40,272 nt of DNA from Hyphomicrobiaceae bacterium. GTDB taxonomy: Bacteria; Pseudomonadota; Alphaproteobacteria; Rhizobiales; Hyphomicrobiaceae. This document shows, in pieces, positions 1-40,272 of the stretch (its first letter is position 1; the number at the start of each line of letters is the position of its first letter). The position numbers were made by a program, and so were the translations under genes. The stretch is from the NCBI GenBank assembly GCA_013141255.1, contig JABFRJ010000386.1, forward strand, positions 1 to 40,272, in the 5' to 3' direction. The notes beneath the pieces were generated by a model. It was not told the origin of the DNA and made no database searches. It saw nothing but the letters and a program-made list of their open reading frames with translations.

Positions 1-89
1 TTCGAAGCGCAACACTGCCTAGATACACAACGTCCCATCAACAAAATTCAGTCTAACATCCAACGTCATCAACTAGGATTCAGGCCCAC

Positions 90-1277
90 TCAATCGGTCT
101 CGTCCGCCACCTTCCGAAACGGCAGATACTCAGCCAGCATTTCGCGCTGCTCCGCCATGTGCGCCCGCTCTTCAGACAAATACCGGTCCACAGCTTTGCG
201 GAATCCAACATCGCGAATCCAATGCAACGAATACGTCGGCACCGGACGATACCCCCGCGCGAGTTTGTGGTCCCCTTGTGCGCCAGCCTCAACGCGGTGG
301 AGCTTCCGCTCAATCGCCACATCGATTGCCTGATAGTAGCAAAGTTCAAAGTGTAAAAACGGATGCTGCTCAATCGCACCCCAATAACGCCCATAAAGGC
401 AATCACCACCGATCAAATTGAGTGCCCCGGCTACGGGCTGCCCCTCGCGCTCCGCCACAACAAGCAGGCACGCCGCCCCCATCCGCTCACCCAGCAGCGA
501 GAAAAATTTGCGATTGAGATACGGTCGTCCATACTTTCGGCTGCCCGTATCCATATAGAAGGCATAGAACGCATCCCAGCGGGCTTCCGTGATCTCGGCT
601 CCTTGCAATCGCTTCACCACAAGCCCCGACGACAGCGCCGCCTCCCGCTCCTTGCGAATGGCCTTACGCTTCCGTGACGACAGCGCCGCCAGAAAATCAT
701 CAAACGTCGCGTACCCGTCATTGTCCCAATGGAACTGCTGATCGCTCCGCTGCATCAACCCAACGCCCGCAGCCACACCGCCCAGCGCCTGCCACTCTCG
801 CTCAGTGCAAAACGTCGCATGCAACGAGGATACGCCCAGTTGTGACGCCACTTCCACCGCGCCTTGCGCCAAAAGTCTCCGTCTCTCATCCGCTTCTGCG
901 CCATCGCCTACTAGAAACCGTGGCCCCGGCACCGGTGTAAACGGCACAGCGATTTGCAACTTCGGATAATATTGCCCACCCGCTCGCTGATAGGCGTCTG
1001 CCCATCCATGATCAAAAATGTACTCGCCCTGGCTATGCGTTTTTAAATAGCACGGCGCGACTCCGACAACCTCCCCCGCTGCAGTCTCCAGCAGCAGATG
1101 ATGCGGCCGCCAGCCAGTCCGACCGCCCACGCATCCAGCATCCTCAAGGGCCTGAAAAAAGGCGTGTGCGACAAACGGGTTATGCGTTGCTGCATCGGGG
1201 TTAGCCAGTCGGTCCCATATCTCAGGCGGAACCTCGCCCACCTTCCCAGTCACCCGCACTGTCATCGGTTCCGTCAT
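90..1277 (-). CDS. DUF482 (COG3146) GNAT-fold acyltransferase-like protein
   Basis: About 395 aa if it starts at the ATG at 1277, where the reverse strand has a TTGGGAG ribosome site; the longer ORF to 1325 adds 16 residues with no better signal. The protein resembles the DUF482/FemAB-like family: an N-terminal 'NPFVAHAFFQALE' segment, a central 'SRKRKAIRKERE' basic stretch and a C-terminal half with GNAT-like 'GRYWG' and 'HFELCYYQAID' segments. Family members are soluble and often annotated as putative peptidoglycan-related acyltransferases, but no substrate has been established. It lies divergently to the M48 peptidase gene, with about 195 bp between the two starts. The family call is fairly sure; the reaction is unknown. 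Confidence 0.85.
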   Translation of the reverse strand: MTEPMTVRVTGKVGEVPPEIWDRLANPDAATHNPFVAHAFFQALEDAGCVGGRTGWRPHHLLLETAAGEVVGVAPCYLKTHSQGEYIFDHGWADAYQRAGGQYYPKLQIAVPFTPVPGPRFLVGDGAEADERRRLLAQGAVEVASQLGVSSLHATFCTEREWQALGGVAAGVGLMQRSDQQFHWDNDGYATFDDFLAALSSRKRKAIRKEREAALSSGLVVKRLQGAEITEARWDAFYAFYMDTGSRKYGRPYLNRKFFSLLGERMGAACLLVVAEREGQPVAGALNLIGGDCLYGRYWGAIEQHPFLHFELCYYQAIDVAIERKLHRVEAGAQGDHKLARGYRPVPTYSLHWIRDVGFRKAVDRYLSEERAHMAEQREMLAEYLPFRKVADETD

Positions 1278-1472
1278 GCAACTCCCAAGCCTGAAAAGGC
1301 CAAAAACCGGCCCGCGCGGTCTCATCGTTTACGATACCCCAGCCCAGTCCATCCTAAAAACCGTGTTTTTGCTGCGGCCCCTCGCAACCCGTCCTCCAAC
1401 TTGCTATCTATGCGCCACAAAGCCTGGTTACCCTACGCAAGGGCAACACGGTCGGATTGCGAAGGAGATGTC

Positions 1473-2315
1473 ATGCGGCTCAATTCTAAGTTCCTGAAAG
1501 CCAGCGGCCTAGCCGCAACCGTGGCGCTTGCCGTTACCATCGCCCCAGCCCTCGCGCCGATTGTCATTGCTCAAGACGGCGGCGTCAAAGTCTCCGGAAA
1601 ATCTATTTTCCGCAAGGTCGTTTCCGCCGAAACCATCGAGCAGCAGGCAGGCCTCCAATACGAGCAAATGACGCGCCAAGCCTTCCAAAAGCGCGCCCTC
1701 CTCGACGCCAACCATCCCCAAGTCATCCGCTTGCGCAAAATCGCGCGCGATCTTCTCCCCCATGCCAACCGCTTCAACGAACGCGCAAAAGATTGGAAGT
1801 GGGAAGTCAATCTGCTCAACAGCCCGCAGATCAACGCCTTCTGCATGCCCGGCGGAAAAATCGCCTTCTTCGCCGGCATCCTCGAAAAGTTACAATTGAC
1901 CGACGATGAAGTCGCCATGGTTATGGGCCACGAAATTGGTCACGCCCTATGGGAGCACGCCCGCGAACGCGCAGGCAAAGGCATGGCGTTGAACGCCGGC
2001 CGCGTACTTGCAGGCCTCGTCTTCGGCCAACTCGGCGACCTCGTCGGCGCTGGCGCCGGCAGCTTGGCCAACCTAAAATTCTCCCGTAACGACGAAACGG
2101 AGGCCGACTTGATCGGTATGGAACTCGCGGCTCGCGCCGGTTACGATCCGCGCTCCGGCATCACGCTGTGGGAAAAGATGAGCAAAGCCAACAAAGGTGC
2201 GCCCCCCCAATGGCTCTCGACCCACCCGTCAGGCGCAACCCGCATCGACACAATCCAAAAGCACTTACCGGAAGTGATGCCATTATTCGAGAAAGCCAAA
2301 ACAACGCGCGGCTAA
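1473..2315 (+). CDS. exported M48 family zinc metallopeptidase
   Basis: The ORF track begins at 1098, but the real start is the ATG at 1473, preceded by a clear AAGGAGAT site and followed by a hydrophobic Sec signal (residues about 8-33). The mature 280-aa precursor has the gluzincin motif HEIGH at residues 153-157 and the third zinc ligand in 'DETEAD' (E210), so both active-site elements are present. 'QINAFCMPGGKIAF' upstream of the motif is typical of the M48/Oma1-BepA group, whose members degrade or repair misfolded envelope proteins. It probably acts in the periplasm. No TPR domain follows, so it is the short form. It is followed 46 bp later by trhO in the same direction. Confidence 0.9.
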   Translation: MRLNSKFLKASGLAATVALAVTIAPALAPIVIAQDGGVKVSGKSIFRKVVSAETIEQQAGLQYEQMTRQAFQKRALLDANHPQVIRLRKIARDLLPHANRFNERAKDWKWEVNLLNSPQINAFCMPGGKIAFFAGILEKLQLTDDEVAMVMGHEIGHALWEHARERAGKGMALNAGRVLAGLVFGQLGDLVGAGAGSLANLKFSRNDETEADLIGMELAARAGYDPRSGITLWEKMSKANKGAPPQWLSTHPSGATRIDTIQKHLPEVMPLFEKAKTTRG

Positions 2316-2361
2316 TTGCCGAACCACCGCGTCTGATCAATCAATAATAAGAATACGCCCC

Positions 2362-3213
2362 ATGTCATGGACCGTCTCCGCCTTCTATAAATTCGCGTCA
2401 CTCGACAATTTACCCGAACGACGCGAGCGCTTGGTCGAGCGCGGCAACGCCCTCGGCATCGTCGGTACAATCTTGCTTGCTCAAGAAGGCATCAACAGCA
2501 CCATCGCCGGCAGTCACAACGCCATGGCCGCCATGCTCGCCGAAATCCGCTCCGAGCCCGCACTCGCCAATCTCGTCGTCAAATCCTCAACCGCCGAGCA
2601 TCAACCTTTCGCCCACTTCAAAATCAAAATCAAATCCGAGATCGTCACCTTCGGCGTCCCCGAAGCCGATCCAAACAAAAACGCAGGTGTCTACGTTGCG
2701 CCCGAAGATTGGAATGCACTCATCTCAGATCCCGATGTGATCGTTGTCGACACCCGCAACGACTACGAATTCGCACTTGGAACCTTTGCGCGCGCTGAAA
2801 ACCCCCACACCCGCTCCTTCCGCCAGTTCCCAGCCTACGTCGACGCCAGCCTCGATCCCGCCCGCCATCGCAAGGTTGCCATGTTCTGCACCGGCGGCAT
2901 TCGCTGTGAAAAGGCCACGGCGTTCATGCGCCAACGCGGCTTTGATGAAGTGTATCACCTCGACGGAGGCATTCTGAACTACCTCGAGCGCGTCCCCCAA
3001 GACCAATCACTTTGGCAGGGCGAATGTTTCGTTTTCGACGAGCGCGTCAGCGTCGATCATAAACTCCAACCCGGCTCTTATTCGCTCTGCCGGTCATGCG
3101 GCAGTCCGGTACCCACTGCCCCCACAATCACAGACGCTGTCGAGCCCGTTTGTCCCGTCTGCCAAAACAACCCCAATACGCCGAGCCACAACAGTTGGCA
3201 TAACAAACTCTAA
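2362..3213 (+). CDS. trhO: tRNA uridine(34) hydroxylase TrhO (rhodanese family)
   Basis: A full-length 283-aa member of the YceA/TrhO family, which performs O2-dependent 5-hydroxylation of wobble uridine in tRNA as the first step to cmo5U/mcmo5U. The N-terminal acylphosphatase-like part holds 'ILLAQEGINSTIAG' (residues 38-50). The rhodanese domain follows, with the active loop CTGGIRC at 176-182 (C176 and C182). The C-terminal extension carries paired cysteines (CRSC, CPVC) as in many family members. The start is the ATG at 2362. It may be cotranscribed with the upstream peptidase gene (46 bp gap), although no functional tie is known. Confidence 0.93.
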   Translation: MSWTVSAFYKFASLDNLPERRERLVERGNALGIVGTILLAQEGINSTIAGSHNAMAAMLAEIRSEPALANLVVKSSTAEHQPFAHFKIKIKSEIVTFGVPEADPNKNAGVYVAPEDWNALISDPDVIVVDTRNDYEFALGTFARAENPHTRSFRQFPAYVDASLDPARHRKVAMFCTGGIRCEKATAFMRQRGFDEVYHLDGGILNYLERVPQDQSLWQGECFVFDERVSVDHKLQPGSYSLCRSCGSPVPTAPTITDAVEPVCPVCQNNPNTPSHNSWHNKL

Positions 3214-3220
3214 ATGCGCC

Positions 3221-4726
3221 TTAGCTTTGATCTTGCGCAATAACCTCGCGCTTTTTGGACAGCGATGGCATCAGCACCGCAATCAAGATCATTGCCGCCA
3301 GCACAAGACACGTCGCTGAAATCGGCCGCGTCACAAACACGCTGAATTCGCCTTGGCTCAAGATGAGTGACTTCCTGAGATTGTTCTCCAGCATCGGGCC
3401 CAACACGAACGCCAACACCATCGGGGCCGGCTCATACCCAAACTTCCGACACAAATATCCAAACACTCCGAAGCCGATCATCACCAAAATATCGAACACC
3501 GAATTGCCCGACGCGAACACGCCGACGATGCAGAACATCACAATCAACGGAAACAGAATGTTATACGGCACTCGCAGCACTTGAACCCACAATCCAACCA
3601 ACGGCATATTGAGAATAAGCAGCATCACATTGCCAATGTACATACTCGCAACAATGCCCCAGAAAACGCCTGGGCTTGTCGTCATCATCAACGGCCCCGG
3701 CTGCAATCCATGCACAATGAACGCGCCCAAAAGCAACGCCATCACCACATTGGGTGGAATGCCAAGCGTCATCAGCGGAATAAAAGCGCCACCCGCCGCC
3801 GCGTTATTCGCGGCTTCGGGCCCAGCTACGCCCTCAATTGCACCTTTGCCAAATTCCTCTGGATACTTCGAAAATTTCCGCTCAATCGCATAGGACGCAA
3901 ACGATGAAATGACCGCCCCGCCGCCCGGCAGAATGCCCAGAAAAAAACCGAGGATCGTTCCCCGCACAATCGCCCATCGACTCCTCACCCAATCCTGCGA
4001 CGACGGCCACAAACTCCCAATCCGTGACGCAATAATATCGCGCTCCACCTGTTTCTCTAAGTTTGCCAGAATTTCAGCAATGCCAAAAAGCCCCATCACC
4101 ACAGGCACAAGTCCAATCCCATCAAGCAATTCCAATCGATCAAACGCCAGACGCGGCGTGCCCGTGATCCCATCAATCCCAATAAGCCCCAGCACCACGC
4201 CGATGCAGGCCATAATCATGGCCTTCGCCATCGACCCCTGCGTCAGAAAGCTGAGCACCGTGAGCCCGAGCACCATTAGGCTGAAATACTCAGGTGGCCC
4301 AAATGCAACTGCCACCCGCGCCAGAGACGGCGCCACCAGCATCAGCAAAATGATCGACATCGTTCCAGCAGCAAACGACGATAGCGCAGCCATCCCAAGT
4401 GCGGGGCCCGCTCGCCCACGCTTCGCCATTTCATGCCCGTCGAGACAGGTCACCACACTCGCCGCTTCGCCCGGAATATTGACCAGGATCGACGTGGTCG
4501 ACCCGCCATACATCGACCCGTAATAAATCCCAGACATCATAATGATGCCCGCTTCCGGCGTGCCCGATAAGGTCACCGGCAACAGCAGCGCCATCGCGGA
4601 AACCGGTCCAATGCCCGGTAGCACACCAACCAACGTCCCAATAAACACACCAAAAAAACAAGCCAGCAGATTAGTCGGCTGCAACGCCACCGAAAATCCA
4701 AAACCCAGGCTTGAAAGAACATCCAT
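3221..4726 (-). CDS. tctA: tripartite tricarboxylate transporter large membrane subunit TctA
   Basis: A 501-aa polytopic membrane protein, the usual TctA length. It forms the transport channel of a TTT-family secondary uptake system for carboxylic acids. The two duplicated loops that mark the family are visible: 'GVLPGIGPVSAMALLLP' near residue 40 and 'GILPGGGAVISSFASY' near residue 265. It is the last gene of a tctC-tctB-tctA run on the minus strand, starting 9 bp after the end of tctB, and it ends facing trhO across only 7 bp. The substrate cannot be read from the sequence; citrate, tartrate, aromatic acids and others are known for the family. Confidence 0.95.
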   Translation of the reverse strand: MDVLSSLGFGFSVALQPTNLLACFFGVFIGTLVGVLPGIGPVSAMALLLPVTLSGTPEAGIIMMSGIYYGSMYGGSTTSILVNIPGEAASVVTCLDGHEMAKRGRAGPALGMAALSSFAAGTMSIILLMLVAPSLARVAVAFGPPEYFSLMVLGLTVLSFLTQGSMAKAMIMACIGVVLGLIGIDGITGTPRLAFDRLELLDGIGLVPVVMGLFGIAEILANLEKQVERDIIASRIGSLWPSSQDWVRSRWAIVRGTILGFFLGILPGGGAVISSFASYAIERKFSKYPEEFGKGAIEGVAGPEAANNAAAGGAFIPLMTLGIPPNVVMALLLGAFIVHGLQPGPLMMTTSPGVFWGIVASMYIGNVMLLILNMPLVGLWVQVLRVPYNILFPLIVMFCIVGVFASGNSVFDILVMIGFGVFGYLCRKFGYEPAPMVLAFVLGPMLENNLRKSLILSQGEFSVFVTRPISATCLVLAAMILIAVLMPSLSKKREVIAQDQS

Positions 4727-4735
4727 CGTGCGACC

Positions 4736-5203
4736 TCAGCCCGTCATCAACGAAAGGAAACCAGCAGGCATCTGGATCTTGAGCCACTTTGTCATTGCGA
4801 ACCAGATAATAAGCGGCGCACTGACCGCAATCGTCACAGCCAACCAGGGTCGCACACGATCCACCGCCAGCATCAACACCAGCAAAAGCACGATCGTCGA
4901 TACGACAAATCCAACCCATTCAAACACAGCGCCATATCCAATGAGGAGCGCAACAACTGCCAACACACGCCCCCAGCGCGCATCATCCCAGAGCCGCGCC
5001 AAGATCGGCCCATGCTGCCCGCGCGCCGCGCTCACAATCACCGACACCGAAAACAAAACCAAAAGAACGCCAATCCAAAACACTGCAAACCCAGAACCCG
5101 GATCACTAAGCTTACCGAGCCCCAAAAGCTTACCCTGCCAAACGATGAACAACGCCACTATCAACCAAAACACGCCGCTCCAGAAATCGGCTTTCCGCAA
5201 CAT
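4736..5203 (-). CDS. tctB: tripartite tricarboxylate transporter small membrane subunit TctB
   Basis: A 155-aa protein with four predicted membrane segments, starting with 'MLRKADFWSG' and continuing with 'GSGFAVFWIGVLLVLF', which is typical of TctB. It is the small integral subunit that partners TctA. It sits between tctC and tctA with an 87-bp gap after tctC that contains a strong hairpin, and a 9-bp gap before tctA. The order (C-B-A) is the usual one. It is probably translated from the same mRNA as tctC, but at a lower level because of the hairpin (inference). Confidence 0.92.
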   Translation of the reverse strand: MLRKADFWSGVFWLIVALFIVWQGKLLGLGKLSDPGSGFAVFWIGVLLVLFSVSVIVSAARGQHGPILARLWDDARWGRVLAVVALLIGYGAVFEWVGFVVSTIVLLLVLMLAVDRVRPWLAVTIAVSAPLIIWFAMTKWLKIQMPAGFLSLMTG

Positions 5204-5232
5204 CTAAGCCCCCACTAAGCGCATGAAACGCC

Positions 5233-5260
5233 ATCGCCGCCAGTTTGAGCTGGCGGCGAT
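5233..5260 (-). other. intercistronic hairpin between tctC and tctB
   Basis: A perfect inverted repeat: ATCGCCGCCAG, loop of 6, CTGGCGGCGAT (11 bp stem). It lies in the gap directly after the tctC stop codon. No U-tract follows on the minus strand, so it is not a typical intrinsic terminator. Similar hairpins after binding-protein genes protect the upstream message from 3' exonucleases and let the binding protein be made in excess over the membrane subunits; that role is inferred here. Confidence 0.7.
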
Positions 5261-5290
5261 GCAATCACCAAGTTGCAATTGGAAACACCA

Positions 5291-6262
5291 TCACTCTTTT
5301 TTCGCCAAACCGAGATCGGTAATAGCTTTGCCTTCGTCGCGAACCATATCAACCACAACTTTCTGATACTCGGCAGTATCGAGATAGCGTGGGAACATGT
5401 CGTACTTCTTGAGTGTCGCAATCACACCGGGATCTTCCAACGCTTTCTTAAATGCAGCCGACAACACTTTCACAATCGCCGGATCCATACCCTTGGGACC
5501 AGCAACACCAAACGGGCTATCAAACACAAACGGATACCCAAGCTCTTTCAACGTCGGCGCATCTTTCCACGTCGTGCTCCGCTCTGCCGTCCAAATAGCA
5601 AGCAACCGCAACTGCCCAGCATCGACAAGTGGTTTCCACCCCGATGAATCCGCTTGCAGCATCGTATGACCACCAAGCACTGCCGCATTGGTCTCCGCAC
5701 CACCCTTGAACGGAACCTGCGTCAGCTTGATGCCTTCTTTGGCTGCAATCATTTCCATGCCGATATGCAGAGATGTTCCCGCACCTGGCGTCCCATAAGT
5801 CAGCTTGCCCGGGTTTTCTTTGGCAAACTTCACAGCATCCGCCCAAGTCTTGAAAGGCCCATCCGACTTTGTTGTAATCCCGAACGTATAGCCCGTGAGC
5901 TGCGCAATATACGTAAAGTCTTTGAGCGTATCGAAAGACGTTTTCTGCATGAACGGAATACGCATAACGCTGATCGGAATTTGCGTCAGCAGATAGCCAT
6001 CAGGCTTCCCCGTCGCAGCCATCGTAGCAGGCCCCAACGTACCAGATGCACCAGGCTTATTGTCGATCACAACCGGTTGCCCGAGCGTCTTAGACGCTGC
6101 ATCCGCAATCGCCCGCATTGTAATGTCACTAGACCCACCCGCAGGCCAGGGCACAATCAGCGTAATCGGTTTTGTCGGATAGGTCTGAGCAAGAGCGGCA
6201 AAAGGTGCCGCCAAAGACGCCACCACGCCGGCGGCCAAAGCAAGTGCTAAGCGTCGTTTCAA
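5291..6262 (-). CDS. tctC: tripartite tricarboxylate transporter substrate-binding protein (Bug/TctC family)
   Basis: A 323-aa periplasmic binding protein with a Sec signal peptide (cleavage probably after 'AALA', residue about 25) and the family's ligand-loop motif 'VPWPAGGSSD'. It delivers the carboxylate ligand to TctAB. The start codon appears to be TTG at 6262, because the near-perfect ribosome site AGGAGGAT lies at the right distance and the signal peptide begins there. First gene of the tctCBA operon. Bug proteins are often abundant and duplicated in proteobacteria, but this one has its membrane partners next to it. Confidence 0.93.
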   Translation of the reverse strand: MKRRLALALAAGVVASLAAPFAALAQTYPTKPITLIVPWPAGGSSDITMRAIADAASKTLGQPVVIDNKPGASGTLGPATMAATGKPDGYLLTQIPISVMRIPFMQKTSFDTLKDFTYIAQLTGYTFGITTKSDGPFKTWADAVKFAKENPGKLTYGTPGAGTSLHIGMEMIAAKEGIKLTQVPFKGGAETNAAVLGGHTMLQADSSGWKPLVDAGQLRLLAIWTAERSTTWKDAPTLKELGYPFVFDSPFGVAGPKGMDPAIVKVLSAAFKKALEDPGVIATLKKYDMFPRYLDTAEYQKVVVDMVRDEGKAITDLGLAKKE

Positions 6263-6374
6263 AGTATCCTCCTGGGACCAGACGGGCTTGCTGCCCGCTC
6301 ATTGATTGCCCCAAGAGTGACGTGCTCTGCCCCTATTGTCCAGTCAGCACGCAACGCCGTCACACACTATAACC

Positions 6375-6884
6375 TTAACCTCGCGTCTCCTTCGAGATCG
6401 GCTCGGCGTATTTAAGATCGAGATCCCATGGAAAATAAATCCACGTATCTTGGCTAACCTCTGTCACGAATGTATCGACCAACGGCACACCCTGCGGCTT
6501 TGCATAGACCGTTGCAAAATGCGCGTTCGGCAACATCTCGCGCACAACTTTGGCGGTCTTCCCCGTATCCGTCAGATCATCAACGACAAGCACGCCTTTT
6601 CCCTTGCCGTCCCCGATCGCCATGATGCGCGGCGCAATATCTTTAATAACTCTAAGCTCACCCTGACTGTCATAGTCGTGATAGCTCGCCACCCCGACAG
6701 TCTCAATCAATCGCGTGCCAAGTTCGCGCGCCACAATCGCCGCGGGCACCAGTCCGCCTCGCGTGATACAAACAATCGCCTCAAACGGTCCCTTCTCGGC
6801 CAATCGCCACGCCATCGCCCGCGCATCCCGATGAAACTGATCCCACGAGACTGGGAATGCTTTAGGTGATGACGGCTGCGCCAT
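6375..6884 (-). CDS. gpt: xanthine phosphoribosyltransferase (Gpt type)
   Basis: 169 aa from the ATG at 6884, which has a GAGGT ribosome site; the ORF track start at 6950 adds 22 unlikely residues. The PRPP-binding signature '[13 protein letters not shown]' and an '[16 protein letters not shown]' loop identify a type I phosphoribosyltransferase. The arrangement fits bacterial xanthine(-guanine) phosphoribosyltransferase, which salvages xanthine/guanine to nucleotides in the cytoplasm. It lies 112 bp upstream of tctC, same strand, without an obvious functional link. The specificity (xanthine rather than guanine) is by family resemblance only. Confidence 0.88.
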
Positions 6885-6967
6885 GGTGTTACCTCGATTG
6901 AAAAACTCGCTGTCTCTTAACCCAACAATAGAGCACTCTGCAAACGACACCCGCCCACCAACTAAAA

Positions 6968-6995
6968 AGGCAGCGCCAATTCACGGGCGCTGCCT
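6968..6995 (-). terminator. intrinsic terminator of the TRAP binding-protein gene
   Basis: A perfect 10-bp inverted repeat, AGGCAGCGCC / GGCGCTGCCT with an 8-nt loop. Read on the minus strand it is followed by a run of five U (AAAAA on the plus strand at 6964-6968). It lies 25 bp after the stop of the dctP-like gene and before gpt, so the two are separate transcription units. Confidence 0.88.
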
Positions 6996-7019
6996 CAATC
7001 ATTTAGAACTCAAAGCGCC

Positions 7020-8144
7020 TTAACCCTTGACGCGGCGACCATAGATATAATTTTCATACGTATTATCGCCGACACGATAATACAGCTCATTCTCATCAAT
7101 GTGCTTCTTCCATGCTGGATAAATTTTGGCCCACGCCGGGCTCTTCGTACCCATCTCATCAAACGTCTTGAACGCCGCATCATAGCTGGCATCCATGATC
7201 TCTTTACTGAAGTAACGCAGCTGCGTCCCCGCAGCAATAAGCGACCGCAATCCTCCCGAGTTCAGCACATCGCTTTTAGCGTTGTGCGTCGTACAGGTCG
7301 CAATACACGCCGCTTCCAGTACTGCCTTGTAGTTCTTCGGCAGCTCATCCCATTTCTTCTTGTTGACGTGCAACCAGATGGTCGCCTGCGGTTCCCACCA
7401 ACCCGGCGCATAGTAGAATGGCGCGACTTTATGGAAGCCAAATTTGAAATCGTCGTAGGGCGCAGCCCACTCCGCCGCGTCAATCGTGCCGCGTTCAAGC
7501 GACGAATAAATATCACCCGGGCTGATTTGTTGCGGAATAACGCCGAGCTTCGACATCACCAAGCCACCAAGGCCCGGTATGCGCATCTTCAAACCTTTGA
7601 GGTCCTCAAGTGTTTTAATCTCTTTACGATAGAACCCGCCCATCTGCATGGTCGAGTTGCCGCAAGGAATCGCATGCGTACCCTTTGATTCATAGAATTC
7701 ATTCAGCAGTTCCATGCCACCATTCTTGAACAACCAAGCATAGTGTCCACGCAGCGTCGGACCAAATGGCAGTGTCGATCCAAACGCATAGGCAGGATCT
7801 TTACCGAATGAATAATAGGAGAGCGTGAAGCCGCACTCAACCGTGCCTTCCTCGGCAGCGTTTAAAACCGCAGGACCACCAGGTACAATTTCGCCCGCGC
7901 CAAACTGCTGAATCTGAAATTTTCCGTCCGTCAAATCAGAGACGCGGCGCACAATATCATTAGCCGAATCCATGACGCTTTCGACGGTCTTCGGCACGAA
8001 CATCGGCATGCGCCACTTAACTTCCGGATTACCCTGAGCAATAGCAGGCGCTGCAAGCGCCGAACCCGCTGCTGCCAGACCAGCGCCTTTGATCAATCGC
8101 CGACGCGAAACAGCGCCAGATGTCGTTTCCGATTTAGAAGTCAT
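7020..8144 (-). CDS. TRAP transporter substrate-binding protein (DctP/TakP-like), Tat-exported
   Basis: 374 aa from the ATG at 8144, which has an AGGGAG site; the longer ORF to 8264 is not needed. The N-terminus has a twin-arginine leader (SRRRLIKG followed by 'LAAAGSALAAPAIA'), so the protein is probably exported folded. The mature part reads like DctP-family proteins of the TakP type, with 'QQFGAGEIVPGG' and 'YYSFGKDPAYAFGSTLPFG', a group that binds 2-oxo acids. The DctQ and DctM membrane subunits are not beside it: gpt lies downstream and a divergent oxidoreductase upstream. A strong terminator follows. The ligand assignment is tentative. Confidence 0.9.
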   Translation of the reverse strand: MTSKSETTSGAVSRRRLIKGAGLAAAGSALAAPAIAQGNPEVKWRMPMFVPKTVESVMDSANDIVRRVSDLTDGKFQIQQFGAGEIVPGGPAVLNAAEEGTVECGFTLSYYSFGKDPAYAFGSTLPFGPTLRGHYAWLFKNGGMELLNEFYESKGTHAIPCGNSTMQMGGFYRKEIKTLEDLKGLKMRIPGLGGLVMSKLGVIPQQISPGDIYSSLERGTIDAAEWAAPYDDFKFGFHKVAPFYYAPGWWEPQATIWLHVNKKKWDELPKNYKAVLEAACIATCTTHNAKSDVLNSGGLRSLIAAGTQLRYFSKEIMDASYDAAFKTFDEMGTKSPAWAKIYPAWKKHIDENELYYRVGDNTYENYIYGRRVKG

Positions 8145-8459
8145 GCGTCTCTCCCTTGAATGACCGTTCTTGCCACGCCCGATGGGCAGAACCAACCCGA
8201 TACGGAACATGCCTCGAAGCCAGACCGGCAAACGCTTCTTGCGGCGCTTCAACCAACCCAACAACCGTTATGGACTATAACAATACCGTCCCGCCAATCG
8301 TCAAGACGAATTCACGCCAAGAATGCCCCTGCGCCCGTCGCCTGTCACGCACCCGCACACACGCGCATCTGCCACCACTCTCGACTTTCATTCGAAAAAC
8401 CGCAATCTGCGTCGAAGAAAACAATCACCCCACCAACACCCCCAGCATCAGCGAGCATC
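8145..8459. promoter_or_regulatory. divergent intergenic region (dctP-like / OYE-like genes)
   Basis: 315 bp between the starts of two divergent genes. It must hold both promoters. I see no convincing -35/-10 pair or palindrome that I would mark, and no small gene with a good ribosome site. The long ORF-track frame (from 8160) through this region is an open extension of the downstream oxidoreductase frame and not coding in my view. Confidence 0.5.
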
Positions 8460-9569
8460 ATGAGCACCAACTTCAGCCCACTCTTTAAGCCTTGGCAACA
8501 CGGCAACCTCACACTTAAGTCACGCATTGTTATGGCGCCCATGACTCGGTCCAAATCACCCGGCGGCGTCCCGGGCCCTGATGTGGCCACCTACTACCGT
8601 CGCCGCGCTGAGAACGCCGTCGGCCTAATCATCACCGAAGGCACAGCTGTCCCTCATGCCGCCGCCGCTAACGATCCCGACGTCCCACATTTTTATGGCG
8701 AAGCCGCTCTCGCAGGCTGGAAACGTGTCGCCCAAGAAGTCCACGCAGCTGGTGGGAAAATCATGCCCCAACTTTGGCATGTGGGTGCCGTCCGCCGCGC
8801 GGGCCAACATCCAAACCCAGACGCCAAACCCGTTTCAGCCTCCGGTCTCTTTCGTCCCGGCAAGCAAGTCACCGATCCCATGACCGACAGCGAAATCGCC
8901 GACGTCATCTCAGCCTTCGCAACTGCAGCCGCAAGCGCCCACCGCATTGGCTTCGACGGCATTGAAATCCATGGCGCCCACGGCTACCTGATCGATCAAT
9001 TCTTCTGGGACGGCACCAACATCCGCACCGACGCCTGGGGTGGCGATGCCATCAGGCGCATGCATTTTGCAGCAGAAATCGTCAAAGCCTGCCGCCGTGC
9101 GACTAGCGATAGCTTCCCCATCGCACTCCGTTTCTCCCAATGGAAACAACAACAGTACGAAGCCAAACTCGCCACTACCCCTGCCGAACTGAGCACCATT
9201 CTCGCCCCTCTAACCGACGCCGGCGTTGACATTTTCCACGCCTCCAACCGCCGCTTCTGGGAACCTGAATTCGACGGCAGTACCATGAACCTTGCAGGCT
9301 GGACCAAAAAGATTACGGGGAAACCCGTCATTACAGTCGGATCCATTGGCCTCGACACCGACTTCCTGCAAACCTTCGGCGCCAAAAGCGCAGGCGTTGA
9401 ATCCGTGCACCTTGATCGCCTCATGACCATGATCAACGACGACGAAGTCGACCTCGCCGGCGTCGGCCGTATGCTAATCGCCGATCCCGAATGGGCTACC
9501 AAACTCCGCGACGGCCGCATGTCAGAATTCAAACCCTACAGTCGCGATAGCCTCGCGCACCTCGCGTGA
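8460..9569 (+). CDS. NADH:flavin oxidoreductase, Old Yellow Enzyme family
   Basis: 369 aa from the ATG at 8460 ('MSTNFSPLFKPW'); the 100 residues upstream in the ORF track have no homologous look. It is a flavin TIM-barrel enzyme that uses NAD(P)H to reduce activated C=C bonds. Visible motifs: 'IVMAPMTRSKS' (FMN/active-site strand), 'QLWHVGA' at 104-110, and 'HGAHGYLIDQFF' at 171-182 giving the H171/H174/Y176 set equivalent to the OYE substrate-binding residues, followed by 'NIRTDAWGG', where the usual Tyr of the YGG motif is Trp. There is no C-terminal 4Fe-4S domain. The physiological substrate is unknown. Confidence 0.9.
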   Translation: MSTNFSPLFKPWQHGNLTLKSRIVMAPMTRSKSPGGVPGPDVATYYRRRAENAVGLIITEGTAVPHAAAANDPDVPHFYGEAALAGWKRVAQEVHAAGGKIMPQLWHVGAVRRAGQHPNPDAKPVSASGLFRPGKQVTDPMTDSEIADVISAFATAAASAHRIGFDGIEIHGAHGYLIDQFFWDGTNIRTDAWGGDAIRRMHFAAEIVKACRRATSDSFPIALRFSQWKQQQYEAKLATTPAELSTILAPLTDAGVDIFHASNRRFWEPEFDGSTMNLAGWTKKITGKPVITVGSIGLDTDFLQTFGAKSAGVESVHLDRLMTMINDDEVDLAGVGRMLIADPEWATKLRDGRMSEFKPYSRDSLAHLA

Positions 9570-9637
9570 GTTTGGCATCCCTACTCGCATCAAAGACGTA
9601 AAAGATTGCGCCCCCAAAGCCATCGAGGACATTTCTC

Positions 9638-10507
9638 ATGACCGGTTCCGTCCCCAGCATCCTCAAGCCTGCAGGTCGTCGCTCAAGCGCCGCCGACGAC
9701 ATTGAATACGAAATCAAGGGCGCTGAAATGCAGTTCGTAGAAATCGAACTTGATCCCAACGAGAGTGCCATCGCCGAAGCTGGTTCTATGATGTTCAAAC
9801 CCGCTGGCGTCCACATGGACACAGTCTTCGGTGACGGCTCGAAACCCGATACCGGCTTCTTCGGCAAAATCGCCAGCGCCGGCAAACGCCTCATCACCGG
9901 CGAAAGCCTTTTCATGACTGTCTTTTCCAACGAAGGTCCCGGCAAGGCCCGCGTTGCCTTCGCCGCCCCCTATCCCGGCACCATCATCCCGTTTCATCTG
10001 GCCGACATCGGCGGCACCATGATTGCGCAACGCGACGCCTTTCTCTGCGCCGCCAAAGGCGTCTCCATTGGCATCCATTTCCAACGCAAAATCGGCGCCG
10101 GATTATTCGGCGGTCAAGGCTTCGTCATGCAACGCCTGGAAGGCGACGGCTGGGTCTTCATCCATGCAGGCGGAACCATCGTAGAGCGCGAACTAGCGGC
10201 CGGCGAAGTACTCCACGTCGATCCCGGTTGCCTCGCCGCTATGGCACCAACCGTGGATTTTGACATCGTCCGAGCAGGCTCCATCAAATCGATGGTCTTC
10301 GGTGGTGAAGGCTTCTTTTTCGCTCAACTCCGCGGCCCCGGAAAAATCTGGCTGCAAAGCCTACCCTTCTCCCGCCTCGCAGGCCGCATGATGGCGTCTG
10401 CCGCAGGCAGCGTCGCCACAGGCGGTTCAAGCTTTTCCGGTTGGAGCTGGGGCACAGGCAGCTCAGATAGTGTATTCGGCGGCGACAGCAGCAGCGACGG
10501 CGAGTAA
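9638..10507 (+). CDS. AIM24 / TIGR00266 family protein
   Basis: A 289-aa protein of the TIGR00266 beta-helix family, whose molecular role is not established. Recognisable parts are 'EYEIKGAEMQFVEIELDP' (here from residue about 27), 'AEAGSMMF', 'GESLFMTVF' and the C-terminal 'GEGFFFAQLRGPGKIWLQSLPFSRLA'. Two departures: about 25 extra residues precede the usual N-terminus, and the C-terminus ends in a low-complexity Ser/Gly tail ('GGDSSSDGE'). The start is the ATG at 9638; a later start would cut close to the domain, which begins near residue 27. It lies 68 bp after the OYE-like gene and ends at a shared terminator. Confidence 0.88.
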   Translation: MTGSVPSILKPAGRRSSAADDIEYEIKGAEMQFVEIELDPNESAIAEAGSMMFKPAGVHMDTVFGDGSKPDTGFFGKIASAGKRLITGESLFMTVFSNEGPGKARVAFAAPYPGTIIPFHLADIGGTMIAQRDAFLCAAKGVSIGIHFQRKIGAGLFGGQGFVMQRLEGDGWVFIHAGGTIVERELAAGEVLHVDPGCLAAMAPTVDFDIVRAGSIKSMVFGGEGFFFAQLRGPGKIWLQSLPFSRLAGRMMASAAGSVATGGSSFSGWSWGTGSSDSVFGGDSSSDGE

Positions 10508-10525
10508 CACCCGTTAGACAATAAA

Positions 10526-10552
10526 AAAACGGGGCCATGTCGGCCCCGTTTT
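10526..10552. terminator. bidirectional intrinsic terminator
   Basis: AAAACGGGGCC, loop ATGTC, GGCCCCGTTTT: an 11-bp perfect stem with a U-run in either direction. It sits between the convergent AIM24-family gene (+) and the TorF-type porin gene (-) and can serve both. Confidence 0.92.
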
Positions 10553-10576
10553 CATTTCAAGTCTGCACGATCAATC

Positions 10577-11380
10577 TCAGTACGTGAACTTCAACGTACC
10601 CATGAAGCGGCCATCGCACTGGAACGTCTGCCCGGTGCAGAACGCGCCGACATTCGAAATGTTGGTGTCCCAGTAGCGCAGATCGAGCGAGAATTTCTCA
10701 AGCCCAAGCGTCAAACCAGCGTTCCAATAGACATAATCGCTAGAGCCGTTAGCAATGAATGTTTTGTACCGCGCATCGTCACTTTTCTGGTATCCAATGA
10801 GCGCGCTAACTGTTGGCGTAACCGCACCAAACTTTGGCAATTCATGCGCGACTGTACCTTCCAGCGTCCAGGTTTTACCCGTGCTGTTAGTGTAGTCTGG
10901 CGAGAAATATACAGTAGCGCCGACAGTGCCGTTTTTCCAAGGCGATCCGCTCGCTCCAGCCTTCAACTCGAGATAATTGAGTTCCTTATCGGCAAACGAC
11001 AGCAGACTGTTATCTTTCGCACCAGGATATGTGTAGTAGATGGCGCCAAGGTCAAAGGTGATCGGGCCGACGACTGGCTTGAAGCCCATGTAAAGATCGA
11101 GTTCAGCATTGGCGATGTTACGACCGGCGAAGTTCTGACCAAAATCCAAGCCCGATGCCCACAAGCCCGCGTAGAACGTACCATACGTCAGATCAAGACC
11201 GGCTTGACCCGTTGGATGGCGCGCCGTCTGCGACACGCCACGGAAAATATAATCGCTCGTGATCCCGAGGTTGAACGAATACGCAAGCTCGCGCTTTTCC
11301 TGCGCTTGCGCGGCCCCACCAGCGATCAGCCCACCAGCAACCACCATCGCTGCCGAAAAAATCCGTCCCATGCGTGTCAT
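10577..11380 (-). CDS. TorF family putative porin (TIGR02001)
   Basis: 267 aa from the ATG at 11380 (a GGGGGAC ribosome site is present; the ORF-track start is a GTG 30 bp upstream). A signal peptide ends at 'GGAAQA'. The mature N-terminus 'LAYSFNLGITSDYIFRGVSQT' is the hallmark of the TIGR02001/TorF outer-membrane beta-barrel family, and the chain shows alternating strands and ends in an aromatic residue ('GTLKFTY'), as outer-membrane proteins do. The likely role is a small general or solute-specific porin; the substrate is unknown. The shared terminator lies downstream; the promoter should lie in the AT-rich region above 11410. Confidence 0.9.
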   Translation of the reverse strand: MTRMGRIFSAAMVVAGGLIAGGAAQAQEKRELAYSFNLGITSDYIFRGVSQTARHPTGQAGLDLTYGTFYAGLWASGLDFGQNFAGRNIANAELDLYMGFKPVVGPITFDLGAIYYTYPGAKDNSLLSFADKELNYLELKAGASGSPWKNGTVGATVYFSPDYTNSTGKTWTLEGTVAHELPKFGAVTPTVSALIGYQKSDDARYKTFIANGSSDYVYWNAGLTLGLEKFSLDLRYWDTNISNVGAFCTGQTFQCDGRFMGTLKFTY

Positions 11381-11773
11381 CTGTCCCCCAATGCGCCAGC
11401 GGCGCTTCACCCGAAATTCGCGACGGATCGATTCGCATCAACCGCTTAACCTCTTTATTGAATCGAACAATCCATCCAGCAAACTCAATCGAAACGGGCG
11501 CTCACGGTTCTTTATCTCACGTGACAATTTAACAACAAGTCATTGATTTATTGAGTTTTTATCAGGCTTATTGATTCAAAACTAGGCAAACATTGCCAAT
11601 CAATTGTGCATTTCCGCGCGCCTTCAGCGACCGCAAAATCAGTCAACTAACGGAGATAGTTCCGCCGCCGTGAGCAAAAGCTGTAAACTAAGCCCAACGA
11701 ACCTTGCGCACTGCACGCCGTTGACGATGGCAGAGAGCTGAAACTAGCCCCAGAATTGAGCGCCCAAATCAGC
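11381..11773. promoter_or_regulatory. divergent intergenic region (porin / SDR)
   Basis: About 390 bp between divergent genes. The part at 11450-11600 is clearly AT-richer than the surroundings, as expected for the porin promoter, but I cannot assign -35/-10 boxes with confidence. A TTGACG hexamer at about 11720 could belong to the SDR gene promoter. No small gene with a good ribosome site is seen. Confidence 0.45.
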
Positions 11774-12541
11774 ATGACCACACCTATCAAGCCAACCGTA
11801 CTCGTCACCGGCTCTGCCCGACGAATAGGACGCGCCTTAGCGCTCGATTTTGGACGTCGAGGTTGGCAAGTCGCCGTCCACGCCCACACGTCCAAAGCCG
11901 ACGCAGCCGCTGCTGTAGATGAGATCAAGGCATCAGGCGGAGCCGCAGCCGCCGTCATCGCCGACCTAGCCAATCACACCGCAGTGAAACGCATGGTCGA
12001 CGAAGTGATGCAGCGCTTTGGCCCTATGACCTGCCTGATCAACAATGCATCTCTTTTTCTCTACGATGATGTTGCAACCCTGGGTGAAGACTTGTGGGAC
12101 CGGCACATGGCTATAAATTTAAAGGCACCCGTCTTCCTAGCCAAGGCCATGGCCGAAAACCTACCATCCGGCGTCGCAGGTAATGTCATCAACATTATCG
12201 ACCAACGTGTCTGGAAACCTACGCCGCACTTTTTCTCTTACGCCGCATCGAAAGCAGGGCTCTGGGCTGTCACGCAGACACTCGCGCAAGCCTTAGCACC
12301 TCGCATCCGCGTCAATGCCATCGGGCCTGGCCCCGCACTAAAAAGCATCCATCAGGCCGCCTCAGATTTCGAGATCCAAGCAAAATCGACCCTCCTAGGG
12401 CGCGGCACCACACCCGAAGAGATCGCCGCAGCCGTTCGCTTCATTCTTGATGCTCCTGCCATGACCGGGCAGATGATAGCACTCGATGGCGGCCAGCATT
12501 TAGCATGGGCCACCCCCGACGTTGGCGATGGACGCGGATAA
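11774..12541 (+). CDS. short-chain reductase, probable pteridine (dihydromonapterin/dihydrofolate) reductase, FolM/PTR1-like
   Basis: 255 aa from the ATG at 11774 (the ORF track uses a TTG 18 bp earlier). It is an SDR-fold NAD(P)H reductase. The cofactor loop is TGSARRIG (12-19), the TGxxxRxG form that marks PTR1 and FolM rather than the common TGxxxGxG. The catalytic Ser of classical SDRs is replaced by Asp (D143), with Y156 and K160 spaced 13 and 4 residues on, exactly as D-Y-K in PTR1 and FolM. The end 'ALDGGQHL' also matches FolM. It precedes folB in the same direction by 139 bp, so a role in pterin/folate metabolism is a well-supported inference. Usual annotation would be only 'SDR family oxidoreductase'. 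Confidence 0.82.
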   Translation: MTTPIKPTVLVTGSARRIGRALALDFGRRGWQVAVHAHTSKADAAAAVDEIKASGGAAAAVIADLANHTAVKRMVDEVMQRFGPMTCLINNASLFLYDDVATLGEDLWDRHMAINLKAPVFLAKAMAENLPSGVAGNVINIIDQRVWKPTPHFFSYAASKAGLWAVTQTLAQALAPRIRVNAIGPGPALKSIHQAASDFEIQAKSTLLGRGTTPEEIAAAVRFILDAPAMTGQMIALDGGQHLAWATPDVGDGRG

Positions 12542-12680
12542 ACGACAAACTCGATCATCCGATAATTCCCAGGATTGCAACAAGTCACCCGTCGCATGCC
12601 AAATCTAAACGTCTCCGACACAGCGCGTTGCACTCACGGCGACTTAATGAAATCAACTCAAAGCCGCAGCGAAAGCCATT

Positions 12681-13148
12681 ATGTCCAAAGAACCACTCCC
12701 CAGCCCAACCTCAAGCAGCGATCCAAAGCCCTCGCAAGACATCGCTCATGACGCACGTCGAAGCGCGACTCCGTCACCACAGCACGCAAAACCACCGCGT
12801 CGCATCTTCATCACCAACCTCGAAATTCTGGCGAGCGTCGGAGTCTTCGAAATTGAGCATCGCTACGAGCAACGCGTAATCATCTCACTCGAGCTCAACG
12901 TCGACGATACCTACGACGGCAAAAGCGAGCGCCTTTCCGACGTTGTCGATTACAGCGAACTTGCACGCGCCACCGAGGCTATCACCCAGTCCGGTCATTT
13001 CAAATTGATCGAAACCCTTGCCGAACGCATCGCCGAAATGGGCCTGAAAGATCAACGAATCCGTGACATTCGAGTCCGCATCGAAAAACCCGACATCATG
13101 CCACGCTGCAGTTCAGTCGGCATCGAAATCACCCGCCATCGGATTTAA
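12681..13148 (+). CDS. folB: dihydroneopterin aldolase FolB
   Basis: A 155-aa protein; the FolB domain occupies about residues 40-155. It converts 7,8-dihydroneopterin to 6-hydroxymethyl-dihydropterin in folate synthesis. Residues corresponding to the E. coli active site can be seen: E59 ('GVFEIE'), Y91 ('VDYSELA'), E111 ('LIETLAE') and K136 ('RIEKPDIMPR'). The first 38 residues are Ser/Pro-rich and not part of the fold; no better internal start is visible, so they may be a real disordered tail. There is no strong ribosome site before 12681. It lies just downstream of the probable pteridine reductase and converges with a ribonucleotide reductase gene. Confidence 0.92.
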   Translation: MSKEPLPSPTSSSDPKPSQDIAHDARRSATPSPQHAKPPRRIFITNLEILASVGVFEIEHRYEQRVIISLELNVDDTYDGKSERLSDVVDYSELARATEAITQSGHFKLIETLAERIAEMGLKDQRIRDIRVRIEKPDIMPRCSSVGIEITRHRI

Positions 13149-13163
13149 ATACTCGTCTCCGCC

Positions 13164-13208
13164 CAGCGTCCAGCGTCCAGCGTCCAGCGTCCAGCGTCCA
13201 GCGTCCAG
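13164..13208. repeat. heptanucleotide tandem repeat (CAGCGTC)6
   Basis: Six exact head-to-tail copies of CAGCGTC (13164-13205) plus a partial seventh (CAG). It is in the short non-coding gap between the convergent folB and class II reductase genes. The unit length of 7 is not a multiple of 3, in keeping with a non-coding place. It may be a slippage-prone, strain-variable locus. It is not a CRISPR array, since there are no spacers. Confidence 0.95.
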
Positions 13209-13311
13209 AACGAAGACACAAAAACGCGACCGTCCATGCGACAAACTTGAACATCCAACAGCTTTACGTGCGTTGCAAGCACTCACCCCATATGCATCCG
13301 GACAAGCAATC

Positions 13312-15939
13312 TCACTCACATTGCGAAAAATGACACGTATCGCAACTCCAGCATCCACCATACCGATGATACGTTGGTCGACTACATTTGGGACACGTCC
13401 GTCCCATCGGCGTGTCAGCATTCGATTGAAATGATCGACTTGCGCCCGACTCTGTCGCAGCAAGACGCGCTGAGCCAGAACCACGGTCGCCCGTTTTATC
13501 CAATTGAGGCTCGCTCCAGCCTACGCCGCCAACACCAACATCAGTTCGACGTTTATCAAAACCAGTCCCCGATACTGGTTTCCGTACATCGCTACCCGTC
13601 ACATCCAAATTCAATGCATGTTGCGGCAGTACTTCGGCACCACGATACGTCTTATCCAACCGGTTCAAATGCTTTTCAATGACGTCGCCGATTGCAGCTA
13701 AGAGGCTTGGCACATACCGCCCATCAATCCAGGCACCACCTTGAGGATCGAACACGGCTTTGAGCTCTTCCACAACGAATGAAACGTCACCGCCTCGACG
13801 AAACACCGCACTGATCATCCGCGTGAGTGCAACCGTCCAAGCGTAATGCTCGAGGTTTTTCGAATTGATAAAAATTTCAAACGGCTTCAGATGCCCATCA
13901 ATTGCGACATCGTTGATGGTAATATAGATCGCATGCTCGCTACGTGGCCACCGAAGCTTATAAGTAAAACCGCTCAAAACTTGATCCCGCTCGACCGGTT
14001 TCGCCATGTAAACAACCGCTCCTTCCCGTGAGCGGCGTTCGCCAACATGATCCAGCATGTGCGGTACAACCAATCGCGGTGGCGCCACGGCGTTAGCTTC
14101 AGCACTGGCAGCTGCACTCCCATCGCGTCGAACAATTGTGCGGCGTCCGTCACGATCATCAGCAGGATCAACGGATCTCCCAGGCTCTGGAGACATCGAA
14201 ATGGGAGCATCATCAACCGTCAAGACCGCGCCAGTCACGGCGTTGGTTCGGTATGTCGTGCACCCCTTAAGACCAAGATCAAATGCATCGAGATAAATCG
14301 ACTGGAAAGCATCAAACGTGAGTGATTGAGGCACATTGATTGTCTTTGAAATGGCGCTATCGATATGGGGTTGAGCCGCCGCCTGCATGAGCAAATGATC
14401 ATTCGGCGTCAACGTCTCCGCCGTCACAAAAGCCTCAGGCAAAGGCGAAGCCTCACCAGCCGCCGCACGAAACTGCCGATAAGCAAAATCTTCCACCTGC
14501 TCAAAATGCGGCGTACCATCCCCGCCAAGCACACGACGCTTCGTGCGCCAAGCAAAAACGGGCTCAATCCCACTCGATATATTTCCAGCCAACAATGATG
14601 TCGTCCCCGTCGGCGCAATCGTCGTCAAACAACCGTTACGCAATCCGCTCACCACGATCTTGTTTTTGATCGCATCAGGAAGCGTTGCGATATTTGGACG
14701 CTCAAGCAGAAGCTTCGCATTCGACAATGGGAATGCGCCCTTTTCTACGGCCAAATCGGCACTTGTCGCGTAAGCCACACACTTAATCACCCCCAGCCAA
14801 TCGCCGACCAGCCGCTGCGCTTCGCTCGATCCATAGCGCACGCCCAGCATAATCAAGGCATCCGCAAGCCCCGTCACTCCAAGACCGATACGGCGCTTAG
14901 CAAATGCTTCGCGTTTCTGTGCCTCCAATGGATACGTCGACACATCAATCACGTTGTCCAGAAAACGAACCGCGATTGCTACCGTTGCTTCAAGCCGCGC
15001 CACATCGAATTGCGCGGCACCATCCTTCGATGACGGCACAAAAGCCGTCAGATTAATTGCACCGAGTAGACATGCTCCATACGCCGGCAGCGGTTGCTCG
15101 CCGCAAGGATTGGTCGCCGCAATGGTCTCCGCATAACTAAGGTTGTTTCGCTTATTAATCCGATCAATAAACACGACGCCGGGCTCGGCGACGTCATAAG
15201 ACGCCCGCATCAATTTTTCCCACAACGCGCGGGCATCGACCGTTCTGACAACTTCACCATTAAACGCCAACGGCCACGGTTGCCCCGCCCGAATGGCATG
15301 AACAAATGCATCCGTAACCAACACTGAAAGATTGAAATTTCGCAGCCTCCCAGCCTCACGCTTGGCTTCGATGAAGGTCTCAATATCCGGATGGTCGCAA
15401 CGCAATGTCGCCATCATCGCGCCCCGTCGCGCACCCGCCGACATAATGGTTCGGCACATGGCGTCCCACACGTCCATAAACGACACTGGCCCCGACGCAT
15501 CAGCACCAAGACTGTTGACCAGCGCGCCTTTTGGTCTGAGTGTTGAGAAGTCCTGTCCGATCCCGCCTCCCATCTGCAGCGTCAGCGCGGCTTCCTTCAC
15601 GTTCTCAAAAATCGCCCCAAGATCGTCGTCAATGCGCCCCATGACATAGCAATTGAACAACGTCACCGCCCGGTCGGCACCAGCGCCTGCCAAAATGCGA
15701 CCGCCGGGTATAAAAGCCATCGATTGCAGCACATCTCTAAAGGCGTTTTCCCAGCGCCGCTTTTGATCAGAATGCTCGACCGATGCCGCTGCACGTGCAA
15801 CGCGCGCAACCGTCTGATCCCAAGTCTGATCAATGACCGTCCCATCGGCGCGCCTAAGTTGATACTTCTGCGCCCAGATCTCTCTCGAAATCTTTGGCCA
15901 TCGCACCATATCTTCAGGCAAAAACCGAGCACTGGTCAC
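13312..15939 (-). CDS. nrdJ: adenosylcobalamin-dependent (class II) ribonucleotide reductase, short form
   Basis: 875 aa. It reduces ribonucleotides to deoxyribonucleotides using a radical made from coenzyme B12, without oxygen. Visible active-site parts: C97 ('FNCYV'), the thiyl-radical loop NPCGE at 277-281 (C279), and C290, spaced 11 from C279 as in characterised NrdJ. 'GCLTTIAPTGTTSLL' matches the phosphate-binding end. A TSCPD-like domain follows at about 640-770, and the last 27 residues hold CxxC pairs (CPKC, CWSC, CDTC) that resemble a zinc ribbon. The start is a GTG at 15939 with an AGGTG site. A sigma70-like promoter and a LexA-type box lie upstream, so it is probably DNA-damage inducible. 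A second, longer class II enzyme is encoded at 33.6-37.3 kb. Confidence 0.93.
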   Translation of the reverse strand: MTSARFLPEDMVRWPKISREIWAQKYQLRRADGTVIDQTWDQTVARVARAAASVEHSDQKRRWENAFRDVLQSMAFIPGGRILAGAGADRAVTLFNCYVMGRIDDDLGAIFENVKEAALTLQMGGGIGQDFSTLRPKGALVNSLGADASGPVSFMDVWDAMCRTIMSAGARRGAMMATLRCDHPDIETFIEAKREAGRLRNFNLSVLVTDAFVHAIRAGQPWPLAFNGEVVRTVDARALWEKLMRASYDVAEPGVVFIDRINKRNNLSYAETIAATNPCGEQPLPAYGACLLGAINLTAFVPSSKDGAAQFDVARLEATVAIAVRFLDNVIDVSTYPLEAQKREAFAKRRIGLGVTGLADALIMLGVRYGSSEAQRLVGDWLGVIKCVAYATSADLAVEKGAFPLSNAKLLLERPNIATLPDAIKNKIVVSGLRNGCLTTIAPTGTTSLLAGNISSGIEPVFAWRTKRRVLGGDGTPHFEQVEDFAYRQFRAAAGEASPLPEAFVTAETLTPNDHLLMQAAAQPHIDSAISKTINVPQSLTFDAFQSIYLDAFDLGLKGCTTYRTNAVTGAVLTVDDAPISMSPEPGRSVDPADDRDGRRTIVRRDGSAAASAEANAVAPPRLVVPHMLDHVGERRSREGAVVYMAKPVERDQVLSGFTYKLRWPRSEHAIYITINDVAIDGHLKPFEIFINSKNLEHYAWTVALTRMISAVFRRGGDVSFVVEELKAVFDPQGGAWIDGRYVPSLLAAIGDVIEKHLNRLDKTYRGAEVLPQHALNLDVTGSDVRKPVSGTGFDKRRTDVGVGGVGWSEPQLDKTGDRGSGSARLAATESGASRSFQSNADTPMGRTCPKCSRPTYHRYGGCWSCDTCHFSQCE

Positions 15940-15968
15940 AAGAGCACCTAACGCAAAACACTCACATC

Positions 15969-15997
15969 AATATAGAGCATGCCCTCCGCATAGTCAA
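15969..15997 (-). promoter_or_regulatory. sigma70-type promoter of the short class II reductase gene
   Basis: Read on the minus strand: TTGACT (15997-15992), a spacer of exactly 17 bp, then TATATT (15974-15969). This gives a transcript start near 15962, about 23 bp before the GTG start codon. It is the clearest promoter in the window. Confidence 0.8.
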
Positions 15998-16002
15998 GAA
16001 AT

Positions 16003-16017
16003 GTTCCGTTTATGTTC
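16003..16017. promoter_or_regulatory. LexA-type SOS box (GTTC-N7-GTTC) upstream of nrdJ
   Basis: GTTCCGTTTATGTTC on the plus strand (GAACATAAACGGAAC toward the gene) is an exact match to the alphaproteobacterial LexA operator GTTC-N7-GTTC, with an AT-rich spacer. It ends 5 bp before the -35 hexamer of the promoter above, a place where a bound repressor would block polymerase. SOS control of this gene is an inference from site and position. Confidence 0.75.
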
Positions 16018-16031
16018 TTGTTAAAGTCTCT

Positions 16032-16802
16032 TTATGGACCTGACCTGATAGGCGCGGCTGCTACCACTGCAACGAACGGCGGCGGCAGTGGCCCAGCCAA
16101 CGCCTCAGCCATGAGACGCGCCGACGCCGCTTCAATTCGTGCTTCAACATCACGCCGAAACAGCGCACGCGACTGTCCAGCCGGTAAGGGCTCCAAAAAC
16201 TCGACAACAATTGTTCCAGGATACCGACGCAACGACCGACGTGGCCAATAGAGCCCTGAATTGAGTGCCAATGGAACACACGGCACCTGCAACCCTTCAT
16301 AAAGAGCGACATACCCCGGTTTATAGTCCGGTGGCGCACCCGGAGCCCGTCGCGTACCTTCAGGAAAAATCAAAATTTCACGTCCGCACGTCGCCCGCGC
16401 TCGACCGTCCGCCACCAACGCTTTAAGCGCCACCGCCGCACGATCACGCTTGACCAGAATGTGCTCAAACTTGACGCAAAACCACCCGTAAATCGGAATC
16501 CACTTGAGCTCATCCTTAAGTACAATCGCGACATCATCAAACAGCGGCACAAGCGCAAACGTATCCCAAGCGGACTGATGCTTTGCCACGACTAGATATG
16601 GTGCTTTGGGCAGACGTTCACGACCTCGCACCTCAATTCGCGTGCCACAAACGACCCGTAGCAACCACGTAGCAATGCGCCCATGCAACTTCAATCCCGC
16701 CATCGCCCACGATCGCGGAGCCAGCAACAACCATAGCCCACCGATCAACATCGCGACCGTCAGCAAATAGAAGGTGATTGCATAAAGAATGGAACGGATC
16801 AT
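16032..16802 (-). CDS. plsC: 1-acyl-sn-glycerol-3-phosphate acyltransferase (PlsC family)
   Basis: 256 aa from the ATG at 16802 (another ATG two codons upstream is equally possible; the 42 further residues in the ORF track are not convincing). An N-terminal membrane segment ('ILYAITFYLLTVAMLIGGLWLL') anchors the catalytic domain at the inner membrane. The acyltransferase motifs are intact: HQSAWD (the HX4D motif) and 'FPEGTRRAPG'. It acylates lysophosphatidate to phosphatidate in phospholipid synthesis. It lies about 150 bp downstream of ydcF and is the last gene of the ftsE-ftsX-ydcF-plsC run, an order I know from other Hyphomicrobiales. Confidence 0.9.
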   Translation of the reverse strand: MIRSILYAITFYLLTVAMLIGGLWLLLAPRSWAMAGLKLHGRIATWLLRVVCGTRIEVRGRERLPKAPYLVVAKHQSAWDTFALVPLFDDVAIVLKDELKWIPIYGWFCVKFEHILVKRDRAAVALKALVADGRARATCGREILIFPEGTRRAPGAPPDYKPGYVALYEGLQVPCVPLALNSGLYWPRRSLRRYPGTIVVEFLEPLPAGQSRALFRRDVEARIEAASARLMAEALAGPLPPPFVAVVAAAPIRSGP

Positions 16803-16955
16803 CGGCATCAAGCAGGATGGAAGGGTGGAAAAGAGACACCAACAGCGATAAACGCCAGAACTCCAACTGTGAAGCGATTTTAGTTCCCAATTAAGGAGAG
16901 CATCCCGCAACCCTTCGAAGCTCCGGGAAATCAAAACAGAGCGGTGGCCAATGAG

Positions 16956-17654
16956 TTATTGCAATTTAGAAATTCGAGGCGGAGCCACAAACGATGCAGG
17001 CACTTGCGTCGGTGACTCAGGTACATCAATTCCGGCGGTCGCCGCCCCCACAGGCCCGAGCACCAATCCCAACGCCCATCGCCCTGCAGCCGGTAAAACT
17101 TTAACATACTCACTCAACATCAATCGTGCAGCACCCAGTGAAAACCACCACCCAACCGATTGCGCATGTCGCGATACGACCGGGTGACCAATGAGCTGTG
17201 TCCCCGTCGGCATAGTGCGCGCAAACTCAAGCATACTGCGCGGCATATGATAATGCGACGTCACCACCACCAATCGTTTGAAATGCCACGTCTCCGCCCA
17301 GAGTTTTGTCTCTTCAGCATTACCGATTGTATCCAGCGCCTCGTAACCAATATCGACACAGCAATCAAACAAGACCGGATTGATAGTACTTAGCCGTTTC
17401 ACGTCGTCGCGCGTGGTCGACCGATTGACCCCAGAAATGAGGATGCGTCGAACACCACCCAGCGCAAAAAGACGCATACCCTCTTGAATGCGCTTCTCCC
17501 CCCCCGTCAACACAACGATCCCATCCACGTCATTGATAGGTCCCGGACGAGCGGTCCAAATCGCATATGCGAACACGACAAAACCCACCACGAACACAAC
17601 GCTCGCCGCGCCTGTCAGAACCACCAAAGCTCGTAACCAACGTCTCAATTGCAA
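16956..17654 (-). CDS. YdcF/SanA (DUF218) family membrane-anchored protein
   Basis: A 232-aa protein with one N-terminal membrane segment (about residues 8-33) and a DUF218 domain. Family marks are 'DGIVVLTGGEKRIQEG', 'ILISGV' and 'VVVTSHYHMPRSMLEF'. DUF218 proteins have been linked to envelope maintenance (ElyC, SanA), but the chemistry here is unknown. An in-frame stop lies two codons before the first TTG, so the start is probably TTG at 17654 or a codon shortly after (TTG or GTG); the true start is uncertain. It lies between ftsX and plsC on the same strand. Confidence 0.85.
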   Translation of the reverse strand: MQLRRWLRALVVLTGAASVVFVVGFVVFAYAIWTARPGPINDVDGIVVLTGGEKRIQEGMRLFALGGVRRILISGVNRSTTRDDVKRLSTINPVLFDCCVDIGYEALDTIGNAEETKLWAETWHFKRLVVVTSHYHMPRSMLEFARTMPTGTQLIGHPVVSRHAQSVGWWFSLGAARLMLSEYVKVLPAAGRWALGLVLGPVGAATAGIDVPESPTQVPASFVAPPRISKLQ

Positions 17655-17892
17655 CCCTCAAACGCACCGGTCTGACACAAACAAACGTCGGTCCTGCAAC
17701 CAGCCCACGTCAAGCACAATCAACCTGAATCCCGAATTGCTCGACGCTCACGGGTAAGAATAGGCAGAAAATTAAGTCGTGAACCGCACGCAAGCGCTTT
17801 GGCAACACAGCGCCCACAACTTCATGGCGAGAACGCAACCCATGCAACAATCAAGCGATCCCTGCTCATCACACTCCACAACACCGTCCTGT

Positions 17893-19194
17893 TCAATGCT
17901 GACTATGCAAGATGCGATAGACACCGATCCGCGAAGTCAGCATACAGATCGCCGCAATCACCACGACCGAGAGCGCCAAAAATCCGTACCCCATGGCGTC
18001 CAGCGCGCCCGCGCCGATCATCCGCTGCAATTCCGTGAGCGTAACCGTTCCCCCGCCGAGCAACTCCATGACGAACGGCAACAGCAGGAACGTCAGCGCC
18101 GCCAAAACCGCACCAAAAACGCCAGCCTTAACGCCGAGTCGCAAGAAATGCTTTTCGAACTCCCGCGCAATGAACTTATCGGTCGCACCCACAAAATGCA
18201 GCACCTCCACGATCTCGCGATTGGCCGCCAATGCACTGCGCGTCGCCGAAATAATAATCGCCATCGTAGCAGCCGCAACAAGCGCAAGAATGGCCAATCC
18301 ACCAAGACCAAAAGACCGCACAACGGTGCGGATCTGCTGCTGCCAATGCCGATGATCGTCCAGCGTGGCACCTTTGAATTGTTGACCGAGCTGGGTCCGC
18401 AATGCCGTAAAATTAGGCGGCGCCTCCTGATCGACTTCAATGGCGATCAAACGCGGTACCGGCAATGATTTCAGCGCATCTGAATTGCCGAGCCATGGCT
18501 CGAGCAAACTTGCTGACGCTTCAAAGGACAACGGCTTCACGCCGCGCACACCCGGCTGCTTCTGCAAATATTGCGAAACTTCGCGAACCTGTCGCTCAAC
18601 GTCAACCTTCTCGCGCGCCTCCACTTGCACCGTCACTTCGCTCGAAATGTCGCGCATCCACGCCGACGCAGAGCGGTTCATCAAATACACCGCGCCAACA
18701 GTAAGGCATGCCAGAAAGCACATAATCGCAATCACCAGTGTCAGCGATTTCCCCGTCACCGATCCAGCCGGAACAATCGGCGCATGGTTCCGCTCTTTGC
18801 CAATCACCGTCGCGCGATGCTGTGCACTCAACTCAGGTGGTCGCTGATCTCGATGATCAAGCGACGGCATCGGTGGCAGCTGCGATTGCCGTGGTATTTG
18901 TGTCCGTTGTTGCGGCGGCTCGGTCACATAGGGCTCAAGCGCAGCATCAAGTGCCGCAGCATAAGGGTCGGCTGACGCTTGGCAACGCGGACGCAGCGGT
19001 GATGGTTGAAACTCAAAGGTCGGCGGCGTTTGTGTGCGTGGGTCCTGCGTATAAGAGTCACTCGGCCAAGCCTCACCCGTTCGTGGATCAAAGTCGGGAT
19101 AAGAGTCGTGCTGCGGCACGCGTTGCGTAAACCGCCCACGGTTACCTCCACCTCCGCGCCCCCCTCCGCCTCCAAAGTCAGACGAGCCTGACAT
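17893..19194 (-). CDS. ftsX: cell division protein FtsX with long N-terminal extension
   Basis: 433 aa, against roughly 300 for usual FtsX. The permease part starts with the first membrane segment at residues 151-172 ('LTLVIAIMCFLACLTVGAVYL'), then an extracytoplasmic domain ('VTVQVEAREKVDVERQVREV'), then three C-terminal membrane segments. FtsX with FtsE controls peptidoglycan hydrolases at the septum. The first 148 residues are Gly-rich at the tip (GGGGGRGGGG) and then Pro/Gln/Asp-rich, with no recognised domain, and should be cytoplasmic. The ATG at 19194 overlaps the end of ftsE by 17 bp, so the long form is what the reading frame and coupling support; a shorter internal start cannot be excluded. 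Confidence 0.9.
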   Translation of the reverse strand: MSGSSDFGGGGGRGGGGNRGRFTQRVPQHDSYPDFDPRTGEAWPSDSYTQDPRTQTPPTFEFQPSPLRPRCQASADPYAAALDAALEPYVTEPPQQRTQIPRQSQLPPMPSLDHRDQRPPELSAQHRATVIGKERNHAPIVPAGSVTGKSLTLVIAIMCFLACLTVGAVYLMNRSASAWMRDISSEVTVQVEAREKVDVERQVREVSQYLQKQPGVRGVKPLSFEASASLLEPWLGNSDALKSLPVPRLIAIEVDQEAPPNFTALRTQLGQQFKGATLDDHRHWQQQIRTVVRSFGLGGLAILALVAAATMAIIISATRSALAANREIVEVLHFVGATDKFIAREFEKHFLRLGVKAGVFGAVLAALTFLLLPFVMELLGGGTVTLTELQRMIGAGALDAMGYGFLALSVVVIAAICMLTSRIGVYRILHSQH

Positions 19195-19834
19195 GACCCT
19201 GCTCCAATTCGATCCGCGGCGCTTTAAACTGCCGCATCAATTGATGATCATGTGTCGCAATCACAACAGATGTCCCAAGCCGATTAAGCTCAATAAATAA
19301 ACGCAACAAGCGCCGCGCCATCTGCGGGTCGACGTTGCCCGTCGGCTCGTCCGCGAGCAGCAGTTCTGGCTTCGCAATCACGGCCCGCGCAATCGCCGCC
19401 CGCTGCTTCTCCCCGCCCGATAACACTGACGGAAATGCATGCATGCGATCACCAAGCCCAACCCACTCCAACAAGTCCGTCACGTCTTCTTTGTAGTGGT
19501 CAACGTGCTTGCCCAAAACATTAAGCGGCAATGCCACATTTTCCCAAGTCGTCAGATGGTCAAGTAAACGAAAATCTTGAAACACAATGCCAATGCGACG
19601 CCTGAGAAGTGCCCGCTTCGCCGGATGAATGCGCGACACATCCTGATCGAACATGCGGATTGCGCCACGCGTCGGATGGATCGACATAAACAGTAAGCGC
19701 AGCAACGACGACTTCCCCGCCCCCGATGGGCCGGTAAGAAAGTGGAATGAGCCCGGCTTTAAATGCACGTTCACATCGTGCAGCACTTCGCCGCTCGCGT
19801 CGTATTTCAAACCAATGTTCTGCAGTTGAATCAC
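19178..19834 (-). CDS. ftsE: cell division ATP-binding protein FtsE
   Basis: A 218-aa ABC ATPase of the usual FtsE length. Motifs in order: Walker A GPSGAGKS (35-42), Q-loop Q86 in 'VFQDFRLL', signature LSGGEKQR (138-145), Walker B with 'LLLADEPTGN' (158-167). It energises FtsX at the division site. It overlaps ftsX by 17 bp, so the two are translationally coupled. It is the first gene of the minus-strand run ftsE-ftsX-ydcF-plsC and is divergent from hpt across 308 bp. Confidence 0.96.
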   Translation of the reverse strand: MIQLQNIGLKYDASGEVLHDVNVHLKPGSFHFLTGPSGAGKSSLLRLLFMSIHPTRGAIRMFDQDVSRIHPAKRALLRRRIGIVFQDFRLLDHLTTWENVALPLNVLGKHVDHYKEDVTDLLEWVGLGDRMHAFPSVLSGGEKQRAAIARAVIAKPELLLADEPTGNVDPQMARRLLRLFIELNRLGTSVVIATHDHQLMRQFKAPRIELEQGHVRLV

Positions 19835-20142
19835 GGTACAGACTGGTCTCGCTTAAAAACTTTGATCGGTCGGACAACAACAAAGAGCCAAAACAGTGAA
19901 TACCGCCACCGAGCTGCAGGGCGACCAACAGCCTCGAATCGCTCACAAACCCCTTTGTGCGCCCGTCTCCGTCCCCAATCAATTGACCAATCATTCGGCC
20001 CTATTTGTGGCGCCGCAACCTCTGATTATTCCGGGGCATTTCACCTCCTGCCCCATTGGGTTATGAAATCAAGCCAGCTAGACTGAGCAAAATCGCGATT
20101 AAAACCGCGAATAAATGACGAAAAAGCCGAGGAACATCAGAA
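19835..20142. promoter_or_regulatory. divergent intergenic region (ftsE / hpt)
   Basis: 308 bp between the starts of ftsE (-) and hpt (+). Both promoters should lie here. I see only weak short inverted repeats (for example CGCG-attaaaac-CGCG near 20093) and no box I would mark. A GAGGA ribosome site precedes hpt. The 107-aa plus-strand ORF across this region has no family look. Confidence 0.5.
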
Positions 20143-20691
20143 ATGCCAAGCGAGATCAACGGCGAAACACGCATCGAACCGGTTTATTCGGCCGCCGAGA
20201 TCGCCACCCGTATCGACGTCCTCGCCAAAGACATCGCCTCAAAAAAACTCGACGGCCTCCTCGTGGTCGCGATTCTCAAAGGTAGCTTCGTTTTCGCCGC
20301 CGATTTGATCCGCGCCCTTTACAACAACGGCCTCTCGCCCGAGGTCGATTTTATGACCCTCTCCAGCTACAAAAAAGGCCTGTCCTCAACCGGTACCGTC
20401 TCCATTGCCCGCGACCTTGAAACCGACGTCACCGGTCGCAACGTCTTGATCGTCGATGATATTTTAGAGTCCGGTCGCACGCTCGCCTTTGCCAAGGACC
20501 TGTTGACAGCCCGTGGCGCCCTCTCAGTCTCAACGTGCGTCCTGCTCGACAAACCCGTGCCGCGCGCAGCCAGCATCAAAGCAGACTTCAAGGCCTTTGA
20601 TTGCCCCACCGCGTTCGTTGTCGGCTACGGCATGGACGCCGCCCACCGCTTCCGCGAACTGCCCTATGTTGGTCGTCTTGTCGATCATTGA
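20143..20691 (+). CDS. hpt: hypoxanthine phosphoribosyltransferase
   Basis: A 182-aa cytoplasmic purine salvage enzyme of normal length. It has the PRPP-binding signature 'VLIVDDILESGRT' (101-113), the early loop 'VAILKGSFVFAADLIRAL' and the base-binding end with 'FVVGYGMDAAHRFRELPYVG'. It makes IMP (and often GMP) from the free base. ATG at 20143 with a GAGGA site. The downstream receiver gene starts 50 bp after its stop in the same direction, so they may be cotranscribed. Confidence 0.94.
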   Translation: MPSEINGETRIEPVYSAAEIATRIDVLAKDIASKKLDGLLVVAILKGSFVFAADLIRALYNNGLSPEVDFMTLSSYKKGLSSTGTVSIARDLETDVTGRNVLIVDDILESGRTLAFAKDLLTARGALSVSTCVLLDKPVPRAASIKADFKAFDCPTAFVVGYGMDAAHRFRELPYVGRLVDH

Positions 20692-20741
20692 TCAGGCCAA
20701 CCATTTCGTTTGATTCGACGCTTACAAGGGGGACGACACAT

Positions 20742-21107
20742 ATGGCCCGCATTCTTCTCGCCGACGATGACGCAGCCGTCCGCGATGTCGTCCGCCGCGC
20801 GCTTCAGTCCGAGGGCCATGAAATCGCCATCGCCCAAGATGGTCAGGAAGCGCTCGATTTACTCCTCGCCACCCCCAGCGCCTTCGATCTCATCGTCAGT
20901 GATGTCCATATGCCAGGGATCGATGGCCTGACGCTCGGCGCCAAAGCCATTGCCGCCGCGCCCAAAATCAAAATCGTCCTAATGACAGCCTACGCCGATG
21001 GCGCTGATAAGGCTTCAAGCCTGAAGCCCAATCTCAAAACCGTCCTCACCAAACCCCTAACCCTCGACCAAATCCGCACAGCCATAAAGGCCGCCTTGGC
21101 GGGGTGA
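20742..21107 (+). CDS. single-domain response regulator, CpdR-like
   Basis: 121 aa from the ATG at 20742, which has an AAGGGGG site; the ORF-track start at 20601 lies inside hpt. It is a lone receiver domain: acidic pocket 'LADDD' (6-10), phosphoacceptor D54 ('IVSDVHMPGIDG'), conserved T82 and K104 ('LTKPL'). No output domain follows. Size and pattern are like CpdR, the alphaproteobacterial cell-cycle adaptor that controls ClpXP-dependent proteolysis, but other stand-alone receivers look similar, so the CpdR name is tentative. Its kinase is not in the window. Confidence 0.87.
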   Translation: MARILLADDDAAVRDVVRRALQSEGHEIAIAQDGQEALDLLLATPSAFDLIVSDVHMPGIDGLTLGAKAIAAAPKIKIVLMTAYADGADKASSLKPNLKTVLTKPLTLDQIRTAIKAALAG

Positions 21108-21129
21108 TTTTCACGACCGCGACGACCTG

Positions 21130-22500
21130 TCACGCTGGCCGCGGCTCCGCGTGTCCAATCGCCCGCTCGATGTCCGGCATCTCGCGGCGCACCGCCTGCT
21201 CAATGTTATCGACGTGATAGTGCATCACCACAATCGATAGCCCTGGATCAACATGACAATGGTAGTTGACCACAATCCCCTGCTCCGTCAGTCGCGCCCG
21301 CACGTCATGAATATCATCAACCGCACCTGTCACTTTCGCATGCGCCGACAACGCCGTAGCAATCGCTTGCACGCGTGCCTCCGGAATATCAACGCCCGTT
21401 AGGCCCTGCACGTCCAATGGCTCGATGTGCGTCTCGACCTCAACATCGGTGCCAAGCTCATCCATAATGGCGACTTCCAATGCATCCGCAATCGCATGTC
21501 CATCTTTAAGGGGCATCCGCCCATCCAACTCGAGATCGAGACTAACCGAAAGCTTCTCCCCCACCCGCTGCACCATCACATGATGCACGTGCCGACGCTT
21601 AGCCGACGCCACATGCAACACCCGCTCTAGAATAGTCTCGTCGCTGAGCACCACCGGATGCGTCGCCACCGTAACCGCACTATCGCCAAGCGTACCCGTC
21701 ACCACGTCAGCAACCCGCGCCTTGATCTGCGCCACACGATTGAGCGGCAGCGTCCGTGCCACCCCAACTTCCACCTCAGCCAAGTACGACGCCCCGTTTG
21801 GTCGAAGCCGCACTGCTTCCACCTTCGCCACCCCTGGCACATTCTCAACGGCGGCCCTCACGCGATCCGCTAACCCCGCCGGCACCGCATCCATCAGCGT
21901 ATCAATCGTCCGCCGCCCCAATCGATACCCAGCCACACCGATAAACAGCGCCACTCCGATCGCGGCCAACGCATCAGCTTGAGGGTAGCCAAACTGCGTC
22001 AAAACCAACCCAACCAACACCAACGCCGAACTCACCAAGTCCGACGAAAAATGCAGTGCATCCGCAGCCAACGCCTCGCTTTTGGTCTCCTCCGCAATTT
22101 TCGTCAGCGACCGGGACCGCACAATATCCACGATGATCGAACCAATCAGCACAGCATATGCAATCATCGACGGCTCAACCTTGTGATCTCCACCACTGAT
22201 CCGCCCAAATGCTGTCACCGCCACATAGACCGCCACCCCAAACAGCAAACCGGTCTCAATCAGCGCCGCTACCGCTTCGATTTTGCCATGGCCGTAGTGA
22301 TGCGTATCATCCGCCGGTCTGCCGCTGATCCGAATTGCAAAGTACGTCATCACGGTCGCACCGACATCAAGCAGCGCGTGCAAGGCGTCTGAAAATAGCC
22401 CAAGACTGCCCGTCAGAAACGCCGCCACAAACTTCGCAACCGCCAAACCCGCGCTGGCAAACACCGAGCTCAAGGCCGCTTTTTCTTTGATATCGCTCAT
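21130..22500 (-). CDS. cation diffusion facilitator family transporter with extended C-terminal region
   Basis: 456 aa from the ATG at 22500 (12 residues shorter than the ORF track). The transmembrane part carries the metal-site residues: 'FSDALHALLDVGA' in the second helix, 'HHYGHGKIEAVAAL' after it, and 'ALAADALHFSSDL' in the fifth helix, which match the Asp/His sites of FieF. It should export divalent metals (Zn, Fe, Mn or Co) using the proton gradient. It is about 150 residues longer than FieF: the cytosolic part reads like three successive ferredoxin-like dimerisation modules, the last with a His-rich 'VNYHCHVDPG' / 'MHYHVD' pair. A LexA-like box lies 117 bp upstream of the start. Confidence 0.9.
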   Translation of the reverse strand: MSDIKEKAALSSVFASAGLAVAKFVAAFLTGSLGLFSDALHALLDVGATVMTYFAIRISGRPADDTHHYGHGKIEAVAALIETGLLFGVAVYVAVTAFGRISGGDHKVEPSMIAYAVLIGSIIVDIVRSRSLTKIAEETKSEALAADALHFSSDLVSSALVLVGLVLTQFGYPQADALAAIGVALFIGVAGYRLGRRTIDTLMDAVPAGLADRVRAAVENVPGVAKVEAVRLRPNGASYLAEVEVGVARTLPLNRVAQIKARVADVVTGTLGDSAVTVATHPVVLSDETILERVLHVASAKRRHVHHVMVQRVGEKLSVSLDLELDGRMPLKDGHAIADALEVAIMDELGTDVEVETHIEPLDVQGLTGVDIPEARVQAIATALSAHAKVTGAVDDIHDVRARLTEQGIVVNYHCHVDPGLSIVVMHYHVDNIEQAVRREMPDIERAIGHAEPRPA

Positions 22501-22846
22501 GCACCCAGCCCTATCCCGCAAGCGTGACCGAAACAATCACATGAGGTCCATCAACGCGTCGCCTGCCAGATTCGTGGCCCAACCAACAACAAGTCGTTCA
22601 GTGCATCGTCAAATCAGAACATAAAAAGAACATGCTTGCCGATTCCCCCTCGCCAATCCACCCCATTCGTGTATAAACCGCCTCGCTGACGCCTTAACGC
22701 GTCACACCTGACCCGGCTGGACGACATCCCGGCCGTGGCCTTGAGGTAATTCCCCAAATCCCGCAAGCAGTGTTTTCTAAAACACAGACGCACGCGAGAC
22801 CTTTGGTGGGATGAGCCAAATCCATCTCATTTGAAAGGAGATCCCG
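22501..22846. promoter_or_regulatory. divergent intergenic region (cation transporter / rpsO) with rpsO leader
   Basis: 346 bp. It holds a LexA-like box at 22617-22631 (listed separately), a TTGACG hexamer just beyond it on the minus strand that could be a -35 for the transporter gene, and about 150 bp of probable rpsO 5' leader ending in a strong GAAAGGAGAT ribosome site at about 22833. S15 leaders often fold to give autoregulation; I can see GC-rich inverted segments near 22720-22740 but not a definite known structure. Confidence 0.5.
22617..22631. promoter_or_regulatory. LexA-like box (GAAC-N7-GAAC)
   Basis: GAACATAAAAAGAAC, an exact GAAC-N7-GAAC match with an A-rich spacer. Over the 17 bp GAACATAAANNGAACAT it is identical to the box before the short nrdJ gene except at two spacer positions. 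On the minus strand it lies 4 bp from a TTGACG hexamer leading to the cation transporter gene, but no good -10 follows. Which gene, if any, it controls is unclear. Confidence 0.45.
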
Positions 22847-23116
22847 ATGTCGCTGTCAGTTGAACGTAAAGCCGAAATAGTCAAATCGTTTTCGAACAAG
22901 GCCAATGATACCGGCTCCCCCGAAGTGCAGATCGCGCTTCTGACCGAGCGTATCAACAGCTTGACCGATCACTTCAAGATGCACAAAAAAGACAACCATT
23001 CTCGTCGTGGCCTCCTGAAAATGGTAAGCCAGCGCCGTAGTCTTCTGGACCATCTCAAGAAGTCAGACGCACCTCGCTACCAGAAGATCATTGATCGCCT
23101 CGAGCTGCGCCGCTAA
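22847..23116 (+). CDS. rpsO: 30S ribosomal protein S15
   Basis: 89 aa, full length. The S15 signature is clear ('[34 protein letters not shown]' region, residues 24-57, and the '[13 protein letters not shown]' end). It binds 16S rRNA in the central domain during 30S assembly. ATG at 22847 with an AAAGGAGAT site. It precedes pnp, the standard bacterial order, but a terminator lies between them. truB, the usual upstream neighbour, is absent; a cation transporter gene is there instead. Confidence 0.98.
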
Positions 23117-23153
23117 TACAAGCTTTAGCCGGGACAAGTTCGCGGTTCTGAAT

Positions 23154-23193
23154 CAAAAGGGGCCGACCTTCCAAAGAAGGAGCGGCCCTTTTG
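23154..23193 (+). terminator. intrinsic terminator after rpsO
   Basis: CAAAAGGGGCCG ... CGGCCCTTTTG with a nested CTTC/GAAG inner stem and one bulged G. The right arm supplies the U-run. It lies 38 bp after the rpsO stop. It may be leaky, as rpsO-pnp readthrough is common. Confidence 0.82.
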
Positions 23194-23417
23194 ACTTTGA
23201 CACACAATTTTTGGCCCGCACCCGCGAGCCGAACATAAGGGCCGCTCCAACAGCCGGCCCGCTCTTGCAAACTCATTTTTGCAACCGAGCACATTGCCTC
23301 TCGCCCGCGCGTTTCATTCAAACGCAACGCCGGACACAAACTGGCAAGCTGTTTCGCCAAACTGAAATCGCCTTATGACCGCTATGACCGTTGATGACCG
23401 AAAAGAGAGAAAACCGA
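23194..23417 (+). promoter_or_regulatory. pnp upstream/leader region
   Basis: About 220 bp between the rpsO terminator and the pnp start, presumably holding a pnp promoter and leader. A small hairpin TTGCAAA-CTCATT-TTTGCAA is at 23265-23284. In other bacteria the pnp leader forms an RNase III-cleaved hairpin used in autoregulation; I cannot show the same fold here. Confidence 0.4.
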
Positions 23418-25655
23418 ATGTTTAATATCCACCGCGTAGAGCTCGACTGGGCCGGACGCAAACTGAAACTCGAAACTGGCCACATGGCCCGCCAAGCCGA
23501 TGCCGCCGTCCTCGCCCAGTATGGCGAAACCAGCGTTCTCGCGACCGTCGTCGGCGCCAAAAGCGCCAAGCCTGGCATCGACTTCTTCCCCCTCACCGTG
23601 AATTACCAGGAAAAGACCTACGCAGCCGGCAAGATCCCTGGTGGATACTTCAAACGCGAAGGCCGTCCGACCGAAAAAGAAACCCTGACCTCGCGCCTGA
23701 TCGATCGTCCGATCCGCCCGCTGTTCATGGATGGCTTCAAACACGAAGTCCAAGTCGTCGTCACCGTCCTCAGCCATGATCTCGAAAACGATCCAGACAT
23801 CCTTGGCATGGTCGCAGCTTCAGCAGCCCTTACACTCTCGGGCCTCCCATTCTTGGGCCCAATCGCTGGTGCCCGCGTCGGCCTGATCAACGGCGAATAC
23901 ATTCTGAACCCGATGATCGACGAAATGCCGAAGTCAGATCTCGATCTCGTCATCGCTGGCACGACTGACGCCGTCATGATGGTCGAGTCAGAAGCCAAGG
24001 AATTGTCTGAAAAGCAGATGCTCGACGCCGTTGTCTTCGGTCAGAAGGGCTTCCAACCGGTTATCGACGCGATCATTCGCTTGGCTGAAAAAGCCGCCAA
24101 GGAACCATGGAACTTTACACCTCCAGACCTCTCGGCAGAAAAAGCTGCGATGGGTGCGCTGATTGCAGAAGATCTCCGCAAAGCCTTCGCTCAGCCTCAG
24201 AAGCAAGAGCGTTACGCCCTCATCGACGCTGCCAAGAAAAAGGCTATGGCCTCCATGGCGCCAGAGGGCACTGAACCCGCTAAAGTCGTCAAACTCGGCA
24301 GCGTCTTCAAACAACTCGAGCAAGATGTTGTCCGCGGCGATATTATCCGCACCTCACGCCGGATCGACGGTCGCGACCTCAAAACAGTCCGCCCGATCCA
24401 ATCAGAAGTGCACGTCCTCCCGCGCACCCACGGCTCTGCCCTCTTCACGCGCGGTGAAACGCAGGCTCTCGTGGTCGCAACGCTCGGCACCGGCGATGAT
24501 GAACAATACATCGACAGCCTCGAAGGCACGAAGAAAGAGCGCTTCCTGCTGCACTACAACTTCCCTCCCTACTCCGTCGGTGAAACCGGCCGCATGGGCT
24601 CACCCGGTCGCCGCGAAATCGGCCACGGCAAGCTCGCCTACCGTGCGCTCCGGCCGCTTCTGCCAACCGCAGAAGAATTCCCTTACGTGCTCCGCGTAGT
24701 CTCGGAAATCACCGAGTCAAACGGCTCCTCATCGATGGCCACCGTTTGCGGTGCCTCGCTTGCATTGATGGATGCCGGCGTCCCCTTGAAGCGCCCTGTT
24801 GCAGGTATCGCGATGGGCCTCATCAAGGAAGGCAACGACTTCGCGGTGCTCTCCGACATCCTCGGTGACGAAGATCACTTAGGCGACATGGACTTCAAGG
24901 TGGCTGGTACTGAGAAAGGCGTCACATCTCTGCAGATGGACATCAAGATCACCGGCATCACCGAAGAGATCATGCGCATCGCGCTCGATCAGGCACACCA
25001 TGGCCGCCAACACATCCTCGGCGAAATGGCGAAAGCAATGACCGGCGCCCGCCAAGAACTTGGCGAGCACGCACCACGCATCGAAACGATCAAAATCCCG
25101 GTTGACAAGATCCGTGAAGTCATCGGCTCCGGCGGCTCGGTCATCCGAGAAATCGTCGCAGAGTCAGGCGCAAAGATCGACATCGAAGACGACGGCACCA
25201 TCAAGATCGCGTCCGCCAACAAGGAAGCGATCGACAAAGCCATGGCCCGCATTAAGGGCATCACGCAGGAAGCTGAAGTAGGCCAGATCTACAAAGGCAA
25301 GGTCGTGAAAATCATGGAATTCGGCGCCTTCGTGAATTTCTTCGGTGCCAAGGATGGCCTTGTTCATATCTCGCAGCTGACCTCGACGATGCGTCCAAAC
25401 CATCCAAGCGAAGTCGTCAAAGAAGGCCAGGAAGTTTACGTCAAACTTCTGGGCTTCGATGATCGCGGGAAAACCCGTCTGTCGATGAAAATCATCGATC
25501 AAAACACTGGCGTCGAACTCCCGCGCGCCGAAGGCGAGCCCGACCCAATGGAAGGCAACTCATCCGAGCGTCCTCCCCGTCGTGAAGGCGGTGGCGGTCG
25601 CGGAGGTCGCGGCGGCGGTGGTGGTGGTGGCGAACGTCGCCCCCGTCGCGACTGA
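23418..25655 (+). CDS. pnp: polyribonucleotide nucleotidyltransferase (PNPase)
   Basis: 745 aa from the ATG at 23418 ('[11 protein letters not shown]'), which has a GAGAGA site; nine extra residues in the ORF track are dropped. It is a phosphorolytic 3'-5' exoribonuclease and degradosome component. Domain order: RNase PH-like 1 (about 10-145), helical linker, RNase PH-like 2 (about 315-460, with '[18 protein letters not shown]' and '[15 protein letters not shown]'), KH (about 553-610, '[15 protein letters not shown]'), S1 (about 620-690, '[18 protein letters not shown]'). The C-terminus ends in an unusual Gly/Arg tail ([21 protein letters not shown]), which may add RNA or RNase E contacts. 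Confidence 0.98.
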
Positions 25656-25677
25656 TCGAGACCAATAGCCAAATAAC

Positions 25678-25707
25678 AAACGCCGACGATCATCTCGTCG
25701 GCGTTTT
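25678..25707 (+). terminator. intrinsic terminator after pnp
   Basis: CGCCGACGA, loop TCATC, TCGTCGGCG followed by TTTT. A perfect 9-bp stem extended by A-T pairs, 22 bp after the pnp stop. An A-rich left side could give weak termination for the convergent gene at 25732 too. Confidence 0.92.
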
Positions 25708-25731
25708 GCATTTTAAACCTAGAGAATGCGC

Positions 25732-26322
25732 TCAATGACGATGCTCGATGTGCTGCGCGTGCTTCTCAATACGGCTATCGGGAATTAGCCACATCAGCGC
25801 AACTCCCGCATAGATGAGATTTGAGACGACCGGCGCAAAAAAAGAGATCAAAACACCGACAATATAAAGTACGGGCGAAATCTTACCCTTGAAGTCGGTC
25901 CCAAGCGCCCGCGCCAGTGTTCCATCCTTGCCTTGCGACTTCATGATCGTGAGCTGCAACACGTAGTAGGCAAGCGCACACGCAAGCAAAATAAAACCGT
26001 AGAGCGCTGTCGGCTGTCGAGCGAAATGGTTCTCACCCAGCCAGCCTGAAGCAAATGGCAAGAGAGACAACCAAAACAGCAGATGTAAGTTAGCCCACAA
26101 GATTGGCCCGTTCACCCCACCAGCCGCATGCATCAAATGATGGTGGTTATTCCAATAGATTCCAACATAAACGAAGCTCATCACATAACTGAGAAACACC
26201 GGCAACAATTTGCCCAGGATCGCCCAATCGCTACCATGCGGAACCTTCAGTTCCAGCACCATGATCGTAATAATAATCGCCAGCACGCCATCGCTGAACG
26301 CTAACAATCGTTCCTTACCCAT
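25732..26322 (-). CDS. TMEM175 family (DUF1211) potassium channel-like membrane protein
   Basis: 196 aa from the ATG at 26322 (a GGAGA site precedes it; the ORF track takes the TTG one codon up). The TM1 motif 'RLLAFSDGVLAIIITIMVLEL' contains the FSDGV sequence that lines the pore of bacterial TMEM175 channels. Six membrane segments can be drawn, with 'YWNNHHHLMHAAG' after the second. Bacterial members are K+ leak channels that work as tetramers of one repeat. The physiological role is unknown. It converges with pnp. Confidence 0.9.
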   Translation of the reverse strand: MGKERLLAFSDGVLAIIITIMVLELKVPHGSDWAILGKLLPVFLSYVMSFVYVGIYWNNHHHLMHAAGGVNGPILWANLHLLFWLSLLPFASGWLGENHFARQPTALYGFILLACALAYYVLQLTIMKSQGKDGTLARALGTDFKGKISPVLYIVGVLISFFAPVVSNLIYAGVALMWLIPDSRIEKHAQHIEHRH

Positions 26323-26460
26323 CAAACGTCTCCGTAACTTCTCAACCGCACGAATGCGACTTCATAAACACAAACCATCGATCTCAAAATTTACTCGACA
26401 CCCCCAATCGAATGTCAATAAAATCAGCGAACATTACGTCCCAGCTCCGAGACAGCACCT

Positions 26461-26712
26461 ATGCACACCATCTCAATGATCGCATTCGGACTAGTCTTGC
26501 TCGTAGTCTTTGCTGGCATTGGCCGCGCGCGCGGCGCATTAACGTCGGCGATTTTAGCGTTCCTGATCGTGTGGCTGCTCGTCACAATTGGCAACGTCTG
26601 GGTCGGCGTCACCCAAGCCGGCTATACGATCGCGCAAGAGTTACCAATCAACACCGTCGTCTACGCCGTCCCAGCTTTTGCCGCCTTCCTTGTCCGCAAA
26701 TTCTGTAAATAA
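26461..26712 (+). CDS. small membrane protein of unknown function
   Basis: An 83-aa protein with two clear hydrophobic segments ('MIAFGLVLLVVFAGIG' and 'AILAFLIVWLLVTIGNVWVGV') and a third weaker one near the end ('VVYAVPAFAAFLV'). I do not recognise a family. The codon use is like that of its neighbours and no other frame is better there. The ribosome site is weak. It lies between the divergent TMEM175 gene and the convergent AraC-type regulator, with 10 bp to the latter's stop. Confidence 0.6.
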   Translation: MHTISMIAFGLVLLVVFAGIGRARGALTSAILAFLIVWLLVTIGNVWVGVTQAGYTIAQELPINTVVYAVPAFAAFLVRKFCK

Positions 26713-26722
26713 TCACGGCTGC

Positions 26723-27607
26723 TCACGCGACAAAGTTCCGCCGATACGCACTCGGACTCATCGCGAACACCTCACGAAACAGTCGATTAAACGTCGACAG
26801 ATCTCCAAACCCTTCACTGAACGCAATAGTCGAAACCGGCTCCACAGTCGTCCGCAACCGCTGCGCCACGGATGCCAACCGCCGTCCCAATATATACTTA
26901 TGCGGCGTCACACCTGCGACCTGCTTAAATGTTCGCACAAAATGAAATTTACTCATTGCCGCGACGTCGGCCAAATCGTCAAGCGACTGCGCGTCGAAGC
27001 ATGTCGCATCGAGATATTGGAACACTCGGCTGATCCGCTTTTCATCAAGCGCAGAGATTCTCGACACTACATCCGTTGCACCTGAGACATGCTGCAAAAC
27101 GGTTGCAACAAACTTCATCACGCTTTCTTCGCGTTGCATCCCATTCACATCACCCGTTGATACCCCGTCACGCCCCATAAGTTCGATCTCAAGCGGTACG
27201 GTCGCCAACGTCGCAGGCAGCATCCCAACCGGAAATCGAAACGCACTTGCCCCTGCATGGGTCGCTGCAATTTCCATAAACAATAACGGCTGCACCTGCA
27301 GTGCCACGCATCGGTCACCACGACTGTGGCTATGACCGCACGAAAAACACTGCCCCCAATTCCCCAACAGCATCGATCCCGCATGCAGCAGCGCTTGCCC
27401 CGTTTCTGATCGATAGTTAAATGAACCCTCCACCACCAGCGCAATTGTAAACGCGTCATGCTGTTCTTCAAATGGCCGGTCTTCGGGTCCCGCCTCACAG
27501 ATAAACTCGTTGATCGCCCAACCCTGTCCACACGCAATAGGCCGCGCCATTGGCAAATGCGGCATACCATCGGACCTCGCCGAACTCTGGATCAAATCAT
27601 GGGCCAT
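26723..27607 (-). CDS. AraC family transcriptional regulator
   Basis: 294 aa from the ATG at 27607 (the ORF track uses a TTG 15 bp up). The C-terminal 100 residues are a complete double-HTH AraC domain: 'LDDLADVAAMSKFHFVRTFKQVAGVTPHKYI' then 'ISTIAFSEGFGDLSTFNRLFREVFAMSPSAYRR' (the family consensus, with minor changes). The N-terminal part is a cupin-like sensor with 'HDAFTIALVVEGSFNYRSE' and a Cys/His-rich stretch 'CFSCGHSHSRGDRC' that could bind metal. It is divergent to a VOC protein gene 105 bp away, its most likely target. The ligand is unknown. Confidence 0.9.
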   Translation of the reverse strand: MAHDLIQSSARSDGMPHLPMARPIACGQGWAINEFICEAGPEDRPFEEQHDAFTIALVVEGSFNYRSETGQALLHAGSMLLGNWGQCFSCGHSHSRGDRCVALQVQPLLFMEIAATHAGASAFRFPVGMLPATLATVPLEIELMGRDGVSTGDVNGMQREESVMKFVATVLQHVSGATDVVSRISALDEKRISRVFQYLDATCFDAQSLDDLADVAAMSKFHFVRTFKQVAGVTPHKYILGRRLASVAQRLRTTVEPVSTIAFSEGFGDLSTFNRLFREVFAMSPSAYRRNFVA

Positions 27608-27711
27608 GCCCGATAATAGCAATATTTCCCAAGCATAAAAGGGCGTCCCCCTTCATCGTCAACAAAACTCGCCGACGTCGCAACCCCAGCCGCCATGGGA
27701 ACAATCAAGTC

Positions 27712-28089
27712 ATGCTGAATCACATCTCAATCGGTGTACAAGATCTCAAACGCACGCAGGCTTTCTACGACGCCGCTTTGCAACCGCTAGGCTACACCTG
27801 CCTCAGCGCCGACGCAGGATCACTGGGATATGGTGATAGATCCGTGATGCTCTGGATACTAAAATCCCAAAAGCCTGTTCCCGCTGATCCAAACTCTGGC
27901 TTGCATCTCTGCCTCAATGCCCCCACACGCAGTGCAGTTACAGCTTTCCACAGCGCAGCACTCGCCAACGGCGGTAATGACAACGGCGCTCCCGGACTGC
28001 GCGCCGACTACGGCCCCAACTATTATGCCGCCTTCGTCATAGACCCCGACGGCTATCGTATTGAAGCGTATTGTGGCAAACCGACCTGA
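27712..28089 (+). CDS. VOC family (glyoxalase/dioxygenase-fold) protein
   Basis: 125 aa from the ATG at 27712; the upstream 54 residues of the ORF are not part of the fold. One VOC module pair: 'MLNHISIGVQDLKRTQAFYDAALQPLGY' at the start and 'YYAAFVIDPDGYRIEAYC' at the end. Possible metal ligands are H4 and the Glu in 'RIEAY'. The enzymatic activity is unknown. It lies divergent to the AraC regulator and 36 bp before an SRPBCC protein in the same direction, so the two small proteins may form one unit. Confidence 0.88.
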   Translation: MLNHISIGVQDLKRTQAFYDAALQPLGYTCLSADAGSLGYGDRSVMLWILKSQKPVPADPNSGLHLCLNAPTRSAVTAFHSAALANGGNDNGAPGLRADYGPNYYAAFVIDPDGYRIEAYCGKPT

Positions 28090-28125
28090 AACGTCTGCAG
28101 TCCGCACACGCAACGAGACATTGTC

Positions 28126-28548
28126 ATGGCCACCGTCCGCAAAGAAATCATCACCAAAGCATCGTTAGCAGCAGTGTGGGACGCCTTGCGCGATGTGGGC
28201 GCACCCCACATCCGCATGGTTCCGGGATTTCTTGTCGACACAAAATTAGAACCAGGCCTCAACGACGGAGATAGACCAATCGCCCGCACTGTTACGTTTG
28301 GCAACGGCGTGATACTTCGCGAGCCCATCATTGCTATCGATGAGGTGAACAAGCGTGTCGTCTGGTCCGCCGAAGGCGGCACCACAACGCACTACAACTC
28401 TTCCGTCATCGCCATCGCGAGCCCAGAAGGCACGCGCGTGATTTGGACGTCAGACTTTTTGCCTGATAGCGCCACGCCTGCCATCGACGCCGCGATGACC
28501 ATGGGCAGCCGCATCATGAAGCGCACGCTCGATAAATTGCCCAATTAA
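28126..28548 (+). CDS. SRPBCC family (START/Bet v1-like) ligand-binding protein
   Basis: 140 aa of the polyketide-cyclase/SRPBCC fold: an N-terminal strand 'KEIITKASLAAVWDALRDVG', a middle 'RTVTFGNGVILREPIIAIDEVNKRVVW' and a C-terminal helix 'GSRIMKRTLDKL'. Such proteins bind hydrophobic small molecules and have many roles. Nothing in the sequence tells the ligand. Probably cotranscribed with the VOC gene (36 bp gap). Confidence 0.85.
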   Translation: MATVRKEIITKASLAAVWDALRDVGAPHIRMVPGFLVDTKLEPGLNDGDRPIARTVTFGNGVILREPIIAIDEVNKRVVWSAEGGTTTHYNSSVIAIASPEGTRVIWTSDFLPDSATPAIDAAMTMGSRIMKRTLDKLPN

Positions 28549-28573
28549 ACTGATCTGTTGGATAAATCTCGGC

Positions 28574-29209
28574 TCACACCAGCGCTGCTGGCGTTGTCGG
28601 CGAGCCCGTGTCATCAATCGCACGCAACACCATCAACGCAAACGTCACATAACCCTCGATGTCCGCCTCCGAAACCCGTCGCTCCGGGTCGAGCAGATGC
28701 GTCACCATGCGGTCGCCCATCAGCATGTAGAAATACACACCAACGGCAGCATGGACATTCGGAAACTTCACGATCCGCCGAGCCTGCGCTTCACCAAAAT
28801 AAGCGCCAATTGCCATCGTCGTCGCCTCAGTCCCCTCTTTGAGCAACGCTTGACCAATCGCCGGATTTGTCTGCACTTCCCCTATCGCCAGTCGGTAAAA
28901 TTGCAGCCGCGCTGGCGACAGCATATCGGCGAGAAACTTGCAGCCAAACGCCGTCAGCCCCGCATAAAATGCCTCCCGAGAAACCGGCGGCTCAAGCCGT
29001 ACCGGCGCCAGCATCTCCTGCACCCCCTCCAAAACGAGTGCCGCCACCAGCGCATCCTTGTTGGCAAAGCGTGCGTAGAGATCGCGTTTCGAAATCCCCG
29101 CCGCCTGCGCCACCTCCAGCGTCGTCATGGCAGCGTAGCCCTTCGTCTGCAAAATCTCCGCCGCAGCCATCAAAATGCGCGTCCGCTTCGGATCGACCGC
29201 CTCAACCAC
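28574..29209 (-). CDS. TetR/AcrR family transcriptional regulator
   Basis: 211 aa from a GTG at 29209, chosen because a GGAGGCG ribosome site lies at the right distance and the protein then starts at the normal position before the HTH ('DPKRTRILMAAAEILQTKGYAAMTTLEVAQAAGISKRDLYARFANKDAL', residues about 6-54). The ORF-track TTG at 29284 has no such support. The C-terminal helical ligand domain is of the TetR_C type. It is divergent from a DUF2306/DUF6622 pair; the palindromic sites between them are its likely operators. Confidence 0.92.
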   Translation of the reverse strand: MVEAVDPKRTRILMAAAEILQTKGYAAMTTLEVAQAAGISKRDLYARFANKDALVAALVLEGVQEMLAPVRLEPPVSREAFYAGLTAFGCKFLADMLSPARLQFYRLAIGEVQTNPAIGQALLKEGTEATTMAIGAYFGEAQARRIVKFPNVHAAVGVYFYMLMGDRMVTHLLDPERRVSEADIEGYVTFALMVLRAIDDTGSPTTPAALV

Positions 29210-29357
29210 AGTCCCGCCTCCCGTTATCCTATCTGTTCCCCTAGCGCCGTTGCGGCCCCGCAAGCCGACCACCAGCCTGCCCAAGTCCGCCGTCGTCCAG
29301 TCCTCCGTCGTCCTGCACGCTCTTAGATTTTGATATTTTCAATCTGTTCACGATTTT

Positions 29358-29394
29358 GGTACTTGACGGTACCGCAATGGTACTTCACAGTACC
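29358..29394. promoter_or_regulatory. tandem palindromic operator for the TetR-type regulator
   Basis: Two inverted repeats in tandem: GGTACT-TGAC-GGTACC (29358-29373, one mismatch) and GGTACT-TCAC-AGTACC (29379-29394, perfect). Their starts are 21 bp apart, two helical turns, so two dimers would bind the same face. They lie 37 bp before the DUF2306 gene start and about 150 bp before the TetR start codon, fitting control of the divergent genes. Confidence 0.75.
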
Positions 29395-29430
29395 ACACAG
29401 CCATGAGCACCCGCAACTGACGAGAGTATA

Positions 29431-29826
29431 ATGTCCCTCGCCCCTATCCTCGACGCTACCGCTGCAATCCAAATCCATGCTGCTGCCGCCATCGGCGCCT
29501 TCGCCCTCGGCACCATTCAGATGATAGGCGTCAAAGGCACCAACACGCACCGCAAACTCGGCTGGGCCTGGGTCATCCTCATGATCATCGTCGCCGCATC
29601 CGGCTTCTGGATCCACCAAATCAAACTTTGGGGCCAATGGAGCCCCATCCATCTGCTCTCCATCGCGGTCCTCATCCAACTCCCCATCGCCGTCATCGCC
29701 GCCCGCCGCCACAACATCTCAGCCCACAAACGCTTTATGACCGGCATGTTCACCGGCGCACTCCTACTTGCCGGCTTCTTCACCCTCATGCCGGGCCGCA
29801 TCTTCGGCCGCATGATTTTCGGTTGA
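29431..29826 (+). CDS. DUF2306 family membrane protein
   Basis: 131 aa with four membrane segments. 'IQIHAAAAIGAFALGTIQMIG', 'GTNTHRKLGWAWVILM' and 'ISAHKRFMTGMFTGALLLAG' are typical of DUF2306: His residues H15, H36, H70 and the 'HK' pair lie near membrane ends and suggest heme or quinone binding in the family, not proven. First gene after the TetR operator, and 39 bp before the next membrane protein gene. Confidence 0.82.
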   Translation: MSLAPILDATAAIQIHAAAAIGAFALGTIQMIGVKGTNTHRKLGWAWVILMIIVAASGFWIHQIKLWGQWSPIHLLSIAVLIQLPIAVIAARRHNISAHKRFMTGMFTGALLLAGFFTLMPGRIFGRMIFG

Positions 29827-29865
29827 GCTTCATCGCTCTTAAGTATTTCCAGCTCGGAGACCACC

Positions 29866-30372
29866 ATGCTCACTCAAATACTCACCCGTACCCCCCCTTA
29901 CGTCTGGGGCATCCTCGCCGTCATTCTTGTCCTCGGCATTATGCAGTTACGCGCACGCTCCGTCAGCCGCATGCAACTCCTCCTTATGCCGATTGCCATG
30001 CTCGCACTTTCAATCTTCACCGTCGCCTCAAACTTCGGCACTTCACCTGAAACCGTCCTCGCTTGGCTCGCGGGCGTCGGCATCGCGCATACGTTCAACA
30101 CCACCGCCTTCAAAAGTCCACGCGACGTCATTTTCGACGGTACAACTTATCAACTCCCAGGCAGCGCTATACCGCTCCTGATCATGCTCGCAATTTTCTT
30201 GACCAACTACCTGCTCGGCGTCACGCGCGCCATGGCACCACAGATCTTAGCCAACCTGGCATTCAAGATTGCAATCTGCCTTGCCCTCGGCACGCTCAGC
30301 GGCTTACTGCTGTCACGCGCCCGCCACGTACTGCACACTGCCAATAATCAAACAGCGCCTAAAACTGGCTGA
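29866..30372 (+). CDS. membrane protein, DUF6622-like
   Basis: A 168-aa protein with about five membrane segments, starting 'MLTQILTRTPPYVWGILAVILVLGI'. It looks like the DUF6622 family of unknown function ('RARSVSRMQLLLMPIAML', 'PGSAIPLLIMLAIFLTNY'). It follows the DUF2306 gene by 39 bp and is probably in the same TetR-controlled unit. Its 3' end overlaps the convergent racemase-family gene by 14 bp. Confidence 0.78.
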   Translation: MLTQILTRTPPYVWGILAVILVLGIMQLRARSVSRMQLLLMPIAMLALSIFTVASNFGTSPETVLAWLAGVGIAHTFNTTAFKSPRDVIFDGTTYQLPGSAIPLLIMLAIFLTNYLLGVTRAMAPQILANLAFKIAICLALGTLSGLLLSRARHVLHTANNQTAPKTG

Positions 30373-31087
30373 GATCAAACCGGCGCGGCACCAACGACGA
30401 CTGGAACCACGTAACAAAACTGTAAATTGAAAACGTGGGCAATCCAGTCGCCCGCCTGATGTCCGCCGCATACGGAATCATATTTGTACACTCAAGCACG
30501 ATGGCACCAAGATTAGGATATTTCGCCACCAGCTCCATCGCGCCCGCCACATTCTCGGCCCGAGCCAAGTCCACATCGAGATCCGACGCATTGCCCAGGA
30601 TTTTCGTCACGAACTCACCGCCATCCGCAAGCCCACCCACCGGGGTACTCGCATCAACACCAATCTTTGTCAGATGCTCCGTCGTCAAAGTTGCCGACGA
30701 AATCGTCAAAATCCCCACACGTTTTCCCGGCGGCAATGTCGCCTGCACCATTGGCACCTGCATCAACGATGACGCCGCGACCGGAACCCCAAGCGCCGCA
30801 GAAAGTTCCGGCTGATAAATCGACAGAAATCCGCAATTCGTCGTCACGCCATCGGCGCCATGTCGCACCAAGTCGCGCCCAGCATCGATAAACGCCTCAA
30901 GCAAACCATCAGCGCGTTGCCTCACAACCCGATCCGGCGACGCATTCCGCACAACTCGATAATGCACCGGAAACGGCCACGTCAGCGCATTACCCATATC
31001 ACCCGGAATGCGAGGAAACTGCGCCTCAAGCATTAAAATGCCAACCGCCGCGCCGTAAACCGTCTTCCCACCCTGCACGACCGTCAT
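30359..31087 (-). CDS. aspartate/glutamate racemase family protein
   Basis: 242 aa. It is of the Asp/Glu/hydantoin racemase superfamily, with the two catalytic cysteine positions visible in 'VTTNCGFLSIYQ' and 'IVLECTNMIPYA'. The closest look is to uncharacterised stand-alone members rather than MurI. The substrate is unknown. ATG at 31087; it follows proA by 17 bp on the same strand, so the two may be cotranscribed, though no shared pathway is known. It overlaps the DUF6622-like gene end by 14 bp. Confidence 0.87.
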   Translation of the reverse strand: MTVVQGGKTVYGAAVGILMLEAQFPRIPGDMGNALTWPFPVHYRVVRNASPDRVVRQRADGLLEAFIDAGRDLVRHGADGVTTNCGFLSIYQPELSAALGVPVAASSLMQVPMVQATLPPGKRVGILTISSATLTTEHLTKIGVDASTPVGGLADGGEFVTKILGNASDLDVDLARAENVAGAMELVAKYPNLGAIVLECTNMIPYAADIRRATGLPTFSIYSFVTWFQSSLVPRRFDLSQF

Positions 31088-31104
31088 CGACTCAACCTCA
31101 CATA

Positions 31105-32403
31105 CTACACCGGTCTGATCTGCCCCGTGCCGCGCACAATATATTTGAAGCTCGTGAGCTGCTCGACCCCAACCGGCCCGCGCGCATGCATCCGCCCCGT
31201 CGCGATACCAATTTCAGCGCCCATGCCAAACTCGCCACCGTCAGCAAATTGCGTCGACGCATTGACCAGCACGATGGCACTATCAACCCGCGCGATAAAA
31301 CGCTCAGCAGTCCCATTGCACTCCGTCACAATACAATCCGTGTGTTGCGAGCCATATTTGGCAATATGCGCAATAGCCTCATCAACACCATCAACCGTCT
31401 TGACCGCGATAATCGGTTCCAAAAACTCCTTGCCGTAATCACTCTCGGTCACAGCCTTCACGCGGCCATCAACCTTCTGCGTCACCGCGTCCCCGCGCAC
31501 TTCGCAGCCTGCATCCAGCAATGCCTTCACAATCGGCGTCAAATAATCCTCGTGCGCACCACGATCAACCAACAGACACTCCGTCGAGCCGCAAACGCTC
31601 GTGCGCCGCATCTTCGCATTCACCACCAGCGGCACCGCCATTTCAATGTCTGCACCGCGATCCACATACGTATGACAAATACCTTCCAAGTGAGCGAACA
31701 CCGGCACGCGCGCTTCTTTTTGCACACGCTCCACCAGGCTCTTGCCTCCGCGCGGCACGATCACATCAATCGCGCCATTGAGCCCACCCAGCATAAACCC
31801 AACCGCCGCCCGATCCGTCGTCGGCACCAATTGGATTGCGGCTTCAGGCAAGCCCGCCGCACGCAACCCATCCACCAGACAAGCATGGATCGCAGACGCC
31901 GAGCGATACGCATCCGATCCCGTGCGCAGGATCGACGCATTGCCAGCCTTGAGGCACAACCCGCCCGCATCCGCCGTCACATTCGGACGGCTCTCGTAGA
32001 TCACACCAATGACACCAAGCGGCGTCCGCACTCGCGAAATCTTGAGCCCGTTGGGCCGCTCCCACTCCGCAATAGAAGACCCTACCGGATCAGCAAGCGC
32101 CGCAATCTCCTCAAGCGCCTGAGCGATCCCCCCGATGCGCCCCGCATCGAGCTTTAGCCGATCAAGAAACGATCCCGTCACACCAGCCGCCACCGCCGCG
32201 GCCACATCGTCAGCATTCGCTACCAGAATTTTGTCCGCCTCACGCCGCAGCGCCAAAGCCGCATGCGTCAGAGCTTCATTCTTTTGCGCTGTCGACGCGA
32301 TAGCCAACCCCCGCGCGGCTTCTCGCGCAGCCCGGCCAATGGCCATCATCTCTGCTTCGACACTCGATGCTTGCCCAGCAGGGGTGCGCTCAAACGTATT
32401 CAT
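31105..32403 (-). CDS. proA: glutamate-5-semialdehyde dehydrogenase (gamma-glutamyl phosphate reductase)
   Basis: 432 aa from the ATG at 32403 (GGGAG site). Second step of proline synthesis: NADPH reduction of gamma-glutamyl phosphate. Family marks include '[28 protein letters not shown]', 'VPRGGKSLV', the catalytic-Cys region '[13 protein letters not shown]' and the end '[17 protein letters not shown]'. Full length. proB is not beside it; downstream is the Asp/Glu racemase-like gene. A terminator upstream (32497-32514) separates it from the ribonucleotide reductase operon. Confidence 0.96.
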
Positions 32404-32496
32404 TGCAGGCTCCCGCGGTCTGTCCGCCAATGGTCTACAGCCTTCAATTGATCCGACAGCTGTGGCCTGTCAAGCCGCAGCAAGGTAAACAAAAAA

Positions 32497-32514
32497 GGCT
32501 ACCAAACGGCAGCC
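32497..32514 (-). terminator. intrinsic terminator of the long nrdJ operon
   Basis: On the minus strand GGCTGCC, loop GTTT, GGTAGCC followed by TTTTTTG. A 7-bp stem with one G-U pair and a run of six U, 49 bp after the stop of the 220-aa unknown gene. It marks the end of the three-gene unit and its separation from proA. Confidence 0.85.
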
Positions 32515-32562
32515 CAAACAAAATACAGCAATCGTCCGTCAAATCCGCCCTATGGCTCCCTA

Positions 32563-33225
32563 TCAAGCACCTCTCATCGTCGGCGCAAGCCCATAGAGAT
32601 CAAACGCCGTATCAAGCGCATCAAGAAACGCCGCGATCATGTCCATCAACGCCCCTGTTTCAATCAAACCGACAATCGGAAATGTCTCCGTCACAGCCAT
32701 CCGCGAAACATCGTCCAGTGTTTTGACATCAAAACTGAGCACACCACGCGCGCACAAAAAAGACATCGCCTCAGGCCCAGCAACCAACGCCCCTGCACGC
32801 ACACTCCCGAGCCCTGCCGGTTGGCCCGCGGTATCCGCTTCAACAGCATCAGCCAAGATCGCAGTACCACCGATAAATGATCGAATCAGCAGTTGTATTT
32901 GAGGCTGCTGAACCTCGCTCCCCATCGCCCGCTTCCGCGCCTGCAACACACGCGACGCAACAGCGAGTTCAAACGCGCGCACTTCTTGGGCAAAGCGAGC
33001 AAACATCACATTTCGCTCTTCGATACTAACGGCATCCACGCCGGCAGTCTTCGGCATCACAACTGCCATGCGCGTCAGATCCTCTGCCAGAGCCAACGCA
33101 GCGTCAAGATGATCTGCAAGTAACAAGACCGGCCCCAATCCATGCACGCGTGCGCGTGCGTCAGCATCCAGCCGCCGCCATGCGGGCATCATGTCATCGG
33201 ATACTGGGACCACAAAGTCCGACAC
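32563..33225 (-). CDS. uncharacterised protein in the long nrdJ operon
   Basis: 220 aa, GTG start at 33225 with an AGGAGTC site. I do not recognise a family. It is soluble, acidic, rich in Ala and Leu and looks mostly helical ('LLLADHLDAALALAEDLTRMAVVMP', 'IAAFLDALDTAFDLYG'), with one central hydrophobic segment ('LLIRSFIGGTAILADAVE'). It starts 56 bp after the 110-aa gene and is followed by an intrinsic terminator, so it is the third gene of the nrdJ operon. A role linked to the reductase is possible but nothing in the sequence shows it. Confidence 0.75.
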   Translation of the reverse strand: MSDFVVPVSDDMMPAWRRLDADARARVHGLGPVLLLADHLDAALALAEDLTRMAVVMPKTAGVDAVSIEERNVMFARFAQEVRAFELAVASRVLQARKRAMGSEVQQPQIQLLIRSFIGGTAILADAVEADTAGQPAGLGSVRAGALVAGPEAMSFLCARGVLSFDVKTLDDVSRMAVTETFPIVGLIETGALMDMIAAFLDALDTAFDLYGLAPTMRGA

Positions 33226-33281
33226 GGCTTGAGACTCCTAATCATGCGCGACGTAGCCAAATGGCGATTGTGCAGTCTCGC

Positions 33282-33614
33282 TTAATGCTTTGCCGTCGGT
33301 ACCAACACCAACACCGCCGCCAACGTCGTATTCAAATCACGCTTCGCCGCAATCAACGCCCGTCCCAGTGGCGAACCAAACGCCCGCATCCATCTTTGCC
33401 GGGCCCCAGGCGTCGCCATTACGTAAGTCAATGACGCTACCAAGTCCGCCTGCGAAATGAACTCATCCAACCCAAAGCGCGATCGAATATCATCCGCAAC
33501 ACGCTCCAACGCGATCAAACTTGCATCAGAACTGCTGAAGCCCGGCGCGCGACTGCGCACCGGAACTTCAACATTTGCTGCTATCGAGTTGAACTCGGTA
33601 ACAGGCCTCATCAT
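33282..33614 (-). CDS. uncharacterised small protein translationally coupled to the long nrdJ
   Basis: 110 aa if it starts at the ATG at 33614, which overlaps the nrdJ stop as ATGA (a second ATG follows at once). The longer 138-aa ORF lies inside nrdJ and is not preferred. Not recognised. It looks helical and basic at its C-terminal half ('[30 protein letters not shown]'), with an N-terminal '[15 protein letters not shown]' stretch. The stop/start overlap suggests it is made in step with the reductase. Confidence 0.72.
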
Positions 33615-36600
33615 GAACACCCGCTCGTCGAACCGCAGGTTTCGCACTTCAAGCAGGTCCCGTTGCGCACCAGCGTAAAGTTCTGGCATTCGCCACACGA
33701 CTCGCCCTCGTACCCCTTGATGCGCGCTTCCAATCGACGATCAGAAACCGACCGACTGCCCGATCCACCGCCCGTCATCGTCGTGGCATGCGTCACACCA
33801 ACAGGCGCGCTCACAGCCACCAGCGTTTCCGACTTGTGGAACGCCGTCGCCACATGCCCCTGCATCTGCGACACAGACTCCATGGCAAGCGCCGTATTAC
33901 CGCGCACAACCATCATGTCGCCATGCGCAGCGATCCGCCCGCGTGTGAAGCCGTGCGAAACAACCCGCTCCGCAGCAACCGGTTGAGTACGAACCTCGCC
34001 ATCTTCGTCTTCGCCTGCACCCATCGCCGTGACTGACAGATCTTCCGGTTCAACGTGAGCAAGATCGTTACGACCCAGATAAGACACCGCCAATTCGCGG
34101 AAGATATAATCAAGCACGCTGGTCGCGTTCTTGATCGTCTCGTTACCCGTCACGATGCCAGCTGGCTCAAAGCGCGTGAACGTAAACGCATCAACATATT
34201 CTTCAAGCGGCACGCCGTACTGCAAACCAAGGCTGATCGCGATGGCGAAATTGTTCATCAACGACCGGAACGCGGCGCCTTCTTTGTGCATATCGATGAA
34301 GATTTCACCGATGCGACCATCGCCATACTCGCCCGTCGTCAAGTATACCTTGTGCCCGCCAACCGTGGCTTTCTGCGTATAGCCCTTGCGACGGCCCGGC
34401 AGTTTTTCACGTTCATGCGCCCGCTCAATAATGCGCTCAACGATCTTCTCTGCAACCGCAGCTGCACGCGCCGTCTGCGACTTCGAAACGATGTCATCAG
34501 CAATATCACCCGCATCCTCGTCATCGTCCGACAACAGTTGCGAATTGAGCGGTTGCGACAACTTCGAACCATCACGATAAAGCGCATTGGCTTTAAGCGC
34601 CAATTTCCACGACATCATGTACGACTGTTTGCAGTCTTCCACTGTCGCATCGTTCGGCATGTTGATCGTCTTAGAAATTGCGCCCGAAATGAACGGTTGC
34701 GACGCCGCCATCATCAAAATATGGCTTTCAACCGACAATGAACGCTTGCCCTTGCGACCGCACGGATTGGCGCAATCGAAAACATTGAGGTGTTTTTCAT
34801 TGAGGTGCGGCGCGCCTTCCAGCGTCATCGCTCCGCACACATGCTCGTTCGCAGCTTCAATGTCTTTCTTCGAGAACCCAAGATGCGGCAGCAGCTCAAA
34901 CGCTGGATCGTTCAATTTTTCAGTCGAAATTTTCAACGTATTGACCAGGAAGTCTTCGCCCAGCGCCCACTTATTAAAGACGAACTTGATGTCAAACGCG
35001 CTCTTGAGACCGCTCTCAAGTTTCGCCAGCACATCTTCGGTGAAGCCTTTGGTCTTCAGCGTGCTGTGATTAATCGCAGGCGCTTGCCGCATCGTGCCGT
35101 GACCGACGGCATAGGCTTCCATCTCAGCAATCTGCGCTTCACTATAGCCGAGCGTGCGCAAAGCTTGCGGCACCGCCTGATTGATGATCTTGAAATACCC
35201 ACCACCAGCAAGCTTCTTAAACTTCACCAGCGCGAAGTCCGGCTCAATCCCCGTCGTATCGCAATCCATCACCAACCCAATGGTGCCCGTCGGCGCGACC
35301 ACCGACACCTGCGCGTTACGATACCCAGCGTCTTGGCCAAGCTCTATCGCCCGATCCCAAGCCTTCCGCGAGGCTGCAATCAGCGCTTTGTCAGCGCAAT
35401 TGGCATGATCAAGCGGCACGGGCACAATCGCCAGCTTCTCGTAACCTTCCGACTGTCCATAAGCCGCACGACGATGATTGCGAATAACGCGCAGCATGTC
35501 CTGCGAGTTTGGCTCATAGCCTGGGAACGCCCCAAGCTCACGCGCCATTTCCGCGCTCGTCGAATAAGCAACGCCGGTCATAATCGCCGAGATCGCACCA
35601 CAAATCGCGCGGCCTTCTGGACTGTCATAACCAATTCCAGAAGCCATCAACAAGCCGCCGATGTTGGCAAAGCCGATACCGAGCGTACGATAGCGATAGC
35701 TGAGCTCTGCTATCTGCTTCGATGGGAATTGCGCCATCATCACAGAGATTTCGAGCGCAATCGTCCACAAACGGCAAGCATGCTCATACGCTGCGATGTC
35801 AACTTTGCCTTCTGGCGACGCAAACCGCATCAGGTTCAACGACGCAAGATTGCAAGCTGTATCGTCAAGGAACATATATTCCGAACACGGGTTCGACGCC
35901 CGAATCGGACCCGACTGCGGGCACGTATGCCAATCGTTGATCGTGGTGTGGAATTGAATACCTGGATCAGCCGACGCCCAAGCCGCATGACCAATCTTTT
36001 CCCAAAGATCGCGCGCCTTCAACGTCTTCATCACTTTGCCATGCGTGCGACCTGTAAGGTTCCAATCCTTATCCGCCACAACTGCATCGAGAAATTCGTC
36101 CGTCACCCGCACGGAGTTATTCGAATTCTGCCCCGAAACCGTCAGATAGGCTTCGCTATCCCAATCGGTGTCATAGGTCGAAAAATCAATCTCCGTATAA
36201 CCCTGACGCGCAAACTGCATCACGCGACGGATATAATTGTCCGGAACCACATCGCGGCGAGCTTCTTTGATCGCCTGCTTCAGCTTCGGATTTTTGACCG
36301 GATCATAACAATCGTCGCCATCTGCTTCGCAGTTGACGCAAGCCTTCATGATCGCCTTGAGGCGCTTCTGGCAAATCTTCGAACCAGTCACGAGTGCCGC
36401 GACCTTCTGCTCTTCTTTCACTTTCCAATCGATATAGGTCTCGATATCCGGATGATCGACATCTACGACAACCATCTTCGCCGCACGACGCGTCGTCCCA
36501 CCCGACTTGATCGCACCCGCCGCTCGATCGCCAATCTTGAGGAAGCTCATCAAACCCGATGATTTACCACCACCCGAGAGCTTTTCATTTTCAGCTCTGA

Positions 36601-37312
36601 GTGACGAAAAATTAGATCCCGTGCCCGAACCATATTTGAACAGGCGCGCTTCCCGCACCCACAAATCCATGATGCCGCTCTCACCCACGAGATCATCAGC
36701 CACCGACTGAATGAAACAGGCATGGGGCTGCGGATGCTCATAGGCCGACGACGACAAGGTCAACTCGCCAGTGCGATAATCGACGTAGTAGTGTCCTTGC
36801 CCCGGCCCATCGATGCCATAGGCCCAATGCATACCCGTGTTGAACCACTGCGGACTATTTGGCGCCGCATACTGCATCGCCAACATGTAACGATGCTCAT
36901 CAAAGAAGGCGCGCGCATCGTCTTCCGTTGTGAAGTATCCCCCCTTCCAACCCCAATACGTCCACGTGCCAGCAAGGCGATCGAACACCTGGCGCGAGTC
37001 ATTTTCGCCAACAATGCGTTCGCCAGGCTTCAGATCAGCCATCGCCCGATCGTCAGCGACCGAGCGCCACAACCACGACGGCACCTGCGTTTCTTCGACT
37101 TTCTTAAGCCGCTTTGGTACGCCAGCTTTGCGGAAATACTTCTGCGCCAAAATGTCGGCAGCAACCTGGCTCCAATGCTCAGGCACAGCAAAATCGGCAC
37201 AACGGAATACAACCGACCCATCCGGGTTCTTTATCTCAGACGTCGCCTTGCGGAACGGAATGCTGTCGTAAGGTGATTTGCCCGCTTCGGTGAAACGACG
37301 TGAAATCTTCAT
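33611..37312 (-). CDS. nrdJ: adenosylcobalamin-dependent (class II) ribonucleotide reductase, long form
   Basis: 1233 aa, typical of the long alphaproteobacterial NrdJ. The reaction is the same as for the shorter enzyme at 13.3 kb, but the sequence is from a different branch. Active-site parts: C199 ('HACFIQ'), the radical loop NPCSE at 474-478 (C476, Ser in place of Gly) and C487, again 11 after C476. '[21 protein letters not shown]' gives the phosphate-binding region. A large insert with C-rich '[13 protein letters not shown]' sits at about 323-335, a TSCPD-like region near 1010-1100, and the chain ends in a zinc-ribbon-like Cys cluster (CGEC, CLKCETC). ATG at 37312 with AGGGG, partly held in a hairpin. 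It is probably the main housekeeping reductase (inference). Confidence 0.95.
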
Positions 37313-37930
37313 CTTTAGCCCCTGGATCGTCTTTTTTGGATCCAGGCAAGTCGCACCACTAAACTCGGCAGCGAATGGGAGACGCGATTACAAACAACCA
37401 GACAACACCAAGCAGCGTCACACGACTGCCCGAACGAATGGAATTGGGTGAGGAGACACAGCGCCGGGCCCGAAACATGAGCACACGCGGCAACCGAAAC
37501 GCACAAAAGCTACAGTACAAAACACGACGTGGGCACTATCAGCTCCTCAGCCGCAAAAGCCTGTCGCTCGTCTTCATCATTCGAGCGCCGCACTGCAGTC
37601 TTTGAGGGGGCCGACCGGCATCGACACGCCGCTCGTCACACTCCCAACATGCCGATTCGCAACGCACCTGTCACGAGGTCTTGTAGGTTTCCCCGCCAAC
37701 CCACCACTACATGTAGATTACGCACGCTATGCCGGAGCAACCTGTGCATGACATACCAACAACCCCATGTGTCATCGGCATTTTCTCCCATGGCGATCTC
37801 AGTGCCCCCTGTTGGCGAACAGCGATCAATCCATCCCCACTTCGAGTTTACATGACAACACCATGACGGGTTGCACCAGCGCTGTGGCATCAAAGTCGCA
37901 ATTTCTACGACGCTAATTCGGTGGTCGAAA
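37313..37930. other. 618-bp gene-free region upstream of the long nrdJ
   Basis: Between the nrdJ start and the end of the TM1410-type hydrolase gene, both on the minus strand. The ORFs here (up to 116 aa) have atypical composition and no family look. It should hold the nrdJ promoter and a long leader. I looked for a cobalamin riboswitch (the B12-box core GCCACTG and its flanks) and for GTTC-N7-GTTC, and found neither. A hairpin at 37321-37346 is listed separately. A CTACATGTAG palindrome lies near 37714. Confidence 0.5.
37321..37346 (-). promoter_or_regulatory. hairpin overlapping the ribosome binding site of the long nrdJ
   Basis: On the minus strand CCTGGATC, a 10-nt A-rich loop, GATCCAGG, then GGCTAAAG and the ATG. 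The 8-bp stem is perfect and its 3' arm ends in the AGG of the AGGGG ribosome site. If formed in the mRNA it would partly hide that site. Confidence 0.6.
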
Positions 37931-38950
37931 TTATGGTGGCGGCGGCGGTCCAGCCGCAGGCCGAAAGCTCTCAATCGGCGGCTCATTCAAGCGCCACAAA
38001 GTTCGGTCGGCCACATGCGGCACAAACCCCTCTTTGCGCGCAAACGAGCTAAGCCGTTCAATCTTCTGCGCATCATCGACATACTCAACCACGAACACGG
38101 CCTTGCCAGCTTTCTTCGCCCGCCGCAGCGGCCCAAGTGCAGCCTGCACTTCATCAGGCGGATTGGCTCCTGCCGCAAAATCCAGACCGAACAGCAAATC
38201 TTCTTTGGCTATGCCATCAATCGCAGCCAGCACGCCCTTGTGCGCCAACAACTCCTCAGCGTTCTGCAGCACGACTAAAAACTCTGGCCGCTCCGCCCGC
38301 GCCACCTGCGCCACGCGCTGCACCCACGCCACCATATCTTTCTCAACCTGCGGCCGCTCCTGCCGCCATTCCTGAAACACGTCGGCACGGTCAAGATAGA
38401 TCCCGTCAAATCCCTGCCCCAGAATTTGCGCGAGATAACTCGAAGCCCCCTCAACCATCATCCGCTGCCACTCCGGGTCCCAAAATCGAACCGGGTAATT
38501 CTCGATCCAACGTGGGTTCATCGGCCCAAGCCATGCTGGCGCCTGCCCCGGCTCCTCCCACGCCCGATCCCAATAGGGCCGATAGCGCTCCGCTTCACCA
38601 ATCGAAATATACGCCAGCACAATCCGTCGCGATCCGTCGGGTTTCATCCGCGCTCGCGCAATTTCCTCACGCGTAAAAGCCCGCTCAAACCGCAACGCTT
38701 TAGAGAGCGCAAACTCCGTCACCACCAGATCGTGCGCCGATTGCGCCATTTGATCGAAATTGATGCGTCTGAGCTGATATCCCCAATTGCGTACGTTCTT
38801 CAGCAGTCCCTGCCGGGCAGCTGCCGCCCCACGCGCACTCGCCTTTGCACCAGTTTGCGCACCTGTCTGCGCTAACGCAGGCGCATCAGTCACCAACGTC
38901 GCCACAGCCCCCGCCAAAAACCGCCGCCGCGAATACAAACTTAAACTCAT
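37931..38950 (-). CDS. exported TM1410/MJ1477-type putative glycoside hydrolase (GH114-like)
   Basis: 339 aa. The N-terminus has a twin-arginine leader (SRRRFLAG, then 'AVATLVTDAPALA'), followed by a short Gln/Ala-rich linker and a TIM-barrel domain. Domain marks are 'NWGYQLRRINFDQMAQSAHDLVVTE', 'IVLAYISIGEAERYRPYW', 'YPVRFWDPEWQ' and 'GFDGIYLDRADVFQEW', which match the TM1410 family related to GH114 endo-alpha-1,4-polygalactosaminidases. Asp/Glu residues in 'DGIYLDRAD' and 'SIGEAERY' could be catalytic. The polysaccharide substrate is unknown. It lies 86 bp after the MetE-like gene, same strand, with a weak terminator between. Confidence 0.88.
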   Translation of the reverse strand: MSLSLYSRRRFLAGAVATLVTDAPALAQTGAQTGAKASARGAAAARQGLLKNVRNWGYQLRRINFDQMAQSAHDLVVTEFALSKALRFERAFTREEIARARMKPDGSRRIVLAYISIGEAERYRPYWDRAWEEPGQAPAWLGPMNPRWIENYPVRFWDPEWQRMMVEGASSYLAQILGQGFDGIYLDRADVFQEWRQERPQVEKDMVAWVQRVAQVARAERPEFLVVLQNAEELLAHKGVLAAIDGIAKEDLLFGLDFAAGANPPDEVQAALGPLRRAKKAGKAVFVVEYVDDAQKIERLSSFARKEGFVPHVADRTLWRLNEPPIESFRPAAGPPPPP

Positions 38951-38976
38951 TTCGCCCCTGCATTTTCAATAAAAGA

Positions 38977-38995
38977 GCGACGCCATCGGCGCCGC
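38977..38995 (-). terminator. weak intrinsic terminator after the MetE-like gene
   Basis: On the minus strand GCGGCGCC, loop GAT, GGCGTCGC, then TCTTTTATTG. One mismatch in an 8-bp stem and a mixed U-tract, 41 bp after the stop of the MetE-like gene. Confidence 0.45.
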
Positions 38996-39036
38996 CCCCG
39001 TTCCTATCAGAATTTTTCAGGCCATTGAAAAGCGTT

Positions 39037-40149
39037 TCAACCAACCCCGCCCCAAACCTCTTTGGCCACAGAAACCACTAACTCCAACTTCTTCCACTGC
39101 TCATCCTCTGCCAGCGCATTGCCCTCTTCCGTCGAGGCAAACCCACACTGCGGGCTCAAACATAGCTGATCGAGCGACGTATACTTCGTCGCCGCCTCAA
39201 TGCGCTTTAAAATATCGTCGCGCTTTTCAAGACTACCCACCTTCGTCGTCACCAATCCGAGCACCGCCTTCTTACCCTTGGGCAAAAACCGCAGCGGCTC
39301 AAACCCGCCCGACCGCTCGTCATCCCACTCCATGAAGTAGCCATCGACGTCGATCTTGTTAAACACCATGTCCGCCACCGGCTCATATCCGCCCGACGCT
39401 ACAAACGTCGACCGGAAATTCCCACGACACGTGTGCGTCGTAATCGTCATATCCCCCGGACGCCCTTTGAGCGCCGCCCCCAGTGTGTCCCGATATTGCG
39501 ACATCATCTCTTCTGGATTATCACCTCGCGCGCGCAACATCTTGATCTGCTCCGGATCACAAAAATACGCGAGCGACGTATCATCCAACTGCAGATACCG
39601 ACATCCGGCATCATAAAACGCTTTGATCGCCTTGTTGTAGGCCTTGCCGAGATCCGCATAGTACTCATCCATGCGCGGATACACCTTGGCATCGATACCG
39701 CTGCGCCCCGCGCGATAGTGCAACATGCTGGGCGAGGGGATCGTCATCTTCGCCGTCCGCCCCGTCACCGACTTCAAATACTTAAAGTGCGCGAGATGCG
39801 GATGATCGGCAGAAAAATCGATCTTCCCCGTTACGCGCATCGCGTGCGCTTTGGTCTGCACGCCCTTGAATTGAATGCCCTGCCCCGTGTCGTAACGCTC
39901 GGCGCCGACGAGATGTTGCAGAAAATCATAATGCCACCACGTGCGACGATACTCGCCATCCGTAATCGCCTGCAACCCAATGGCTTCTTCCTTCTTCACC
40001 AGCGCCGCAATCTCAGTGTCCTCAATCGCCGTCAATTCGGCGTCAGAAATTTTCTTCTGATCATGTTTTTCACGCGCGTCCTTGACCGCTTTGGAGCGCA
40101 ACAAACTGCCGACCATGTCAGCACGAAACGGACCTTTTTTGATCGACAT
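39037..40149 (-). CDS. cobalamin-independent methionine synthase C-terminal-like protein (YxjG/YxjH type)
   Basis: 370 aa, only the catalytic C-terminal barrel of MetE, as in YxjG-type proteins. Candidate zinc ligands can be placed: H239 and C241 in 'THTCRGNF', E274 in 'YFMEWDDE' and C335 in 'LSPQCGFAS'. 'ITDGEYRRTWWHYDFL' (residues 62-77) is the family's substrate-side motif. It probably transfers a methyl group to homocysteine or a related thiol; the methyl donor is not known, as the folate-binding N-terminal half of MetE is missing. ATG at 40149 with a strong GGAGG site. Confidence 0.88.
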   Translation of the reverse strand: MSIKKGPFRADMVGSLLRSKAVKDAREKHDQKKISDAELTAIEDTEIAALVKKEEAIGLQAITDGEYRRTWWHYDFLQHLVGAERYDTGQGIQFKGVQTKAHAMRVTGKIDFSADHPHLAHFKYLKSVTGRTAKMTIPSPSMLHYRAGRSGIDAKVYPRMDEYYADLGKAYNKAIKAFYDAGCRYLQLDDTSLAYFCDPEQIKMLRARGDNPEEMMSQYRDTLGAALKGRPGDMTITTHTCRGNFRSTFVASGGYEPVADMVFNKIDVDGYFMEWDDERSGGFEPLRFLPKGKKAVLGLVTTKVGSLEKRDDILKRIEAATKYTSLDQLCLSPQCGFASTEEGNALAEDEQWKKLELVVSVAKEVWGGVG

Positions 40150-40272
40150 GAGTTCCTCCAGCGAGACGTATTTTGGGCGCGTTAAATCAAACCGCGCACC
40201 CTCAGTCTGCCCTAGGACCTCACACCCTGACCAGCCCTAATCAACGCCTCAGACTTCATAACAGCCCTGGCG

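Follow-up and report, generated by a model that had tools for sequence, protein, structure and literature searches.

In Alphaproteobacteria, the direct repeat GTTC-N7-GTTC is the established LexA motif (PMC3323433, PMC8565304), and the core of the LexA regulon comprises lexA, recA, uvrA, a TLS polymerase and imuA-imuB-dnaE2 (PMC3323433). The comparative regulon study spans Rhizobiaceae, Brucellaceae and Rhodobacteraceae and makes no mention of nrd genes or of a ribonucleotide reductase (RNR) (PMC3323433). An RNR under SOS control nevertheless has a precedent in Marinobacter, whose aerobic RNR genes have been assigned to the LexA/SOS gene set (PMC8233155). The literature we searched contains no report that places nrdJ under LexA in Alphaproteobacteria, but it covered few subscription papers and its silence is weak evidence of novelty. 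To our knowledge, the presence of two RNRs of the same class in one bacterium usually goes unexplained. Here we analyse a 40,272-nucleotide stretch of DNA (the window) that carries two nrdJ genes of different length and comes from a member of the Hyphomicrobiaceae, with Hyphomicrobiaceae, Hyphomicrobium and Filomicrobium as its nearest named relatives. Comparison of sequences suggests that the shorter one is probably an SOS-inducible accessory class II RNR gene that is conserved over much of Alphaproteobacteria.

The short nrdJ (13312..15939, minus strand) runs from a GTG start at 15939 to 13312 and encodes an RNR barrel, a TSCPD domain and a C-terminal cysteine motif (Pfam PF02867, PF00317 and PF12637). 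Its 875-aa product had been called a class II ribonucleotide reductase in a preliminary description, and our data agree, as it scores 565 bits against TIGR02504 (cut-off 399.95) and its catalytic residues are conserved. The N-x-C-x-E thiyl cysteine motif (N277, C279 and E281) and the redox cysteines C97 and C290 are invariant in 9 orthologues, and the catalytic and redox cysteines were aligned to C322, C134 and C333 of Thermotoga maritima 1xjk. The CxxC...CxxC tail is kept in all but three of 80 orthologues, two of these three being frames that are cut short or broken. By family and by residue, the short NrdJ is thus a class II RNR with intact catalytic residues and is predicted to be AdoCbl-dependent.

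The 92-bp intergenic gap ahead of this gene, bounded on its other side by an acyltransferase gene ending at 16032, holds both a predicted LexA box and a promoter-like sequence. On the plus strand positions 16003-16017 read GTTCCGTTTATGTTC, an exact GTTC-N7-GTTC, and toward nrdJ, on the minus strand, the box reads GAACATAAACGGAAC, an exact GAAC-N7-GAAC. On that same strand a -35-like hexamer TTGACT (15992..15997) begins 5 nt downstream of the box and is followed, after a 17-nt spacer, by a -10-like TATATT (15969..15974), while a Shine-Dalgarno-like AGGTG (15945..15949), read from the sequence, sits 5 nt ahead of the GTG. Box and promoter therefore stand before the gene just as originally described; TTGACT-N17-TATATT reaches a promoter score of 10/12, a level for which shuffled sequence is expected to yield 0.3 promoters. 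Counting from the -10 element that ends at 15969, transcription would start at about 15962 and leave a leader of about 23 nt. Because the acyltransferase gene and the short nrdJ point in the same direction, nrdJ is the one gene that the box can serve, and as no gene follows closely downstream on the same strand the transcript is probably that of a single gene.

The consensus GTTC-N7-GTTC has just eight fixed bases, and it matches 3 times in the window against 1.34 expected, a count reached in 19 of 100 shuffled windows. Genome-wide it occurs 98 times, fewer than the reversed (backwards) control pattern at 175. The pattern count, being above chance neither in the window nor in the genome, was rejected as evidence for the box, and since the consensus is so frequent by chance we instead judge the site by its matrix score, its place at the promoter and its conservation. 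The same frequencies favour the reading that the box is a chance match or an AT-rich UP element and that nrdJ is constitutive. We scored the box with a LexA matrix made from 97 training boxes upstream of recA and lexA in related genomes that bear a short nrdJ (consensus GAACAAAAAAAGAAC), a set that includes one-mismatch sites of our own selection. At 19.5 the nrdJ box lies above the training median of 17.5, and the threshold of 11.2 exceeds the score of 99.9% of random 195-bp windows (n = 1155). Independent of the matrix is the spacer of exact repeats: among 54 orthologue upstreams outside a Rhodobacterales-type clade, 23 contain GAAC-Nk-GAAC at k = 7, and no other value of k between 2 and 15 is seen in more than 2 of them (binomial P ∼4e-44, a value that ignores relatedness and is to be read loosely). 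Together with the absence of a site at the long nrdJ in 20 of 20 genomes, the matrix scores and the N7 spacer test largely refute a chance or UP-element origin, which we regard as extremely improbable.

By matrix score the nrdJ box ranks about 12th among the 98 exact genome matches, and among those that outscore it are the boxes of ssb and comM and of genes for a radical-SAM protein and a tyrosine recombinase. A second strong LexA-like box in the window (22617-22631, GAACATAAAAAGAAC, score 22.1) has the same sequence as the ssb box and lies between a CDF cation-efflux gene and rpsO-pnp; it was not conserved upstream of the CDF-transporter orthologues of the two relatives examined. The third match (36627) falls inside the long nrdJ reading frame, scores only 12.2 and was set aside as chance. 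Elsewhere in the genome, two identical LexA-like boxes (GAACAAAACAGGAAC; L069:2154-2168 and L070:1260-1274) adjoin genes for ArdC-like antirestriction proteins and suggest mobile elements linked to the SOS response. Further strong LexA-like boxes precede a flavin-dependent oxidoreductase gene (L065:2519-2533) and a bolA-glutaredoxin gene pair (L075:3548-3562), neither of which is among the SOS genes known to us. At the lexA promoters of the genomes compared (e.g. L211, L214, L226 and L228) there are often three GAAC-type half-sites at 11-bp phase together with another box in the opposite orientation, and this tandem 11-bp phase recurs at some short nrdJ promoters (G002, G008 and G010).

The preliminary description had made its reading depend on conservation of the box in close relatives. 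All 13 relatives for which sequence upstream of the short nrdJ was available carry it (7 exactly, 6 with one mismatch in a half-site), in most of them adjoining a TTGAC-like element, and it extends over several orders. Across 80 public-genome loci, many of them from metagenome bins, the box is present in Hyphomicrobium, Filomicrobium, Skermanella, Azospirillum, Asaia, Dongia and many Rhodospirillales; Hyphomicrobium facile and Azospirillum brasilense each have it in exact form. The upstreams of 49 of 79 orthologues score above 99% of the matrix background, 46 of these 49 in the same orientation, and outside Rhodobacterales about 46 of 53 alphaproteobacterial orthologue promoters score at least 11.2. 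The distance from box to -35 is likewise constrained to 5-7 nt at 30 of 44 sites. In more distant relatives of the short NrdJ, from outside the class (L281-L288 and L298), we found neither an exact CTGT-N8-ACAG nor the alphaproteobacterial box, which makes SOS control look specific to the class. Many Rhodospirillales have a first half-site that has drifted to AAAC, as might be expected if a different regulator used the same direct repeat and nrdJ answered another signal, e.g. cell cycle or oxygen. However, both the repeat and the AT-rich sequence between its halves agree with the recA and lexA boxes of the same genomes, and forms with one degenerate half (GTAC, GGAC, GCAC and AAAC) are found at lexA too, which leaves a different regulator quite improbable and LexA as the preferred reading.

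The box is missing from almost all Rhodobacterales (Ruegeria, Phaeobacter, Thioclava and Nioella). On the protein tree, 54 rows, among them the window, fall outside the Rhodobacterales-type clade and 47 of them have the box, against 1 of the 25 rows scored inside the clade; its gains and losses need 9 changes compared with 24.8 when labels are shuffled. This distribution indicates that the Rhodobacterales-type clade has lost the nrdJ LexA box. We also checked whether an operon could explain the loss, but a strong box farther upstream exists in merely 1 of the 25 Rhodobacterales-type loci. As the groups covered in PMC3323433 include Rhodobacteraceae, where the box is lost, this may be why it was overlooked earlier. 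Exact DnaA boxes (TTATCCACA), absent from all 4706 random windows, occur within 250 bp upstream of the short nrdJ at 9 of the 25 Rhodobacterales-type loci (L144, L149, L156, L106, L131, L142, L146, L148 and L130) and at 6 of the 54 others, and replication-linked control is therefore possible. A wider reading, in which the short NrdJ would be a class-wide dedicated repair RNR under ancestral LexA control that Rhodobacterales lost and partly replaced by DnaA, is one that we put forward tentatively and consider rather doubtful.

The genome itself encodes LexA (TIGR00498, 183 bits, at G000:C295:3937) with a G-R-I-A-A-G cleavage site and the GDSM serine, and its lexA carries its own exact box upstream. 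The protein thus has an intact autocleavage site and is predicted to be functional. No recA was found in the window's assembly, which is 86% complete, and boxes as strong as that of nrdJ stand at ssb and comM. The nrdJ box lies immediately upstream of the -35, unlike that of recA in many relatives, where the box falls between -35 and -10 with its second half on top of a -10-like element; how strongly LexA would repress from the nrdJ position is therefore uncertain. Such a position suits a LexA that, bound at about -41 to -55, modulates or activates transcription instead of simply repressing it, in which case loss of LexA would raise expression little; a dual role of LexA has reportedly been seen at recA of Rhodobacter sphaeroides. 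Against this, the box of comM abuts a TTGACT -35 in the same genome, and comM is an SOS gene in Caulobacter (PMC3323433), so the geometry found at nrdJ is in use elsewhere. We judge a modulating or activating LexA improbable and retain repression as the favoured reading.

The long nrdJ (33611..37312, minus strand), 20 kb from the short one, encodes a 1233-aa class II RNR that scores 2277 bits against NF005736 (cut-off 1737). Upstream of it there is no LexA site in the window, nor any scoring at least 11.2 in 20 of 20 other genomes, and no NrdR box within 3 mismatches precedes either nrdJ in the window. Matches to the long-NrdJ family were obtained in 65 of 65 genomes searched; since the short NrdJ also weakly matches this model, only the 56 genomes that exceed the cut-off are firm. 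Searches for a class I small subunit found none in the window's genome or in its 14 searched relatives (the cut-off is exceeded in 14 of the 65 genomes), and none of the 13 genomes searched for a class III RNR has one. For the window's genome this means that no RNR of class I or III was found in an assembly of 86% completeness. With matches to the long-NrdJ family in all genomes searched and the other classes absent from this genome and its close relatives, the short form appears to be accessory. The long gene is presumed to be the housekeeping paralogue, which fits the initial suggestion that it covers normal growth.

We consider it very probable that the short nrdJ belongs to the LexA regulon, being repressed by LexA and induced by damage as a second source of dNTPs while the long nrdJ serves replication. 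The steps that we infer are LexA binding, repression, induction and dNTP supply. In the undamaged cell, a LexA dimer on GAACATAAACGGAAC beside the -35 would block contacts of sigma and alpha-CTD and keep RNA polymerase off the near-consensus sigma-70 promoter. Upon DNA damage, RecA filaments would trigger LexA self-cleavage and release the promoter, and the resulting single-gene transcript would yield a second AdoCbl-dependent RNR whose extra dNTPs may feed repair and translesion synthesis. Meanwhile, dNTPs for ordinary replication would come from the long nrdJ, which lacks a LexA site. A LexA operator on one of two nrdJ genes would thus amount to a division of labour in which the long NrdJ serves replication and the short NrdJ repair. 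It would also add an oxygen-independent, B12-dependent route of dNTP synthesis to the alphaproteobacterial SOS response, with the prediction that tolerance of damage in such bacteria depends on the supply of B12.

For comparison, the NrdJ of T. maritima (1xje/1xjk) shares the aligned barrel, the catalytic NPCGE and both redox cysteines with the short NrdJ, but is a 644-residue chain to which the alphaproteobacterial form adds the TSCPD domain and the CxxC...CxxC tail, and the two differ in regulation. The described alphaproteobacterial LexA regulon uses the same operator, which in the window's genome is also present at lexA, ssb and comM; it differs in that no RNR is mentioned and in that the Rhodobacteraceae covered there largely lack the nrdJ box in our data (PMC3323433). 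Finally, Marinobacter resembles the present case in that RNR supply is tied to the SOS response, although there the enzyme is an aerobic, two-subunit one in a gammaproteobacterium (PMC8233155), whereas here it is a single-gene, B12-dependent RNR behind a different operator.
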